Shown here: piece by piece, positions 1 through 64,000 of the stretch
Layout: each line of letters opens with the position of its first letter
Numbering within the stretch: the first letter of the stretch is position 1
NCBI GenBank assembly: GCA_031275395.1
Contig: JAISOU010000042.1
Coordinates: forward strand, 1-64,000
Direction of reading: 5' to 3'
Length of the DNA: 64,000 bases
Source: Helicobacteraceae bacterium
GTDB lineage: Bacteria > Campylobacterota > Campylobacteria > Campylobacterales > SZUA-545
Notes under the pieces: generated by a model
What the model was told of the DNA's origin: nothing
Database searches by the model: none
Seen by the model: the letters and a program-made list of their open reading frames with translations, nothing else
Position numbers and translations under genes: made by a program

Positions 1-270
1 AGGGTTTGTTAATAAAAGCGTTAAAAGCTTTTTTCAAAGCCTTACGGTATGAAAGGAGATTGTAAAGGCGCGAAGCGTTGGCGTTAAAAGCCTTGTTAGA
101 GCTTGAAAGGTCGCCCCCCACCACCATTAGAGAGGTTTAATGAACGTTGAAACATTGAAGCTCCTTTTTTGGATTTTCTCGTAAAACGATAAATTGCGGG
201 TATTTTACTATTTTTTTGACTTGCATTGTTGCAAATTGTAAAAACAATAGAAAATACGCAGCAATCCCGT
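1..270. other. Non-coding start of window
   Basis: No reading frame of convincing length or codon use is seen on either strand. AT-rich sequence lies at about 195-255, immediately beyond the 3' end of the minus-strand DoxX-like gene. I see no clear terminator or promoter. Confidence 0.4.
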
Positions 271-1200
271 TTAGAGCGCTTGTCGGCGAGATTTATTGAC
301 GCACTCTAGCAGGAGAATAACGGCGGCGGCGAAAATTGGCAAATGCCCTATAACTTCCTCCGCTCCGAGAATAACGGCGGTTGTGGTAAAGGAGACGGCG
401 AGCGCGAGCATAGCGCCCAACGTTAGCTCCGATATGCCGATAAAATAGACAAAATGCAAATCGCTTATCTGATCGATTCCAAGAATAGAAAAGAAATTAA
501 AAACGGGATAGGTTTCGACAAATACCAGCCCCATACCCGGGTTGATCAGCTTTTCCGTTAGGGCGAGCGCTATAAGTTGCAGACCAATGCCGATTCGGAG
601 TATTGTGATCGACAACCTCCAATGCCACCCTTCGCTGTTAAAACTCGTCCAGCGATCCGCTACGTTAAGAATATGCCCGTTTATGATCATAAAAATGGCG
701 ATCGAGATAAACTCAAATATGTAATTCAGCGAGAGCGAAGCAAAAATATACGCCATAAACGCGGCGGTTAGTAGCAGGACAAATCCCGACAGAGCGACGC
801 TAAACGACGAGCATACTACGACGGCGGACTGCAAAACAACGCCTAACATCAGCAGGTTTTCCGGCAAGATCAGATTAGGAGCGAGAAAACCGCCCTGCAA
901 TAAAAGCGTGATAAAAAAAACGTTAATCATAATCATAAAATAGGACATATAGATCTTGCGGCTTATTGTGGGCGCGCCGCAGATCAGTTTGTCCGTAAGC
1001 CAAAAAAGCGGCTATAGCGGGTTAGCGCTATGGCGACAAGGACGCAAATAATTACGGCGACGGTTAGTAAGATACCAATCGAGTCAAAGGGTAACGCGGC
1101 GTTTTTCATCTCTTCGGGCGCGACAAACCACTGAACGTGAGCATGCGCGATAGAAGGGCGACAAGATAAGCTCCGCTAACAAGTAAAGAACTTTTTTCAT
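271..1200 (-). pseudogene. Frameshifted DoxX-like integral membrane protein
   Basis: The longest intact piece (948 down to 271, 225 aa) is a multi-span membrane protein. Its segment ALTEKLINPGMGLVFVETYP followed by FNFFSILG resembles DoxX-family proteins. Upstream in another frame (about 1150-1003) is the expected N-terminal part, with AHVQWFVAPEEM after a signal-like region and then a membrane helix ending RYSRFF. The two frames join at a six-base A run (1002-1007): one extra base would give RFFWLTDKLICGAPTISRK in frame. A second frame change lies in the signal-peptide region (about 1145-1190). The ATG at 1200 overlaps the stop of the upstream peroxidase gene as ATGA, so the three genes form one operon. 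Substrate and function are unknown. Real decay and homopolymer sequencing error cannot be told apart here. Confidence 0.6.
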
Positions 1201-2391
1201 TTAACCTCTTCAGACGGCGCTTCTTCGCCGAGCGTATTCAAAAAAGAGAGCAACTGTTTCCTTTGGTGCGGAAGCAATCCCGCAGGGCGAATATCGATAT
1301 GTCGCGGCGGCAGTATATTAGGATTTTGATAATGCTCGATCACCTCTTCAAGCGTTTTATATCTGCCGTCGTGCATAAAAGCCCGCGCATATCGAAGATT
1401 GCGCAGCGAAGGCGTTTTATACGCGCCCTTTAGATCCGCGCCCTCCTGCTTGACGTATAGCGTTTTGGGGCAATTTTCGGGGGCGCTATGCTTTAGACAG
1501 TTAAATTCGCTATCAAGGAGGATTTTAACGCCGTTTAGCCGATCGCGCATAGATTTATTTGGATCGTCTGAACCAATGGCGAAAAAACCCGAACCGGAAA
1601 ACATTGACCCGTAATGGCAGTTGATATAACCGACTTTCGCGTTTAGAAAGATCTTTAGCCCCGCCGTTTCCTTTTCGTTTAGAATGTTCGCGGCTTGCGC
1701 GTAGTTTTTCGCGGCGATCGCGTCGGCGTAAAGATCAAAACGCGAAGTAGGCGGCATTAGCCCCGCCTCAAAAGCGGCGATACTTTTTCCCAATTTAACA
1801 AAGAGTTTATTTATGCCTTCTTGTTGCGCGACTGAAAGTTTTTGCCAGTTTTCTTTTGCCGTCAGCGGCGAGGCGTGCAGGGGCGTATTTGCCAGATCGA
1901 TCCGCCGACAATCCGCTAATAGCGCGGGAAAATCGCCTGCGTATTGCGCGCACATATGCCTAACCGCCTGCAAACGGCTAGTCGCGTGCTCGGAGGGATT
2001 TTCAATAGAGGCAAGCGACTGACTCCAAAGCGAGTCCGCGCGACCGTCCCAAAAAAAACCAATCCTGCAACGCGACTCCAAGCAGTCCCGACGCGCGGCG
2101 AGGCGCGTTCGGATCAAGACGAAAAGTCGCAAGATTCGCGTCTTGATAGCCATATTCCGGTTGGTGGCAAGTCGCGCATGCGACCTGCCCCGAAGCGCTC
2201 ATTCCAGCGTCGTTAAATAGCCGCCCGCCAAGCTCGATAGCGTCGTTACGATTGAGCAACTCGTTTGAAGCGTTTTTGGCGGCGACGCCATAATCTGAAA
2301 GCCGTAGATTCTGCATAAGGCGTATCTCTTCGTCAGTCCATATCCGATCGGTATCCGCGCCGCCGTAACGGAGCGCCAAAAGAGCCGCCAA
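1197..2391 (-). pseudogene. Broken MauG/cytochrome c peroxidase-like di-haem protein
   Basis: Two overlapping frames together encode one MauG/CcpA-type di-haem protein. The N-terminal frame (2391 to 2002) carries an intact haem motif CATCH followed by QPEYGYQD and then reads ALQDWFF. The C-terminal frame (2153 to 1197) resumes with FFWDGRADSLWSQSLASIENP, the family signature. The frame changes in an eight-base A run of the plus strand (about 2051-2058); seven bases would restore it. The second haem motif is also damaged: the family CxxCH reads YINCH, a Cys-to-Tyr change (TGT to TAT). With both a frameshift and a lost haem cysteine, inactivation is likelier than sequencing error alone. It sits between a YtkA-like periplasmic protein and a DoxX-like membrane protein. 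Confidence 0.75.
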
Positions 2392-2434
2392 CGCTAAAAA
2401 CAGCCCAAATACCGCCCGCCGACCGCATAACGCG

Positions 2435-2812
2435 CTAAAGCTCCACCATAAGTTCTTGGCGAAGCGCGATCGCGCCGTTATGCACTATTTCTATAATCCA
2501 GCGTCCCGCCATATTAAAACTTAAGCCTTTGATCTGATAGCTTCCGGCGCTTTTTTCGACAATTTTGGGGGCGACGGGCAGTCCGTGGGAATGCTCCGGC
2601 ATACGTCCCCGAATCTGAAAACTTAATCCCGCCGCTTTGTCGCCGTTTAAGTCCGTAACCGCAAGATCCCACTCATAAAACCGATTGACTACAATCGGAT
2701 CGGGCAGAGAGGCGACTTTTACAATCGCCTCCGCCGCGCGCGCCTCTTGTAAAAACGCGCAGGATATCAGCGCTATAAAATAGGCTTTAACTCCTTTAAT
2801 AACGTATTGCAT
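2435..2812 (-). CDS. Periplasmic YtkA/FixH-like protein
   Basis: 125 aa, with an N-terminal hydrophobic export signal ending near ARAAEA. The single beta-sandwich domain carries the YtkA-like pattern MPEHSHGLPVAPKIVEKSAG, then YQIKGLSFNMAGRWIIEI. Such small exported proteins often sit beside MauG-like di-haem peroxidases. It is the first gene of the minus-strand operon that continues into the broken peroxidase. It is itself intact. The role is unknown; metal or redox-partner binding is only a guess from the histidine-containing loop. Confidence 0.6.
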   Translation of the reverse strand: MQYVIKGVKAYFIALISCAFLQEARAAEAIVKVASLPDPIVVNRFYEWDLAVTDLNGDKAAGLSFQIRGRMPEHSHGLPVAPKIVEKSAGSYQIKGLSFNMAGRWIIEIVHNGAIALRQELMVEL

Positions 2813-2891
2813 ATCAAAAATTGTAGCGCCAAGCGGCGCTATTCCAGTAGAAGCGACAAGCGGGCGCGATCGAAAGGCGCTTGTTTCCTGA

Positions 2892-2912
2892 TATAATGCG
2901 CTATTTAAGGAG
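2892..2912 (+). promoter_or_regulatory. -10 box and ribosome binding site of hisF
   Basis: A perfect TATAAT (2892-2897) is followed by AAGGAG (2907-2912) and an ATG at 2917. The -10 box lies inside the longer open frame that begins at 2881, which argues for the 2917 start. No good -35 box is seen, as is common in Campylobacterota. Confidence 0.5.
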
Positions 2913-2916
2913 CAAA

Positions 2917-3687
2917 ATGCGCGCTACAAAGAATCCGCTAGCGAAGCGAATTATTCCGTGTTTGGACATTAAAAACGCTCGAGTGGTCAAAGGCATTAAT
3001 TTTGTCGGTTTGAGCGACGCGGGAGACCCGATCGAGGTTGCGCGGCGTTACAACGACGAAGGCGCGGACGAAATAACCTTTCTCGACGTAACGGCAAGTC
3101 ATGAAAATCGCGGTTTGATTGTAGAAGTTTTACGCGAGGTCGCCAAAGAGGTTTTTATCCCGCTTACGGTCGGCGGCGGCATAAACGCGCTTGAAGACAT
3201 TTACGCGCTTTTGAGCGTCGGTTGCGACAAAGTTAGCCTTAATTCGGGCGCCGTCAAAAATCCGAGTTTTATCAACGAGGCGGTTTCGCGTTTTGGCTCT
3301 TCGACGATCGTTGTGGCGATCGACGCAAAAAAAACGGGCGACGGGCATAACGTTTATATTCACGGCGGACGGATCGATACGGGTTTGGACGCGCTTAAAT
3401 GGGCAAAAGAGGCGCAAGATCGCGGCGCGGGCGAGATTTTGCTGACCTCTATGGATACTGACGGCGTAAAAAACGGCTATGATTTGGAGATCACAAAAGC
3501 CGTTTGCGACGCTCTAACGATTCCCGTTGTGGCAAGCGGCGGCGCGGGAACTATGCAACATATCAAAGAAGCGTTTGACGCGGGAGCGGACGCGGCGCTC
3601 GCGGCGTCGATCTTTCATTTCAGAGAGATTGCGATCGGCGATCTAAAAACGTATTTAATTCAAAACGGCGTGGAGGCTAGATTATGA
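2917..3687 (+). CDS. hisF: Imidazole glycerol phosphate synthase subunit HisF
   Basis: HisF is the cyclase subunit of histidine biosynthesis. With HisH-derived ammonia it converts PRFAR to IGP and AICAR. The product is 256 aa, the usual length, with the (beta/alpha)8 half-barrel signatures [19 protein letters not shown] at the start and VVAIDAKK in the middle. The aspartates of IPCLD and VAIDA are the two catalytic residues. GGGI and ASGGAG phosphate-binding loops are present. I chose the ATG at 2917 rather than the in-frame codon at 2881 because it has AAGGAG five bases upstream and because HisF proteins start close to [10 protein letters not shown]. Its stop overlaps the next start (ATGA). 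Cytoplasmic. Confidence 0.96.
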
Positions 3688-4226
3688 TTGTGTGCGCGGG
3701 AAAAAGCGAAAGGTTTAATTTTGCGATGCCGATCGGAGTAGGGCTGATCAACGCGGCGATCAACCTGACGCAACTATGTATCATGCAAAGACCGAAGTTT
3801 TTACTTTTTGTCGGCACGGCGGGCAGTTACGAGGATTATGATTTTCTTCAGATCGTTACCTCGCAGGGGGCGGCGAATATAGAGCTTAGTTTGTTGCAAA
3901 ACCAGAGCTATACTCCGATCGACAACGTGCTGTTAAGCGCGGGAGATCTTGTAGCTCACGAAACGCTTGTCAATTCCAGCAACTACATCACAACGGACAA
4001 GACGATCGCCAAGATGATGAAAACGCACAAGGTGGGATTGGAGAATATGGAGTTTTTTTCCGTCGTTTCCGTAGCGCGGGAGTTTGGCATTAGCGCTGGC
4101 GGCGTTTTTTGCGTAACCAATCACGCGTGTCCTAAGGCGCATAAAGAATACGAGGCGAATCATATCGCGGCGTTAGACAAACTTGATCGATACGCGAAAA
4201 AAGAGCTTATACCGCTCCTTACATGA
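3684..4226 (+). CDS. Nucleoside phosphorylase superfamily protein
   Basis: 180 aa, with the purine/uridine phosphorylase fold markers [20 protein letters not shown], the acidic [19 protein letters not shown] near residue 113, and a final helix. The motif LENMEF matches the E-M-E ribose-binding segment of MTA/SAH nucleosidases and PNPs. At 180 aa it is shorter than MTAN (about 230 aa). It overlaps hisF by four bases at its start and rlmN by four at its end, so it is translationally coupled. Substrate cannot be read from sequence; a 5'-methylthioadenosine- or purine-nucleoside-cleaving role is plausible. Confidence 0.7.
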
Positions 4227-5302
4227 AAGAGTTTCTGCTTGATTGCTCTTTGGAAGAGCTTGGTCGGATTGTAACGCCGCCCTACCGCGCAAAGCAGATT
4301 TTTCAATGGGTTTATCAGCGTTACGTTTCGGATTTTGGCGATATTTCGACGTTGCCGAAAGCCGTTCGCGCCGAGTTAAACGAACGCTTTACGCTAAACG
4401 CGGTTTCGATCGCCGCGAAACAAAAAAGCGTCGATGAAAGCGAAAAGTATCTTTTTCGTCTGGCAGACGATCACACGATCGAAGCGGTTTTACTATTGAT
4501 GCGCGAAGCGCAGGAAGACGGCGATCGCGTAACGCGGCAGGCGCAATGGACGATCTGCGTTTCCACCCAAGTTGGCTGTAAGATCGGTTGCGCTTTTTGT
4601 ATGACGGCAAAAGGCGGCTTCAAACGGGATTTGAGCGCGGGCGAGATTGTCGCGCAGGTTTTGGCGATCAAACGCGATCGGCAAATACCGCCCGAAAAGA
4701 GTTTGAACGTCGTTTATATGGGAATGGGCGAGCCGCTGGATAATCTTGAAAACGTCGCCAAAGCGATCGGTATTCTTTCTTGCGAATTTGGACTGCATAT
4801 CTCTCCGCGCCGCCAAACGCTCTCTACTAGCGGCATTTCGCCCAAAATAGAGACGTTGGGCAAGATGAATCTGGGCGTTTTGCTTGCGATCTCTTTGCAC
4901 GCGATCGACGACGAAACCCGTTCAAAGCTAATGCCGATCAATAAAGCCTACAACATAGAGTCGATCATCGACGCGACGCGACGCTTTCCGATCGACTTGC
5001 GAAAACGTATGATGTTTGAATATCTGATGATCAAGGGCGTAAATGATTCGATCGATTGCGCTAGAAAACTTGTTAAGCTGTTAAATCCGCTTCGCGCAAA
5101 GGTTAATCTGATCGCCTTTAATCCGCGCGAGGAGTCGAACTTTGAGCGCCCCGATCGCGCTTCTATGGAGGCTTTTCAGCGGTTTTTGCTTGATTGCGGC
5201 GTTTTATGCGTAATCAGACAATCTCGCGGAATCGATATTGACGCGGCGTGCGGGCAGCTCCGCGAACGTCTTTCGCCATTGTTGCGGCATACCGTATCTT
5301 AG
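4223..5302 (+). CDS. rlmN: 23S rRNA/tRNA adenine-C2 methyltransferase RlmN
   Basis: 359 aa radical SAM methyltransferase that makes m2A in 23S rRNA (A2503) and in some tRNAs. The 4Fe-4S motif is GCKIGCAFCMTAKGGF (CxxxCxxC, about residues 118-125). A GMGEPLDN segment and QTLSTSGI follow. The C-terminal cysteine of DAACGQL is the methyl-carrying residue of the family. Length and N-terminal helical domain are typical. The start ATG overlaps the preceding stop. The gene ends just before the parS-containing intergenic region. Confidence 0.96.
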   Translation: MKEFLLDCSLEELGRIVTPPYRAKQIFQWVYQRYVSDFGDISTLPKAVRAELNERFTLNAVSIAAKQKSVDESEKYLFRLADDHTIEAVLLLMREAQEDGDRVTRQAQWTICVSTQVGCKIGCAFCMTAKGGFKRDLSAGEIVAQVLAIKRDRQIPPEKSLNVVYMGMGEPLDNLENVAKAIGILSCEFGLHISPRRQTLSTSGISPKIETLGKMNLGVLLAISLHAIDDETRSKLMPINKAYNIESIIDATRRFPIDLRKRMMFEYLMIKGVNDSIDCARKLVKLLNPLRAKVNLIAFNPREESNFERPDRASMEAFQRFLLDCGVLCVIRQSRGIDIDAACGQLRERLSPLLRHTVS

Positions 5303-5313
5303 CCGCAATAGCC

Positions 5314-5329
5314 AGTTTCACGTGAAACA
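5314..5329. promoter_or_regulatory. parS-like centromere site 1
   Basis: AGTTTCACGTGAAACA matches the conserved bacterial parS 16-mer (TGTTTCACGTGAAACA) at 15 of 16 positions and is palindromic over its centre. It lies in the rlmN-galU intergenic region. ParB (Spo0J) binding at such sites organises the origin region. Confidence 0.8.
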
Positions 5330-5380
5330 TCGAGCAAGGGGATAATCGCGTCGATTGCAGGGGAATAAGGGTCAATGATA

Positions 5381-5386
5381 TATAAT
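5381..5386 (+). promoter_or_regulatory. Candidate -10 box upstream of galU
   Basis: A perfect TATAAT lies between the two parS-like sites, about 90 bases before galU. No convincing -35 box at normal spacing. Confidence 0.35.
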
Positions 5387-5419
5387 TAGAGCCGCGACAA
5401 ACGACAATCGCGGCGCAAA

Positions 5420-5435
5420 CGTTTCACGTGGAACA
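5420..5435. promoter_or_regulatory. parS-like centromere site 2
   Basis: CGTTTCACGTGGAACA matches the accepted parS variant TGTTTCACGTGGAACA at 15 of 16 positions. It lies 91 bases downstream of site 1, between rlmN and galU. Two near-perfect copies so close together are very unlikely by chance. Confidence 0.8.
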
Positions 5436-5474
5436 TTTTGATATAGACCAAAACGATAAAACGAGGATTATAAA

Positions 5475-6299
5475 ATGATCGATAAATGTTTATTTCCTGC
5501 GGCGGGCTACGGAACGCGCTTTCTACCCGCGACAAAAGTAATGCCAAAAGAGATGCTTCCAATATGCACAAAACCGCTGATTCAATATGGGGTAGAGGAG
5601 GCGATAGAGGCGGGCATTCACACGATGGCGATCGTTACGGGGCGGGGCAAAAGGACGCTTGAAGATCACTTTGATATTAGCTACGAACTAGAACATCAGA
5701 TTCGCGGAACGACAAAAGAAAAACACCTTGCCGATATTAGAAACGTCATAGACAAAAGTCGATTTGTATATACGCGCCAACGCGAAATAAAGGGGCTAGG
5801 ACACGCCGTTTTGACGGGGCGGCATCTAATAGGAAAAGAGGCTTTCGCGGTTATTCTCGCCGACGATCTCTGCGTGAGCAAGGGCGACAGCGTAGTCAAA
5901 CAGATGGTAGAACTCTATAAACGCGAACGATGTTCGATCGTCGCGGTTATGGAGGTCGCGCCAAACGAAATCATCTCTTACGGCTCTATTGCGGGCGATT
6001 GGATCGACGACAACTTGGCGGTTGTGCGCGAAATGGTTGAAAAACCTACGCCCGATAAAGCGCCCTCCAATTTTGCCGTTATTGGGCGCTATATCCTAAC
6101 GCCGCGCATTTTTGAAACGCTAGAAAAACAAAGCGCCGGAGCAAACGGCGAAATACAACTAACCGACGCGATCAACGCGCTGATCAAAGAGGAGAAAGTT
6201 TTAGCCTATCGCTTCAGCGGAATCCGTTACGACTGCGGCAACCTTGACGGATTTGTCGCCGCCACCAACGCAATCTATAAACAAATGAAAGGTTTATAG
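5475..6299 (+). CDS. galU: UTP-glucose-1-phosphate uridylyltransferase GalU
   Basis: 274 aa, normal for bacterial GalU. The N-terminus carries the nucleotide-binding signature AAGYGTRFLPATKVMPKEM, then QYGVEEAIEAGI. ILADDL and the lysine of MVEKP are the catalytic-site segments. It makes UDP-glucose from UTP and glucose-1-phosphate for surface glycans. GAGGAT lies just before the ATG. It stands alone on the plus strand, downstream of the two parS-like sites. Confidence 0.95.
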   Translation: MIDKCLFPAAGYGTRFLPATKVMPKEMLPICTKPLIQYGVEEAIEAGIHTMAIVTGRGKRTLEDHFDISYELEHQIRGTTKEKHLADIRNVIDKSRFVYTRQREIKGLGHAVLTGRHLIGKEAFAVILADDLCVSKGDSVVKQMVELYKRERCSIVAVMEVAPNEIISYGSIAGDWIDDNLAVVREMVEKPTPDKAPSNFAVIGRYILTPRIFETLEKQSAGANGEIQLTDAINALIKEEKVLAYRFSGIRYDCGNLDGFVAATNAIYKQMKGL

Positions 6300-6380
6300 C
6301 GGCGCTTACAAATTGAAGTTGCGCCCCTACTACGGCTATGATACGGGTTGGCTTTGTTTCAAACTACAACAAAGTATTCA

Positions 6381-7490
6381 TTATTTGTCATAATCGCCGT
6401 TTATCAACTTATCCCAACAAACTGCGACGTTTTTTATAAACTCTTCAAACGGCGCTATATCGGTTAGCTCCTTATGCTCTACATCATAGCAAGAGACGCA
6501 TTTTTTCTTTGGATTCCAGACGATGGAAAGATCGGAATAACCGTCCACATCTCTTGAGATGCGTAGCAGTTTTTGCCGCCCTACTTTCATCTCTACTACA
6601 TTGATGAGCGCAAAAAAATCGATATATTTTGTCCATTGCGAGCTTGCCAACTCTAAACGCAGATTTTCGCCCTGTAAAAAATCCAAAAGAGAGCGCGGTA
6701 ATTTATAGCCTTTAAGCTCCAAAAGTTTGTTTTGCAGATTGTGAAACTCTGTGGGTTCTAGCGCTTTTAGATACTCCGCCATTTCGCTATCGCCGCGCTC
6801 TACGGCTATGCTATACGGGCGCATTCCGTCTTTTTCAGCGATGGTAATGTCCGCGCCGTTTTCAACCAGATATTTCACCATCTCTATATCTACATCTCGC
6901 GCCGCGACGCATAGCGGGGTGGGCTTGTACGAATAGACTTGGTCGGGTTTGTTGTAGTTGATATCCACGCCGTTTTTAATGAAAAAGTCCAAAACTCTAT
7001 TTTGGCAACGCTCTCCCACGGCTTGTCTGAAAGCCATACCGCCGTATTTTTTGACGCTATGCCCCAACTCCTCTATCAGGGGAAGGTTATCGAACTTCTC
7101 GCCGTAAAGCGCTTCGCAATATGCGTCCGATTTTACGCAGTTTTGCGCGTGAATATCCGCGCCGTTTTCGGCGATATAGCGCACAACCTTTTCGGCGCAA
7201 TAGCGAACGGCGTTCAAAAAATCGGGCTTTTCTTTGTCGGCGTCTATCTTTGCGCCATGTTCCACTAGCCATTTAACCGACGCGAATTGATTTACCTTCA
7301 AAGACAACGTTAAAGGCGAAAACGTAACTGGGTAGTCATTTCCCGAATCTAACTTCAGCTTTTTATTTACCTCAAAACCGCTTTTTAGATCCGCTTCTAG
7401 CGCCGTAATATCGCCTTCTATAATATGTATCGTTATGGGCAAAACTATGTCAAACTCGCCATCGTCGCCTATGTGTATCATTGCTCGCAA
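6381..7490 (-). CDS. Ankyrin-repeat protein with a SUKH (SMI1/KNR4)-like C-terminal domain
   Basis: 369 aa without a signal peptide. Residues about 25-245 hold ankyrin-like units, for example VEHGAKIDADKEKP, AENGADIHAQN, KNGVDINYNKP and VENGADITIAEKDGMRP followed by AVERGD. The last 120 residues (LPRSLLDFLQGENLRLEL, LRISRDVDGYSDLSIVWN, DIAPFEEFI) resemble the SUKH fold. Both ankyrin and SUKH proteins commonly serve as immunity proteins of polymorphic toxins, but no toxin gene is next to it. A decayed gene lies directly upstream on the other strand. The ankyrin call is firm; the SUKH call is from pattern only. Confidence 0.65.
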   Translation of the reverse strand: MRAMIHIGDDGEFDIVLPITIHIIEGDITALEADLKSGFEVNKKLKLDSGNDYPVTFSPLTLSLKVNQFASVKWLVEHGAKIDADKEKPDFLNAVRYCAEKVVRYIAENGADIHAQNCVKSDAYCEALYGEKFDNLPLIEELGHSVKKYGGMAFRQAVGERCQNRVLDFFIKNGVDINYNKPDQVYSYKPTPLCVAARDVDIEMVKYLVENGADITIAEKDGMRPYSIAVERGDSEMAEYLKALEPTEFHNLQNKLLELKGYKLPRSLLDFLQGENLRLELASSQWTKYIDFFALINVVEMKVGRQKLLRISRDVDGYSDLSIVWNPKKKCVSCYDVEHKELTDIAPFEEFIKNVAVCWDKLINGDYDK

Positions 7491-7634
7491 ACCTCCGATC
7501 TTACGCCGCTAATTTTATCAGGGCGGCGATTAACGCCGACAGCCAAAATCGGACGTATCAGGCTAAAAGCAAGCGCGATTACGCCGATGAAATTGCGATA
7601 CAATCCCTTTAACAAAAACCGTAGAGGGGTTGCG

Positions 7635-8229
7635 ATGAAGGTTAGGTTAATACCCGTTTTGGATATATCTAGCGAGAGCAAAGATATAAAAGCGCCTCGC
7701 CTCCCCGCTTAGAAGTTTCAAAAGGAGCGGGCGGATTACTTCAAAACCGTTAATCGGCAAGCGGGATTTTCCGATAATCTAACGCCGTATCTAAATGGTA
7801 TATATTTTATCCGATCGCAATTTGCTAATTTTTATCAATCAAAAACTTGACGAAAGCCGCGATGAAAGCCAAGAATATAGATAAGCAGGCGCTTTGCTCG
7901 TTTGAGGGGGGATTTATATTAATATCGACGGACGGTATTTGTTATTTCCTCAATGTTACGCTAACCTTGCCGACATAAAGGAGTTTCAAAGGGCCGTTGA
8001 AGGCGACGCAGAGTTTTCTACCGCGACGCTTAGAAAAGATCAGCCTTGAATACAAGCTAAATAGCAAAGGTTTTTATATGATTGTAATAATCAATTAACT
8101 AATTTTGATTATGCCCTAGAAAAAGAGGGAGATATATACGAACCAAGCGTAGAGATAAACGGAAGCGAAAACGACTTGTTAAAATATACAAATAGCGCGA
8201 ATTGGGACGAGCGAAAAAGCGTATATTGA
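7635..8229 (+). pseudogene. Decayed gene of unknown function
   Basis: The frame starts at ATG 7635 behind AGAGGGG and reads MKVRLIPVLDISSESKD, then meets TAG at 7710. The same frame continues sensibly past it (KFQKERADYFKTVNRQAGF, then PYLNGIYFIRSQFANF). Further fragments follow in shifted frames: INIDGRYLLFPQCYANLADI, then KEFQRAVEGDAEF; KLNSKGFYMIVIIN; and DYALEKEGDIYEPSVEING ending at TGA 8227-8229. Together they suggest one protein of about 190-200 residues broken by a nonsense codon and at least two frameshifts. I do not recognise the family; its position next to an immunity-like gene hints at a degraded toxin-immunity island. Confidence 0.5.
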
Positions 8230-8380
8230 AAGAACGGCGCAAAATATTTCAGATCGCAGGCGAAATAAAGCGAGTATGCGCCATATACAACGTTTTTAAT
8301 CGCTACGCGAACAGAATAGAGTCTGGAAGAGTTAAAAGAGCGCGGCTTTTGAACTATGCGCTTAAAGCGCGATTTTGGCG

Positions 8381-8412
8381 TAATAAAAGCGCGGGGGGAG
8401 CGTCCCCCCGCG
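8381..8412 (-). terminator. Rho-independent terminator of petABC
   Basis: A very GC-rich stem (GCGGGGGGA with TCCCCCCGC, loop GCG, 8390-8412) is followed on the minus strand by a short T-rich stretch (8389-8381). It lies about 30 bases after the petC stop. Confidence 0.75.
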
Positions 8413-8439
8413 TATGGAGCAAAACGTCGTTTACGGACG

Positions 8440-9612
8440 TTATTTTCCTATCTCTTCAAACTCGTTGTGTTTCCACATATAAGCGAGAACCGACAGGAGT
8501 AAGAAATAGACGACAAAAAACGCGCCGACTCCGAACCGTTCGCCCTTTTTGGGATCGCCGACCTGATCGAGATAGGCGATTACCTTATCTTGCGCCTCTT
8601 CCGATAGTCCGACGCGAGGCATACTAGTCCCTAGCAGATGTTTTTGCGGATCGTTAAGAAAGGTGCGCAGATAATCTTCGCCTTTCGATCGAATGATCAT
8701 AGACAGATCGGGCGGCAAAGCGTCTATACCAAGATACTCTTTTAGCGCCTGCGCGTCCGCTTGCATTTCAACCTTATCGTAACTGACGCTATGGCAACGG
8801 GCACACGCGCTAATCGTAATCTCTTTGGGCGTTAGCTCCGAAACGGGTTTCGCCTGCGTTTTTAGATAGGCTACAACGCTCGCCAACTGCGCGTCGTCCA
8901 TCCAGCTATTTGGCGGCATTTTCATAATGTAGTTTGACATCGCCTTTTCATTAAAAGAGGCGATCGATTTTTGCGTCAGCTCTTCCGCCGTCGATAGCGC
9001 CTGTTCGTCGCCAAGAGAGCCGTTCGCGTCTTTAAGCTCCTTAACCTTGTTGGGAATTAGTTCGTTTTGGCGATCCGTATGGCTTGCCATCCAACTCGCG
9101 GCGCTGTAATCCCTGATCGCCTCGAGCAAAAATACCTCGTCGTAGATGCTCGCCGCGTTGGATAGATCGGGCGGTAGAAGCCCGTTTGCGCCGACGAGAT
9201 CGAGCCTTGATTTTGCGATTAACTTGTCGCGATCGACGGAAGCCGCCGCCTCGCTTGGATCGCTCGCGAAAATAATACCCGCCGATTCGACGTTATGGCA
9301 GCTCGCGCATACCTGAAACGTTTCCGTTCCGGCGGCAAGATCGCCCGCCGCAATCAACCCTTTGATACGACTGCGTTCAACCTTAGCGATCGCCGTTCGC
9401 TCCGATAAGCCTTGCGTTTCGACAATCTCTTTTACCGCGCCTTGTTCCGCTTCGTCTAGCGTATCGATAGTCCGCTGCGCGTAGAGATCGGAAAACTCAA
9501 AATCCGCGGGTTTAACCGCAGGGTTGAAGACGTGATGAGCGTAAGGCTCGATCCCCCAGTAGGTAAAGCCTACAAAGAGGATCAAAACAAGTACAATTTT
9601 AATGTTTTTCAC
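8440..9612 (-). CDS. petC: Ubiquinol/menaquinol-cytochrome c reductase di-haem cytochrome c subunit
   Basis: 390 aa. An N-terminal membrane helix (IKIVLVLILFVGF) is followed by two c-type cytochrome domains with haem motifs CASCH and CARCH, and a C-terminal anchor helix (FFVVYFLLLSVLAYMWKH). This two-haem membrane-anchored form, replacing cytochrome c1, is the Campylobacterota type. It passes electrons from the Rieske protein to periplasmic cytochromes. The start overlaps the petB stop by four bases. A strong terminator follows. Confidence 0.9.
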   Translation of the reverse strand: MKNIKIVLVLILFVGFTYWGIEPYAHHVFNPAVKPADFEFSDLYAQRTIDTLDEAEQGAVKEIVETQGLSERTAIAKVERSRIKGLIAAGDLAAGTETFQVCASCHNVESAGIIFASDPSEAAASVDRDKLIAKSRLDLVGANGLLPPDLSNAASIYDEVFLLEAIRDYSAASWMASHTDRQNELIPNKVKELKDANGSLGDEQALSTAEELTQKSIASFNEKAMSNYIMKMPPNSWMDDAQLASVVAYLKTQAKPVSELTPKEITISACARCHSVSYDKVEMQADAQALKEYLGIDALPPDLSMIIRSKGEDYLRTFLNDPQKHLLGTSMPRVGLSEEAQDKVIAYLDQVGDPKKGERFGVGAFFVVYFLLLSVLAYMWKHNEFEEIGK

Positions 9613-11174
9613 TGTCCGCCTCCGCTTTTTGGTTCTTTCGCCGCGCTTTTTGTAGCTATAGGCTTTTTCTCCGCGCTATCGACAAGCCTAACAGTTGGTT
9701 TTGTGGCTATAGTAGGCTTTTTCTCCGCCTTGGCTTCGGCGTCATCGGCGGGTTTTTCAGTCTTGTCTTGCGCCTTTATTTCGGTTTTCTCTTCAACCTT
9801 CGCTTCCGGCGCTTTCGTCGCCTTTTGAGCGTCGCTTTCGGCGCTAGGGAGCGTTTGCGCGTTTGCGGGCTGAACGATCTCATCGGCGGGTTTTGCGGCT
9901 TCTGCTTTAGGCGCGCTAGGTTTTATAACCTTCGGCTCTTCTCGTAGCTTTCTTTCGCGCGCGCTAAGATACGGCAACGCGCCCAACATCAACGCCAAAA
10001 ACGCGACGGAAAGAAATAAGCCCATCCAAGAGTTTGGATCTTTCACGCCCGACGCGGGTAGTTTGCCGTATATCGTTAAGCCGACCAAAACGACCATCAG
10101 CGCCCAAAACCAATACTTAACAAGCGGGCGCTTGTGCATAGGAACGACAAGCGGATCGCGATCGAGCCAAGGCAGAACAAAAAAGACGACCTGAGCGATC
10201 GCAAAGGCTATCAGACCCAATCCCGAGCTAAAGAAAAATCCGCGAAGCACCTCATACGACCAAAGGAAATACCACTCCGGATAGATATGATCGGGCGTTT
10301 TCGTCGAATCGGCGGGAACAAAGTTGATCGCGTCCATTGCGAAGCCGTAGCTGAAAAAGGTAAGATAGCTAAAAAGAGCCAAAACTAGGCAGACGACGAA
10401 AATATCTTCCGCCATAAACTTAGGCCAGAAGGGCATTACGCGAGAACCTTTTTTGTCGCCCGCGAGATACTTTTTCGCCTCCTCCTCAAAATCCAGCTCT
10501 TCGCTCTCCTCGTTATTGACGTGCGGAGCGCGCAAAGCGTACATATGCAGACATATAACGCCGATAATAACGACGGGCAGTAAAAAGACGTGAAGCATAA
10601 AAAAGCGCGTTAGCGTCGCGTCTTCTACGACGTAGTTGCCCCTAATCCACACGACAAGATCTCCGCCGATTAAAGGAATCTTTTCAAACAGGCTTGTGAT
10701 CACCTGCGCCGCCCAGTAGCTCATCTGCCCCCAAGGAAGCATATAGCCGCTAAAACCTGCCGCGCTAAAGGTAACGAACAGTAAAACGCCGCTGATCCAT
10801 ATCACTTCGCGTCCGGATTTGAACGAACCGTAGTAGATCCCCGTGAACATATGGATATAGATAAAGAGGAACACAAGACTTGCCGCGACCGCGTGCATAT
10901 GCCTAAATACCCAGCCGTACGCAACCTCTTGCATAATGGTGTAATTAACGCTGTAAAACGCCGTTTGCGTATCTGGTTTGTAATACATCAGCAGGAATAT
11001 GCCCGTAACCACCAGTATCGTAAATAGCGTGGCGAGAACCATGCCAAAACTCCAGAGAAAGTTGATCTTCTTTGGAATCCAATACTCCGTGAGCATAACT
11101 TTCAGAAACGCTCTGCCCCAAAGACGCTGATCGAGCCATTCGCCCAAGCTGTTTGCTTTCTTAAAATGCGCCAT
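9609..11174 (-). CDS. petB: Cytochrome b subunit of the bc1 complex, with long charged C-terminal tail
   Basis: 521 aa. Residues about 1-410 are a fused cytochrome b: the quinol-site helix region GYMLPWGQMSYWAAQV, haem-ligand helices, and PEWYFLWSYEVLRGF (the PEWY Qo motif). The last roughly 110 residues are a soluble, low-complexity A/K/E/P-rich tail (EEKTEIKAQDKTEKPADDAE) with a repeated EKKP-IATK unit near the end. Epsilon PetB proteins usually stop near 415 aa, so the tail is an unusual addition. It catalyses quinol oxidation in the inner membrane, between PetA and PetC in one operon. Confidence 0.93.
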   Translation of the reverse strand: MAHFKKANSLGEWLDQRLWGRAFLKVMLTEYWIPKKINFLWSFGMVLATLFTILVVTGIFLLMYYKPDTQTAFYSVNYTIMQEVAYGWVFRHMHAVAASLVFLFIYIHMFTGIYYGSFKSGREVIWISGVLLFVTFSAAGFSGYMLPWGQMSYWAAQVITSLFEKIPLIGGDLVVWIRGNYVVEDATLTRFFMLHVFLLPVVIIGVICLHMYALRAPHVNNEESEELDFEEEAKKYLAGDKKGSRVMPFWPKFMAEDIFVVCLVLALFSYLTFFSYGFAMDAINFVPADSTKTPDHIYPEWYFLWSYEVLRGFFFSSGLGLIAFAIAQVVFFVLPWLDRDPLVVPMHKRPLVKYWFWALMVVLVGLTIYGKLPASGVKDPNSWMGLFLSVAFLALMLGALPYLSARERKLREEPKVIKPSAPKAEAAKPADEIVQPANAQTLPSAESDAQKATKAPEAKVEEKTEIKAQDKTEKPADDAEAKAEKKPTIATKPTVRLVDSAEKKPIATKSAAKEPKSGGGQ

Positions 11175-11183
11175 TTTCTCTCC

Positions 11184-11696
11184 TTATCCCAAAGACGCGA
11201 GTCGTTTATACTCGTCGCCCTCTTCGCCAAGCACAAGTTTTGTGCCGTCTATTCTGAAAGGAGGAATCTCCAACGGTTTGGGCGGCGGCCCGAAGGTATT
11301 AACGCCGCTTACGTCAAACTCGCCGCCATGACACGCGCACCTAAACAGCCCCAGCGAAGCGTTCCACGCGGGAATACATCCCAAGTGCGTGCATATCGCC
11401 ACGACGATCGTATAGCTTTCGCCGTTTATCACGACGTCGCGCCTATCGTTCAAGGGCATTCCTTCGCCCTTCTTGAGGATAAAAACGGGTTTGCCGCGAA
11501 ATACCGTCCTCATCAACTCGCCCGTTTTAAGCGCCCCAAGCTCCACTTCGGTTATGCCCGCCGCCTTTACGCTAGGGAGCGGTTCCCACGCTCGTTTCAT
11601 ACCGTAGAGAGCGACCACGCCGCCCGCGGCGGCGGCGACGCCTAGCGCGGCGCCCGCCCCCTTTATGAAGCCGCGCCTTTTGGCGTTATACTCCAT
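11184..11696 (-). CDS. petA: Rieske 2Fe-2S subunit of the bc1 complex
   Basis: 170 aa. The N-terminus AKRRGFIKGAGAALGVAAAA is a twin-arginine-type signal/anchor. The Rieske cluster ligands are in CTHLGCIPAW and CACHGGEFD. FGPPPKPLEIPP is the family proline-rich segment. It accepts electrons from quinol at the Qo site and hands them to PetC. First gene of petABC; petB starts nine bases after its stop. Confidence 0.96.
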   Translation of the reverse strand: MEYNAKRRGFIKGAGAALGVAAAAGGVVALYGMKRAWEPLPSVKAAGITEVELGALKTGELMRTVFRGKPVFILKKGEGMPLNDRRDVVINGESYTIVVAICTHLGCIPAWNASLGLFRCACHGGEFDVSGVNTFGPPPKPLEIPPFRIDGTKLVLGEEGDEYKRLASLG

Positions 11697-12108
11697 TTTC
11701 GCCCCTTAATTTAGGAATTGTAATCGCCGCTAAAATTAGCCAAGCGGCTAAAAGACGACGCATTTTAGTCCTCTTTACCTAAAGGACGCGCCTATATTAC
11801 TCTATTTTTCTATTATTATCGCTTGTTTTTCGCCCTTGACGCTTATTTTTTTTCAGATTTTTGTAAATCTTTTTGAAAAGATTGTCTATCGGATTACTAG
11901 CCTACGAGCTTTTCTATCCCCAAAACGCAAAGCCGTTTCGGATCTATTTAACGGCGCTCCGAAGGTTTGCCAGATTGCAAAGAGAGGCAAAAACCGCGCG
12001 GTTTCGGGGTAATCGGTCGTTTTTTGACAGAGCGGCGGCGTTAGATTTTAGGCGAATATCTCTACAATTCCGCTACATAAAGTTAAGTTTAACGCCAAAA
12101 GGCGCATT
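11697..12108. other. Intergenic region between petA and the EamA transporter
   Basis: The stretch is the divergent upstream region of petA (minus) and the EamA gene (plus). A T-rich section with a TTGACG-like hexamer lies at about 11838. TACAAT occurs at about 12063, a candidate -10 box for the plus-strand gene. A 79-codon frame across it has no ribosome binding site and no recognisable protein character. I see no RNA gene. Confidence 0.35.
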
Positions 12109-12987
12109 ATGAACAGAAATCTTTTGACGATTATGATGGTTTGCGCGATGATCGCGTGGGGTATGTCGTGGTCGTCGATCAAGATTATGAACGGTTATAT
12201 GCCGACGGCGGAGCTTGTATTTACGCGCTACGCTATTACGGCTATCGCGCTGTTTTTTGTGGTTTTGCTTCTTAGGTTGCGGTTTTTTATCGATAAAAAA
12301 AGTCTGATAATCGCTATTTTAACGGCGCTTATAACCGTTATTTACGGATATGTCGTCTTTCTTGGAACGGAGCTTGGAACGGCTTCGTTAGCCGGCGCTT
12401 TGATTAACGCGCTTTCGCCGATCAACACCTTTATTATTATGGCGATTTTTTACAAACGCAAGATTGAAAAATTAGATATGTTCGCGCTTGGATTGGGCTT
12501 TGCGGGAACTATGCTGATGTTGGGCGCGTGGCGTTTAGACCTTTCAAAAATATTTACCGCGTATAATCTTTACTTTGTATTGGGCGCGTGGCTGTGGTCG
12601 ATCCTTACCGTAGCGATCTCTAAAGCGACGATCAACAGTATTGTTTTTTCTTTTTATATGTATTTTTTTACGACCCTGTTCGCGCTTTTATTTATCGACG
12701 TCGGCGCTTTTAATCTTGCCGATACCGACGCAAGGTTTTGGATCAACGCGCTTTTTGTTTCGGTAATTAGCACGGCGATCGCCACGACGATTTTCTTTTT
12801 GGGATCAAAGAGGCTCGGCGCAAACTACGTTAGCTCGTTTATGTTCGTTACGCCCGTTTCGGCGATCGCCTTTGGCGCGTACGCTTTGGGCGAAAAACTG
12901 GAACTTTGGACGATTATCGGCGCGGTAGCCGCGATCGCGGCGGTCTATATGCTAAACCGTATCGGAGTTTTTAGCAAAAAGCGATAA
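12109..12987 (+). CDS. EamA/DMT-family transporter
   Basis: 292 aa with about ten hydrophobic segments in two EamA repeats. The first begins MMVCAMIAWGMSWSSIK with the family PTAELVFTRYAITA; the second includes NYVSSFMFVTPVSAIAFG, then ALGEKLELWTIIGAVAAIAA. EamA proteins export small metabolites such as amino acids or nucleosides; the substrate cannot be told here. It is monocistronic, with divergent petABC upstream and a convergent ATPase gene downstream. Confidence 0.88.
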   Translation: MNRNLLTIMMVCAMIAWGMSWSSIKIMNGYMPTAELVFTRYAITAIALFFVVLLLRLRFFIDKKSLIIAILTALITVIYGYVVFLGTELGTASLAGALINALSPINTFIIMAIFYKRKIEKLDMFALGLGFAGTMLMLGAWRLDLSKIFTAYNLYFVLGAWLWSILTVAISKATINSIVFSFYMYFFTTLFALLFIDVGAFNLADTDARFWINALFVSVISTAIATTIFFLGSKRLGANYVSSFMFVTPVSAIAFGAYALGEKLELWTIIGAVAAIAAVYMLNRIGVFSKKR

Positions 12988-13122
12988 TGCGATCGCTTTT
13001 TAGCGGCGTTTCATAGAGTAACAAAACGGGCGGGTTTAGCTAACGCGCCGATACTTTGGATTTTTGCCGCGAAGCTGTGCGATTAACGCGCGAAAATAAT
13101 GAGAAAACGCGGCGCGGTTTGG

Positions 13123-14190
13123 CTATTCGCCCTCCATTAACGCCCATTCCCAAAATGGGATCGCCTCCGCGCGATCGGCGATTTTTGCCGCGAATCCCAT
13201 CGTTATAAACTCGATCTTTTTAGCTTTAATTTTAACGTTTTTTAGCCGATCGTTTAGCCGTTCTTTGTCGGCGAATGGCGCGACGATAATCGCTCTGTCT
13301 TCTTGCGCCACAAACAGATCGATCCCGTCGGCGTAATTAAGCGTTTTTTTGCGCTTGATAAGCTCCAAAGCGATCATTGTTTCAAAGGTTTTGAACAGAG
13401 CGCGATCGAAGCTGATCGCCTCTCTTAAAGCGTGATCGTAAGGATAAAACTTGCGCGGCGCTCCCGTAGCGCCAAGTTTTGGCGCGACAAATAGCGCTTG
13501 CGCGTCGATTAGCGATTGAATATAGCCGTATAGCGTGTCTTTTGAAACGGCGATTTTGGACTTTAGCGCCTCATAAGCCTGATGAGGGGTCAATGCGTTT
13601 GCGCCGCGAAGCAAAAACCACGCGAAAATCGCTTTTTTTTGCGGCGCGTCGCACAGAATCCGCAAAATCTCTTGCGCCTTTCTGATCCGCTCGGTTTCGT
13701 CCAAACGCGAAAGCTCGATCAGTCCGCCCGTTCGCAAAAAATCGTCAAAGCGCAAGCGCGGATCGTCTTTGCCGCTATGCGCCATATACTCTTCAAAATC
13801 GAGCGCGAAAAGCGTTTGCGGCGTAAAGCCTTCGATTTGACGCGGCTTTCGTTGCGTTAGCCAGATCGTATCGATCGACAGGTTTAACGCCAAACGATCG
13901 TCGTAGTTATCGATCGCCAAAAGCCGCGTAGAATTTGCCGATAGATATGCGCCTAGCTCCGCGTTTATCTGCTCGATCGATACGCGATCGTCCTCAAGAT
14001 CAAGATATAAAAACGGCTCGCCGCTCTCGATCGCGCTTGCGAGCAGTAGAGAGCTTTTGCCCGTTCTTGGCGCTCCCGTTATCGCCGCGCGCGAACCGAT
14101 CGGCGCGATTTTGCGCGGGTCAAAGTTGTGTTTTTTATGCTTTACCGCGGCAAGCAAACCAAGCGTATCCATAGTAAAAGAGTAGCGCAC
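13123..14190 (-). CDS. AAA-type ATPase with DUF4143-like C-terminal half
   Basis: 355 aa. A Walker A motif GAPRTGKSSLL is near residue 40, and a short hydrophobic strand LLAIDNYDD acts as Walker B-like. The middle has a winged-helix-like segment (ALTPHQAYEALKSKIAVSKD, then TLYGYIQSLIDAQALF), and the C-terminus a nuclease-fold-like region (GIDLFVAQEDRAIIVAPF). This is the layout of AAA_14/DUF4143 ATPases. Cytoplasmic; the biological role is unknown. It is monocistronic and convergent with the EamA gene. Confidence 0.7.
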   Translation of the reverse strand: MRYSFTMDTLGLLAAVKHKKHNFDPRKIAPIGSRAAITGAPRTGKSSLLLASAIESGEPFLYLDLEDDRVSIEQINAELGAYLSANSTRLLAIDNYDDRLALNLSIDTIWLTQRKPRQIEGFTPQTLFALDFEEYMAHSGKDDPRLRFDDFLRTGGLIELSRLDETERIRKAQEILRILCDAPQKKAIFAWFLLRGANALTPHQAYEALKSKIAVSKDTLYGYIQSLIDAQALFVAPKLGATGAPRKFYPYDHALREAISFDRALFKTFETMIALELIKRKKTLNYADGIDLFVAQEDRAIIVAPFADKERLNDRLKNVKIKAKKIEFITMGFAAKIADRAEAIPFWEWALMEGE

Positions 14191-14576
14191 TTTCCTTTAC
14201 GCAAGGAAAGAAAGCGATCGGTTTTGGCGATCTAGCGCGCTTTATCACAAATACTCGTTTGACAGGGGCTATCTTTTGCGCCGCGCTCTTTTAGAAACGT
14301 TCGCGACTGTTTTTGCCTCTTGCATTAGCGCTCGCGGTCTATAAACTTGTTATGATCGAAGCTCCAAAAGCGCCGCGAAACCCGTGTTTTTTTGCCTCGT
14401 TTCGACAAGCGGCGAACAAGACCGCGCAAGAGGACGCGAAAGTTAAACGCGACGCTTTGATCGCCTTATTTTCGCTCAAAGCCTTGTAGATAAAAATATC
14501 ATCAATCAAGCGCTGGGCGCGGCGACAACACTGTGTCGCTTTTCAAACAAGCAAACGCAAATTTGATCGCCTCGCG
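14191..14576. other. Intergenic region with one weak small ORF
   Basis: No supported gene. A 45-codon frame (14352-14489, plus) starts MIEAPKAPRNPCFF but lacks a ribosome binding site. I see no RNA gene and no repeat structure. Confidence 0.3.
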
Positions 14577-14819
14577 CTATTTTTCAAAAATGAGCGCAAC
14601 CGTATTATCGCGTTGAATGCCCGTAACCAGCGTCCAGCCTTTTTTGTATAGCTCGATTATCGTGCTTACGCCGTTAAAATTTCCAGCGCAAGTTAATCTC
14701 GAAGTCGCTTCAATTACATAAACGCTATAACCTTTGGTATCGCAGACCGTTACTTGTTTTGCATACGCGCTTGCGCCAAACGCCAACGTAGCGGCGATCG
14801 CCAAAACAACCTTTTTCAC
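14577..14819 (-). CDS. Small exported protein of unknown function
   Basis: 80 aa. The first 20 residues (KKVVLAIAATLAFGASAYA) form a textbook signal peptide with an AYA cleavage site. The mature part of about 60 residues has two cysteines (VTVCDTKGYSV and RLTCAGNF) that could form one disulfide in the periplasm. No family is recognised. The start has an AAGG-like sequence just upstream. Confidence 0.6.
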   Translation of the reverse strand: MKKVVLAIAATLAFGASAYAKQVTVCDTKGYSVYVIEATSRLTCAGNFNGVSTIIELYKKGWTLVTGIQRDNTVALIFEK

Positions 14820-14992
14820 CTTGATTCTTTACTATTGAAATACGACAGTTGCGCTAACCGATTTTTACTTAATCTCGCATATAAGGCCAGACGACATTAA
14901 TTTTACGATAAAATCGCGTCCGCGAAAAAACGCGAAGCGCGTTTAGCCGATTAAGCGAGCGCCAAGTTCAAAAAGGCGGTAAAAGGCAGTTT

Positions 14993-15178
14993 GTGATCGC
15001 AAACCCGCAATATCCCTTGCTAATCAACGAGGCGCAAACGTTAAGACAAAAGTTTGAGAAACTATCGCGAATACAGATGGACGCGGACGATATATTAAAG
15101 CCAATATTGATATTTATTCTTTTTGTTTTCGCTTGCGTAATAGCGCTTATTGCGCCGCAAATTATCAGGAAGCCATAA
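14993..15178 (+). CDS. Small membrane-segment ORF, probably the front of a decayed gene
   Basis: 61 codons from GTG 14993. A helical, charged first half (LLINEAQTLRQKFEKLSRIQ) is followed by one hydrophobic segment (ILIFILFVFACVIALIAP). There is no clear ribosome binding site. In the next frame a TPR domain begins inside its 3' end, so it may be the anchor part of a frameshifted TPR protein rather than a gene of its own. Confidence 0.3.
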   Translation: MIANPQYPLLINEAQTLRQKFEKLSRIQMDADDILKPILIFILFVFACVIALIAPQIIRKP

Positions 15179-15380
15179 AGTTATGCGACAAGGCGATTAA
15201 AATTAAACCCGATTACGCAAACGCCTACAACAATCGCGGCAACGCCTACGCCGCTTTGGGCGATCATAAAAACGCGATCGATAGTTACGATCGGGCGATA
15301 AATACGATCTAAATAACGCGATCGCTCACGTAAATCGAGAAAGGACTTACGCTAATTCAGGCGATTACAAAAACCGCTAG
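15130..15380 (+). pseudogene. Decayed tetratricopeptide-repeat gene fragment
   Basis: One frame reads AANYQEAIKLCDKAIKIKPD followed by YANAYNNRGNAYAALGDHKN and AIDSYDRAI, two clear TPR units, and stops at TAA 15310-15312. A shifted frame continues with DLNNAIAHVNRERTYANSGD and stops at TAG 15378. There is no start codon in frame upstream. The TPR units resemble those of the intact gene at 27669-28067. I infer a frameshifted remnant. Confidence 0.55.
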
Positions 15381-15531
15381 GAATTGCGGAAATAACGATC
15401 CGTAAGCAATGCGTTCCTAAAAGTTAGCTAACCGCATTCCTTTAACGCCTTGCGCTCCTCCTTTTCATTACGGAGCGGGCGCTTTTGCGAAAATGGCGGC
15501 AGTTGGTTGGGTTGGGGGCTAGGACAAATAC

Positions 15532-15560
15532 TTGACAAGACCTGACTAAAGTCGTATAAT
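15532..15560 (+). promoter_or_regulatory. Sigma70 promoter of hrcA-grpE-dnaK
   Basis: A perfect TTGACA (15532-15537) and a perfect TATAAT (15555-15560) are separated by 17 bases. The operator-like CIRCE sequence begins five bases downstream. Confidence 0.85.
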
Positions 15561-15564
15561 TAAA

Positions 15565-15591
15565 TTAGCAAACGCTCGTGAAGAGCGCTAA
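15565..15591. promoter_or_regulatory. Degenerate CIRCE operator (HrcA binding site)
   Basis: The layout is TTAGCAAAC, nine bases, GAGCGCTAA. The CIRCE consensus is TTAGCACTC-N9-GAGTGCTAA. The left arm matches at 7 of 9 and the right arm at 8 of 9, with the exact N9 spacer. It lies between the -10 box and hrcA, where HrcA would repress its own operon until heat shock. Confidence 0.75.
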
Positions 15592-15614
15592 TAAACTTCA
15601 AAAAAGGAGCGGCG

Positions 15615-16394
15615 ATGCGGGGCGACGATACGCGGCGAGAGATATTAAACGCCGTCGTTTATAGCTACATTCAAAACCCGCAACCGATCGGATCGCTTCA
15701 ATTAAAAGAGGCGTACGCGGCAAACCTAAGCTCCGCGACGATTCGCAACTACTTTAGACGGCTTGTTGAGGAGGGTTTTTTAACGCAACAGCACAGTAGC
15801 GGCGGACGTATTCCAACCGATTTGGCGCTGAAAAGCTACTGGATCGCCTCGATCGACCCGAACCAAAGCGCCTTGATTGACGAAAGCGAGATCGAATCGG
15901 CGGCGCGAAACTACGGGCTTTACGCGCTTCTTGCTATGCGCGAGCCAAACCGCCTGTTGGAGGTGGCAAAGAGCCGTTTAGGACGGATTTTGGCGTGCTT
16001 TGAGTTTGGCGAGGCGGCTCTGGCTTCAAACGCCGCAATCGAGCGACTTTTGAACGAGTTTTGCGGCTATGATATTACCGATCTTATTGAAATTGCCAAA
16101 AGCAACCGTATCGACGCGCTTTATAGCGCGTTAGTTAGCATAGAGCGCGATCGCGTAAGCCGCTACAACGCCGACGCGCTAATTGATTACGCGCATAGCT
16201 ATAGTATAGATTTTGAGCGGCTCTATCGCGGCGCGATCGCGATAGGGATGAACGCGCAATTCGTATTTGATTCGCCCGCGATGATCCTAGCGCAAAGGGT
16301 AACAAAAGGCGAAAAACCCGCCCTATTGGTCGCTTTCGGCGCGATGAATCGAGATTTTTTAGGCTTTATCAATCAGGTTAAAAAGGAGGATTAG
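15615..16394 (+). CDS. hrcA: Heat-inducible transcription repressor HrcA
   Basis: 259 aa. The N-terminal winged helix reads REILNAVVYSYIQNPQPIGS, then ATIRNYFRRLVEEGFLTQQ, GRIPTD being the HrcA signature. The C-terminal domain is divergent, as in other Campylobacterota HrcA proteins. HrcA binds CIRCE and represses chaperone genes. AAAAGGAG lies before the ATG. The stop overlaps the grpE start, and a CIRCE-like operator lies upstream, implying autoregulation. Confidence 0.9.
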   Translation: MRGDDTRREILNAVVYSYIQNPQPIGSLQLKEAYAANLSSATIRNYFRRLVEEGFLTQQHSSGGRIPTDLALKSYWIASIDPNQSALIDESEIESAARNYGLYALLAMREPNRLLEVAKSRLGRILACFEFGEAALASNAAIERLLNEFCGYDITDLIEIAKSNRIDALYSALVSIERDRVSRYNADALIDYAHSYSIDFERLYRGAIAIGMNAQFVFDSPAMILAQRVTKGEKPALLVAFGAMNRDFLGFINQVKKED

Positions 16395-16930
16395 TGAGCG
16401 AAGAGTTAGAACAAACCCAAGATTCGCAAGAGGCGATAGAAAACGTCCAAGAGGAGACGCAAAACGAAACGACCGAAACGCTTGAAACCAAAGAGGATTT
16501 TGAAGCGAAATATAAAGAGGCGCAGGATCGCTATTTACGAACTTACGCCGAGTTTGAAAATATAAAAAAGCGGCTGGAAAAAGAGAAATATCAGGCGATC
16601 GACTACGCCAGCGAAGGTTTTGCAAAAGACCTTTTGCCCGTAATTGACGCGCTTGAAATGGCGTTGAAAATTGAAGAAGGCGATCACTTCGCGCAGTTAA
16701 AAGAGGGCGTGGATTTGACGAAATCGGCCCTGATCAAAGCGTTTGAAAAACACGGCATTTCGGCGGTTTCGCACGATAGCGGTTTCGATCCGAACCTGCA
16801 CGAGGCGATTATGCAATCAAGCGACGAAACGCTTGACGAAAACGCGATCGCGCAGGTTTTACAACAAGGTTGGCGCTACAAGGAAAGATTGTTGCGCCCG
16901 TCTTTAGTTTCAGTTAATAAAAGGAGTTAA
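16394..16930 (+). CDS. grpE: Nucleotide exchange factor GrpE
   Basis: 178 aa, starting with GTG that shares a base with the hrcA TAG. An acidic N-terminus and long coiled coil ([20 protein letters not shown]) lead to the beta domain with [13 protein letters not shown] and [12 protein letters not shown]. GrpE drives ADP release from DnaK. Length and layout are normal. AAAAGGAG, usable by grpE, is within the end of hrcA. Confidence 0.95.
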
Positions 16931-16932
16931 AA

Positions 16933-18822
16933 ATGAGCAAGGTTATAGGTATCGACTTAGGCACGACCAATTCGTGCATGGGCGTTTTTGAGGCGGGAGA
17001 GGTCAAAATTATCCCAAATAAAGAGGGCAAAAACACTACGCCTAGCATCGTGGCTTTCACGGATAAGGGCGAAACGCTTGTAGGCGACAGCGCAAAACGT
17101 CAAGCGATCACTAATCCAAAAAAGACGATCTATTCGATCAAGCGGATTATGGGCTTGATGATGAACGAACAGAACGCTAAAAGCGCGCAAGCCAAAGTTA
17201 GTTATAGCATCGTCGATAAAGGGGGCGCGTGCGCGATAGATATAGAGGGCAAAATCTATACGCCGCAGGAGATTTCCGCAAAAGTGTTGATGAAGCTAAA
17301 AAAAGACGCGGAGGAGTTTTTGGGCGGGACGGTTACCGACGCTGTGATCACCGTACCCGCGTATTTTAACGACGCGCAACGCAAAGCGACCAAAGAGGCG
17401 GGCGTGATCGCGGGGTTAAACGTTTTGCGTATTATCAACGAACCGACCGCCGCGTCGCTCGCTTACGGTTTGGAAAAGCAAAAAGCGGAAAAAATCCTCG
17501 TTTATGATTTAGGCGGCGGCACTTTCGACGTTACCGTGCTTGACGTGGGCGATGGCGTGTTTGAGGCGTTATCCACAGACGGCAACGCGTTTTTGGGCGG
17601 CGACGATTTTGACAACCGCGTTATCGACTGGCTCGCCGAGGAGTTCAAAAAGGACAACGGAATCGATCTTAAAGCGGATAAAATGGCGTTGCAACGTCTA
17701 AAAGAAGCCGCCGAAAACGCTAAAAAAGAGCTTTCCAGCTCGACGGAAACCGAGATCAATTTGCCGTTTATTACCGCGGACGCGACCGGTCCTAAACACC
17801 TTGTCGTCAAACTCACCCGCGCCAAATTCGAGTCTATGATCGACGATCAAATCGCCGAAACGCTTTCGCACGTAAAAACCGCTCTAAAAGACGCGGGGGT
17901 GGGCAAAGAGGCGATCAACGAAGTCGTTATGGTAGGCGGCTCGACGCGTATCCCCAAAGTGCAAGAGGCGGTTAAAAACTTCTTCGGCAAAGAGCTTCAC
18001 AAAGGGGTTAATCCCGACGAGGTTGTAGCGGCGGGCGCGGCGATTCAAGGCGGCGTCTTGCGCGGGGACGTTAAAGACGTGCTATTGCTAGACGTTACTC
18101 CCCTATCGCTAGGCATTGAAACGCTCGGCGGCGTGATGACAAAACTGATCGAGAAAGGCACTACGATTCCCATTAAAAAATCGCAGGTTTTCTCTACCGC
18201 CGAAGACAACCAGCCAGCCGTGAGTATTCACGTGCTGCAAGGCGAACGGGAGTTTTCGCGCGATAACAAATCGTTAGGAATGTTCGAGCTTTCGGGTATT
18301 CCCAGCGCTCCTCGCGGCGTGCCGCAGATCGAGGTTACGTTTGATATAGACGCAAACGGTATTTTGAACGTAAGCGCCAAAGATAAAGGAACGGGCAAAG
18401 AGAACAAAATTACGATCAGCGGATCTTCCGGTCTAAGCGACGACGAGATCAACCGAATGGTTAAAGAGGCGGAGGCGCACAAAGAGGAGGACAAACGACG
18501 CAAAGAGCTTGTCGAGGCGCGCAACCAAGCCGATTCGCTAATCTACCAAACCGAAAAAACGCTGAAAGAAAACGAAGCCGCGATTAGCGCGGAGGATAAA
18601 GGCAAGATCGAAACGGCGATCGCCAATCTCAAAGAAACGCTCGGTAAAGACGGCGCGTCTAAAGAGGAGATCGAAGCGAAGTTAAAGGCTCTTACCGAAG
18701 CGAGCCATAAACTTGCCGAAGCGATGTATAAAAAACAATCGACCGAACAAAGCGGCGACGCAAGCGGCAATCAAGGCGGCAAACCCAAGCAAGACGACGT
18801 GATCGACGCGGAAGTCGAATGA
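16933..18822 (+). CDS. dnaK: Chaperone DnaK (Hsp70)
   Basis: 629 aa, full length. ATPase-domain signatures are [33 protein letters not shown] and [15 protein letters not shown]. The substrate domain contains [19 protein letters not shown]. The C-terminal tail ends DDVIDAEVE, close to the standard EEV-type end. An AAAGGAG site precedes the ATG. Third gene of the HrcA-regulated operon and works with GrpE; dnaJ is not in this window. Confidence 0.98.
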
Positions 18823-18831
18823 TTTTTGCTT

Positions 18832-18864
18832 GATCTTTACATAGCCGCGACAAAGATCGGCTTT
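18832..18864 (+). terminator. Weak terminator after dnaK
   Basis: The inverted repeat GATCTTT...AAAGATC (18832-18838 and 18852-18858) with a 13-base loop is followed by a short CTTTTA. It is a plausible but weak intrinsic terminator. Confidence 0.35.
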
Positions 18865-18950
18865 TAGCGCGTTCAAACGCGGTATCATCGTCGCTAACAA
18901 ACGTCTTCGCCTACGCGAGCGGGGGCGTTTGGATCAAATAAAGGACGTTT

Positions 18951-19220
18951 ATGGAAATTAAAGCTTATTTTCGCCGCGAAGAGAGATACGAGGGGCTTCA
19001 GCTTGTTTATGGAGCCGACGAAACGGCAAAAAAAACGATATTAGACGCGATCGCCAAAACGCAAAGCGAAAGCGCCCTGCGCCCAAAGATAATGGAAAAT
19101 TGCGACATTACGCAGCCGGAAAAGTGCGCGATCTACCTAGAGTTTGAAGACGACTACGATCGCGAGGGCGGCGCTTTTTTTGAAAAACTATTAAAAACGC
19201 TCGGGATCTCTTGTAGCTAA
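18951..19220 (+). CDS. Small conserved-type cytoplasmic protein, unknown function
   Basis: 89 aa behind AAAGGACG. It is acidic, mixed alpha/beta, with no signal or membrane segment. Cysteines occur in MENCDITQPEKCAIYLEF and at the extreme end (GISCS), three in a short protein. I do not recognise a family. It is convergent with the adenylate cyclase gene downstream. Confidence 0.55.
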   Translation: MEIKAYFRREERYEGLQLVYGADETAKKTILDAIAKTQSESALRPKIMENCDITQPEKCAIYLEFEDDYDREGGAFFEKLLKTLGISCS

Positions 19221-19242
19221 CGCGCTAACTCTCCGCGCCCTA

Positions 19243-21453
19243 TTACTTTTCGATTAGGTTATCTATGCCCTCGTCCCACGCCCGATCGGTAGGGGGATTT
19301 AATAGATACGCTTGAGCGCGATTGGCGTAGAGTTTGGCGACTAGATCGCGATTGTTCTCCAGATAGAGCGCGTTAAATATCTCGAGCGCTTTTGAAAAAT
19401 CGCGTTTTTCATAGCGTTCTAAGCCCCGATCCCATTCGGTTAGCGCCGCTTCCAACGAAGGCGCGGCGTTTTTGCGCAAGTCCCACAGCTCGTATAAACG
19501 CAGGGGCGTATTCACCCCGACTACTCGCGCTCTGCTTAAACGCCTAGCGATAAACTCGTCGCCAATTTTATCCTTCGTATATTCGCTGATCAATACGCCG
19601 CTAGTGTCGTACTGTTTATTTACCCCCTCTAAACGCGCCGCGAGATTAACCGCGTTTCCCATAATGGTATAGTTCATCTTTCTTGGCGTTCCCATATTGC
19701 CCACCACCATAGCGCCCGTATTTACGCCTATTCGGGTGTATAGCGGCGTAGGGTTGCCGCGCAAAACGCCTTTTCTTTCCAGCGCGTCGATCGCCTCTTG
19801 CGGGATCAATCCCCGCTTTATCGCTTCGTCGTTGATTCGCCGCTCGGCTTTTTTCATCTCGATCGCGGCTTTGCAGGCTAAAGCGGCGTGATCGGCGACG
19901 TAGATCGGAGCGCCGAAAAAGGCGATAATCGCGTCGCCCTCGTATTTGTCGATCGCGCCCTGATGGTCTAAAATAATATCGCTCATAACGGTTAAGTAGT
20001 AGTTAAGCAGTTCCACCAACTTTGAAGGGCTTTTAAGCGCCTCGGATATAGTGGAAAAACCGCGAATATCGGTAAAAATCGCGGTCATTTCGCGCTCCTC
20101 GCCGCCCAATTTTAGTTTAGCGGGATCGGCAATCAGAGCTTCGATCACGGCGGGGCTTAGATATTGGCTGAACGCCGATTTGATAAAGCGTTTTTGCCCG
20201 TATTCGACCGCGTAATTGTAAAGCGACGCGGCGAGAAAGGCTACCAGCGCTCCCGCGATCGGCGCGACGACAATCATCCAAAAACCCTGCGCGTAGAAAA
20301 ATCCGCTTAGTCCCGCCAAAGCCGCTAGTACCGCGACAAGCGCCGTTACGCTTAAATAAACTCGACTTACGTAGAGCGTCGTAAAAGCGCTTAGAGAGAT
20401 CGCCAAAAATAGGGTTAGGATATTCGCCCAAAGGGAAAACTCAACGATAAAATCGTTTGAAAGAATGTTGTCCAACATAGTAACGTGCATTCCGACGCCC
20501 GGATAGGCCGACGAGATCGGGGAGGCGAAAATATCATACAGACCCGGGGCGTAAAATCCGAAAAAAACGTATTTGCCCTCAAAATCGTCTGGCGGTAAAA
20601 GCGCTTCGCCGCCCGTAGCCAGCGCGTCGGAGCTTCGCAAAATATCGGCGGCGCTATACGGAATATATCGGTTCAAATCCCCTTTGAAACGTAAAAGAAT
20701 CGCTCCGTTACGATCGACGGGTATTTTGCGCTCGCCCCACTCGATAAAACGATCGTCGGCGCGAACAAGTTTTGCCTCCTCGCCAGCCGCAATCAAAGAG
20801 GCGGCGGCTAAACTTGGGATCGCCTTATCTTCAAAGCGGGCGAACAGCTTATAGCGGCGAAATACTCCGTCGGAATCAGCTCTGCCCGTTACGCTTCCTA
20901 TGACTCGCGCCGCGCTATGAAGGCTTTTTATCGGAAACTGCGCGTCCGGCGGCAACTGATTGTCGTTAATATGATCTTCGGTTTCAAAGTCGCCCAAAAA
21001 GGGTTTGCTTAACGATTTGGAAACTTCGCCGCCGCCAAAAAACGCCGCGTGAACCGCGCCGCCAAAATCCCCGCTCGATTTAACAAAAATATCGTCGTCC
21101 CCGATCCCGTAAGCGGACGACTCCGAAAACAGCACGTCGAAGGCGATCGCTTTGGCGTTTGCTACCTTCATATAATCGACGATCTGCGCGTAAGCCTTTC
21201 TAGGCCAAGGCCAAGACCAACCGCGCTCTTTCTTAGCCCAATCGATGCTCGCCTGATCCAGCAAAACGACTACGACGTCGTCGGAAGGTTTAGACGAGGG
21301 GGCAAAAAGATTAACGCGCAGATCGTAGGTTTTGTATTCTAAAAAGTTAAAAAGCCCCGTTAGCGAAGCTAGAGCGCAAACGGCGAAAACCGCCGCCGCG
21401 ATCAGTAGCGCGGCGACGGACTTTTTGCGGTTTTTTAAGCGCGGGGCGATCAC
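19243..21453 (-). CDS. CHASE2-domain class III adenylate/guanylate cyclase
   Basis: 736 aa. An N-terminal membrane helix is followed by an extracytoplasmic CHASE2 sensor (VVVVLLDQASIDWAKKERGW, then RKAYAQIVDYM). Three membrane helices (about residues 345-415) lead to a class III cyclase domain: MTAIFTDIRGFSTISEAL with the first metal aspartate, YEGDAIIAFFGAP with the second, and NYTIMGNAVNLAARLEG. A short TPR-like tail follows. It makes cAMP or cGMP in response to an unknown external signal. The stop of the M48 protease gene overlaps its start. A cyclic-nucleotide-binding protein is encoded at 31587-32177. Confidence 0.88.
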   Translation of the reverse strand: MIAPRLKNRKKSVAALLIAAAVFAVCALASLTGLFNFLEYKTYDLRVNLFAPSSKPSDDVVVVLLDQASIDWAKKERGWSWPWPRKAYAQIVDYMKVANAKAIAFDVLFSESSAYGIGDDDIFVKSSGDFGGAVHAAFFGGGEVSKSLSKPFLGDFETEDHINDNQLPPDAQFPIKSLHSAARVIGSVTGRADSDGVFRRYKLFARFEDKAIPSLAAASLIAAGEEAKLVRADDRFIEWGERKIPVDRNGAILLRFKGDLNRYIPYSAADILRSSDALATGGEALLPPDDFEGKYVFFGFYAPGLYDIFASPISSAYPGVGMHVTMLDNILSNDFIVEFSLWANILTLFLAISLSAFTTLYVSRVYLSVTALVAVLAALAGLSGFFYAQGFWMIVVAPIAGALVAFLAASLYNYAVEYGQKRFIKSAFSQYLSPAVIEALIADPAKLKLGGEEREMTAIFTDIRGFSTISEALKSPSKLVELLNYYLTVMSDIILDHQGAIDKYEGDAIIAFFGAPIYVADHAALACKAAIEMKKAERRINDEAIKRGLIPQEAIDALERKGVLRGNPTPLYTRIGVNTGAMVVGNMGTPRKMNYTIMGNAVNLAARLEGVNKQYDTSGVLISEYTKDKIGDEFIARRLSRARVVGVNTPLRLYELWDLRKNAAPSLEAALTEWDRGLERYEKRDFSKALEIFNALYLENNRDLVAKLYANRAQAYLLNPPTDRAWDEGIDNLIEK

Positions 21454-22349
21454 TTTTTCAACGTCGCGTTATAACGAGGCGTTCTCGCGCTTTGCGTATT
21501 GACGGAAGGATATTTGCTCAAATCTTTCTGAACGTTTTCAATGCGATCTTGCGGAGCGGGATGAGTTTTGTTGAAACCGCCGGATCGAGCGGCTTGATTT
21601 TTTTGCAACGCTTTTAGCATTGTAACAATACTCGAAGGCTCGTATCCCGCGTCGGCTAAGAGCGAAAGCGCCTTATTGTCCGCTTCAAACTCCTGCGAGC
21701 GCGAATAGCCGTTATTAACCAAAGTCGTAACTATGTCGCCGATCGCGCCGCCAAAAGCGTCCGTTAGTTTGCCTAAATCTTTGCCGTCGCCCGCCGCGCT
21801 CGCGGCTGAAAGACCCGTTACGGCGGCGGCTTGAGTAATTCGGCTTGTCTTGATTGCGTTAAGGCTGTGTTGAAGCTGAATATGCGCTATTTCGTGGGCG
21901 ATAACCGACGCGAGAGTATCCTCCGATTTGGCGCTCTCCAGAAGCCCCCGCGTGATCAGAATATGACCGCCGGACGTGGCGAAGGCGTTGATTTCAAGGC
22001 TATCGAGAATCGCGACGCGATATCCGTTGTAAATCTCGGGTTTTTCGGAATTAACCGTTATAGCGGCGCATATCTTGTTAAGATACGCGGTTAGTTGCGG
22101 TGCGTCTTTGTAGAGTTTGTATTTACTCAGGATCGTAGCGCCAACCGCTCTGCCGATATAGTATTCTTGCTCGGGAGTAATATATTCGGCGGCTTTGCCG
22201 ATAGCTTCGCCCGATTTTTGCAAAGCGCTAGCGATTTTCGGATCGCTCGCAAAAATGGAGCTTGTCTGCATCGCTTTGCCTACGGCGGAACAAGATAAGA
22301 TCATCGCGGATAAAAGGGTTAAAACGAGTGCGTAACTTAGCGTTTTCAT
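21450..22349 (-). CDS. M48-family zinc metalloprotease, putative lipoprotein
   Basis: 299 aa. The N-terminus ALVLTLLSAMILSCSAVGK has a lipobox (ILSC). The zinc motif is VIAHEIAHIQLQHS (HExxH) and the third ligand glutamate is in SQEFEADNKAL, as in BepA/LoiP-type M48 proteases that act on outer-membrane proteins. A C-terminal FNKTHPAPQDRIENVQ is typical. It lies between the SH3 gene (four-base overlap upstream) and the cyclase gene (four-base overlap downstream). Confidence 0.88.
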   Translation of the reverse strand: MKTLSYALVLTLLSAMILSCSAVGKAMQTSSIFASDPKIASALQKSGEAIGKAAEYITPEQEYYIGRAVGATILSKYKLYKDAPQLTAYLNKICAAITVNSEKPEIYNGYRVAILDSLEINAFATSGGHILITRGLLESAKSEDTLASVIAHEIAHIQLQHSLNAIKTSRITQAAAVTGLSAASAAGDGKDLGKLTDAFGGAIGDIVTTLVNNGYSRSQEFEADNKALSLLADAGYEPSSIVTMLKALQKNQAARSGGFNKTHPAPQDRIENVQKDLSKYPSVNTQSARTPRYNATLKK

Positions 22350-22816
22350 CGTTTATTTCCTTTTGCTAAACGCCCTTCGTTCAGAAAGGTAAGCAGTTGA
22401 TTATTTGGAACGGACACGGATTCGATCGCGTCTATATCCTTGTAGTTCAGATCGCTTTTTTGCTTTTTATAGGCGTTTTCTACCTCCTGATCAAACCCTT
22501 TGCCCGCCAGCGCCAGCTCTTGCGCGCTCGCCCCCGTAGCGCTCGAGGCGATAATGCGCTTCGAGGTTAGATCGGCGGACGAAAGCCAACCGCTTAAAGC
22601 GGCGTTTGAAGCCGATCTAACCTGCGTCCATTTGCCGTCCTCCTGCAACGCCGTTACCGTTTCGCCGTAAGATAACGCGCCTTTTTTTCTCGCAAAGAAA
22701 GATGCGGAAACTCTAAGCTCCGCTTTTTTTACGGCGACATACATCGTTTTTTTGACCGAAGGAGCGGCGTATAAAACCGCCGCGCCTAACGTCAGAGCAA
22801 TGAGCGCTCGCTTCAT
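22346..22816 (-). CDS. Exported SH3-domain protein
   Basis: 156 aa. A signal peptide (ALIALTLGAAVLYAAPS) is followed by a bacterial SH3-like fold: MYVAVKKAELRVSASFFARK, ETVTALQEDGKWTQVRS, GWLSSADLTSK. SH3b domains bind cell-wall peptides. The C-terminal helical segment is unassigned. AGGAGG lies before the start. It heads the operon with the M48 protease and the cyclase. Confidence 0.75.
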   Translation of the reverse strand: MKRALIALTLGAAVLYAAPSVKKTMYVAVKKAELRVSASFFARKKGALSYGETVTALQEDGKWTQVRSASNAALSGWLSSADLTSKRIIASSATGASAQELALAGKGFDQEVENAYKKQKSDLNYKDIDAIESVSVPNNQLLTFLNEGRLAKGNKR

Positions 22817-22889
22817 TTGATCCTCCTTAGTTTTCGTTATGATACATAAAGATATATTTGCGAAAAACGGCGATCGGCGCGCTCTTTGT

Positions 22890-25355
22890 CTAACGCGACG
22901 CGCTAAGCTCCTCTACGATCTCTTTTTGATCGGCGCAAAACCGACCCGTTTTTTCGATCAAAAACAGATTGTTTGCGCGGCGTTTAATCGTGGCGATTTT
23001 TGCGGCGGCAATATCGATTCCGCGCCGATCGAAAATATCGATCACAAACGCCATCAGACCTTGCTGATCGGGAGCGTCTAAACTCATTCGCGCATAGGTT
23101 GGCGAATGATCGCAATCGATCTCTATCTCCTTTTTCTTAATAGTCGGGCGGGCGTATTTCATAGCGCGGCTCATATCCAGCGCGTTTTCGACTAATTCCG
23201 CCAACGTTCCTATCGCTTCGTCAAGCGGTTTGCGAAAGAACATTCTAAACATTTTCGCGCCGTCGAATAGCTTAAATATATCCATCGCGCCTAAATCCAG
23301 CCACGCGAGTTTGCCAAGCGCCCAGCCAAGATTAAACGGCGCTTTACTGATAACCTCTAGCGTTAGCGACGGAGAGCTAACGGCGCTAAAACTAACGCGA
23401 TCGGTCGCGGCGGCGCGTTTGGAAAACTCTACGATTTCAGCGGGTTTATATTTAAGAAAAAAAAGCGTGGAATCCACGCCCAATATCCGCCTTTGCAAAC
23501 GCGGTTCTAGCGACGTAAAACCTTCGTAGGATAAAAGCTGTTTTTCTTTGCGAAGGCGCGTCGCCGCTTCGCCGATCTGCTCGTTTTTATCCAACGCGGC
23601 GATCGCCCTAAAATAGAGATCGCGCAAAAGCTCGGCGGCAAACGGCGTATAAACGCCCGACGCGACGGCGCTCATATCGCAAACGGTTAAAAGATATAGC
23701 GCCGTTACCAACGATTTAGCGCCTAGTTGCGAGGCGAACGCAAACACGACGCGATCGCTATAAATATCGCGCGATCTGGCGACGGCGTTCATCAAAGTAT
23801 GAGCGCGGATCAGAAGCGCCCCGCGTTCGGTTAGATCGGCGCGAAAATCGAGCGCTTTGGCAAATTTGCGAAATCTAAGCGCGCCCGCTTCGCTATGATC
23901 GCGCATACCTCCCTTTCCGCAATCGTGCAAAAGAGCCACTAAACGAAGCAACGCCTGCTCCTCGTCGCTAAGCGTTAAAAAAAGTTCGCGCAGATCGCCC
24001 TCTAATAAACACATATTTTTCAGCGTTAAAATCGAATGTTCATCGACGGGGCGGGTGTGATAACCGTCGAATTGCGCTAGATTGATCGTCCCTTTAAGCG
24101 GAGGCAAAAGCGTTTCCAGCCGATCGGCAAGATCGAAAACGGTTACGATTTTATAGCAATCGGGGCGATCAAAAATCGCTCGGATCATTCGCCTCATAGA
24201 CGATCCTAGACGTATATTTTCCGCTCGGCGCAACGCCATAACAAACGAAATATCATAATCGCCGTCGATCGGCGACTGGATAGCCTGCCGCGTCAAATCT
24301 ATAAGCGTTTCTCGGCGCTCGTCAAAGGGAGCCGCGATCGCGTTTATAGCGGTATTGTCGCGGCGCGTCAATTTTGCCAGATAGTATTCGCAGTGGCGGC
24401 TGATCGTTTTAAGAGAGGCAAGGACTTTTTGCAGAAAAAATCTTTCGGCTTTGCGCGTCTTTGTATCGCTAAAACCTAAATAGATCGCAACCTCTCTTTG
24501 ACGCTCTAAAATAAGCGCGTCCGATCGCTTTTTCGTAAATAAATGCAAAGCGATTCTAACGCGAAAAAGCGATTCTAGCGCTTGGTGAAACTCTCTGTAA
24601 TCCTCTTCGCCGATAATCGAGCCGACCAAATCTTTTGTAGAGGAAACGCCGTAAAGCGCTTTTGCGATCCAAAAAAGCGCGTCTGAGTCGCGCAAACCGC
24701 CCGCGCACTCTTTTATATCAGGTTCCATCACGATCGGATTTTTTGCGCGGCGGGCGCGATACTCTTCTAGCTTTTGCGATATGTAGTTTTCCTGATCGTT
24801 CAAACGGATTTTTTTTAACTTGGTTTCAATCTCTACCCACAATATCCGCGATCCGTAAAAAAACCTTCCCTCTAACATAGCGGTTTTAATCGTAATATCG
24901 CCGTTTGCCGCCTCTTCAAGCTCGCCAATCTCATGGACTCTATGTCCCAAATGAAATCCGGAATCCCACGCAAGATATAAAATACGTTCTACTAACGGCT
25001 TTATGTTGTATCCGTGCGTATGTTTATAAACAATCATCAGATCAATATCCGAATATGGCGCGCACTGCTCCCTGCCAAAACTTCCTAACGCTACAAAAGC
25101 GATCGGAATCGCGCTAAAAGGCGGCGCGTAATCGCCAAAATGCCCGCGCAAAACATAGCGGTAAAAATAGGCTATAAACTCCTCGATCGCCCTTGCGTGT
25201 TGCACCAAAAAAGCTCGCGGGTGCGAGGGCGAAAAGCGCTCGATCAGCGTTTCGTAATAGGCGGTTTTTTCCTCTTTGAACAGCTTGGAAACGGCGAAAT
25301 CTTCCGCTTTTTGCTCAATCAGATTTTCTAATTTTTCCGCAAAGCCCGCTTGCAA
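22890..25355 (-). CDS. glnD: [Protein-PII] uridylyltransferase GlnD
   Basis: 821 aa. The nucleotidyltransferase domain has GSFGREQCAPYSDIDLMIVY (GS...DxD). The HD domain has LVALLHDCGKGGMRDHSEAG. The C-terminus has an ACT domain (YARMSLDAPDQQGLMAFVID). GlnD senses glutamine and uridylylates or deuridylylates PII. I see only one clear ACT domain at the C-terminus (about residues 750-815). A small secreted-peptide gene lies just upstream on the same strand. Confidence 0.9.
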   Translation of the reverse strand: MQAGFAEKLENLIEQKAEDFAVSKLFKEEKTAYYETLIERFSPSHPRAFLVQHARAIEEFIAYFYRYVLRGHFGDYAPPFSAIPIAFVALGSFGREQCAPYSDIDLMIVYKHTHGYNIKPLVERILYLAWDSGFHLGHRVHEIGELEEAANGDITIKTAMLEGRFFYGSRILWVEIETKLKKIRLNDQENYISQKLEEYRARRAKNPIVMEPDIKECAGGLRDSDALFWIAKALYGVSSTKDLVGSIIGEEDYREFHQALESLFRVRIALHLFTKKRSDALILERQREVAIYLGFSDTKTRKAERFFLQKVLASLKTISRHCEYYLAKLTRRDNTAINAIAAPFDERRETLIDLTRQAIQSPIDGDYDISFVMALRRAENIRLGSSMRRMIRAIFDRPDCYKIVTVFDLADRLETLLPPLKGTINLAQFDGYHTRPVDEHSILTLKNMCLLEGDLRELFLTLSDEEQALLRLVALLHDCGKGGMRDHSEAGALRFRKFAKALDFRADLTERGALLIRAHTLMNAVARSRDIYSDRVVFAFASQLGAKSLVTALYLLTVCDMSAVASGVYTPFAAELLRDLYFRAIAALDKNEQIGEAATRLRKEKQLLSYEGFTSLEPRLQRRILGVDSTLFFLKYKPAEIVEFSKRAAATDRVSFSAVSSPSLTLEVISKAPFNLGWALGKLAWLDLGAMDIFKLFDGAKMFRMFFRKPLDEAIGTLAELVENALDMSRAMKYARPTIKKKEIEIDCDHSPTYARMSLDAPDQQGLMAFVIDIFDRRGIDIAAAKIATIKRRANNLFLIEKTGRFCADQKEIVEELSASR

Positions 25356-25367
25356 CTTTCTACTTTC

Positions 25368-25475
25368 TTAATCTCTTAAATTATTCTTCGGAATATTCAT
25401 AATCGGCAGTTTTGCCGCGTAAGCCGGCGTAAAACTAAACGCCGCAAACAAAATCGCTAAAATCGTCTTTTTCAA
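25368..25475 (-). CDS. 35-residue secreted peptide with a TTG start
   Basis: The frame begins at TTG 25475, seven bases after a strong AAAGGAG, and reads KKTILAILFAAFSFTPAYA, a complete signal peptide, then only about 15 residues (AKLPIMNIPKNNLRD) before TAA. It is upstream of glnD on the same strand. The ribosome binding site and signal sequence support a real product. Function unknown; it could also be the remnant front of a longer exported protein. Confidence 0.5.
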   Translation of the reverse strand: MKKTILAILFAAFSFTPAYAAKLPIMNIPKNNLRD

Positions 25476-25562
25476 GCCGATCTCCTTTATTTGGTAAAAT
25501 TACTACGTATTATAGCGTCGCGCCGTTACGATCGCGGCGCTAAAAATCGGGCAGGGAGAAAA

Positions 25563-26582
25563 ATGTTAGTCAAAGAGGCGCTTAAACTTTACGATCTAGA
25601 GCTGTTCGATCTGGGCAAAAGAGCCAATAAGATCAGACGCGAATATCACGGACGCAAGGTTTTTTACAACCGCAACCGCCATATCAATCCGACAAATATC
25701 TGCGTCGATCGCTGTCGTTTCTGCGGCTTTTCCGCGCACCGCAAAAATCCAAATCCATACGTTTTAAGCGCGGAGGAGATCGTTCAGACCGCGATCGACG
25801 CTAGAAAAAGGGGCGCGAAAGAGGTGCATATCGTAGGCGCTCACAATAAAAAACTTGGGCTTGAGTGGTATTTTGATACTTTTAAGGCGGTCAAAAACGC
25901 CGCAAGCGATATTCATCTAAAGGCTATGACCGCCGCGGAGGCCGAGTTTTTAGCGCGGACTTATAACCTAACTTTCGACGAGATTTTGGACAGAATGATT
26001 AAAAGCGGAGTCGATAGTATGCCCGGCGGCGGCGCGGAGATTTTTGACGAAACTTTGCGAAAAGAGATATGCGGCGGCAAGGTCAAATCCGCCGATTGGC
26101 TCTTAATACACGAATTGTGGCATAAGCGCGGGCGTAAAAGCAACGCCTCTATGCTTTTTGGACATATAGAAACCCGCGAGCATCGCGTCGATCATCTATT
26201 AAGACTTCGCGCTTTACAAGAAAAAACCGGCGGATTTAACGCCTTTATTCCGCTGCTGTATCAAACCAAAAACAACTTTTTGGATATAAAAAAACCGATC
26301 GACGCGGAAGAGATATTAAAAACGATCGCGATCTCAAGAATTATATTGGATAATATCCCGCATATTAAAGCCTATTGGGTAGGGCTGACGCTAAATCTTG
26401 CGCTAGTCGCTCAAGAGTTTGGCGCGGACGATATGGACGGCACGATCGAGCGCGAATCTATTAACAGCGCCGCAGGCGCGGCAAGCGCTAACGGAGTAAG
26501 CGAAAAACTAATGCGCGATCTGATTACAAACGCGGGCTTTACGCCGATCGAAAGAGATAGTATGTATAAAGAGATAGGCTAA
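25563..26582 (+). CDS. mqnE: Aminodeoxyfutalosine synthase MqnE
   Basis: Radical SAM enzyme of the futalosine menaquinone pathway, joining SAM-derived adenosine to 3-[(1-carboxyvinyl)oxy]benzoate. The cluster motif is CVDRCRFCGFSAH (CxxxCxxC). PGGGAEIFDETLRKEICGGK and YWVGLTLNLALVAQEFGADD match the MqnE/MqnC group. I chose ATG 25563, preceded by AGGGAG, over the open frame that begins 72 bases earlier, giving 339 aa. Menaquinone made this way would feed petABC. Confidence 0.92.
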   Translation: MLVKEALKLYDLELFDLGKRANKIRREYHGRKVFYNRNRHINPTNICVDRCRFCGFSAHRKNPNPYVLSAEEIVQTAIDARKRGAKEVHIVGAHNKKLGLEWYFDTFKAVKNAASDIHLKAMTAAEAEFLARTYNLTFDEILDRMIKSGVDSMPGGGAEIFDETLRKEICGGKVKSADWLLIHELWHKRGRKSNASMLFGHIETREHRVDHLLRLRALQEKTGGFNAFIPLLYQTKNNFLDIKKPIDAEEILKTIAISRIILDNIPHIKAYWVGLTLNLALVAQEFGADDMDGTIERESINSAAGAASANGVSEKLMRDLITNAGFTPIERDSMYKEIG

Positions 26583-26688
26583 ACGCCAAAGCGGATAAAC
26601 GACCTATCCATAAAAGCCTTTCAAACGCGCTTTTGCGTCGTTTGCGCAAAACGCGGGGCGAATTAAGGCAAAACTAAGGCGGTTTTGG

Positions 26689-26694
26689 TATAAT
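26689..26694 (+). promoter_or_regulatory. -10 box of the rpsL-rpsG-fusA operon
   Basis: A perfect TATAAT lies 77 bases before the rpsL ATG, in the gap after mqnE. A good -35 hexamer is absent, as is common in Campylobacterota. Confidence 0.55.
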
Positions 26695-26771
26695 CGCGCG
26701 CTTCATTTTCCCTTTACGGACGCGCCGAAGCAAATAATGATGGCGGCGTCTTGATTAACAAAAGGAGTTTT

Positions 26772-27179
26772 ATGCCAACCATTAACCAATTGGTTCGCAA
26801 GGGTCGTAAGAAGGCGATTATCAAATCGAAGTCGCCCGCGCTTGTAGAGTGTCCGCAAAGACGCGGCGTCTGCACGCGGGTATATACCACCACGCCTAAA
26901 AAGCCGAACTCGGCTCTGCGCAAAGTCGCCAAAGTGCGCCTGATGAGCGGTTTCGAGGTGATCAGCTACATTATGGGCGAAGGTCATAACCTGCAAGAAC
27001 ACGCCATCGTGTTAGTTCGCGGCGGGCGCGTAAAAGACCTGCCCGGGGTGAAATACCACATCGTTCGCGGAGCCGCCGATACGGCTGGCGTGGCGAAACG
27101 AACCGTTAGCCGTTCCAAATACGGCGCGAAACGTCCGAAGGCTGGCGCTCCCGCTCAAGCCGCGGGCAAGAAGAAATAG
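26772..27179 (+). CDS. rpsL: 30S ribosomal protein S12
   Basis: 135 aa beginning [14 protein letters not shown] behind AAAGGAG. The start at 26772 is chosen over the in-frame codon at 26751 because S12 begins [23 protein letters not shown] and the streptomycin-site loop [11 protein letters not shown] are intact. The usual lysine at the K43-type position (TPKKPN) is present. A proline/alanine-rich tail closes the protein. Confidence 0.98.
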
Positions 27180-27659
<480 letters not shown>

Positions 27660-27668
27660 GGAGAAAAA

Positions 27669-28067
27669 ATGGCAATCAGAACGGTATTTTTCACGGCGTT
27701 GTTTTGCGGTTTCGCGTTTGCGCAAAGCGCGTACGATCTGGGCTTCGACGCAAAAATAGACGGCGATTACGAAACCGCGATTGAATATTTTACGCAAGCT
27801 ATCAAAGATGACCCTAAAAACGCGAGCGCATACACATTGCGTTCTTCGGTTTATGAATCTTTGGGCGATCATAAATCGGCGATCGCCGATCTGTCGGCGG
27901 TTATCAAATTGCGTCCTAACGACGGTAGCGCGTATAACAACCGCGCAACGTTATACGGGCAAAGCGGCGATCTGAAAAACGCCGAAAAAGACGCGCGCAA
28001 AGCCTGCGAATTGAAAGTGTGCAGCGCTCTGAACTTCATGAGCGAAAACGGATTATTGAGTAAATAG
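27669..28067 (+). CDS. Exported tetratricopeptide-repeat protein between rpsG and fusA
   Basis: 132 aa. A signal peptide (MAIRTVFFTALFCGFAFAQS) is followed by three TPR units (YETAIEYFTQAIKDDPKNAS, HKSAIADLSAVIKLRPNDGS, LKNAEKDARKACELKVCS). A ribosome binding site (AAGGAG) overlaps the end of rpsG. TPR proteins mediate protein contacts, here in the periplasm. In most related genomes rpsL, rpsG and fusA are adjacent, so this gene is an insertion. A paralogue with an in-frame stop lies just after fusA. Confidence 0.8.
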   Translation: MAIRTVFFTALFCGFAFAQSAYDLGFDAKIDGDYETAIEYFTQAIKDDPKNASAYTLRSSVYESLGDHKSAIADLSAVIKLRPNDGSAYNNRATLYGQSGDLKNAEKDARKACELKVCSALNFMSENGLLSK

Positions 28068-28257
28068 CGTTTTTGCGCCGCCGCGTTTTGGAGGCTTGAG
28101 CTACTAGGCGCGCTCTGTCTGCATTTGGAAGCCTACGGCTTTTTAGCAGTTTATTTACGGCGAAATCTAAGAGAAATAACGCTTTTAGATCTTCGCCGAT
28201 TAACCGCCAAAAATCTCGCGAAAACCTTGATTTTTTGGCGCTGTAGTAAGGAAAATT

Positions 28258-30339
28258 ATGGCTCGCAACACGCCTTTAGAAAAGGTAAGAAACATTGGAA
28301 TCGCCGCGCATATCGACGCGGGCAAAACGACTACGACCGAACGGATTTTGTTCTACACGGGCGTTCAACACAAGATCGGCGAAGTTCATGACGGAGCTAC
28401 GACGACCGACTGGATGGAACAGGAAAAAGAGCGCGGCATTACGATCACGGCAGCCGCCGTTAGCTGTTATTGGAATAATCATCAGATTAACATTATCGAC
28501 ACGCCCGGACACGTCGATTTCACGATCGAAGTCGAACGTTCTATGCGCGTTTTGGACGGCGCGATCGTCGTCTTTTGCGCCGTAGGCGGCGTGCAACCGC
28601 AAACCGAAACCGTATGGCGGCAGGCGAACAAATACCATGTCCCGCGAATCGTATACGTCAATAAGATGGATAGAATCGGCGCGGATTTTTACAAGGTTGA
28701 AAAGCAGATCGTCGATCGTCTTAAAGCGAAGCCTCTCGTGATTCAGCTGCCAATCGGCGCGGAAGATAATTTTGAGGGGATTATCGATCTCGTCAAAATG
28801 AAAGCCGTCGTGTGGGATAAGGAGGCGGCTTTAGGTTCGGCGTATCACCTTGAAGAGATCCCCGCAAACCTTAAAGATAAAGCGAACGAATACCGCGAAA
28901 AATTGCTTGACGCGGTAACGAATATCGACGACGCGCTAACCGAAAAATACCTTGAAGGGCAGGAGATTAACGAAGAAGAGATAATGGCGGCGATCAAAAA
29001 AGGTTGTTGCGAGATGACCTTTATCCCTATGCTTTGCGGCAGTTCGTTTAAGAATAAGGGCGTTCAAACTATGCTTGATTCCGTAGTTTCCTATCTGCCT
29101 TCGCCGATCGAAGTACATAGCATTAAGGGCGTCGATCCCAAAACCGAAACGGAAGTTAGCGTGCCAAGCAGCGAAACTCACCCGTTTAGCGCGTTGGCGT
29201 TCAAAATTATGACCGACCCGTTTGTCGGGCAGCTAGTATTCGTGCGCGTCTATTCGGGCAAGCTAGAAGCGGGTAGCTACGTTTATAACTCCACGAAAGA
29301 CAAAAAAGAGCGCGTGGGGCGGCTAGTGAAATTACACGCCAACAAGCGCGAGGAGATCAAGGAGCTTTACGCGGGCGACATAGGCGCGGTCGTGGGCTTG
29401 AAAGACACGCTTACGGGCGATACGCTTTGCGATCCCGATAAGCCCATGATTTTGGAGCGAATGAGCTTCCCCGATCCCGTGATCAACGTAGCCGTAGAGC
29501 CTAAAACCAAAGCCGATCAAGAGAAGATGAGTATCGCGCTGAAAAAACTTTCCGAAGAGGATCCCTCTTTTCGCGTTAGCTCGGACGAGGAGAGCGGGCA
29601 GACGATCATCGGCGGTATGGGCGAATTGCACCTAGAGATCATCGTCGATCGTATGAAACGGGAGTTCAAGGTGGAAGCCGAAGTAGGCGCGCCTCAGGTG
29701 GCTTACCGCGAAACGATCAAACGAAGCGTCGAGCAAGAACACAAATACGCCAAGCAATCTGGCGGTCGCGGTCAATACGGACACGTTTTCTTGCGAATCG
29801 AACCGAACGAAAAGGGCAAAGGTTACGAGTTTTTTGACGAGATCAAAGGCGGCGTAATTCCGCGGGAGTATATCCCCGCCGTGAACAAGGGTATTGAAGA
29901 AACGCTTAAAAACGGCGTTTTAGCGGGCTATCCCGTAGTGGACGTTAAGGTCGCGCTAACTTTCGGCAGTTATCACGAGGTCGATAGCTCCGAAATGGCG
30001 TTCAAGCTCGCCGCTTCTATGGCGTTCAAAGAGGGCGCGCGTAAGGCGGGTATTTGTCTGCTAGAACCAATGATGAAGGTCGAGGTCGAAACGCCCGAAG
30101 AGTATATGGGCGACGTGATCGGCGGGCTAAACAAAAAACGCGGACAGATTCAGGCGATGGACGACGCTTACGGCATAAAGAAGGTTTTGGCGCTCGTGCC
30201 GCTTTCCGATATGTTTGGCTACTCCACCGATCTTAGATCGATGACGCAAGGGCGCGGCACATACACTATGGAGTTTTCGCATTACGAGGAAGTTCCAAAT
30301 AACGTAGCCGAAGAGATCGTTAAAAAACGCAACGGCTAA
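28258..30339 (+). CDS. fusA: Elongation factor G
   Basis: 693 aa, full length. GTP-binding motifs are [19 protein letters not shown] (G1), DTPGHVDF (G3) and NKMDRIGAD (G4). The switch I region [18 protein letters not shown] is intact. Domain IV and V signatures ([17 protein letters not shown] and [12 protein letters not shown]) are present. It catalyses ribosomal translocation. TAAGGA lies before the start. A hairpin terminator follows the stop. Confidence 0.98.
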
Positions 30340-30348
30340 TCGCTAAAT

Positions 30349-30387
30349 CGGACGGCTTTATACCGCTAAAGTCCGTCCGAACTTTTT
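30349..30387 (+). terminator. Rho-independent terminator after fusA
   Basis: CGGACGGCTTTA pairs with TAAAG-T-CCGTCCG around a short loop (30349-30379, one bulged T), followed by five T residues (30383-30387). It closes the rpsL-fusA transcript before the TPR pseudogene. Confidence 0.8.
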
Positions 30388-30433
30388 CCGCAATCGCGCC
30401 GTTTTATTAAAAGCGGCGACGCAGAGAGTAAAA

Positions 30434-30730
30434 ATGAGGGTTATTTTGCTAGGTCGTTTATCGCTTTGGGTTTTAACGGCGGCTTTTTCGTTCGCGTAAA
30501 GCGCCCTACGATCGCGGTTAGCGGCCTGTAAAAGCGGTAATTTTCAAGAGGCGGTTAAACAGTTTTTGATCGCCATTAAAGAATATCCGAAAAACGCCGC
30601 CGCTTATACTAATCGCGCAAGCGTTTATCTGGAAGAAGGAAGCGTGCAAGACGCCGAAAAAGCGCGCGAACTAGACGAATGCCGACTGTTGGAAGATTTG
30701 CGATCTATGGAACAAATAGAAGCCGATTAG
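30434..30730 (+). pseudogene. TPR gene with an in-frame stop after its signal peptide
   Basis: The frame starts at ATG 30434 with a signal peptide (MRVILLGRLSLWVLTAAFSF), meets TAA at 30497-30499, and continues open for 77 codons with TPR sequence (FQEAVKQFLIAIKEYPKNAA, then AYTNRASVYLEEGSVQDAEK). The intact paralogue at 27669 has FAFAQSAYDL where this has FSFA-stop-SAL, so the stop sits where a Gln codon is expected: a CAA-to-TAA change. The 98-codon region is otherwise undamaged, so the mutation looks recent. Confidence 0.75.
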
Positions 30731-30811
30731 CGACCGACAACGTAACGTTTTTAACGCGGATTTAGTTTTTATCCGCTTTGCGCCGCTCTTGCGCTCTCCC
30801 CCTTGTCATTC

Positions 30812-31294
30812 CTAACGCGTCCGGCGCGTCAATCTTTCGCCCACAACATTCGCGGGCGCTATGTAAAGGAAGGCGGTAATCCAAACCAGAAACCCAACGC
30901 ATTTAAAAAAACCTTTGATCGCGCCTTTAACCTTCGTTACAGCCGTGATAGTAACTTCGCCTATGGCTTTAGCCGTTATCGTTCCGTTTTGCTCGATCGA
31001 TACGATCGAGGTATCGTTGCAATCCCACGCGAGTTCTTTATTCGTAGCGTCTTGAGGCGTAAATACCGGTTCAAAGGTATATTCTTGACTTTTCCAAAGA
31101 GCGATTATGTCCGGAAGCTCGATTGATTCTAAAGCGTCTTCGTCTGCGTCGTATGTAACAAAACTGCTAGAGCGACTTGACGTTGACGAGCCGCTTTCTT
31201 TTTGAGCGTCGCTAGAGTCGCAACTGATTAGGGTTATGAGAATAAAGGCGATCAAAGCAAGGAGCTTTTGAGGACGATAAAAGATTGAAGGCAT
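30812..31294 (-). CDS. Lipoprotein with a bacterial Ig-like (BIG2) domain
   Basis: 160 aa. The N-terminus ends in a lipobox (LISC), followed by a serine-rich linker (SGSSTSSRSSS). One BIG2-type domain follows: IELPDIIALWKSQEYTFEPV, ATNKELAWDCNDTSIVSIEQ, NGTITAKAIGEVTITAVTK. The last 40 residues (IKGFFKCVGFLVWITAFLYI) do not fit the domain and may result from a frameshift. Probably surface or periplasmic; function unknown. Confidence 0.6.
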   Translation of the reverse strand: MPSIFYRPQKLLALIAFILITLISCDSSDAQKESGSSTSSRSSSFVTYDADEDALESIELPDIIALWKSQEYTFEPVFTPQDATNKELAWDCNDTSIVSIEQNGTITAKAIGEVTITAVTKVKGAIKGFFKCVGFLVWITAFLYIAPANVVGERLTRRTR

Positions 31295-31586
31295 GAGAAA
31301 ATCCTTCTTTCTTGCCCCAGAGAGAACGGCGCAATCTTAAATATAGCCAAAAGATTTGCGTTGGTTGCCTTTTGTAAGAGCGAACGGCTTTCAGAAACGA
31401 AACTAACCGAAACTTTTGCGTTTGTGGCTCTTTGTGGGGCTAAACGACCGATTTTGTTTCTAACGCTTTGCAAAGTAAGCATCGTCAAGCCCTTGTTTGT
31501 TGGAAATTGACGAACATTGTAGCGCTTTTTGATAGAAAATAAGAAAAAATAGTTTGAAATGTTTTTGGATCAATCAATGAAGGGCG

Positions 31587-32177
31587 TTATAAGCGATCGC
31601 CAAGCGGTATATTGGCGGCTTGGATCTTTTTGATTAGGGCGTTCGATAGATTGATATAGAGTTGCAAGAAAAGCATTGCGCTCGCGTCGTTTGCCGCCTC
31701 TTCGTCGATCTCGAAGCGAATCGCCGTCGCGTTTGCTTCCGAAGCGATATAGGTTTGCGATCGCGGCGCTCTTGAGATAAACGCGGTTTCGCCCAGAATC
31801 CGCCCCGCTTCCACGCGATCTGTAGCGTCGTTTTGCGCGCTTACCGCGCCTGAAAGTATAAAGAATATTTCTACGCCGCGATCGCCCCGAACAAATATAT
31901 TTTCTTGAAGCGAGTATCGCAAAAATTGAACGTTTTTCACTATCGAAAGCGCCTCGCGCGGTTTAAGCCCTTCAAACAAATATATACGCGAGCTAACCTC
32001 TTTTAGTTTTTGTTCCGCCATATCGATATTTGCGCTAAACTCGTTGGATATTTTCGATCCTACTTTGTTGATATCGTCTTCGGGCGGATTGATCTGCTTT
32101 ACCGTATGGCGCGATCCAATATCTAAAAGCCTCTTTATTTCCGTATTTGTATATTCCGTATGGTAAAAGCCGCTCAC
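31587..32177 (-). CDS. Cyclic nucleotide-binding domain protein
   Basis: 196 aa from GTG 32177. That GTG overlaps the stop of the upstream gene as GTGA; the in-frame ATG at 32216 would overlap it by 43 bases. A short helical N-terminus precedes a cNMP-binding beta roll: IYLFEGLKPREALSIVKNVQ, FLRYSLQENIFVRGDRGVEI, FFILSGAVSA and GRILGETAFISRAPRSQTY. The last contains the phosphate-binding GE...R pattern. No DNA-binding domain follows, so it is not a CRP-type regulator. It may respond to the cyclase encoded at 19243-21453. Confidence 0.75.
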   Translation of the reverse strand: MSGFYHTEYTNTEIKRLLDIGSRHTVKQINPPEDDINKVGSKISNEFSANIDMAEQKLKEVSSRIYLFEGLKPREALSIVKNVQFLRYSLQENIFVRGDRGVEIFFILSGAVSAQNDATDRVEAGRILGETAFISRAPRSQTYIASEANATAIRFEIDEEAANDASAMLFLQLYINLSNALIKKIQAANIPLGDRL

Positions 32178-33016
32178 TCGAAAACCTTTAGCGCTTCGCT
32201 TAGATAGATATGCCAATCAGAGCTGTTGGATTTGTTTATATCAATGTTGCGAAGGTAGTATTTAATAAACGTTTTTGTGCTGTAATCGCCCTCGATTCTA
32301 GCTTGCCTGAAAAACTTCGTTATCAGTTGCGATTCTTCGGCTAACTCCCAGAGAAGCTTGTCGAAATAGTAGCTTTTAGTCTGAATAACCTCGCGCAACC
32401 CGTCGCCGATATTCTCGGAATACTCCGCGAAACTCTTAAAAAACTCCGCGCTCATCATATACTCAAGCTCTTTTAATTGTTTGCCGATAATAATTAGCTT
32501 ATCTTTTGCCCTCGCAAGCCCGTCGATCGCATCGACGTTTCGCGCTCGCAAGGCTTTTTGATACGCGATCTCTTCGTCGTTTTTGGGCGGCGCTAAAGCT
32601 AATAATTCCCGATCTGTCGTCGCGGCTATCGACTGAAAACGCTTTTTCATCGCTTCGGTGATCGTTACCTCGTTTTGTAGCGCGTGATATGTTGGTACGC
32701 TTGATAAAAAATCGCGGACATAAACCAATTTGCTCAGTTTTATTTTCTTGCGAAACTCGGAAAGATATTCAAAAAGTCTATCTACGTCCTGATGAATCTT
32801 CGATAGCAATCCGTCTTCTAAAATATGCGGATCGATAGTTTTAAGATTATTAAACGCGGTAACGAGAAAACGGCGTAATTTAATATAGTCTAATCTCGGT
32901 TTTTCAAAGCCGTTTTTATCGATAAAATCCAGCTCTTTTTGCGCCGTACTTAAAGCGTCGCCAAAAAAACGTTCCATAAATGCGGCGACGGCACTTTCGA
33001 TCTCTTCGGGCGTCAA
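32174..33016 (-). CDS. Helical cytoplasmic protein of unknown function
   Basis: 280 aa, no signal peptide or membrane segment, almost entirely predicted helix with heptad-like stretches (LFEYLSEFRKKIKLSKLVYV, then DAIDGLARAKDKLIIIGKQL). No catalytic motif is recognised. It overlaps the cyclic nucleotide-binding gene by four bases, so the two are probably one functional unit, perhaps a sensor and an effector. Confidence 0.5.
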   Translation of the reverse strand: MTPEEIESAVAAFMERFFGDALSTAQKELDFIDKNGFEKPRLDYIKLRRFLVTAFNNLKTIDPHILEDGLLSKIHQDVDRLFEYLSEFRKKIKLSKLVYVRDFLSSVPTYHALQNEVTITEAMKKRFQSIAATTDRELLALAPPKNDEEIAYQKALRARNVDAIDGLARAKDKLIIIGKQLKELEYMMSAEFFKSFAEYSENIGDGLREVIQTKSYYFDKLLWELAEESQLITKFFRQARIEGDYSTKTFIKYYLRNIDINKSNSSDWHIYLSEALKVFE

Positions 33017-33127
33017 ATTAGTATCCAGCGTTAAAATTGGGTATATTGTATTCCAAAGCGGCTTTGGCTTGATCGCTTCCTAAAGCCGTATAAAAAGATC
33101 GCCGCGCTATAGCGACCTTTTGGCGCA

Positions 33128-34543
33128 TTAGAGATTTTGGCTTATATCTTTTGCCCGCCAATGGGGAAAATGTTTGCGAATAAGCGCGTTTAACTCTATT
33201 TCAAAGGCGTTTGGACGATCGTTTTTTGACGCGAAAGCGATCTCGGCGCTTTGAGCTTTGGCTCTTATCATACCCGCCGCGACGGTCGCGTTACTGAAGC
33301 GATCGATTAGGATAAAGCCGCCTGTGGCGCGGTTTTGGTCGTATGGATCAAAGACAAGCGATCCAAGCGCGGCGATTGATACGCGGCAGATCGAGTTTAG
33401 CGCGATTTGGCTCGCTTCGCGCCGCTTTAAACTATTTACGTCTATAAGATACTTTATCGCGGTTACGTTCGCGGGCATAGTTTTCGTCCCAATTTTGATC
33501 AAGTAGCTTTTGTCTAAACCCAGCGGCTCTTCGCCTAGCCAAACTAGATCGGCTTCAAAATCGCTTGCGATTTGCGGCGGCTCTTCGCCCTCTTTAACGA
33601 TCGTATCGCCGCGGCTAACGTCGATCTCGTCCGTCAAAGTTAGGGTAACCGCCATATCCGTTCTGGCGCTTTGCAGATCGCCGTCGTAGGTAACGATACG
33701 CGCAATGCGCGAAACCGCGCCCGAAGGTAAAACGCGAATCGGATCGCCCGCGCGAACGACTCCCGAAGCGATCGTCCCCGCAAAGCCGCGAAAATGGCGA
33801 TCGGGGCGAACGACAAGCTGAACGGGAAAGCGAAAATCCGCCGTTTTGCCTCGCGCGATCTCGACCGTTTCAAGAAACTCCATTAACGGCGTTCGATCGA
33901 ACCACTTTGTGTTTTCGCTTTTGGAAACGATATTGTCGCCTTTAAGCGCGGAAACGGGGAAAAAGGCGACGCGCTTAATTCCGATCTGCGCGGCAAGCTC
34001 GGCGTAATCGGCGGCGATCGCCTCGTATCGTTCGCGCTCGTAGCCGATCGCGTCCATTTTGTTGATCGCTACCGCGACGCAATCAACGCCGAGCAAATGG
34101 ACGATATAGCTATGCCGTTTTGTTTGCGTCGATACGCCTTTTGTCGCGTCGATCAAGATTATCGCCAGATCGGCGCTGGAAGCCCCCGTAGCCATATTGC
34201 GGGTGTATTGCTCGTGTCCGGGCGTGTCGGCGACGATAAACTTGCGCCTTTTTGTGGAAAAGTAGCGATAGGCGACGTCGATCGTGATCTTTTGCTCCAG
34301 TTCGGCTTGCAAACCGTCTACCAATAACGACAAATCCAGCTCATCGTCTTGCGCTCCCCCCTTTTTAGAACCCTCTTTAAGCGCGGCGATCTGATCTTCA
34401 TAGAGCGTTTTTGAATCGTGCAAAAGCCGTCCGATCAACGTGCTTTTGCCGTCGTCTACGCTACCGCACGCGATAAAGCGCAACAACTCTTTTTGCTCCT
34501 GATCCTTCAAATAGCTTTCGATCTTTTCGGTTTGGCGCGGCAT
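33128..34543 (-). CDS. cysN: Sulfate adenylyltransferase subunit 1 (GTPase)
   Basis: 471 aa. GTPase motifs are GSVDDGKSTLIGRLLHDSK (G1), DTPGHEQYTRN (G3) and NKMD (G4). The EF-Tu-like beta-barrel domains follow. CysN drives sulfate activation to APS by CysD. The start shares its first base with the cysD stop. No CysC kinase domain is fused and no cysC or cysH is in the window. Confidence 0.95.
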   Translation of the reverse strand: MPRQTEKIESYLKDQEQKELLRFIACGSVDDGKSTLIGRLLHDSKTLYEDQIAALKEGSKKGGAQDDELDLSLLVDGLQAELEQKITIDVAYRYFSTKRRKFIVADTPGHEQYTRNMATGASSADLAIILIDATKGVSTQTKRHSYIVHLLGVDCVAVAINKMDAIGYERERYEAIAADYAELAAQIGIKRVAFFPVSALKGDNIVSKSENTKWFDRTPLMEFLETVEIARGKTADFRFPVQLVVRPDRHFRGFAGTIASGVVRAGDPIRVLPSGAVSRIARIVTYDGDLQSARTDMAVTLTLTDEIDVSRGDTIVKEGEEPPQIASDFEADLVWLGEEPLGLDKSYLIKIGTKTMPANVTAIKYLIDVNSLKRREASQIALNSICRVSIAALGSLVFDPYDQNRATGGFILIDRFSNATVAAGMIRAKAQSAEIAFASKNDRPNAFEIELNALIRKHFPHWRAKDISQNL

Positions 34544-35436
34544 TAAAAGTAGCCTTCTATCTTCTTTTTTTCCATCGATCCTGAGGAGTCGCGATCGATA
34601 GCGCGTCCCTGTCTTTCGCTCGTTCGGGCAAGCGCCATCTCCTCGATAATCGCGCTTAAACTATCGGCGGTTGATTCCACCGCGCCCGTAAGCGGATAGC
34701 AACCGAGCGTGCGAAACCGCACCATCTTTTTTTGCGGCTTTTCGCCCTCTTTTAACGGTAGGCGATCGTCGTCTACTAATATCAACATTCCGTCGCGTTC
34801 TACCACTTCGCGCTCTTTGGCAAAATATAGCGGCACGATCGGAATCCGCTCCAGATAGATATATTGCCACACGTCTAGCTCCGTCCAGTTTGAGAGAGGA
34901 AAGACGCGGATCGATTCGCCTTTGTCGCGGCGGGCGTTGTAAAGATTCCATAGTTCGGGACGTTGATTTTTGGGATCCCATCGGTGATTTTTGTCGCGGA
35001 AAGAAAATATCCGCTCTTTAGCGCGGGATTTTTCTTCATCGCGCCTCGCGCCGCCAAAAACCGCGTCGAAGCGATACTTGTTTAACGCCTGTTTTAAGCC
35101 TTCGGTTTTCATTATGTCGGTATGTTTGGCGCTACCGTGTATAAAAGGATTTATGCCTATCTTTCGCCCGTCGGGATTGATATGAACGAGCAGATTTAGC
35201 CCAAGCTCTTTGATTCGCTTATCGCGAAAGGCGATCATCTCTTTGAACTTCCACGTCGTATCTACGTGCAAGAGCGAAAATGGCGGTTTGGCGGGGTAAA
35301 AGGCTTTCAGCGCCAAATGGAGCATAACGGAAGAGTCTTTGCCGATACTGTAGAGCATAGCCGGATTTTCAAACTCGCTTACCGCCTCGCGCATAATAAA
35401 AATGCTTTCGGCTTCGAGCCGCTTAAGATGGGTCAT
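34543..35436 (-). CDS. cysD: Sulfate adenylyltransferase subunit 2
   Basis: 297 aa from ATG 35436 ([20 protein letters not shown]), normal for CysD (about 300). I prefer this start over the in-frame codon at 35490 because homologues start near HLKRLEAE. The PP-loop is [38 protein letters not shown] is the family signature. It transfers AMP from ATP to sulfate, with CysN, in assimilation or sulfation. Confidence 0.95.
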
Positions 35437-35524
35437 TTTTACCTGTATTTCAACCTGCATTGAGCAATGTAAAATCATTGCGTTTCGCAAGCATAGCGAA
35501 AGAAGACTTAGACGGGCTTTGCTA

Positions 35525-36651
35525 TTACTGCCCGATTTTCTTTCTAAACCACTTATACGCGGGCTTTTCGATATATTTATGCGAATAGTGCGAAACGATC
35601 AACGTAACTGTTAACGTAAGAAAACCTCCGATTATTGTTTCGCTTACTCCATAATTTTCTTTTATAACCCAAGTCCAAACAAACCAAATAACAATCCAAT
35701 GATAAACATAAACCGAATAGCTAACGTCGCCAAGCCAACTTTGCCATTTAGCGCAGAACAGCCTACATTGATTTTTAAGTAGAGCGCCTAATAGGATTGT
35801 GACCGAAGCAATAATTTCAATATAAATATCAGCAATTTTGAGGTTAGTATTTTTGTAGGCGAGAATGAACAAAGCAATAATTACGCATAAAAAATATAAA
35901 ATGAGCTTTAGCGCTCTTGTCAATATGATAGACATTCTATATTTTTTCAGCGCGTTGTAAATCTGATAAACAATAATTCCTAGACCAATGCCTAATAGTC
36001 CGTTTCGTGTAAGATGACCTATAAGTCTTACATCTATACCAAAAAATAGGCTATCTTTGCCGCCGTAGAAATAAAACAATAGCGCTAAAACGATTAGAAA
36101 GTTAATAAAATAGGCTTTGTATCTGATTACGCCGTAAAACAGCGTTAAGCCTACCCAAAACTCGACGCCTAACGACCAAAACGCGTCATTTATTCCCCAT
36201 CTATGGCTATTTATACCTTGCAGTAAAAAAACATTCATAAATATTGTATCAATAATGCTATAACCTTTTTCCTCGCGAAAGCTAACATATACCAATGCAT
36301 ATGTAAATATAACCAATATTGAGCAAAACAACATTAATGGATATAACCTTCCAAGCCTTAATAAAGCAAACGATCCTAAGTTGATTTTGTTTTCTTGAAT
36401 CTTTAAGCCGTAAGCGTGGCTCATTACAAATCCAGAAAGAATAAAGAAGATATTGACGCAAAAGCCGCCGTGAATAGTATAGGGAATGCTATGAAGAAGG
36501 ACATAGTGAGCAAATAATACAAATATAGCCAACGATCCTCTTATAAAATCCAGCTCAAGAAATCTATTTGAAGCGGCGTTAGCTAAAGGCGGGCGTTGTT
36601 CGGGCGAAGTAGAGATTGCGGCATAATCGCCGCTTTGAGAGTCGGGCTTTG
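35525..36651 (-). CDS. Acyltransferase-3 domain, 3' half of a phase-variable fusion gene
   Basis: Open frame from the end of the poly-G tract down to 35525. Its start reads [20 protein letters not shown], the usual AT3 opening, then [16 protein letters not shown] and [10 protein letters not shown]. About ten membrane helices follow. The family moves acyl groups to O-antigen, capsule or other surface sugars. There is no ATG in frame: the only in-frame candidate, TTG 36532, would cut off the catalytic-site opening. The upstream membrane/periplasmic ORF ends just past the G14 tract in another frame. With 13 or 16 Gs the two become one 597-598-residue protein, so as sequenced this half is probably not translated. 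Confidence 0.8.
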
Positions 36652-37319
36652 CCCCCCCCCCCCCCGTTAGACGTTATTGCGGGAATAAAGGCGTTCTTGA
36701 TATTGATGGCAAGCGTTTTTAGTCCTGAAAGCCATGTTTTTGGACGGTAGTATGCGCTAGGATAGAAAAGAACTATTACGCAAAGCCAGAAAAGAATGGT
36801 TGGAAAAGGATTTGCGCGGTTTATATCGAGGTTAAAAACTCTTGTTCCGTCGTTCCAATGGTTTTTGCCCTGCAAGAGATGAATCTTTAGCGTTTGCGTT
36901 CCTCTTGGGATCTTGAACTTCGCTATCGCGGGCTTTGACGCGCCTTGATACAGATAAGGGTTTTCGGCTTGCTCGGCGATTAGTTTATCGTCGGCGAATA
37001 CCTGCATAATAACGCCGTCTCTATCCTTTAAGCTCTCGTTCTTATCGACGATAAAACTTAACGATCCGTTATGTTTGAATCTGCGGGCTAGGTTTTGATA
37101 TATCGTTAGCGTCTCAAGATTGACGTCGTCTTTATAATAGGGGTGCATTCTGATTTCATTGTTATTAAAACGTTTGGAGTAACGATCGCCTCCTATGATT
37201 CTGTCGGAATACATAGAGACGATATAAGAGAGTATAAAGATAAACGATATAAGGCGAAGAAGAACGCTAGGGCGTTTAAGAGAGGCGAAAGCGGGTTTGA
37301 AACGTTCTAAAGCGTTCAT
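36579..37319 (-). CDS. Membrane-anchored periplasmic domain, 5' half of a phase-variable fusion gene
   Basis: 246 aa from ATG 37319, preceded by AAGGAA. A first membrane helix (VLLRLISFIFILSYIVSM) is followed by an extracytoplasmic domain of about 130 residues (PRGTQTLKIHLLQGKNHWND) and a second helix (PTILFWLCVIVLFYP). It then enters the poly-G tract, read as five glycines, and stops 31 codons later after an unlike-coding tail ([19 protein letters not shown]). In the ON frame it would continue into the acyltransferase-3 domain. It lies eight bases after the dehydrogenase gene. Confidence 0.75.
   Translation of the reverse strand: MNALERFKPAFASLKRPSVLLRLISFIFILSYIVSMYSDRIIGGDRYSKRFNNNEIRMHPYYKDDVNLETLTIYQNLARRFKHNGSLSFIVDKNESLKDRDGVIMQVFADDKLIAEQAENPYLYQGASKPAIAKFKIPRGTQTLKIHLLQGKNHWNDGTRVFNLDINRANPFPTILFWLCVIVLFYPSAYYRPKTWLSGLKTLAINIKNAFIPAITSNGGGGGKARLSKRRLCRNLYFARTTPAFS
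36652..36665. repeat. Poly-C/poly-G tract of 14, phase-variation switch
   Basis: Fourteen consecutive C on the plus strand (G on the coding minus strand). Such tracts mutate by slipped-strand mispairing and switch surface genes in Campylobacterota. Length 13 or 16 gives one long fused frame; 14 (seen) and 15 give early stops. Confidence 0.9.
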
Positions 37320-37327
37320 ATTTTTCC

Positions 37328-38581
37328 TTATAGTCGTCCGTCGATTTGCGAGCGATCGCAAAGCCCTTTTACGTCGTAGATCGCGCCGTTTGGCTTAACA
37401 AGAGATCTTGGATCGATAGTTTTGAACTCCCTGTGCGCTACGGCGACGACAAGCGCGTCAAATTTTTCGCTCGGCGCCGTTTTGAATATATTAAGATCGC
37501 CGTATTCGCGCTTAACTTCCTCCGCGTCCGCCCAAGGATCAAAGGCGCTTACGGACACGCCAAACTCTTCCAACTCTCGAACAATATCGATTACGCGGGA
37601 GTTGCGAATATCGGGGCAGTTCTCCTTAAAGGTAATTCCTAAAATTAACGCTTTAGCGCCTCTGACCGACGATCCTTTTTTGATAAGTAGCTTAATTGTT
37701 TGCGCGGCTACGTACGCGCCCATTCCGTCGTTTATGCGCCGACCCGATAAGATCACCTGCGGATGATAGCCGACGGATTCGGCTTTGTAGGTTAGATAGT
37801 ACGGATCGACTCCTATGCAGTGTCCGCCGACAAGTCCCGGGCGAAACGGCAGAAAATTCCATTTTGTTCCCGCCGCTTCCAACACTTCGAGCGTATCGAT
37901 TCCAAGCCGTCCAAAAATCAACGCCAATTCGTTTATAAAAGCGATATTTATGTCGCGCTGGCTGTTTTCGATCGCCTTCGCCGCTTCGGCGACTTTTATA
38001 CTGCTCGCCTTATACGTTCCCGCCTCGATAATCTCCTTGTAAAGCGAATCGACCTTATCGGCGATATGCGGCAGGCTTCCGCTGGTAACTTTGCGGATTT
38101 TGCCGACCGTGTGTTCTTTGTCGCCCGGATTTATGCGCTCGGGCGAATAGCCGCAAAAGAAATCGACGTTGAAGGTTAGTCCGCTCTGTTTTTCCAAAAC
38201 GGGGACGCACTCCTCTTCCGTGCAACCCGGATAAACGGTCGATTCATAGACGACAATATCGCCCGTTTTCAAAACGCCGCCGACGGTTTGGCTGGCTTTG
38301 ATTAGCGGCGTTAGATCGGGTTTTTTGTGCGCGTCGATCGGCGTGGGAACGCATACGATAAAGACGTTCGCCGATCTTATCTCCTCGATCGATGAGGTAA
38401 AGGTTAGCTTGCTTGCGGCTTTCAACTGCTCTTTTGTCAGCTCCAGCGTCCGATCAAAACCCTCTTTTAACTCGCTTATACGTTTTTGATTAACGTCGAA
38501 GCCGATCGTTTCTCGTTTTTTGCCAAACTCGGCCGCTAACGGCAACCCAACGTAACCTAACCCAATCAACGCGATTTTCAT
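37328..38581 (-). CDS. UDP-sugar 6-dehydrogenase (TviB/WbpA-like nucleotide sugar dehydrogenase)
   Basis: 417 aa. The NAD-binding motif is [18 protein letters not shown]. The catalytic cysteine is in [40 protein letters not shown] is the central-helix signature. The whole is closest to UDP-N-acetylhexosamine dehydrogenases rather than UDP-glucose dehydrogenases. It would supply a uronic-acid-type sugar for capsule or O-antigen, next to the phase-variable acyltransferase and downstream of lpxB. Confidence 0.88.
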
Positions 38582-38687
38582 AAAACTCCCCGCTCTCTTT
38601 TTAAGCCTCGCATTTTAGCGACGGGCGCATAAAGCCCGCGACACGCTTATGTAACTCTACCGTTTTTGTAGATCTCGCTTAATATAT

Positions 38688-39734
38688 TCAAGACTTAGAG
38701 GGCAGAGCTAATCTACGGATCAGATCGGCGATATGGGTTTCGCGTCCGCTAAGGAGATGTCTTAACTCGATCGAGCGGGTTAAAAACTCTTGCGGATTAG
38801 CTTCTTTCGCGCATTGTAATAGACGATCCGCGTTGCACTCGTTTTGCAAAAGCTCCGAATGTATCGGCGGGCGCTTTTCGTAGTGAAAAATTAGATTAGA
38901 AAGCCCTACAAACGGCAGTTTTACAAAGCGCTTGGCGATAGCAAAGTCGATAGGTTTGGCGCGGTAAGCCAAAACGAGAGGCGTTCCGATCAGCGCGGTT
39001 TCCAAAGTCGCCGTGCCTGAACACACAAAAGCGAACTTGGCTTTTAATAGCGCGTCGTGGGCGTTTGGCGCGATCGAAAAGCCCTCTAAATCGCCGTATA
39101 ATTCGGATATTTTTTGCGAATCAAAATGCGACGGAATCGCTAATAACTTTTCGCCGCCAAGCCGTTTCGCCGCCTCTTTGAAAATTGGAAAAAGCCGTTT
39201 TATCTCGCCCTCTCTCGAACCGGGCAAAAACGCGTAAATCTCGTCGTTTGTTACGGACTCTTTGAACCGCTCGATCTCTTCCATAAGCGGGTGTCCGACA
39301 TAAGAGCAGTTTTGCCACCACGATTTTTCAAACGGCAAAATCGCCGCTTGAACGTCCGTAACGCTTTCTACAATCGGAATACGCTTTGCCTTCCAAGCCC
39401 ATACCTGCGGAAGCACGTAGTAGAGTATTTTCAGATTGGGATAAGCCTTTTTGAGCGCTTTTGCAAGAGGGATATTAAAGGCGGGCGAGTCGATCAGCAG
39501 CGCAAGATCGCAACTTTTTGCCGCTTCTACCATAGATTTTAGCGTTCTGCGGGCAAGCGGGATTTTGCCCGCCGCCTCGATAAATCCCATCGCGCCAAAC
39601 TCTTTGCTCTCGACGATCGGCGTCCCAAACTCGCGGTTAAAAATCCCTACCCGATCGACTTCGCCAATTCGCGCAAAAATCGGTCTAAGGTGAGTATTCG
39701 CCGACGGCTCTAAAGCGCTTATCAGTAGTTTCAT
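38688..39734 (-). CDS. lpxB: Lipid-A-disaccharide synthase LpxB
   Basis: 348 aa from ATG 39734 (MKLLISALEPSANTHLRPIF), preceded by AGAGGAAG; the in-frame codon at 39749 is less likely. GT-B fold signatures are YYVLPQVWAWKAKRI, YVGHPLMEEI and LPGSREGEIKRLFPIFKEA. VCSGTATLETALIGTPLVLAY is the UDP-sugar-binding segment. It joins UDP-2,3-diacylglucosamine and lipid X at the inner membrane. Confidence 0.95.
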   Translation of the reverse strand: MKLLISALEPSANTHLRPIFARIGEVDRVGIFNREFGTPIVESKEFGAMGFIEAAGKIPLARRTLKSMVEAAKSCDLALLIDSPAFNIPLAKALKKAYPNLKILYYVLPQVWAWKAKRIPIVESVTDVQAAILPFEKSWWQNCSYVGHPLMEEIERFKESVTNDEIYAFLPGSREGEIKRLFPIFKEAAKRLGGEKLLAIPSHFDSQKISELYGDLEGFSIAPNAHDALLKAKFAFVCSGTATLETALIGTPLVLAYRAKPIDFAIAKRFVKLPFVGLSNLIFHYEKRPPIHSELLQNECNADRLLQCAKEANPQEFLTRSIELRHLLSGRETHIADLIRRLALPSKS

Positions 39735-39864
39735 AACTTCCTCTTTCAATAGTTTAACGGATTAAAGACGCGATTTTAGCCAATCGTTCAACAACTAGGA
39801 GAAACGCGCAAAATCCAGCGTCTTGCGTTTTCGGACGCTATAGAAAATTAAAGTTTCCAATTCG

Positions 39865-40713
39865 TTAATTAAATCTACAGTTTTCTAAGTTTTGCAAACT
39901 CTCCGAAAGAGGTTTTAGGGTTTGCGAATCGGGCGAAAAGGTCGCCTGTATCTCTTTGATTCGCGAAAGCGTCGCGGGGTGCGAGCTTAGAAAAGCGGGC
40001 GTATTGACGAGCGCCGAGCTATTTTGCAATATATAAAGAAAAAACTCGTCCGCGCCGTTGGTATAGCCGTAGTATTTTCTTAACGCCGCGATCGCCTCTT
40101 TGTCCGCCGCGCTCTCCTGATCGCGCGAAAAACTCGACTGCGCCGTCGCCGCGCTAAACGAAAATAGCGATCCTCCGTCGGAATCGCCAATCAACGCGCT
40201 AAACAATACGGACAGCGCGATACCGCCGCCCATAGCCGCGATCGGATCGCGGTTTTTGATATGCGCGATCTCGTGCGCCAATACCATAGCCAGCGCGTTT
40301 TCAGAGCCGATACGTTTCAAAAGCCCGCGATTAACGACAATGTTGCCGCCCAAAGTAGCAAAGGCGTTAGGTTGCGCGTCGGCGCTTAGATGAACGTAGA
40401 GGCGTATATCGCCGCTTAGCGCCATAGCCCGCGCCAATTCGTCCGCCAGATTTTGTAGCGCGTCTTCGGCTTTGATCAGGCAAGGGGGCGCGAATTCGCT
40501 ACGAAAGAGCGATTTTAGCGCGTTGGCGTTAAGCGCCTCTTCGTAGCGAAACGGAATCATAGGCGCAAAGTAACGCGCCGCAAAAAAGACGAACGACGCT
40601 AGAGCGCCGATCATCAAAAACGCCCCCAGCGATAACCGCAAAAAGTCGTGCAGAGGCGTTTTTTCGCTTACATTGACCTCGTGCGGAACGTCGGGATTTG
40701 AGTATTCGCTCAC
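39865..40713 (-). CDS. Second M48-family metalloprotease, membrane-anchored
   Basis: 282 aa from GTG 40713, which overlaps the preceding stop as GTGA; the frame is open to 40749. One membrane helix (SLGAFLMIGALASFVFFAAR) precedes the protease domain with the zinc motif VLAHEIAHIKNRDP and third ligand in RDQESAADKEAIAAL. The C-terminus has FLSSHPATLSRIKEIQATF. It differs in anchor from the lipoprotein M48 at 21450. The coupled YbjQ-like gene is upstream. Confidence 0.85.
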   Translation of the reverse strand: MSEYSNPDVPHEVNVSEKTPLHDFLRLSLGAFLMIGALASFVFFAARYFAPMIPFRYEEALNANALKSLFRSEFAPPCLIKAEDALQNLADELARAMALSGDIRLYVHLSADAQPNAFATLGGNIVVNRGLLKRIGSENALAMVLAHEIAHIKNRDPIAAMGGGIALSVLFSALIGDSDGGSLFSFSAATAQSSFSRDQESAADKEAIAALRKYYGYTNGADEFFLYILQNSSALVNTPAFLSSHPATLSRIKEIQATFSPDSQTLKPLSESLQNLENCRFN

Positions 40714-41189
40714 GCGCTTAGTTTTTTTACTAAATCGGGCGATCGCCAAGCCGTACCATATACAAGAAACTCCGCGTAGGCAGACCCTTTGCCGTCGTCG
40801 TCGTTGAGCGTGGTCGTCTCAAAACGCGCGTTAAAAATTACGTTTGCTCCGAACCGCTGCGCCTCCTCTTTCATACGCAAAATCGATTCGCGGCGGGCGC
40901 GATCGAGCATAGCTTCAAAGCTTGTTAGACGACCGCCAAAAATACTTTTTAACGCCGCGATCACCTGCCGAAAGTTGTCGGCGCCCATCACGACCGAACC
41001 GCAAACCAACGCGTATTTCTGCCCCGCGCAACTAGCGGGCGGCGTTTTTTCGTTGAAAATCAGGATATGGCGCAACCGCTCTTCGCGCGATTTAATCGAT
41101 TGGTAATGGCGGCGTTGACCGAGCGTACCAAAGATAAAAGCGACGATCAGTATAACGGCGCCAACGCCGAGCGCTATCAGATTTTCCAT
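40710..41189 (-). CDS. YbjQ/UPF0145-family protein with a membrane helix
   Basis: 159 aa. An N-terminal helix (LIALGVGAVILIVAFIFGTL) is followed by a YbjQ-like domain: GSVVMGADNFRQVIAALKSI, FGGRLTSFEAMLDRARRESI, then GANVIFNARFETTTL. This fold forms pentamers and has been called heavy-metal binding without firm proof. A soluble paralogue precedes it with one base between. The two YbjQ genes and the M48 protease form one operon. Confidence 0.8.
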   Translation of the reverse strand: MENLIALGVGAVILIVAFIFGTLGQRRHYQSIKSREERLRHILIFNEKTPPASCAGQKYALVCGSVVMGADNFRQVIAALKSIFGGRLTSFEAMLDRARRESILRMKEEAQRFGANVIFNARFETTTLNDDDGKGSAYAEFLVYGTAWRSPDLVKKLSA

Positions 41190-41190
41190 A

Positions 41191-41532
41191 CTATTGCGCC
41201 TCGATTACGACGGCGGTTCCGTAGGCGAGGATTTCCGCCGCGCCCGCCGCGATGTTTGCCGTGCCGAAGCGAACGTTGATAACGGCGTTCGCTCCTACGG
41301 CTTTTGCCTGCGCGATCATACGATCGGTAGCTTCCTGACGGGATTCGACCAGCAGTTCCGTATAGCCCTTAAGCTCGCCGCCAAAAATGTTTTTCAGCCC
41401 CGCCATCATATCGCGCCCCAAGTGTTTGGAGCGCACGGTACTTCCCTGAACCAATCCCAAATGTTTGGTAATGGTATAACCGGGGAAGCTCTCGATATTA
41501 CTAAGCGAAACGCTCTTATTTCTACCCTGCAT
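41191..41532 (-). CDS. YbjQ/UPF0145-family protein
   Basis: 113 aa from ATG 41532, directly behind AAAGGAGG; the longer frame to 41613 lacks such a site. Family signatures are ITKHLGLVQGSTVRSKHLGR, IFGGELKGYTELLVESRQEA, ANAVINVRFGT and AEILAYGTAVV. Soluble and probably pentameric. Function not established in the family. Confidence 0.9.
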   Translation of the reverse strand: MQGRNKSVSLSNIESFPGYTITKHLGLVQGSTVRSKHLGRDMMAGLKNIFGGELKGYTELLVESRQEATDRMIAQAKAVGANAVINVRFGTANIAAGAAEILAYGTAVVIEAQ

Positions 41533-41638
41533 TTTTGAAACCTCCTTTAACTTTAGGGATCGTATCCGATTTTGGTTAAACTCGCGCGATCGACGCGTTT
41601 TAGGTAAAATCACGCAATTGATACGACGGGAGGAAGCA

Positions 41639-42187
41639 ATGCGAAACCCTTACGCTTTGGTATTTAAGGCGCTTGCTTTCGCGGCGCAAAAACACAGGAA
41701 TCAAAGGCGAAAAGGCGGCGATCAAGAGCCGTATATCAACCACCCGATCGCGCTTGCGAATTGCCTGACAAGCGAAGGCGCGATAGACGACGCGGATATT
41801 TTATGCGCCGCGATCCTGCACGATACGATCGAGGATACCGATACTACCGCCGAAGAGCTGCGCGAGATTTTTGGCGACGCTGTTACCGATCTTGTTTTGG
41901 AGGTTTCCGACGATAAAGCGCTCGAATATTCGGAGCGAAAACGGCTTCAGATCGAGCATACGCCGCAATCTTCGCATAAAGCAAAACAGATCAAACTCGC
42001 CGATAAGATCTGTAATCTGCGCGATATAGTAGTTTCGCCGCCGTCCGCGTGGAGCGCGCAACGCCGCCGCGCTTATTGCGAATGGTCTAAGTAGGTCGTC
42101 GATGGAATACGCGACGCAAACGCGGCGTTGGCTGAAAAGTTTGACGAGATCTACGCCAAGCGTTTGCGCTCCGATCTTGGTTATTAA
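41639..42187 (+). pseudogene. HD-domain (RelA/SpoT-type) phosphohydrolase with an internal TAG
   Basis: ATG 41639 behind GGGAGGAAG gives MRNPYALVFKALAFAAQKH. Motifs of the MESH1-like HD family are PYINHPIALANCL, ILHDTIEDTDTT, VLEVSDD and IKLADKICNLRDI. A TAG at 42092 interrupts the frame after CEWSK. The same frame continues open with VVDGIRDANAALAEKFDEIY and ends at TAA 42187, exactly the family C-terminus. The 151-residue product keeps all metal-binding motifs but lacks the last 30 residues, so it may be partly active. The stop could derive from CAG, AAG or GAG. Confidence 0.75.
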
Positions 42188-42203
42188 ACTTTGTTGAAAA
42201 CCT

Positions 42204-42974
42204 CTATATCCATTTATCGAGCGTTTCGATCGAGCGATACGCCGTTAGATCGCACATAATTGGCGTGATCGAGGCGTAGCCCTCTATGATCGCCTCGTAG
42301 TCGCCGTTTTCCGTAGGCGTAAAATCAAACGGATGCGCCCCAAGCCAAAAATACTCTTCGCCGCGCGGATTTACCCCCCTTAAAGCGTCGTTATGATAAA
42401 CGCGGCGGCTCGCTCTCGTGATTTTTAAGCCTTTGTATTCGTTTGGGCGAATATGCGGGATATTGATATTCAGGAGTTGTCGCGGCGGGAGAGGAAAGCC
42501 TTTTGCGAAGACCTTTTCAACGACTTCGCGGGCTATTTTTGCGGCAAGCTCAAAATCGTAGCCGAAACCGCCGTTTTCGTCTTTGTTTCTATATTGGCTG
42601 ATCGCGATCGCGGGGACGTTATGCAAAACCGCTTCCATAGCCGCCGCTACCGTCCCCGAATAGATCGTATCTTCGCCTAGATTCGCGCCGTGATTGATCC
42701 CGCTAACGATCAGATCGGGAGCGCGATGCGAAAATAGCGAGTTAAGCGCCAGATAGACGCAATCTGAAGGCGAACCGTCGTCGAGTTTGTAAAAATCGTC
42801 GCCGACGCTAATAAACTTTAGCGGGCGGGTTAGCGTCAAGCTGTGTCCGCACGAGGACTTCTCTGAAGCGGGCGCGACGATCGTCAAGCGGGCGATCGGT
42901 CTTAAAGCGTCGATCAACGCCTTTAAGCCGTTTGCCTCGTAGCCGTCGTCGTTGGTGATTAAAATCTCTTTCAT
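42204..42974 (-). CDS. surE: 5'-nucleotidase SurE
   Basis: 256 aa. The metal-binding start is EILITNDDGYEANGLKAL. SCGHSLTLTRPL, DGSPSDCVYLALNSLFS and VSGINHGANLGEDTIYSGTV are family signatures. It removes phosphate from nucleoside monophosphates. Convergent with the HD-domain gene. Confidence 0.95.
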   Translation of the reverse strand: MKEILITNDDGYEANGLKALIDALRPIARLTIVAPASEKSSCGHSLTLTRPLKFISVGDDFYKLDDGSPSDCVYLALNSLFSHRAPDLIVSGINHGANLGEDTIYSGTVAAAMEAVLHNVPAIAISQYRNKDENGGFGYDFELAAKIAREVVEKVFAKGFPLPPRQLLNINIPHIRPNEYKGLKITRASRRVYHNDALRGVNPRGEEYFWLGAHPFDFTPTENGDYEAIIEGYASITPIMCDLTAYRSIETLDKWI

Positions 42975-43127
42975 TGCGCCATTTTATCGGCAAAGAGCTT
43001 CGACGCTTCGCTACTTACAAAAACGCTCAAAATGATAAACGCAACGCTATATCGCTTTTGCGAAACTTGCAAATCCTATAACGAATGAGGATTCGCGAGG
43101 CGCGGGGAGCGCCCCTTTACGCGAGAT

Positions 43128-43391
43128 TTAGAGGTCGGTTTTGGCGACGACGGAAACTTTTTTGCGCCTTGCGTCTTTGTATGAAAAGGCGACGTTGCCG
43201 TCGATCAGCGCGAAAATGGTGTGATCTTTGCCAATGCCCACATTGTCGCCCGCGTGGATTTTCGTGCCGCGCTGACGGATAATAATGTTGCCCGCGCGGA
43301 CAAACTCGCCGCCGAATTTTTTAACGCCTAATCTGCGACCAATCGAGTCGCGGTTGTTCTGGGTGCTACCCTGTCCTTTTTTGTGCGCCAT
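43128..43391 (-). CDS. rpmA: 50S ribosomal protein L27
   Basis: 87 aa. [20 protein letters not shown], then [20 protein letters not shown] and [20 protein letters not shown] match L27. It begins as in Gram-negatives, without the cleaved N-terminal extension of Firmicutes. It follows rplU by 30 bases. obg, often next in this operon, is not found here. Confidence 0.97.
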
Positions 43392-43421
43392 ATTTTTCCT
43401 TTATCGCTCGTAAATCCGCGC

Positions 43422-43733
43422 TTACAGACTGATTGCCGTAATTTTCACGCGGGTAAAATCGCGGCGAAAACCGCGTTTTTGCTTGCTGTCTTTGCGGCGG
43501 CGTTTTTTGAAGATCACAATCTTCCTGCCGCGCCCCTCGTTGATCGTTTCGCCCGTAACCTTCGCGCCTTCGACAAAAGGAGAGCCGACCGTCAATGCGC
43601 CGTCGTTATTAACCAACAAAACCTTCTCAAATGTAACGGAGGCTTTTGGCGCCAACCCGCGCTTGTCGAAAAGAACGACGTCGCCTTCAGAAACCTTATA
43701 CTGCCTACCGTCTGTATTGATAATCGCATACAT
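43422..43733 (-). CDS. rplU: 50S ribosomal protein L21
   Basis: 103 aa from ATG 43733 ([20 protein letters not shown]); the open frame upstream to 43778 is rejected because L21 starts at [25 protein letters not shown] and [20 protein letters not shown] are family segments. Confidence 0.97.
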
Positions 43734-43877
43734 AGTTTGCCTTTTTGCCATGCAAAATAAAGGCGCGGATTCTATCAAAACAGAGCTTAAACGCGCCTAA
43801 AACGAGCTTTTGAAGGTTGTAGATTGGCGCGAAAACGCGAACGACGCAAACAAAAGTCCCGTATTCTACGCCTATAT

Positions 43878-44633
43878 TTATTGACGCTGAAATAAAGATT
43901 GCGGCGGCGCGGCAATCATAGTATTTGTAAAATCAGTCTTCTTATATATATCCTTAAAGCTATCGCCATTTTTAAGCGCTTTATCTAGCAAACCTTGCAA
44001 CGATAAACTTATAAATATCGCCGCCGATCGCGCTTGACAATTTATGGATTTAGTAGAGTTAAACTCAATATCCGTAAACGCCCCGTATTTGAAAATAGCT
44101 TCTTGCAACTCTCTGTTTTGAGATTGGTATAAAGCCTTTAAGTAGATATAATCGTAAAACATTGATTTTGGCTCTAGCTCCCAAATCTCGTTGTTCAGCT
44201 CAAAACACGTTATCTTTCCTGAAGTTTTAAGCCTTTCGTCCCGTTTTGCTTCCGATGGCGAACAATATAATAGATCGGTAAAACGTCCTCCGTTTTCAAA
44301 AACTTTAGAAGATTGGTATATATTTTCTACCGCATAACTTCCATCTCCGTTATCGTATCGAAGTCTAAAAGCGCTTAACGCGACCCCAATGGGGTTGGCG
44401 GATTTTGAAGAGATCTCTAATATCTTTAAATTCGCGTCCTGTTTTTTTATCGCCTCGTGAAACGAATCGATAGTTTTTCGTTTTTGCGAAATATCAAATC
44501 CGGCGTAAAAATTAAACCTCGCCTCTTTTTCGGCGAATAGCCTCCCGCGTTCTTTGGCGGGTAAAAAGTAAATTCTTGTCGCCTGCGCCTGCTTTTTTTG
44601 TTTTTCGCCCGTTTTTTGTTTTCTGTTTGGCAT
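43878..44633 (-). CDS. NADAR-family antitoxin of a DarT1 pair
   Basis: 251 aa, cytoplasmic. Segments match my memory of the DarT1-associated NADAR antitoxin family: LKILEISSKSANPIGVALSA, ENIYQSSKVFENGGRFTDLL, SEAKRDERLKTSGKITCFEL, FYDYIYLKALYQ and FTDIEFNSTKSINCQARSAA. NADAR domains hydrolyse ADP-ribose from guanosine, so this protein would reverse the modification made by the adjacent ADP-ribosyltransferase. It follows the toxin gene by nine bases on the same strand. Confidence 0.8.
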   Translation of the reverse strand: MPNRKQKTGEKQKKQAQATRIYFLPAKERGRLFAEKEARFNFYAGFDISQKRKTIDSFHEAIKKQDANLKILEISSKSANPIGVALSAFRLRYDNGDGSYAVENIYQSSKVFENGGRFTDLLYCSPSEAKRDERLKTSGKITCFELNNEIWELEPKSMFYDYIYLKALYQSQNRELQEAIFKYGAFTDIEFNSTKSINCQARSAAIFISLSLQGLLDKALKNGDSFKDIYKKTDFTNTMIAAPPQSLFQRQ

Positions 44634-44642
44634 TATCGCTCC

Positions 44643-45392
44643 CTACCGATCCTTAAAATGATTGTTGAGAGCAGAAACAGGATCGGAGGATTTCATTTTA
44701 TCCGCTTCTATCTTCTTCTTGATTTTTTCTAGTTTTGCGTTAATATCTATCTCGCTGTTCTGATCTTCGCAAAGGTAAACTTTTGATTTTATACTCCAAA
44801 TCTCTTTCTCTGCCAATTGTTCGCAAAAGTCATTAACGTCGTTCTTAGCGCACTCGTAAAAAATGATTTTCTTGATATAATCTGGGGGAATGATAGCGCG
44901 AATTACAACTTCGGCTTGAACGTCTGTTGTACGGTTTGGCGGCGTATCGCCTTTTCGCCGTTCTGGTCTTGTTCCATACGATAAACTAACAATAAACTCA
45001 TCCTTAAACATAAATCTAAACGCCTCGACAGAGCTATAACTCCCGCCCAATTCATCTATTCGTATATTATCGCGAATTTCCTTACTCGCAGAGTTTGTGT
45101 AGTAAAATTTAGGAGGCAATGACCAATAATCGCCAAATAATACTTTGTTAATATCAAATATTAAAAACGCAAATTTGTATCCAGATTTCTCAATTTTGCT
45201 TTGTAGCATTTTCTCATTAGGATGAGTAATTGACAAACAATTACCATCTTTGTTTCTATCCAAACGATTATCATCAGTCAAGCGATATTCAATAGGGTAT
45301 TCTTTCTCATCTAACGTATCTTTAGGAATTAGCCCAAATTTTAATATATTGGGGAGATTTTCTATTCTAGTAAAATGAATTAATATTTTATT
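44643..45392 (-). CDS. DarT1-type DNA ADP-ribosyltransferase toxin, no standard start codon
   Basis: The open frame 45392-44643 encodes an almost complete DarT1-like protein. It opens KILIHFTRIENLPNILKFGL with the NAD-binding His, then DNRLDRNKDGNCLSITHPNE, and PPKFYYTNSASKEIRDN. DVQAEVVIRAIIPPDYIKKI holds the presumed catalytic Glu. No ATG, GTG or TTG occurs before TTG 45281, which would delete the NAD-binding start. An ATA at 45384-45386 just before LIHFTR is where an initiator would be expected. The frame overlaps the end of the upstream ORF by 13 bases. Either a non-AUG or coupled start is used, or the toxin is silenced while its antitoxin stays intact. Confidence 0.75.
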   Translation of the reverse strand, partial: NKILIHFTRIENLPNILKFGLIPKDTLDEKEYPIEYRLTDDNRLDRNKDGNCLSITHPNEKMLQSKIEKSGYKFAFLIFDINKVLFGDYWSLPPKFYYTNSASKEIRDNIRIDELGGSYSSVEAFRFMFKDEFIVSLSYGTRPERRKGDTPPNRTTDVQAEVVIRAIIPPDYIKKIIFYECAKNDVNDFCEQLAEKEIWSIKSKVYLCEDQNSEIDINAKLEKIKKKIEADKMKSSDPVSALNNHFKDR

Positions 45393-45679
45393 TTACGTTT
45401 TTCAGTCTCTTGTCTGATAGATTCTTTCCATTTTGATACAAAATAATTCCATAATAAGCCAGCCTGTTCTTCTTCGATTGAGCTATCGGGCGAATTGGCT
45501 TCTATATTCAGTTTTTTGCAGACGCTCAACGCATCTTCGTCAAAACGACCAAGCCACGACGATACAAGCTCGTCGATTTCGCCAATCTCATACGTATCCA
45601 AAGAGTCCCCCTTTTTATTCAAGGGATATTTTAAGCGCTTTAACGCCAAATGCTTGAATAAAAACCACAATTCTAGCAA
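45380..45679 (-). CDS. Unknown protein upstream of the DarT1 toxin
   Basis: 99 codons from TTG 45679, acidic and helical (YEIGEIDELVSSWLGRFDED, then LLWNYFVSKWKESIRQETEK). No motif is recognised. The start is weakly supported; a later start is possible. Its 3' end overlaps the toxin frame. It could be a third component of the toxin-antitoxin locus or an unrelated remnant. Confidence 0.4.
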   Translation of the reverse strand: MLELWFLFKHLALKRLKYPLNKKGDSLDTYEIGEIDELVSSWLGRFDEDALSVCKKLNIEANSPDSSIEEEQAGLLWNYFVSKWKESIRQETEKRKIKY

Positions 45680-46090
45680 AATTAACTTTCTTGCGATTTA
45701 AGCGTCGATTTTCAAAACGGCTAAAAACGCCTCTTGCGGGATTGCCGCTTTGCCGATCCCTTCATTCGTTTTTTTCTCCCGTCGTTTTGCTTCGCTTCTA
45801 GGCGGGCGCTTTGCGGGAATGACCGAAATGCGGCGGATTTGTATTGTTATAGAGTAGCTTTTGGAACGCGGCAACTCAAGTAGGAGGAATAACGATTGAT
45901 TCGTTAGATAGACCCGCGTTAAAAATAATATGGTAAATAAGCGGCTAGAACAATTCGCGTTTGGCGATCTTACCAAAGCGCTAATTTCGCGCGCTTTGCC
46001 CGCGCGGCGTATTGAAAGTTTAATATCCGTTGGTTTATCCTTCGCAATCTTTTTTTATTTACCCTTTTTTGACGTTTTCAAAATAAAAAT
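45680..46090. other. Intergenic region between the toxin locus and the TetR remnant
   Basis: A 92-codon minus frame (45976-45698) spans it but has no ribosome binding site and no protein-like composition. Otherwise AT-rich sequence without a visible hairpin or RNA gene. It may mark the boundary of the inserted toxin-antitoxin locus. Confidence 0.35.
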
Positions 46091-46742
46091 CTAACGAGCG
46101 GCAATACCCAGTAAGAAAAAATCTACCGCGTCGCGCACGATTTTTATCTTTTGTTCTTCGGAAAACTCGGGCTTTTGACCGGTAATTAACATAATAAACC
46201 CGTACGGCTCTTTGATCATCAAGAAAAATCGAGTCGCCGCCGTTTGCGGATTCATCGTTTTGAAAACTCCTTCCAGTTGTTTTTTCCTAATGTAGTCCGA
46301 CAAAACTTTGATCGCTCCGTTAAAACTCTGCTCGATAAATATCTGCCCTAATTTACCGCCGTTTTTATGTCCTTCGCTTATGGCTAATCTAAACATCATA
46401 ACCGATTTATCCGAAATACTAAGTTCTAACGCTTTTAAGCCAAGCTCCTCTAAAGAAGCGCCGTTCGTTATCCCCGTCTTGCCGCTCCGCCAAAGATTGA
46501 AAGACGTTAAACACCTCGTCAATCTTATATTTCAGCGCGGCGGCAAACAGACGTTCTTTATTGCCGAAAAACTTATAGATCGTCGAAAACGATCCGCCCG
46601 ATCGCCTAATAATGTCGCTCATCGTTACGTTTTCAAAACCAAGTTCTAAAAAGACTTCAAACGCCGCGTCCAAGAAGCGATAACGGCATTTTCTTCTGTT
46701 AAACTTAAGAGGAGAAAGAGAGGTAAAGAAACGCCTTTTCAT
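46091..46742 (-). pseudogene. Frameshifted TetR-family regulator
   Basis: The front frame (46742 to 46419) encodes a clear TetR helix-turn-helix: FLDAAFEVFLELGFENVTMS, then DIIRRSGGSFSTIYKFFGNK and ERLFAAALKYKIDEVF. The back frame (46522 to 46091) resumes the ligand-binding half: LEELGLKALELSISDKSVMM, FRLAISEGHKNGG, then IRKKQLEGVFKTMNPQTAAT. They join near 46480-46500. A single indel separates them, so this is a broken gene or an assembly indel. Its target is unknown. Confidence 0.75.
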
Positions 46743-46790
46743 CGCAAAATCGCTTTTAATTTCATAACGCCGCTTAGTTTCATTGTCGCT

Positions 46791-48581
<1,791 letters not shown>

Positions 48582-48585
<4 letters not shown>

Positions 48586-49064
48586 AAGATCGCCTTAACG
48601 ACCGCGTTGATATTTTGCGTCGCGTCGATCGTCCGATCGGCTATTTTGGCGTAGATCGGTTCGCGCAAAATAAATAGTTTGCGTAGGCTATCCGTCGATC
48701 CCGCAAGCGGGCGTTTAGCTCTTTCGGATTGGCTAGAAAGCCGCGCCGCGATCGTTTCAAAATCGCATTTTAGGTAGATAACCTCGCCGATTTCGCGCAG
48801 ATTATCGCAGACGATCGGCAAGCCGCCGCCCGCCGCAAGGACGGCGTTATCAACCGATTTGGCGATCCACGCCGCAAGGAATCGCTCCGCTTTGCGAAAC
48901 GCCTCTTCTCCCTCGTTCGCGAAAATCTCCGAGATCGACTTACGGGCGTAATCTTCAATAAGCGCGTCCGTATCCAAAAAAAACCGCTCCGTTTTTTGCG
49001 CCAAAAGCCTGCCGATCGTCCCTTTACCGCTTCCCATAAATCCGATCAAAACTATATTATTCAA
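48582..49064 (-). CDS. aroK: Shikimate kinase AroK
   Basis: 160 aa. The P-loop is IGFMGSGKGTIGRLLAQ (Gly-Thr where most have Ser/Thr). FLDTDALIEDYARKSISEIF binds shikimate. VLAAGGGLPIVCDNLREIG and AKRPLAGSTDSLRKLFILRE (lid) follow. It phosphorylates shikimate in the chorismate pathway. Both ends overlap neighbours by four bases. Confidence 0.94.
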
Positions 49065-49675
49065 TTTAATCCCAAAAGATAGCCCTCCGAAACTCTCTCG
49101 ATCGTATAGGGATAGTAGCCGTTCAGCGTAACGATCGCGCGGTAGAAAGTTTCGTGAAAACTAAGCTCGATTTGCGAAAAATAGCCGTCGTCTAGCTTGA
49201 TAGTTTGCGGTTTTAAGGGAATCGAGCTATTAAAATCTAGCGTCACTCGGCTTGGGCGCGGTAGGAGAAAATGGCGGATTAACTCGTCTTTCGTTTGGAG
49301 TTTCATTACGTCGTCGGCTACGAAAAACGCGATACGATCGACCCCTTCAAACGATTCGATCGGCGTAAAAACCCCAGTTTGGCGCGGCGAGGGCGCGGCG
49401 GAAGGCTGATCGACGCGAAGGGGGGATCGCCAATCGATCGACTTTTCAATCTTGCGATCGGTCGAGGAGATCGATCCGTCGCTCTCTTGGTGCGTGATCT
49501 TGATCTCTTTAAGCGTTTTCGCGCCCGCGGGCAGGTTGATCAGCTCCTCTTTAAGCCGTTCGGGCAAGAAAGCCCTAGAGTCGTTGCGATCGTTAGGGTT
49601 ATCAAGCGGCTCGAAAGGGTTAATCCGCGCAAAAAGCGAAGCGGCGAAAAGGAGCGAAAAATAGAGTTTTCTCAC
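49061..49675 (-). CDS. Exported AMIN-like domain protein
   Basis: 204 aa. A signal peptide (RKLYFSLLFAASLFA) precedes a Pro/Ser-rich middle and a beta-rich end (RIAFFVADDVMKLQTKDELI, then PSRVTLDFNSSIPLKPQTIK). That end resembles AMIN domains, which target proteins to peptidoglycan or envelope machinery. It lies between the FtsB-like gene and aroK, an arrangement I know from other Campylobacterota. Confidence 0.6.
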   Translation of the reverse strand: MRKLYFSLLFAASLFARINPFEPLDNPNDRNDSRAFLPERLKEELINLPAGAKTLKEIKITHQESDGSISSTDRKIEKSIDWRSPLRVDQPSAAPSPRQTGVFTPIESFEGVDRIAFFVADDVMKLQTKDELIRHFLLPRPSRVTLDFNSSIPLKPQTIKLDDGYFSQIELSFHETFYRAIVTLNGYYPYTIERVSEGYLLGLN

Positions 49676-49947
49676 TATTGGCGCTCCCCCTCAATTATCT
49701 CTAGCTCGTAAAGTTCGCGCCTAAGTTTTGCGTTTTCCTCTTTGAGCGTTTCGACTCTCGCGCTAAGGGCGCTATCTTCGTCGCGTAACTCCAAAAGCCG
49801 TAAAAAGGAGTTGCTACCGTTGAGCAAAAAGTAGAAATATAGCGCGATCGTAAAAAAGATTGCGACCGCAACCAAATGGCGCGCCCTGATAATCGGACGC
49901 GAACCGATTTCTCCTAAAAGTTCGTCGCGTATGTCGCTCGTTTCCAA
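49675..49947 (-). CDS. FtsB/DivIC-like septum formation protein
   Basis: 90 aa. One membrane helix (HLVAVAIFFTIALYFYFLL) is followed by a coiled coil (LRLLELRDEDSALSARVETL, then KEENAKLRRELYELEII). That is the FtsB layout, with the short cytoplasmic N-terminus. It would bridge FtsL and FtsQ in the divisome. It starts four bases after eno and shares a base with the following start. Confidence 0.75.
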   Translation of the reverse strand: METSDIRDELLGEIGSRPIIRARHLVAVAIFFTIALYFYFLLNGSNSFLRLLELRDEDSALSARVETLKEENAKLRRELYELEIIEGERQ

Positions 49948-49950
49948 CGC

Positions 49951-51255
<1,305 letters not shown>

Positions 51256-51457
51256 TTACCGATCTAAAGGTTAAAAGCAAGAATCGATCGTAAAATACGC
51301 GCGTTTTTAATGAAACGATAATTACCGACCAAGCGCTACCGTTTCGTCCTTTGCGCCTTGCGCTCCTCCGCTTCGTCGCGGGAATGATCGTCTATGTCAA
51401 GAAAGCTAGGCGGGAAATGGGACGCAGGCTTAATATAGAGATAATCGATTAAGATAC

Positions 51458-51486
51458 TTGACATTTAAGAAAAAATAGAGTATTGT
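51458..51486 (+). promoter_or_regulatory. Promoter of the sulfonate-utilisation cluster
   Basis: A perfect TTGACA (51458-51463), a 17-base spacer and TATTGT (51481-51486). It lies 30 bases before the leader ORF and is the only strong promoter I see ahead of ssuD. Confidence 0.65.
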
Positions 51487-51515
51487 TCGCTTTCATTTTT
51501 CAGACGGGGGAACAA

Positions 51516-51668
51516 TTGAAACAGGTCTGGCACATTTTTGGCGGAGCGGACGACGCTCGCGGCAAACGGAGGTTAGAGCGGATCGCGTCAAGCGGCGCGC
51601 TTAATTCGTTTGCGACGGCGACGGGTAACCTATCGGATAGCGTCGCCCCATTGGGAGGCGCGCTGTGA
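51516..51668 (+). CDS. Small leader ORF coupled to ssuD
   Basis: 50 codons from TTG 51516, five bases after GGGGG. The product ([20 protein letters not shown], then [20 protein letters not shown]) is unfamiliar, without cysteine or methionine enrichment. Its TGA overlaps the ssuD GTG as GTGA. Such coupling suggests a regulatory leader, or a 5' gene remnant. A CAGAC/GTCTG inverted repeat flanks its start (51501-51505 and 51525-51529). Confidence 0.4.
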
Positions 51669-52816
51669 GCTTGGATATTTTTTGGTTTCTGCCTACGGGC
51701 GGAGACGGCAGGTATCTTGGCAGATCGGATAGTGCTAGAGGCGCGAGTAACGCTTATCTAAGGCAGATCGCCACTACCGCCGAAGCGCTTGGCTACGACG
51801 GTTTGTTGATCCCTACGGGTAGCGGCAACCTTGATCCCTTTATTACCGCGGCGAGTTTGGCGACCGCGACAAGCAGGATCAAACTATTAGTCGCGTTGCG
51901 AACGACGACGGCGGGAAGCCCCACCGTGTTTGCTAGGCAAGCGGCGACGTTAGACGAAGCGTTAAACGGGCGATTGATATTAAACGTGGTGCCGGGCGCG
52001 TGGACTGAAGAGATGGCGGCGGACGGCGTATTTCTTAGCCACGACGAACGCTACGAAGCGGCGGACGAGTTTTTGACGCTTTGGCGCAAAATAATCAGCG
52101 GCGAAACCGTTACGCATAAGGGTAAATACTACCATATAGAAAACGCGAAAAACCTTTTTCCGCCCGTGCAAAAACCGCACCCGCCTCTTTATTTTGGCGG
52201 ATCAAGCGAAGCCGCGCACGATCTAACCGCTAAACATATCGACGCCTATCTAAGCTGGGGCGAACCGCCAAAGCAGGTCGCCGAAAAGATAGCCGACGTA
52301 AAACGAAGAGCGGCGAAACTTGGGCGAACCGTGCGCTTTGGCGTGCGCTTTCAGGCGATAGTGCGCGAAACAAACGAAGAGGCGCGGGCGGCGGCGAATA
52401 AGCTTATCAGCCGTCTGGACGACGAAACGATAAAGATCGCGCAGGAAAACCAAAGAAGTTCCGATTCCGTAGGGCAAAAGCGCATTACCGATCTACATGG
52501 CGGCAAGCGGGATAAACTTGAGATATATCCCAATATCTGGGCGGGTATAGGACTGATCAGAGGCGGAGCGGGAACGGCGATTGTGGGCGATCCAAAAACC
52601 GTTGTGGAGAGGCTTGAAGAGTATGTGGCTTTAGGCGTCGATTCGTTTGTTTTGTCGGGCTATCCGCATTTAGAGGAAGCGGTGCGCTTCGCGGAATTGG
52701 TATTTCCGCTGTTAAAAGGCAAAAAACGCCCATTTACGATCCAAAACAACCTCGTAACCGGCGGCGCGTTCGATACGCGGCTTTTAAGCGACAACAGGCA
52801 GCTAACCAGCGAATAA
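51665..52816 (+). CDS. ssuD: FMNH2-dependent alkanesulfonate monooxygenase SsuD
   Basis: 383 aa LLM-class flavin monooxygenase. From the start ([19 protein letters not shown]) to [17 protein letters not shown] it follows E. coli SsuD closely. [35 protein letters not shown] and [19 protein letters not shown] are family segments. The cysteine equivalent to E. coli Cys54 is replaced ([10 protein letters not shown]). SsuD cleaves C1-C14 alkanesulfonates to aldehyde and sulfite, using O2 and FMNH2. No SsuE reductase gene follows. GTG start, coupled to the leader ORF. Confidence 0.9.
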
Positions 52817-52871
52817 ACGCGATCGGCGCTATGGCGCCCGCGACAATTAAAAACAAAAAAAAGGAAAGAAG

Positions 52872-53825
52872 ATGAAAAAGTTAATGAAATTAACGTTGGC
52901 GATCGGCGCGATCGTTTCGTTTGCGTTTGGAGCGCCCAAAGCGGAGCTACGCATTGGCGCGCAACCTTACCCTCTCTACGCCCCGTTATGGGCGGCGAAA
53001 GAGCTTGGTTATTTGGACGAAGAGTTCAAAAAAGTCGGCGCGACATATACGTGGAACGTCTTTGGCAATGGACCGCTTGTAAATGAAGGCGTGCGCGGCG
53101 GTAGCATAGATTTAGGAATGATGGCCGATCTGCCCGCTATTATCGCTAAATCCGTAGGTTTGGACATTGTGATTTTCTCCAATTTCGGCATTGGGGAAAA
53201 GGCGCTCGCGCTGATCGTGCCTACCAATTCGCCCATTAAAGAGGTTAAGGACATTAAGGGCAAAAAGATCGCCTACGGCAAAGGCACTTACGCTCAACAT
53301 TTATTGGCGATTTTGGTTAATAACAGCGGCTTAAAAAATAGCGACTTCGAGCATATCAATCTCGCCGCCGGCGATATTCCAACCGCGATAAGAACGGGGC
53401 AGATCGACGGCGCGGTAATCTGGGAGCAGTATATTAGTTTGCTCACGGTTACTGGCGACGCGCGAGTGGTAGCCGACGGGACGGGTATTAAGTTGGGCAA
53501 CAATATATCCTATATTAAGAAAGATTTTGCCCAAAAACACCCCGAAGTTTTAAGCGCGTATATTAAAGCGGTAGAGCGCGGTTCGCAGTATATAAACAAC
53601 AACAATAAAGACGCGGCAAAACTGCTATCAAATACTTTCAAAACTCCACCCGAAACGTTGGAATTGGTTTTCTCGCACTTCGAGTATTACGCCAAGTTTC
53701 TACCGCGCGATATTGCGGAGATCGAGAAGGTGAAAAACTACGTCTTAAAAGAAAAAATTATCGCCAGAGACGTAAATATCAACGAGTTCGTTACGACCAA
53801 GTATATCGAAAGGGCGGGTATATGA
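52872..53825 (+). CDS. SsuA-type ABC substrate-binding protein 1
   Basis: 317 aa. Signal peptide KLMKLTLAIGAIVSFAFGAP, then RIGAQPYPLYAPLWAAKELG and GPLVNEGVRGGSIDLGMMAD. The fold is the NrtA/SsuA/TauA class that binds nitrate, sulfonates or taurine. AAAGGAAAG precedes the start. Its stop overlaps the next start by four bases. Blocks identical at DNA level to its two neighbours show recent duplication or conversion. Substrate not readable. Confidence 0.9.
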   Translation: MKKLMKLTLAIGAIVSFAFGAPKAELRIGAQPYPLYAPLWAAKELGYLDEEFKKVGATYTWNVFGNGPLVNEGVRGGSIDLGMMADLPAIIAKSVGLDIVIFSNFGIGEKALALIVPTNSPIKEVKDIKGKKIAYGKGTYAQHLLAILVNNSGLKNSDFEHINLAAGDIPTAIRTGQIDGAVIWEQYISLLTVTGDARVVADGTGIKLGNNISYIKKDFAQKHPEVLSAYIKAVERGSQYINNNNKDAAKLLSNTFKTPPETLELVFSHFEYYAKFLPRDIAEIEKVKNYVLKEKIIARDVNINEFVTTKYIERAGI

Positions 53826-54787
53826 AAGGCGCGTTTATTGCGCGGTTTGCGGCGATTGCGATCGCGCTTTTTGCCTTCGAGCTTTTCGCCGCGCAAAAGC
53901 CGACGCTTCGGATCGCCGCGCAACAGACGCCCGCTTACGCTTCGCTATGGGTCGCAAAAGAGCTTGGCTGGTTCGACGAAGAGTTCAAAAAAGTCGGCGC
54001 GACATATACGTGGAACGTGTTTTCGGCGGGACCGCTTGTCAATGAAGCGTTAAGCGCCGACGGCGCGGACTTGGGCGTTTCGGGCGATCAGCCCGCGATC
54101 ACCGCCAGATCGGCGGGATTGGACGTGATCGTCGTCGCCAATCTTGGATCGGGCGAGCGCACGATTGGGTTAATCGCGCCGCCAAATTCGTCGCTCAAAA
54201 CCGTTAAGGATTTCAAGGGCAAGAAGATCGCTTACGGCAAGGGATCGACGGTGCATCATCTGCTCGATCTGTTGCTCAAGGAAAACGGGTTAAGTAAAAG
54301 CGACGTGGAGCATATCAATCTAGGCGCGGAAGATATTGGCGCGGCGCTTGATCGCGGCGATGTGGACGGCGCATTGACGTGGGATCACACATTAACAAAG
54401 CTGATCTCCGAAGGCCGAGCGCGGCTGATCGCCGACGGCTCTGGCATAAAGCTAACCAACCGCGTCAACTACGTAACGCGATCGTTCGCCGAAAAACACC
54501 CGGAGGTTATCGCGGCTTATATCAGAGCGATCGATCGCGGCGCGCAATGGATTGAAGGCGACAATAAAGATGAAGCGTATAAATTGCTCGCGCCAATTTT
54601 TAAGCTAGATCGCGACACGTTTAGCAAAGTGTTCGCCAACCAAAAGCTCTACACAAAGTTTAGCAAGCGCGACCTCGACGAAATCCGATCGGTCAAAGAT
54701 TATCTGCTAAAAGAGCGATTGATTCGCAACGATATAGATATCGACAAGTTTATAACGACTAAATATATCGAGGCGGCTGGAATATGA
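53822..54787 (+). CDS. SsuA-type ABC substrate-binding protein 2
   Basis: 321 aa. Signal peptide ends near FELFAAQK. RIAAQQTPAYASLWVAKELG and KKIAYGKGSTVHHLLDLLL parallel protein 1. Pocket-region differences (QQTPAY versus QPYPLY; VSGDQPAITARSAGLDVIVV; DGALTWDHTL versus DGAVIWEQYI) suggest a different ligand. A 44-base block (53975-54018) is identical to 53016-53059 in protein 1. Coupled to both neighbours by ATGA overlaps. Confidence 0.9.
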   Translation: MKGAFIARFAAIAIALFAFELFAAQKPTLRIAAQQTPAYASLWVAKELGWFDEEFKKVGATYTWNVFSAGPLVNEALSADGADLGVSGDQPAITARSAGLDVIVVANLGSGERTIGLIAPPNSSLKTVKDFKGKKIAYGKGSTVHHLLDLLLKENGLSKSDVEHINLGAEDIGAALDRGDVDGALTWDHTLTKLISEGRARLIADGSGIKLTNRVNYVTRSFAEKHPEVIAAYIRAIDRGAQWIEGDNKDEAYKLLAPIFKLDRDTFSKVFANQKLYTKFSKRDLDEIRSVKDYLLKERLIRNDIDIDKFITTKYIEAAGI

Positions 54788-55740
54788 GGCGGCTAGGTTG
54801 GTTTGCCGCGCTCGCGACGTTACTATTTGCGCCTAATCTATTTGGCGCCGAAAAGCCGACGCTTCGGATCGCGACGACGCCATATCCGCTTCACGCGCCG
54901 CTATGGATCGCAAAAGAGCTTGGCTATCTGGACGAGGAACTAAACAAAGTCGGCGCGACATATACGTGGAGCGTTTTTGAAAATGGTCCGCTAATTAACG
55001 AGGCGGCAAGAAGCGGCGCTATTGATACGGCGATTTTAGGCGATCAGCCCGCGATCATCGCTAAATCGGTCGGGCTGGACATTGTGGCGTTTGCCAATAT
55101 CGCGGCGGGCGAAAAGGCGATGGCGTTGATCGCGCCTACCAATTCGCCCATTAAAGAGGTTAAGGACATTAAGGGCAAAAAGATCGCCTACGGCAAGGGA
55201 ACTTACGTACAACATCTGCTCGTTTTGTTGTTGGAAAAACACGGCGTAAAAAGCGACGACTTCGAGCATATCAATCTAAGCGTCAATGATATTCCGATCG
55301 CGTTGGAAAACCGCCAGATCGACGGCGCGCTAATATGGGAACATTACATCAGCTTGCTGACGCTTTCGGGCAAAGCGCGGGTGATAGCCGACGGCGAGGG
55401 GATAAAGCAAGGCAACATTATCGCCTACGCGCGAAGCGATTACGCCAAAGCGCATCCGCAAGTTTTGGCGGCGTATATACGCGCTCTTGATCGCGGCGCG
55501 CGCTATGTCGGCGATCATCCAAACGAAGCCGCCGCGCTACTTGCGCCAGCGTATAAGTTGCCGCTTGACGTAACCGCCGCGTCGTTAAAACGAATGGATT
55601 TTCACATCAAGTTCGCGCCGCGCGATCTAACGGAGATCGCAAGCGTACAGGCTTACTTGCTAAAAGAGAAAATTATCCGCAAAGAAGTTGATATTGCCGA
55701 CTTTGTTAGCAAGAAATATATTGATTTGGCGGGGATTTAG
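54784..55740 (+). CDS. SsuA-type ABC substrate-binding protein 3
   Basis: 318 aa with a signal peptide (WFAALATLLFAPNLFGAE). RIATTPYPLHAPLWIAKELG and DGALIWEHYISLLTLSG resemble protein 1 more than protein 2. A 63-base block (55134-55196) is identical to 53219-53281 in protein 1. Three tandem binding proteins with one permease and one ATPase imply several related ligands served by one importer. Confidence 0.9.
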   Translation: MRRLGWFAALATLLFAPNLFGAEKPTLRIATTPYPLHAPLWIAKELGYLDEELNKVGATYTWSVFENGPLINEAARSGAIDTAILGDQPAIIAKSVGLDIVAFANIAAGEKAMALIAPTNSPIKEVKDIKGKKIAYGKGTYVQHLLVLLLEKHGVKSDDFEHINLSVNDIPIALENRQIDGALIWEHYISLLTLSGKARVIADGEGIKQGNIIAYARSDYAKAHPQVLAAYIRALDRGARYVGDHPNEAAALLAPAYKLPLDVTAASLKRMDFHIKFAPRDLTEIASVQAYLLKEKIIRKEVDIADFVSKKYIDLAGI

Positions 55741-55743
55741 ATT

Positions 55744-56661
55744 ATGTTAAGACGGGCTGGTTTAGCGGCGCAATATCTAATTCCAACCGCGCTGATTATT
55801 ATCGCGATCTTGCAGATTCGGCAGCCCAATACTACATATCACGTTTTATCTATCGTTTTGCTCTTAACGCTGATCGCGAGTTGGAAGATCACGGGTATTC
55901 TCGATTGGAGTAGGCGCTTTACTATAAATCTCGTTTTATATCTCGTTTTACCCATAGCGCTGATCGCGATTTGGAAGATCGCGGATATTGTCGGCTGGAT
56001 TCAGCCCTATACTATGCCGCCGCCCGAAGACGTGCTAATGACGGGCGTCGAGTTTATCAAGGACGGTACGCTTTATCAGCATACCAAAGCGAGCATAATC
56101 CGCGTTTTGGAAGGCTTTGCGATCGCGCTGGTTTTGGCTCTTACGCTTGGGATTGCAATAGGGCTGTCCCCGCAGGTAGATCGCCTGACCAAAGCGATCA
56201 TACAGGTGGTGCAACCCATTCCGCCAATCGCGTGGATACCGCTCGCTATTTTGTGGTTTGGTATCGGCGAAGGATCGAAGATCTATATCATAGCTATCGG
56301 CGCGTTTTTCCCAATCTTAATCAATACGATTGAAGGGATCAGGAATATCGATCCAAAGTTTCTGGAGCTCGCCAAAGTGTACGAAACGTCGCGGCGGCGC
56401 GTGATCGCGCGAATAATCCTGCCTGGCGCGGCGCCGTTTATTATGGCGGGCGTGCGTCTGGGACTTAGTATGGCGTGGATTTGCGTAGTCGCCGCGGAGC
56501 TGATCGCGGCTCAGGCGGGAATCGGCTATATGTTGATGGACGGGCGCTCGCTCGCTCGTCCCGATATGGTCATTTTGGGAATGTTGATTATCGGCGTCGT
56601 TGGAAAGGCGCTTGACGATCTGCTACGCAAGATCACAAAAAAGGCGATCAAGTGGCAGTAG
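55744..56661 (+). CDS. ssuC: Sulfonate-type ABC transporter permease
   Basis: 305 aa, about eight hydrophobic segments including extra N-terminal ones (YLIPTALIIIAILQI and NLVLYLVLPIALIAIWK). The permease signature runs LELAKVYETSRRRVIARIIL, then PGAAPFIMAGVRLGLSMAWI (EAA loop). It pairs with the ATPase next to it, whose start overlaps its stop by ten bases. It sits in the inner membrane. Confidence 0.88.
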   Translation: MLRRAGLAAQYLIPTALIIIAILQIRQPNTTYHVLSIVLLLTLIASWKITGILDWSRRFTINLVLYLVLPIALIAIWKIADIVGWIQPYTMPPPEDVLMTGVEFIKDGTLYQHTKASIIRVLEGFAIALVLALTLGIAIGLSPQVDRLTKAIIQVVQPIPPIAWIPLAILWFGIGEGSKIYIIAIGAFFPILINTIEGIRNIDPKFLELAKVYETSRRRVIARIILPGAAPFIMAGVRLGLSMAWICVVAAELIAAQAGIGYMLMDGRSLARPDMVILGMLIIGVVGKALDDLLRKITKKAIKWQ

Positions 56662-57491
56662 AACCTATTGAGCAAATACGCGATTTAAGCAAGCTGTATC
56701 TTACTAAAGACGACGAGCCGCTAGTTCAGGTAGAGCCTATTTTGCAAATACGCGATTTAAGCAAGACCTTCGTTCGCAAAGACGCGCAAAACCGCGCGCT
56801 AAAAGGTATCAATCTGAACGTGGATCGCGGCGAGTTTATATCGATTATAGGCGCGAGCGGTTGCGGTAAATCAACGTTACTTAGAATTATCGGCGGGCTG
56901 GAGACGGCAAGCGAGGGCGAAGCGATCTTTGAAGGCGAGGCGGTAAGTAAGCCAAGCCGAGATCGCGGTTTTATCTTTCAGGATCATCGTCTATTGCCGT
57001 GGCTTACCGTGATCGACAATATCAAGTTCAGCCTGCCGCCCAATACGGAGGGCGCAAATGAAATCGCTTTGGAGAAGTTGGCGATCGTGGGACTAAGCGG
57101 TTTCGAGCGGCGTTATCCGCGAGAGCTTAGCGGCGGTATGTCGCAAAGGGCGGCGATCGCTAGAGCGCTTGCCAACAATCCAAAACTGCTGCTACTCGAC
57201 GAGCCGTTCGGGGCGCTTGACGCGATCACGAAAATACGCTTACAAGAGGAGATTTTGCGTATTTGGAACGCCGAGAAAATTACGATGATCCTTGTTACGC
57301 ACGACATAGACGAAGCGGTCTATCTTGGACAGCGCGTGGTGGTGATGGGCGCGGGCGACATCGACTCGATTCGCCGCATAGAGCTTAGCTCGCCGCGTAA
57401 CCGCGTAGGCGCTGATTTTGCGCGGCAAAAATCGGCGATCTACAAAGCCTTTTTCGGCGATCTTGAAGCGCCGTTTACTTATGCGATCTAA
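56652..57491 (+). CDS. ssuB: Sulfonate-type ABC transporter ATPase with duplicated N-terminus
   Basis: 279 aa from GTG 56652. Walker A GASGCGKSTLLRIIGGLE, Q-loop FIFQDHRLLPWLTV, signature ELSGGMSQRAAIARALANNP, Walker B LLLLDEPFGALDAITK and switch His VTHDIDEAVYLG are complete. Residues 3-26 (VEPIEQIRDLSK...) are repeated as residues 27-50 (VEPILQIRDLSK...), a 24-residue tandem copy ahead of the usual start. It energises the ssuC permease. Confidence 0.92.
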   Translation: MAVEPIEQIRDLSKLYLTKDDEPLVQVEPILQIRDLSKTFVRKDAQNRALKGINLNVDRGEFISIIGASGCGKSTLLRIIGGLETASEGEAIFEGEAVSKPSRDRGFIFQDHRLLPWLTVIDNIKFSLPPNTEGANEIALEKLAIVGLSGFERRYPRELSGGMSQRAAIARALANNPKLLLLDEPFGALDAITKIRLQEEILRIWNAEKITMILVTHDIDEAVYLGQRVVVMGAGDIDSIRRIELSSPRNRVGADFARQKSAIYKAFFGDLEAPFTYAI

Positions 57492-57642
57492 ATCGCCGCG
57501 AAACCAAAACGAATCTCAAGCGGCGCAATTGATGCGGCTTAAATTCTAATCGTCGGCGCTTTTTGTGAAAGTCGAACTTTACGCCATTGAAGAATCGCGT
57601 TATGTTCCGATATATGAGCAGGTTTTACTCAAAGGAGATTTC

Positions 57643-58203
57643 ATAAAGCGTCTGTTAAGAGCTTTCTTGGTTCTGCTCGCGTTAAGCGGCAGTTTGTTCG
57701 CCGATATATTGTCTGATTACATATCGTGGGTTAGACCTTCGCATGTGCGCTATATCTTTGTGTCGACTAATGGCGGCGTAGATTACAATGCAAGCGAAGG
57801 GCTTGGGTATTCAAGCTCGAATGGGATTAACTATACGTCTCAGTCCGTTGGCAATTATGCGGCATATGTCGGTATTTACGTAAGAGTGTATGTGCAACCT
57901 GGCGGGCTTCCCAGCGTAGGTTACGCGCATCTGTACGATTACAGCACGGATAGCGAAATTGTATTTACCAACAACGGAAGCAGTATCGCTTATACCTATC
58001 CAGCCTCTTACGCAAACGCTGTTTGGGGGCGTATAAATGATACGGTTGGTAGTACAGACGACGGCGTAGGTCCGTATTGGGATTGGTTTATTGCAATGCC
58101 GTATTTAGGGCAGTCTGATCGCGTTGTTAAAGTGGACAGTTGTTTTGTTTATCAATCCAATACCTACTGCAAAACCGCTAGAGTGACGATCAATGGACTT
58201 TAA
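57643..58203 (+). CDS. Exported protein of unknown function, probable ATA start
   Basis: Reads (I)KRLLRAFLVLLALSGSLFADI, a full signal peptide whose initiator position is ATA (57643-57645). A perfect AAAGGAG lies five bases before it. The only upstream start, GTG 57565, has no ribosome binding site and adds 26 unlikely residues. The mature part is Tyr/Ser/Asn-rich (YNASEGLGYSSSNGINYTSQ, then YVRVYVQPGGLPSVGYAHLY) with two cysteines near the end (DSCFVYQSNTYC), and looks beta-rich. No family recognised. Confidence 0.6.
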   Translation: MKRLLRAFLVLLALSGSLFADILSDYISWVRPSHVRYIFVSTNGGVDYNASEGLGYSSSNGINYTSQSVGNYAAYVGIYVRVYVQPGGLPSVGYAHLYDYSTDSEIVFTNNGSSIAYTYPASYANAVWGRINDTVGSTDDGVGPYWDWFIAMPYLGQSDRVVKVDSCFVYQSNTYCKTARVTINGL

Positions 58204-59050
58204 TCCCCTATCGTCGATTGGCGCTCTTTGGCAAAAACCGCTTAATTACGCCAATACAATAAGAGTTAATAATGGCGCAAAGGAGGCTTTGCGTACAAAC
58301 GCCGTCGCATTGGAAACAAAAACGAAAATAATAGCATCCGAACGTTATCAAACTTACAGCGCCAAGATCGACGCGAAGGTTAAAGCAAAAGCCGACGACG
58401 CCGCGTTTGTCGTTCAAGAAAGCAAAACCCATACGCATACGAGCGTCGTCAATTCGTATGAGCAGGCTGTAAACGACTTTGGCTTGTCCGAAAGAGCGGC
58501 GCATACTTTTGCGGCTGTGCGTAACGATATGTACGCCGAACGATATGGTATTGCGGAAGAGGATCGAATATCCGTAGAAGTAGCGAAAGTTTTCGCGCAA
58601 ACTACGGACGCTTTCCTTAAAGAGTTTGCGGACAATCAGAATTTGCCTGAAGCAACAATGCTAGGGCTTAGCGCGCTTAATTTTTCGCTACCGATTTATT
58701 TCCCTAACGATAGCTCGTTTGGCATACCGGTAGAAAGCTATTACGGCAACCTGAAGGGAGAAAATAAACCCACCCGCGCTATTCCTACGCCGCCAAGCAT
58801 AGCGAATATAGCCGACGTTTTGCGAGCTAGAATACAAAATGTTGGTTACGGCAATCCAGATTTCTTAGAGTTTTTCCGCCCATACGAAGGTGAAAGCGAC
58901 GAGCATTTTGCGCAGAGAGTAGAAGGACGTCGCCTAAGGTATGAGCTAGAAAAACGATTGATTGCCGCTTACGATGAAGCTATAGCCGCTTCGCCGGAAA
59001 AAGCCGATCTGTTCAACATTAAGTTTGCGAATAGCTGGGTCAAATTGTAG
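58193..59050 (+). CDS. Protein of unknown function
   Basis: 285 aa, no signal or membrane segment. N-terminal half helical (ALRTNAVALETKTKIIASER, then YQTYSAKIDAKVKAKADDAA); C-terminal part includes ALNFSLPIYFPNDSSFGIPV and PYEGESDEHFAQRVEGRRLR. It overlaps the preceding exported-protein gene by 11 bases. I do not recognise a family. Codon use is less rich in GCG/CGC than in its neighbours, which may indicate recent arrival. Confidence 0.55.
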   Translation: MDFNPLSSIGALWQKPLNYANTIRVNNGAKEALRTNAVALETKTKIIASERYQTYSAKIDAKVKAKADDAAFVVQESKTHTHTSVVNSYEQAVNDFGLSERAAHTFAAVRNDMYAERYGIAEEDRISVEVAKVFAQTTDAFLKEFADNQNLPEATMLGLSALNFSLPIYFPNDSSFGIPVESYYGNLKGENKPTRAIPTPPSIANIADVLRARIQNVGYGNPDFLEFFRPYEGESDEHFAQRVEGRRLRYELEKRLIAAYDEAIAASPEKADLFNIKFANSWVKL

Positions 59051-59051
59051 G

Positions 59052-59660
59052 ATGGCGAAACAAGCGTTTTTTGCAATAACAATTGTTATAAGCTTGTTTG
59101 CTTTATGGTTCATTATAGTGAGTAATAAGGAAAAAGAATCGGTATTTACAGCACAAAACGTATTGGTAGGCAGCCCCCCTTCAACGACATTTAAAGCAGA
59201 TTTAGAACCGCTTATAGCAAATATCTCAAAACAAAGCGGCGTATATATGGATGCTCCGATAGTCAAAACGATGTCTATTCGGGCGAAAAACGCCTATCAA
59301 CCAAACAGCGTCGCGTCACATAACGCAAAAGATATATCCGCTATACTATTGCGTTGTATCTTTGAAAACGAAGAACATTTCAATCTTGTTGTTTTTCCAT
59401 CCGTAATCATAGAGCCTGAAAAGTATCAACTTATTATTAATTCAGATCGAGGCATATACCAAATCGAGCTTGATTTTTTATATTCTTTAGAGGTAGGGAG
59501 ATCCTATGATTTATTTTTTAACAAAGATCCGTTTTCCATAGGCGGCATTCGAGCGTTTGACTATGCCGTTCAATCAAACGACGCTATTCAGAAAGCTATG
59601 TTAGAACCGCCGCATTTGACGCCGTCGGTTACGCGCCCTATACTATATGGAAAGGAATAA
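59052..59660 (+). CDS. Membrane-anchored protein of unknown function
   Basis: 202 aa from ATG 59052 (AKQAFFAITIVISLFALWFI). A single N-terminal helix anchors an extracytoplasmic domain (LEPLIANISKQSGVYMDAPI, then FNLVVFPSVIIEPEKYQLII). It starts one base after the preceding stop. No family recognised. Codon use resembles the preceding gene. It may be part of the exported set of this cluster. Confidence 0.5.
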   Translation: MAKQAFFAITIVISLFALWFIIVSNKEKESVFTAQNVLVGSPPSTTFKADLEPLIANISKQSGVYMDAPIVKTMSIRAKNAYQPNSVASHNAKDISAILLRCIFENEEHFNLVVFPSVIIEPEKYQLIINSDRGIYQIELDFLYSLEVGRSYDLFFNKDPFSIGGIRAFDYAVQSNDAIQKAMLEPPHLTPSVTRPILYGKE

Positions 59661-59662
59661 CA

Positions 59663-60154
59663 ATGAACGATAAAAAACCGCGCGAAGCGGCGCTACTAAA
59701 AGAGGCGCTCTCGCGCTTTAACGATGAAGGGGCGATCAGAGTACTTACGACGCTAGACGAAAACGGCGCGCCGCACCCCGTATGTAAAGGATCTTTGCGT
59801 TGGAACGGCGAGACGATCGAATCATGGGAGATTTTGGAAAGTTCGGAAACCAACCGCAATCTGACGCGCGCGATCTGGTTTGATAAGCCGATCGCGATCT
59901 TGCTGATCACGTCCGATAAAAAGGCGTACAAGTTTTCCGTAAAAGTCTCGCGCAACATTATTGCGGGCAAAGCCTTTACCCGCGAATACGAGGCGGCGCA
60001 GAAGCGCTTCAACGGACGCGGGATCGCGGGCGTGTGGCGCTATGAAATAGTGAGCGTCAAAGACGAAACGCCCGCCGCGCGAATCGACGAGGAACAAAGG
60101 GCGCGTCCATACTTTACTCATCTTGATCAACTTGCCAAAAGGGATAGCCAATGA
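59663..60154 (+). CDS. PNPOx-like FMN-binding split-barrel protein
   Basis: 163 aa. AIRVLTTLDENGAPHPVCKG, NRNLTRAIWFDKPIAILLIT, DKKAYKFSVKVSRNIIAGKA and WRYEIVSVKDETPAARIDEE match the pyridoxamine-5'-phosphate-oxidase-like beta barrel, which binds FMN or related flavins. Its stop overlaps the radical SAM start (ATGA), so the two are likely functional partners. It could supply reduced flavin to SsuD, or act on the radical SAM product. Confidence 0.75.
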   Translation: MNDKKPREAALLKEALSRFNDEGAIRVLTTLDENGAPHPVCKGSLRWNGETIESWEILESSETNRNLTRAIWFDKPIAILLITSDKKAYKFSVKVSRNIIAGKAFTREYEAAQKRFNGRGIAGVWRYEIVSVKDETPAARIDEEQRARPYFTHLDQLAKRDSQ

Positions 60155-61398
60155 GCGTGAAACGAAGCGAATTAACCTTTGACGAGGTGGCGGCGAAATA
60201 CCCCAATTTTCCTCGTATGCCGCTACTGAAAATCGATATTCAACGGCGCGGCGCGGCATATACGGACGCGGCGTTGGAGCTGTTTGATCCCGCCGTTCAT
60301 CAAGTCGGCGGCGCGCATATTTTTGGCAACCGCGACGGCAAAATTACGGGACGCCCCGAAGGTATGCTACTGCGCGACGGTACGTCGCTGGTCGTTACTA
60401 CGGCGCCGATCGAGCAAAATCCGTACCTTATCGACGCGATCGACGGCAAACTTTACGCCGTCGATCAGGGCAAACCGATCGAGCGCGTATGGTACTGGGA
60501 AAAACCCGACTATTACGACAAAAAAACAAGCGGCGGGATCGCAATGCAAAACGTGATCAGCGCGCGACCGCAACGACTATCGCTCTCGCCGTACCGTTAC
60601 TGCTGGTTTTGGAGCGAGGAAGGCGGCGGAGGGTGTAAGTTCTGCGATATTGTGAATAATCTGAAGCAGGCAAAAGACGAGATCGGTATGCCGACCAGAC
60701 TTAATCCCGCCGACATTAAAGAAACGTTAAGCGAGGCGCTAAAGGAGCGCGGGCGATTTACGGCGATCTGCGTTACGGGCGGTAGCGATATTCGCGGCGA
60801 TAGTCCGTTCGATAAAGAAGCGGATTATTACATCGAAACGTTGCAAACGGCGGGCGATTGTTTTAACGTACCCAAAATCCCTATTCAGCTAATCTGCACG
60901 GCGATGAAAAAAGATCAGCTCAAACGCATTTACGATAACACGCCCGTCTCTAGCGTTACGATGGATATAGAGGTGTTAGACGAGGAACAATTTAACCGCG
61001 TTTGTCCTGGCAAAGCGAAGTGGATCGGCTACAAAGAAATGAAACGCCGACTATTCGACGCGGTCGAGATATTTGGCGAAAACCGCGTGAATACGGGAAC
61101 GGTGGGCGGCGTGGAACTTACCGAGCCTACGCGCTTTCGCGACGAGAACGAGGCGTTAGAGCAGTACCTAAGCGAAGCGGACGACTTGGCTAATCACGGC
61201 GTGAGCGTTATACACTGCGTGTGGAATCCCAATCCTGGATCGGCGTACGCTGGAAGGCGCAACGGATCGCTAGAGTATTACGTTCGGCTCGCGCAAGGCT
61301 TACAGGAGATTCGGCGGCGGCATAACTTGCTAATCGACTTTGACGACTACCGCCGTTGCGGCAACCACCCCGATACCGATTTGGCGCGGGTTTTTTAG
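60151..61398 (+). CDS. Radical SAM protein A with stretched cysteine motif
   Basis: 415 aa. YRYCWFWSEEGGGGCKFCDI places cysteines at residues 151, 162 and 165: CX10CX2C, with the last two as in classical CxxxCxxC and the first moved away by a Gly-rich insert. CVTGGSDIRGDSP resembles a SAM-binding loop. The C-terminus has GSLEYYVRLAQGLQEIRRRH and FDDYRRCGNHPDTDLARVF. The N-terminal 150 residues are unassigned. It is paralogous to the next gene. Reaction unknown. Confidence 0.7.
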   Translation: MSVKRSELTFDEVAAKYPNFPRMPLLKIDIQRRGAAYTDAALELFDPAVHQVGGAHIFGNRDGKITGRPEGMLLRDGTSLVVTTAPIEQNPYLIDAIDGKLYAVDQGKPIERVWYWEKPDYYDKKTSGGIAMQNVISARPQRLSLSPYRYCWFWSEEGGGGCKFCDIVNNLKQAKDEIGMPTRLNPADIKETLSEALKERGRFTAICVTGGSDIRGDSPFDKEADYYIETLQTAGDCFNVPKIPIQLICTAMKKDQLKRIYDNTPVSSVTMDIEVLDEEQFNRVCPGKAKWIGYKEMKRRLFDAVEIFGENRVNTGTVGGVELTEPTRFRDENEALEQYLSEADDLANHGVSVIHCVWNPNPGSAYAGRRNGSLEYYVRLAQGLQEIRRRHNLLIDFDDYRRCGNHPDTDLARVF

Positions 61399-61421
61399 CC
61401 GCCTAAAGCAAAGGATAACGT

Positions 61422-62681
61422 ATGAACGTCAAGAAACGCGAATTAACCTTTGACGAAGTCGCGGCGAAATACCCCGATTTTCCCCGCTTTGTATTGCTGA
61501 AAACCGACGCGCATCGACGAGGCGTGGCATATACAAACGCCGCGCTCTCCGCGTTTGATCCTGCGTTGCACCAAAACTTTGGCACGCACCTATTTGGCTC
61601 TCGCGACGGTAAAATCGACAAACGCCCCGAAGCGCTTACTATGCGCGACGGCACGTCGATCATCGGTTTGCCTACGCCGATCGAAAATAATCCGTATGTG
61701 GTCGATCTAATCGACGAACGGCTGTTTATAACCGATAACGGCGAGCCGATCGAAGAGGTTTTTTATTGGGAAAAGCCCGACTATTACGACAAGCGCACCA
61801 AAAACGGCGCTATTATGCAAAATGTGGCGAGCGCGCGCCCTCAAAGACTTTACGTTATTCCAAATCGCTACTGCCATTTTTGGACGGCGGACGAAGGCGG
61901 CGGCGGGTGTAAGTTCTGCGACATTGTAAATAACCTGAAAGCTCAACGCGAAGAGATTGAAATGCAAACGCGCATAAAGATCGACGACGTGCGCGAAACG
62001 ATCGGCGAGGCGCTTAAAGAAAAGGGCAGATACGCGGCGATCTGTTTATCGAGCGGTAGCGATTTTCACGGCGAAAAGCCGTTTGACAAAGAGGCGCGGT
62101 TTTATATAGACGTGTTGCAGGCGATCGGCGAGAGCTTTAATACGCCTAAGTTTCCATCGCAACTAATCTGTACCGCGCTGACTAAAGAACAGCTAAAACA
62201 ACTATACGATAACACGGGCATTTCTAGTCTAACGTGCAATATCGAGGCGTTGAGCGAAGATCTGTTTAACCGTTACTGTCCGGGCAAAGCAAAATGGATC
62301 GGTTACAAGGAGTGGAAAAAGCGGCTTTTTGACGCGGTGGAAATCTTTGGTCCAAACCGCGTGAATACGGGTTTTGTGGCGGGCGTAGAGCTTGCGCGTC
62401 CGTATGGAGTTAAAAGCGAAGAGGAAGGTTTGGAGCTTATCCTGAACGAAGCGGAGGATTTTGCGCGGCACGGCGTGAGCGTGATCTATATGGTTTGGCA
62501 ACCGCGACCGGGTAGCGAGCTTGGCAACCTTCATAATCAAACAAGCGGATCGCTGGAGTATTACGTTCGGCTCGCGCAAGGCTTGCAGGAGATTAGGCGG
62601 CGGCATAACTTGCTAATCGACTTTGACGACTACCGCCGTTGCGGCAACCACCCCGATACCGATTTGGCGCGGGTTTTTTAG
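61422..62681 (+). CDS. Radical SAM protein B with stretched cysteine motif
   Basis: 419 aa, similar to protein A over its whole length. Cysteines are at residues 151, 163 and 166 (NRYCHFWTADEGGGGCKFCD): CX11CX2C. ICLSSGSDFHGEKPFDKEA aligns with the SAM-loop region of A. The last 135 bases differ from gene A at only three positions. Tandem retention suggests either a heteromeric enzyme or two related substrates. Confidence 0.7.
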   Translation: MNVKKRELTFDEVAAKYPDFPRFVLLKTDAHRRGVAYTNAALSAFDPALHQNFGTHLFGSRDGKIDKRPEALTMRDGTSIIGLPTPIENNPYVVDLIDERLFITDNGEPIEEVFYWEKPDYYDKRTKNGAIMQNVASARPQRLYVIPNRYCHFWTADEGGGGCKFCDIVNNLKAQREEIEMQTRIKIDDVRETIGEALKEKGRYAAICLSSGSDFHGEKPFDKEARFYIDVLQAIGESFNTPKFPSQLICTALTKEQLKQLYDNTGISSLTCNIEALSEDLFNRYCPGKAKWIGYKEWKKRLFDAVEIFGPNRVNTGFVAGVELARPYGVKSEEEGLELILNEAEDFARHGVSVIYMVWQPRPGSELGNLHNQTSGSLEYYVRLAQGLQEIRRRHNLLIDFDDYRRCGNHPDTDLARVF

Positions 62682-62690
62682 CAAGCCCTA

Positions 62691-62720
62691 CGCGCGATCG
62701 ACGAAAACGGCGATCGCGCG
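62691..62720. repeat. Perfect inverted repeat after radical SAM gene B
   Basis: CGCGCGATCG and CGATCGCGCG form a perfect 10-base-pair stem around a 10-base loop, followed by ATTTAT. It may be a weak terminator or an attenuator before the amidohydrolase gene. It contains the abundant CGATCG core. Confidence 0.6.
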
Positions 62721-62741
62721 ATTTATAAAGAGAGGTTAAAA

Positions 62742-63587
62742 ATGAAAATAATCGATATGCGTTGCAGACCCGCTTATTTACACGACTTTTTCGGCGCGAA
62801 TGTCGGAAGCGAGGCTTACGAAACCGCCAAATGGTTAAATAGGCGCGTCGGCGCTAGGGGAAACGACGAGCATTTTGCCCGTTCTTTAACCAAAGAAGGT
62901 TTTTTAGCCGAAGTTAAAGAGGCGAAACTGTCGTATGCCGTCGTAGTGGGTAGGCGCACTCCAACCCAACAGATAGACAACGATTTTTTATACGAGATCG
63001 TAAAAGATCATAAAGAGCTTTTGGCGATCGGAGGAATCGATCCCGCGCTAGACGGCATTGACGAAACGATTAAAGAGATAGATAAAATTGTCGATAAACT
63101 CTCTCTTAACGGCGTTAATATAGAATCTGGATTTGCCTCTCCTCCGCGCCATCCGGACGATAAGATATATTTTCCTATCTACGAATACCTAAGCGCTAAA
63201 AATATCCCTTTGAGTTTGATGAGCGGTCCTACTACGCCCGATCCTACTTTTAACGATCCTAACCGCTTAGCGAAAATTGCGCAAACCTTTCCAAAATTGC
63301 CTATTATCTGCTATCACGGCTACTACCCAAATATAAACCAACTAATCGGCGTCGCGTTTAGATACGAAAATATCTTTCCTACGCCCGATATGTATGCGTT
63401 TTTAGCGCCGAGCCAAGCGCTTATAGAGGCGGGTAAGAGCTTTTTGCAAGATCAGTTGTTATTTGGCTCCTCTTATCCGTTTCGACCTATCGCGCAGTCG
63501 ATCGAGGATTTTGAGGCGTTTGGTTTCAAAGAGGAGATTTTGAATAAGATTTTTTATAAAAACGCCGCTAGAATCTTCGGGCTTTAG
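62742..63587 (+). CDS. Amidohydrolase-2 family protein lacking the HxH metal motif
   Basis: 281 aa, TIM-barrel amidohydrolase-2 pattern. The start reads IIDMRCRPAYLHDF, where the family has D-H-x-H, so the two metal-binding His are replaced (RCR). LAIGGIDPALDG, LSLNGVNIESGFASPP, FPKLPIICYHGYYPNIN and LLFGSSYPFRPI follow the fold, with a His in CYHG. Proteins of the gamma-resorcylate type are metal-dependent decarboxylases or hydrolases; this one may be metal-free or use other ligands. GAGAGG precedes the ATG. Last gene of the cluster. Confidence 0.7.
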   Translation: MKIIDMRCRPAYLHDFFGANVGSEAYETAKWLNRRVGARGNDEHFARSLTKEGFLAEVKEAKLSYAVVVGRRTPTQQIDNDFLYEIVKDHKELLAIGGIDPALDGIDETIKEIDKIVDKLSLNGVNIESGFASPPRHPDDKIYFPIYEYLSAKNIPLSLMSGPTTPDPTFNDPNRLAKIAQTFPKLPIICYHGYYPNINQLIGVAFRYENIFPTPDMYAFLAPSQALIEAGKSFLQDQLLFGSSYPFRPIAQSIEDFEAFGFKEEILNKIFYKNAARIFGL

Positions 63588-63662
63588 ATACGCGCCGCGC
63601 TTTCGTTTTGAGCGCTCGCTCCTAAGTGAAACGAAGGGCGCAAAGCGCGGAGAACGGAGCGA

Positions 63663-64000
63663 TTATTCATGCCTGAGCGCTTCGATCGGATCGAGTCTGG
63701 CGGCTTTTCTTGCGGGAAAGTAGCCGAAAAAAGCGCCGATAAACATAGAAAACGCGAAACTAATCGTTACGATCGACTGATTATAAACGTAAGGTATACC
63801 AAAGCCTATCGTTACAAAATAGGCTAATATCAACCCAAGCGCTACGCCTATTAAACCGCCTAAAGAGCTAAGAGTAACCGCCTCTACCAAAAACTGCGTT
63901 AAAACCTCTCGTTCCGTAGCGCCGATAGCCAACCGAACGCCGATCTCTCTCGTTCGTTCCGTTACCGAAACCAACATAATGTTCATAATCCCGATCCCGC
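63663..64000 (-). CDS. MacB-type ABC transporter permease, C-terminal part (runs off the window)
   Basis: The visible 110 or so residues are the C-terminal end of a MacB/FtsX-like permease: NIMLVSVTERTREIGVRLAI, GATEREVLTQFLVEAVTLSS, then FFGYFPARKAARLDPIEALR. Three of four membrane helices are seen. The reading frame is open to the window edge, so the front is missing. It is convergent with the amidohydrolase gene and probably belongs to a different unit. Confidence 0.85.
   Translation of the reverse strand, partial: GIGIMNIMLVSVTERTREIGVRLAIGATEREVLTQFLVEAVTLSSLGGLIGVALGLILAYFVTIGFGIPYVYNQSIVTISFAFSMFIGAFFGYFPARKAARLDPIEALRHE

Follow-up and report, generated by a model that had tools for sequence, protein, structure and literature searches.

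A split acyltransferase gene and its reading frames

On the minus strand of the window, that is, the whole 64,000-nucleotide stretch of DNA analysed here from the Helicobacteraceae bacterium genome G000, an open reading frame for a two-helix protein runs into a pure poly-G tract and is followed, in a shifted frame, by an acyltransferase-3 (AT3, Acyl_transf_3) domain. The front of this unit (36666..37319, minus strand), named here the N-module, consists of a cytosolic leader, a first transmembrane segment (TM1), a predicted periplasmic domain, a second transmembrane segment (TM2) and a positively charged linker, as delimited by the open reading frame, hydropathy, the orthologue in the related genome G003 and dN/dS. 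Upstream lies a gene of the UDP-glucose/GDP-mannose dehydrogenase family (37328..38581, minus strand; a UDP-sugar dehydrogenase by Pfam), which is conserved as the neighbour in G003, in G006 and at the empty site of G005, and the gap of only 8 bases between its stop codon and the ATG of the N-module (37320..37327, minus strand), with the ribosome-binding-like AAGGAAAAAT, suggests that the two are carried on one transcript. Downstream follow the CysD-like and CysN-like sulfate adenylyltransferase subunits assigned by Pfam (33128..35490, minus strand, with their boundary at 34543), the start of CysD probably being the ATG near 35436. A scan for promoters and terminators gave sites no commoner than those found in shuffled sequences.

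The tract itself (36652..36665, minus strand) contains exactly 14 G by our recount of the letters, in agreement with the original prediction, and it is the sole run of at least 8 G in the window; the expected number of such runs is 0.19 per window, and this rules out a chance origin. The ATG at 37319 opens 218 codons before the 14 G are reached, and in this 14-G state, translation would continue through an out-of-frame tail (36579..36651, minus strand, from the reading of the open reading frame) up to the stop at 36579, giving a product of 246 aa. This stop lies 23 codons past the end of the tract and 28 past its beginning, and not 31 codons on as first reported. Our frame recount gives products of 596, 597, 598 and 599 aa with tracts of 10, 13, 16 and 19 G, respectively, and of 243–248 aa with all the other lengths between 9 and 20 G (245 aa with 15 G), and the earlier arithmetic of 597 or 598 residues at 13 or 16 G, with termination at 14 and 15 G, is therefore correct. 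In the open states, the tract encodes a Gly4–Gly6 linker.

The AT3 half, including a short linker, occupies 35525..36651 on the minus strand, and its frame matches PF01757 from end to end (E=2.2e-22, profile positions 3–325 of 326). As had been predicted, this frame has no ATG of its own; the first start listed in it is the TTG at 36532, and because this codon sits inside the conserved FLELDFIRG block, the AT3 half has no separate start from which the complete domain could be made. A separate AT3 gene is ruled out, since no start precedes this block in the window. The AT3 half keeps R-x10-H in TMH1 and RLGR, an RxxR motif, in TMH3, and R-x10-H and RxxR, which are present in six of the six copies, are both required for OafA activity (PMC7448272). 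An SGNH domain was not matched in the window protein, the chain of which ends directly after AT3, and hence it does not belong to the AT3-SGNH subclass.

In the N-module, hydropathy places the transmembrane segments at residues 18–36 and 172–190, which bears out the two membrane helices originally seen in the front reading frame, and the predicted periplasmic domain between TM1 and TM2 has about 130 residues (about 43–171). The net charge is +3 in the leader and +4 in the linker after TM2, and therefore, following the positive-inside rule, the tract would be placed in the cytosol just before TMH1 of AT3. No Pfam or NCBIfam family matches the N-module. Its comparison with 2ygl (CBM51) gave a weak whole-chain match (E=0.0028), with single stretches each non-significant, and an AlphaFold model built on 4 sequences had low confidence (pLDDT 49.8); a CBM51/NPCBM-like glycan-binding domain, as hinted at by this weak sequence match, is only a lead. 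Relatives of the N-module were found in 6 of the 60 genomes searched, G000 included, all in the window's own genus, and a profile search of the class found it in 3 of 397 genomes, again including G000 and only in this genus. More distant relatives of the module (22–29% identity) head other large membrane proteins.

The unit and its poly-G tract in related genomes

The relatives named here are metagenome-assembled genomes (MAGs) called 'Helicobacteraceae bacterium', which may come from termite guts. In G003, the unit is found at the same site, with the same neighbours and the same cysDN order, and it is likewise split by frame, with 15 G and an ON state only at 13, 16 or 19 G; its N-module is 78% identical to that of the window, with a dN/dS of 0.12 for the pair. 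In G006, the same site keeps 14 G and the AT3, which would be ON when the number of G's is 1 mod 3, as in G003, with TM1, the periplasmic domain and TM2 gone. The residual linker of G006 matches the N-module linker beyond all of 2000 protein shuffles and 500 DNA shuffles, and the resemblance of its extreme N-terminus to that of the N-module (61 of 2000 shuffles) is suggestive only. The orthologous tracts lie at the same place, with 14 (G000), 15 (G003) and 14 G (G006), these being assembled lengths, which in MAGs may be off by a base or two. In G001, a leader of 17–18 residues is followed by 14 G and AT3, with ON at 12 or 15 G. In G005 and G013, cysD and cysN come directly after the dehydrogenase, and therefore the AT3 unit is absent at this site. 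Among all these homologues, we found no pair of genes with their own starts that would speak against the original prediction, the G003 copy with its 15 G also needing 13 or 16 G to be joined.

We also found a second locus in pieces. Its module side is on contig 25 of G000 and contig 97 of G005, which have 93% identical flanks and end at or near the tract, and its AT3 side is on contig 65 of G000 and contig 51 of G005, which are 84% identical and begin at the G's. Given that contigs 25 and 97 are syntenic up to the end of the module, and contigs 65 and 51 from the tract on, all of them breaking at or near the tract, G000 and G005 very probably each hold a second tract-linked N-module/AT3 unit, the contigs being joined here on the strength of this synteny.

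On contig 49 of G005 (L088 4899–7043, plus strand), the N-module continues in the same frame through a leftover GGGGG into an unrelated multi-TM protein, the chain having 715 aa, and this suggests an exchange of the module at the tract site. The idea that homologues might carry a fixed in-frame fusion thus holds in part: the N-module is here fused without a long tract, but its partner differs from AT3. This partner had no match in Pfam, NCBIfam or the PDB; it may be GT-C-like, a guess for which the only pointer in these genomes is the GtrA/GtrB-like neighbours of the more distant module proteins.

Pairwise dN/dS was 0.12–0.26 for the N-module and 0.16–0.29 for AT3 where calculable, one AT3 pair being saturated. 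No internal stops were found in the AT3 of six copies, and the contig-65 paralogue of G000 preserves, in the frame of AT3, the linker that leads from the tract to this domain, which is what one would predict if ribosomes read through the tract. As judged by these ratios and frames, both halves are under purifying selection, i.e., they are maintained.

Tracts of at least 9 G gave 61 matches in G000 and range from 26 to 61 per genome in the genus and from 26 to 53 in the sister genus, with 0–4 in most families of the order and 14–64 in a few other families. This genus of uncultured Campylobacterota is as tract-rich as its richest relatives in the same order. Internal tracts of G000 likewise interrupt the genes of TonB receptors, a sulfatase, a methyltransferase, a subtilase and a YrbL-like gene, and, as read from the assembly, the tract set of G000 is a classical phasome.

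Some other tracts deserve mention in their own right. In L065 (2560–2573, plus strand), 14 G lie between two matching halves of a YrbL-like (PF10707) protein and leave them out of frame with each other. In L044 (2541–2554, plus strand), the leader MFQRSLNLSN and 14 G stand before a TM-anchored protein with GLUG repeats, the TM segment of which resembles TM1 of the N-module, and this may be another tract-linked module. Contigs 21, 31, 46, 53, 72 and 95 of G000 (L050, L056, L059, L062, L074 and L086) have at their ends G runs of great length (up to 70 G) or runs in which G and C are mixed; errors of sequencing or assembly at genuine tracts are the probable cause. Tract lengths at contig ends are for this reason not trusted, and tracts there with mixed G and C were given no weight.

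A probable phase-variable gene and the competing explanations

The architecture, the reading frames, the conservation of the tract in relatives, the selection on both halves and the catalytic motifs, all of them read from sequence, make it likely in our judgement that the locus is one translationally phase-variable gene for a two-part inner-membrane AT3 of an envelope glycan. Through slipped-strand mispairing, the tract at the domain joint would gain or lose G's and so shift the frame. With 13, 16 or 19 G, the ribosome would pass the joint as a cytosolic poly-glycine linker, and the N-module plus AT3 would be made as one chain of 597–599 aa, while with 14 or 15 G it would stop soon past the tract, leaving the N-module alone, a membrane protein of two helices and a predicted periplasmic domain. 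Because AT3 proteins carry acyl groups across the inner membrane, the surface glycan would most likely be O-acylated in the ON state and bare in the OFF state, and the N-module may position AT3 or bind the acceptor glycan. As a possible side effect of the OFF state, polarity from roughly 1 kb of mRNA left untranslated could lower cysDN expression. All assembled units in which an N-module or a leader precedes AT3 are OFF, and with a chance of 2/3 for each to be so, this is uninformative because the cases are so few.

An alternative to such an on/off gene is that both isoforms work, the module-only form being itself active, for instance as a glycan-binding or dominant-negative partner. The OFF product is indeed a complete two-TM protein, the N-module family also heads other membrane enzymes, and the relatives also have poly-G between AT3 and SGNH domains. 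However, nothing points to an activity of the module alone, and G006 lacks the two-TM module and yet keeps the switch and the AT3, with G001 having a short leader only, and therefore the switch would work on AT3 without the module; we regard two working isoforms as unlikely. If the shorter products were active, of course, phase variation would switch domain composition instead of on/off.

Phase variation of a single gene must also be weighed against a fixed tract from which transcriptional slippage or ribosomal frameshifting would deliver both products at once from the same DNA. Long homopolymers can cause polymerase slippage, which a run of 14 G would permit, and either product, with or without AT3, would make a plausible protein. 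We find this improbable, given that the orthologous tracts vary (14, 15, 14) while all being long, as expected for contingency loci, and that the abundance of tracts in surface genes across the genus fits phase variation; nor does the sequence at first sight hint at a frameshift stimulator.

It is also to be considered whether the true tract could be fixed in frame, at 13 or 16 G, and the gene a constant fusion without switching, with the 14 G being an assembly error. The window does come from a metagenome-assembled genome, in which several contig-end tracts show implausible G/C runs (e.g., contigs 21, 31, 46 and 95), but independent assemblies also show a long run here, of 15 and 14 G, with flanks about 20% different, tracts of at least 9 G are enriched genus-wide, and pure G runs of such length are known to be unstable, which makes a fixed length unlikely, and we consequently give such an error a very low probability. 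A decayed gene, in which only the N-module is still intact and the AT3 half has become a pseudogene, would agree with all assembled units of the N-module/AT3 type being out of frame, but it is largely refuted, and was set aside, on the AT3 dN/dS of 0.16–0.29, the absence of internal stops in six copies, the intact catalytic motifs and the contig-65 linker kept in the AT3 frame.

Known switches and poly-G at domain joints

The phase-variable unit proposed here resembles Neisseria PglI, an AT3-SGNH pilin-glycan O-acetyltransferase whose gene has a genic G(9–15) tract (PMC5953494; PMC9558356), both being AT3 enzymes with poly-G inside the gene, which makes translation phase-variable in PglI and is predicted to do so here. 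In contrast to the C-terminal SGNH of PglI, the extra module of the window unit is N-terminal, unrelated to SGNH and restricted to the genus. H. influenzae OafA and N. meningitidis Lot3 are phase-variable LOS O-acetyltransferases (PMC9558356; PMC3526765) that share with our unit an AT3 protein, on/off expression and surface-glycan modification, as predicted for the window unit; OafA, however, is one of the LOS genes that carry tetranucleotide repeats in H. influenzae, and an N-terminal two-TM periplasmic module appears in the descriptions of neither OafA nor Lot3. For HCAN_0660/0661 of Helicobacter canadensis, a merging of two coding sequences controlled by tract length was proposed (PMC2823697), in which, as in our case, the poly-G near the end of the first coding sequence would set its merging with the next. 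There, both proteins are hypothetical and the downstream one, of 82 aa, has a separate gene, whereas in the window the part to be joined would be an enzyme domain that lacks a start of its own. The Campylobacter phasome likewise includes numerous poly-G tracts inside genes for surface modification (PMC6321876), mostly of 9–10 G there and mostly of 12–20 G in the genomes compared here, and an AT3 unit was not found in the text of that survey.

Reviews describe AT3 fusions at the C-terminus, namely SGNH and racemase (PMC9558356), and no description of an N-terminal two-TM periplasmic module on AT3 was found in the literature. The novelty originally claimed has to be narrowed accordingly: the N-module/AT3 pairing was not found described, but phase-variable AT3 with genic poly-G is known from pglI, and the proposed phase-variable fusion is new for this pair of halves, but merging by poly-G had already been proposed for H. 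canadensis. What the locus adds is an AT3 architecture, with an N-terminal two-TM periplasmic module, under predicted poly-G control, the principle of the switch being already known.

Poly-G is also found at the other border of AT3. In the AT3-SGNH proteins of G006, G001 and G014, tracts lie at the end of TMH11, between AT3 (PF01757) and SGNH (PF19040), with 14 G in frame in G006 (L124 2000–2013, minus strand), 17 G out of frame in G001 (L125 2587–2603, minus strand) and 8 G out of frame in G014 (L126 2209–2216, plus strand), all coordinates being those on the strand read. The AT3-SGNH of G011 (L127) has at the same place a non-repetitive Gly-rich GGVGG without a tract. Poly-G at the border of the AT3 module therefore recurs in the relatives, and G-runs are present or residual at the borders of three kinds of fusion, N-module/AT3, AT3/SGNH and N-module/multi-TM protein. 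This suggests that contingency tracts may arise in glycine linkers between domains, a simple and testable placement rule. It is a tentative and rather doubtful extension that the poly-G at the envelope-enzyme joints of this lineage might act as switches attaching and detaching domains, with the short product working, and also as joints for swapping modules; poly-G would then be placed at domain joints because a glycine linker tolerates changes in length, and for the swapping one can cite the GGGGG fusion in G005 and the removal of the module as a unit in G006.

Elsewhere on the plus strand of the window, there are three tandem paralogous periplasmic binding proteins and, behind them, single genes for a permease and an ATPase (52872–55740), and there are two tandem paralogues with radical-SAM-like cysteine motifs and identical last residues (60151–62681).

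Follow-up and report, generated by a model that had tools for sequence, protein, structure and literature searches.

Three tandem SsuA-like binding protein genes in a probable sulfonate operon of a Helicobacteraceae bacterium

Organization of the locus

The source genome (G000), a Campylobacterota MAG, comprises 2.08 Mb in 96 contigs. Metagenome genomes carrying the labels Helicobacteraceae or Campylobacterota are closest to it among named ones; to judge by the style of their isolate names, they are probably termite-gut MAGs. The window, that is, the whole stretch of 64,000 nucleotides analysed here, lies on contig C26 and carries on its plus strand, in this order, ssuD, three genes for SsuA-like binding proteins (A1, A2 and A3), ssuC and ssuB (Table 1). 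By its gene families and their order, this is a sulfonate operon of the ssu type.

The SsuA proteins of Xanthomonas citri and Escherichia coli are the best solved relatives of A1, A2 and A3 alike. The best PDB matches were the SsuA entries 3e4r/2x26 for A1 (phmmer) and 3e4r for A2; for the AlphaFold2 model of A3, the one copy modelled (pLDDT 86.3), Z was 33.5 against E. coli SsuA 2x26_B (284 residues) and 30.8 against X. citri SsuA 3ksx. The SsuB model NF008420 gave 202 bits to the ATPase, against a cut-off of 395. Since both SsuB and SsuC fall below the equivalog cut-offs, the importer is named here SsuBC-like, and not an equivalog. ssuC has an N-terminal extension that is absent from relatives, and its internal 90-nt tandem duplication was present in none of the 8 relatives examined; likewise, the 72-nt-period duplication at the start of ssuB was present in none of 5.

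The Rfam gathering search gave no matches in positions 51200–57600 of the window nor in loci L037–L041, and the consensus fold of a conserved upstream element had 0 compensatory pairs over five rows, two of which start inside the 5′ arm. A regulon-wide operator was considered and rejected: the 21-nt motif, allowing up to 2 mismatches, occurred in 5 of 14 genomes, solely before ssuD and an ssuD fragment, with no occurrence in the window.

Table 1. Genes and sequence features of the locus and its neighbourhood
Feature	Position	Strand	Evidence or remark
ssuD, FMNH2-dependent alkanesulfonate monooxygenase	51665..52816	+	NCBIfam TIGR03565 equivalog, 534.4 bits, cut-off 518.2
ssuA1 (A1), SsuA-like binding protein, N-terminal leader	52872..53825	+	TIGR01728 SsuA_fam, 158.2 bits, slightly below cut-off 163.5
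44-nt block, A1 copy	53016..53059	+	codon-alignment scan
63-nt block, A1 copy, probable donor	53219..53281	+	
ssuA2 (A2)	53822..54787	+	4-nt overlap with A1 end; TIGR01728, 190.1 bits, above cut-off 163.5
44-nt block, A2 copy	53975..54018	+	codon-alignment scan; weak conversion evidence
ssuA3 (A3)	54784..55740	+	4-nt overlap with A2 end; TIGR01728, 171.6 bits, above cut-off 163.5
63-nt block, A3 copy, probable conversion recipient	55134..55196	+	63/63 to A1, 48–52/63 to other A3 genes
ssuC permease	55744..56661	+	PF00528; SsuC model NF008470, 194 bits, below cut-off 347
90-nt tandem duplication inside ssuC, adds hydrophobic segment	55830..56009 (55830–55919 / 55920–56009)	+	copies 78% identical
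ssuB ATPase	56652..57491	+	PF00005; aliphatic sulfonate/taurine/Sao ATPase models, all below cut-off
72-nt-period duplication, ssuB start	56658..56784 (56658–56712 / 56730–56784)	+	
163-aa protein, probable FMN-type split barrel, ssu-linked in relatives	59663..60154	+	low-confidence AF2 model
Variant radical SAM protein 1	60151..61398	+	NF045502, 158 bits, cut-off 125
Variant radical SAM protein 2	61422..62681	+	NF045502, 163.3 bits; final 83 coding nt identical to protein 1
Amidohydrolase PF04909	62742..63587	+	69.7 bits; beside ssuD in relatives

Distribution and phylogeny of the binding proteins

Close A-type proteins were found in 6 of 14 genomes of the family, the source genome counted. 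Conservation of the triplet in relatives, which the sequence-only reading had proposed as a check, holds in part: the triplet is complete in three of the 14 (G000, G003 and G006) and partial in three others, G013 with A1 and A2, G011 with A1 and A3, and G001 with A1 alone. In G013, A3 is reduced to a 22-residue remnant, which shares its place with a radical SAM gene. The contig of G002 starts inside ssuC, which places this genome outside the ssuA copy count. Single-copy A1-like loci occur in MS502 (L046), Gx485 (L048) and the Synergistaceae MAG Po218 (L049; 50% identity). The order ssuD-A-C-B is kept in relatives.

In the phylogenetic tree, A1, A2 and A3 formed separate groups requiring 2 changes, the minimum possible and a value reached by none of 200 label shuffles. 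The A3 group had a support of 100/100, and support was modest for A1 (70/95) and A2 (86/67), with an uncertain root; the three unassigned single-copy rows fell beside A1. Protein identity was 82–91% between orthologues and 51–63% between paralogues. These sequence comparisons give good support to a tandem duplication older than the split between two or more genera of gut Campylobacterota, but not to any particular order of events. Duplication followed by divergence, as earlier proposed, is supported by three groups common to two genera and by an enrichment of clade-fixed differences at the pocket, given below.

Identical DNA blocks and gene conversion

A scan of the codon alignments for the longest identical run of each gene pair returned 44 nt for A1/A2 (A1 nt 145–188, A2 nt 154–197) and 63 nt for A1/A3 (A1 nt 348–410, A3 nt 351–413), so that both blocks described in the sequence-only reading are exact and correctly placed. 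Over the whole genes, DNA identity is 62.0% for A1/A2, 66.0% for A1/A3 and 62.3% for A2/A3, and protein identity is 53.5%, 59.9% and 53.2%, respectively. Two null models were used, one shuffling whole codons and the other shuffling codon identity separately within amino-acid-identical and non-identical codons. Neither run length was met in 2000 shuffles per null, the 95th percentiles being 21–29 nt.

The two blocks differ in what relatives say of them. Over the 44-nt stretch, 20 A1/A2 comparisons from five genomes gave 37–44 identities, and the second-best value, 43/44, was cross-species, between A1 of G000 and A2 of G003; orthologues were 86–98% identical there. As the stretch is near-constant in all copies and species, its identity is far less surprising than the permutations imply. 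It would require little or no conversion, which is weakly supported for this block. Over the 63-nt stretch, on the other hand, A1 and A3 of the same genome matched at 63/63 in G000 and at 49/63 in the other three genomes with both copies. A3 of G000 matched the other three A3 genes at 48–52 of 63 positions and A1 of G011 at 60/63. It encodes KEVKDIKG, as in A1; the other A3 proteins have KRFEDIRG, or EKFEDIKG in G011. Because the other A3 genes differ in this stretch and A1 matches it, A1 would be the donor and A3 the recipient, and A1-to-A3 gene conversion is well supported by the sequences for the 63-nt block.

Longest shared runs were greater in 11 same-genome paralogue pairs than in 45 cross-genome pairs (Mann–Whitney p 0.0019; five genomes, the pairs not being independent). 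The four longest same-genome runs were 71 nt (A2/A3 of G006), 63 and 44 nt (G000) and 39 nt (A2/A3 of G003), against 32 nt for the longest cross-genome run. Whole-gene synonymous identity was barely raised within genomes (0.598 vs 0.570 across, p 0.059), which points to local exchange. The 71- and 39-nt A2/A3 tracts span the signal peptide and stop just short of the first pocket position; identical tracts by definition cannot hold differing residues, so that their lying outside the pocket sites does not in itself speak for selection. In G011, which has A1 and A3 only, A3 bears an A2-like signal peptide, a state that reads as an A2/A3 crossover that may have deleted A2. The radical SAM pair also shares identical runs within genomes, of 83 nt in G000, 56 nt in G003 and 62 nt in G006, against at most 40 nt in cross-genome pairs of the two genes.

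Conserved protein segments with biased codons might account for the blocks with no conversion at all. For the 44-nt block, the orthologue identities and the near-identity across species agree with this; the 63-nt block, where the other A3 genes encode different residues, the synonymous shuffles, the A2/A3 tracts of G006 and G003 and the like behaviour of the radical SAM pair make it improbable for the set as a whole. The earlier mosaic reading thus stands for duplication with divergence and for conversion at the 63-nt block, and is weakened for conversion at the 44-nt block.

Ligand-binding positions

According to the available text of PMC3839906, Gln36, Gly68, Gly86 and Ser141 of X. citri SsuA hold the sulfonate, and Trp185 faces the pocket. 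The accessible part of PMC6906117 gives Gln30, Gly61, Gly79 and Thr132 as the TauA counterparts; there, Glu106 and Asp205 of TauA hold the amine, and SsuA has Gly at the place of Asp205. From these portions of the two papers, nine pocket positions were mapped on A1, A2 and A3 (Table 2). TauA N55, D84 and S109 were left out of the list, being out of register with the chain numbering. Where MAFFT gapped the TauA row, the X. citri row supplied the counterpart of TauA L204/D205 (G211, G212), and these two residues equal Gly186/Gly187 of the consulted part of PMC6906117 only via a worked-out offset of 25.

Table 2. Residues of the three binding proteins at nine pocket positions
X. citri SsuA position	A1	A2	A3
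Gln36	Q	Q	T
Ala67	N	A	N
Gly68	G	G	G
Gly86	A	G	G
Glu113 (TauA Glu106, hinge Glu)	L	I	M
Ser141	Y	T	Y
Trp185	W	W	W
Gly211	N	N	N
Gly212 (TauA Asp205)	N	R	I

All nine entries are fixed within each copy over 8 A1-type, 4 A2 and 4 A3 sequences; the Synergistaceae row, which departs from A1 at two of the nine positions, was omitted from this count. Columns fixed within copies and differing between them made up 6 of the 9 pocket columns, against 46 of the 283 remaining ones (Fisher p 0.0013); the test draws its nine positions from two papers and takes columns to be independent. All three copies differed in 2 of 9 pocket columns and 11 of 283 others (p 0.055). The segments DGAVIWEQYI, DGALTWDHTL and DGALIWEHYI, put forward earlier as diverging pocket segments, hold the invariant pocket Trp, and the diagnostic differences lie elsewhere.

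At the sulfonate-coordinating set and the Trp (Gln36, Gly68, Gly86, Ser141, Trp185), A2 reads QGGTW, A1 QGAYW and A3 TGGYW. At the distal end, the Arg of A2 would suit a ligand that carries a second negative charge, the Asn of A1 would make this end polar and neutral, and the Ile of A3 would make it hydrophobic, with Thr for Gln loosening or altering the hold on the sulfonate. Different ligands are predicted for A1, A2 and A3 from their residues. The hinge Glu is present in TauA and in SsuA of both X. citri and E. coli; since it is lost in all three copies, they may bind something other than a typical alkanesulfonate.

These differences also bear on simple dosage, in which redundant copies supply more binding protein per importer. 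The copies are tandem and co-oriented, with 4-nt overlaps in one operon, and some relatives have one or two of them, as dosage would have it. Identical pocket residues in all three would have pointed the same way, and the residues differ at six of the nine positions. Each copy has orthologues kept across genera at 82–91% identity, with the copies remaining at 51–63%, and the pocket positions are clade-fixed and different between copies, which together argue against dosage. On these grounds, amplification for dosage was ruled out as the main reading, and we regard it as very unlikely.

Linked genes and the wider pathway

Downstream of ssuB lie genes for a 163-aa protein, two variant radical SAM proteins and an amidohydrolase. 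The 163-aa protein had no family match, and a profile search of PDB sequences gave 0 hits; the best match of its AF2 model (pLDDT 62) was to FMN-binding split-barrel proteins (E 2.3e-4). A role as substitute for SsuE, suggested by this model, is a lead and nothing more. SsuE itself (TIGR03567) was above cut-off in 0 of 9 genomes, with no match in the six ssuA genomes (G000, G001, G003, G006, G011 and G013); this negative covers TIGR03567 and leaves room for other flavin reductases.

In relatives, the order is amidohydrolase (PF04909), ssuD, ssuA, ssuC, ssuB, 163-aa protein and radical SAM (NF045502), with some parts missing or rearranged. In Gx485, the genes are interleaved as if in one operon: ssuD, 163-aa protein, radical SAM, ssuA, ssuC, ssuB and amidohydrolase. 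An amidohydrolase of 48% identity stands between ssuA and ssuB in G039, from another family, and in the source genome the amidohydrolase is downstream of the radical SAM pair, not before ssuD. A search for the radical SAM protein gave matches at E 1e-40 in 8 genomes, every one of them from the same family. A second cluster, in G000, G001, G003 and G006, joins the radical SAM gene and/or the 163-aa protein to NMT1-type ABC genes, and adjoins a 70% identical SsuD in G003 and G006.

It is conceivable, though doubtful, that the triplet is the front end of a new organosulfur module of gut Campylobacterota, formed by SsuD, the NF045502 radical SAM protein, a split-barrel flavoprotein replacing SsuE and the PF04909 protein. 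Most parts of this proposed module are met again at another ABC locus within the genus. Similarly, we give a tentative place, well short of probable, to the possibility that the binding proteins feed a pathway for another organosulfur compound or another anion. The radical SAM, split-barrel and amidohydrolase genes would be its core, and SsuD one branch of it. The conserved linkage, the interleaving in Gx485 (L048), the second radical SAM/split-barrel/ABC locus that adjoins SsuD in two genomes, the lack of an SsuE match and the lost hinge Glu are in its favour. Its basis is linkage, however; SsuD is a full equivalog, and MS502 (L046) and Po218 (L049) carry ssuA-C-B without the radical SAM gene, on short contigs.

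Comparison with known systems

The locus resembles SsuABCD(E) of E. coli and X. citri in the SsuD equivalog, SsuA-like proteins of the same fold, an SsuB/SsuC-type importer and the single operon. It differs in having three binding proteins instead of one, extra linked genes and a replaced hinge Glu, and in that SsuE was not found. With TauABC it shares the fold class, and A2 has the TauA Thr132 at the sulfonate site; it departs from TauA, as described in the consulted part of PMC6906117, by Asn/Arg/Ile for Asp205 and Leu/Ile/Met for Glu106 in A1/A2/A3.

The OppA proteins of Borrelia belong to a binding-protein family unrelated to SsuA, and their system transports peptides. In the available text on Borrelia burgdorferi Opp, OppA1–5 share one permease and have distinct roles shown by mutants (PMC7822543). 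Like that system, in which several binding proteins serve a permease of the cytoplasmic membrane and differ in ligand residues, in the electrostatics of their pockets and in role (same part of PMC7822543), the present locus combines binding proteins of differing pockets with one translocator, by gene order and residues. Docking of all three on that translocator would follow from the operon, which also fits the earlier proposal that the three proteins share a single permease and a single ATPase; further NMT1-type permease and ATPase genes lie elsewhere in the genome. In Rhodobacter capsulatus, the accessible part of PMC11423573 describes the use of isethionate by another radical SAM protein together with a nitrogenase-like enzyme, beside ssuCAB.

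Both SsuABCD and the sharing of one permease by several binding proteins are already known. Our literature search covered tandem or paralogous ssuA, radical SAM with amidohydrolase and ssuD, gene conversion in binding proteins and shared permeases; in titles and abstract openings, which leave absence unproven, no published description was found of an SsuA triplet that is maintained and told apart by its pocket residues, or of its neighbourhood. The less expected part is this neighbourhood, with the radical SAM, probable FMN split-barrel and amidohydrolase genes moving with ssu and no SsuE found.

Proposed function and significance

We propose that the locus is probably an expanded ssu operon scavenging sulfur from organosulfonates, in which three SsuA-like proteins on one SsuBC importer are kept through differing pockets and undergo local conversion. 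A tandem duplication would have given the three binding proteins before at least two genera diverged, and they would have been retained because their pockets differ. A2 combines the canonical sulfonate set (Gln, Gly, Gly, Thr) with Arg at the TauA Asp205 place; A1 is set apart by Asn at that place, Ala for Gly86 and Tyr for Ser141; and A3 by Ile at the same place and by a Thr that replaces the sulfonate-coordinating Gln. In the periplasm, A1, A2 and A3 would dock by turns on the single SsuBC importer, and SsuD would desulfonate the imported cargo in the cytoplasm. Short conversion tracts may homogenise the signal peptide and the start of lobe II, away from the pocket positions. The proposal is weakened by the scores of A1, SsuC and SsuB below their cut-offs, by the lost hinge Glu and the lack of an SsuE match, by the modest support of the A1 and A2 groups, by the near-match of the 44-nt block across species, and by the sufficiency of one SsuA in G001 and in three more distant loci.

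The operon would offer a small natural example of how binding proteins diversify around a single importer, since sister genomes hold 1, 2 or 3 copies. The defined pocket substitutions and the conversion tract may help to learn what residues determine the specificity for sulfonates, and by what means tandem paralogues remain distinct despite conversion. In addition, the radical SAM, split-barrel and amidohydrolase genes linked to it give a lead on how gut bacteria may supply SsuD with reduced flavin, or open other organosulfur compounds, without SsuE.

The ssuD leader in the family

Five relatives of the window genome, all of the same family, carry the 21-nt motif ACTAAGTTGATATACAAACTA about 50-70 nt upstream of ssuD; the conserved sequence that comes after it includes GTATCAAC and AGTTTGGAG. 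A search of 14 genomes of the family, at up to two mismatches, found copies in these five only, each before ssuD or, in the case of one of the two copies in G013, before a fragment of ssuD. In G013 a scar (about 10527-10688 of the locus L039) separates the binding-protein gene A2 from the permease gene ssuC; besides one copy of the leader motif it contains 25 codons from the start of ssuD and 22 from the end of A3, with a radical SAM gene inserted upstream. The window genome lacks the motif and its ssuD leader differs from that of the relatives that carry it. An open frame fills the leader in the window genome; none of the five relatives read shows this frame ahead of ssuD.

Features of the ssu region and of the 21-nt motif copies
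Feature	Genome	Position	Remark
50-codon open frame	window	51516-51668	fills ssuD leader
ssuC start, in-frame tandem duplication, 90 nt	window	55830-56009	extra hydrophobic segment
ssuB start, in-frame tandem duplication, 72-nt period	window	56658-56784	
Split-barrel-like protein, two variant radical SAM proteins, PF04909 amidohydrolase	window	59663-63587	
83-base exact identity, ends of two radical SAM genes	window	61313-61395 and 62596-62678	
21-nt motif	G003	C77:6102-6122	L037
21-nt motif	G006	C3:30052-30072	minus strand; L038
21-nt motif, two copies	G013	C10:12107-12127 and 17457-17477	L039
21-nt motif	G011	C25:1254-1274	L040
21-nt motif	G001	C66:1142-1162	L041

Duplications and linked genes

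The duplications at the starts of ssuC and ssuB occur, among the genomes read, only in the window genome. The split-barrel-like, radical SAM and amidohydrolase genes are linked to ssu across relatives, and the radical SAM and split-barrel genes are again present at a second ABC locus. The two radical SAM genes of the window are identical over their final 83 coding bases, and comparably long identical runs are found in the gene pairs of G003 and G006.

An ssuA-C-B set with 50-60% identity to that of the window is present in a Synergistaceae MAG (L049), which suggests either transfer between gut phyla or mis-binning.
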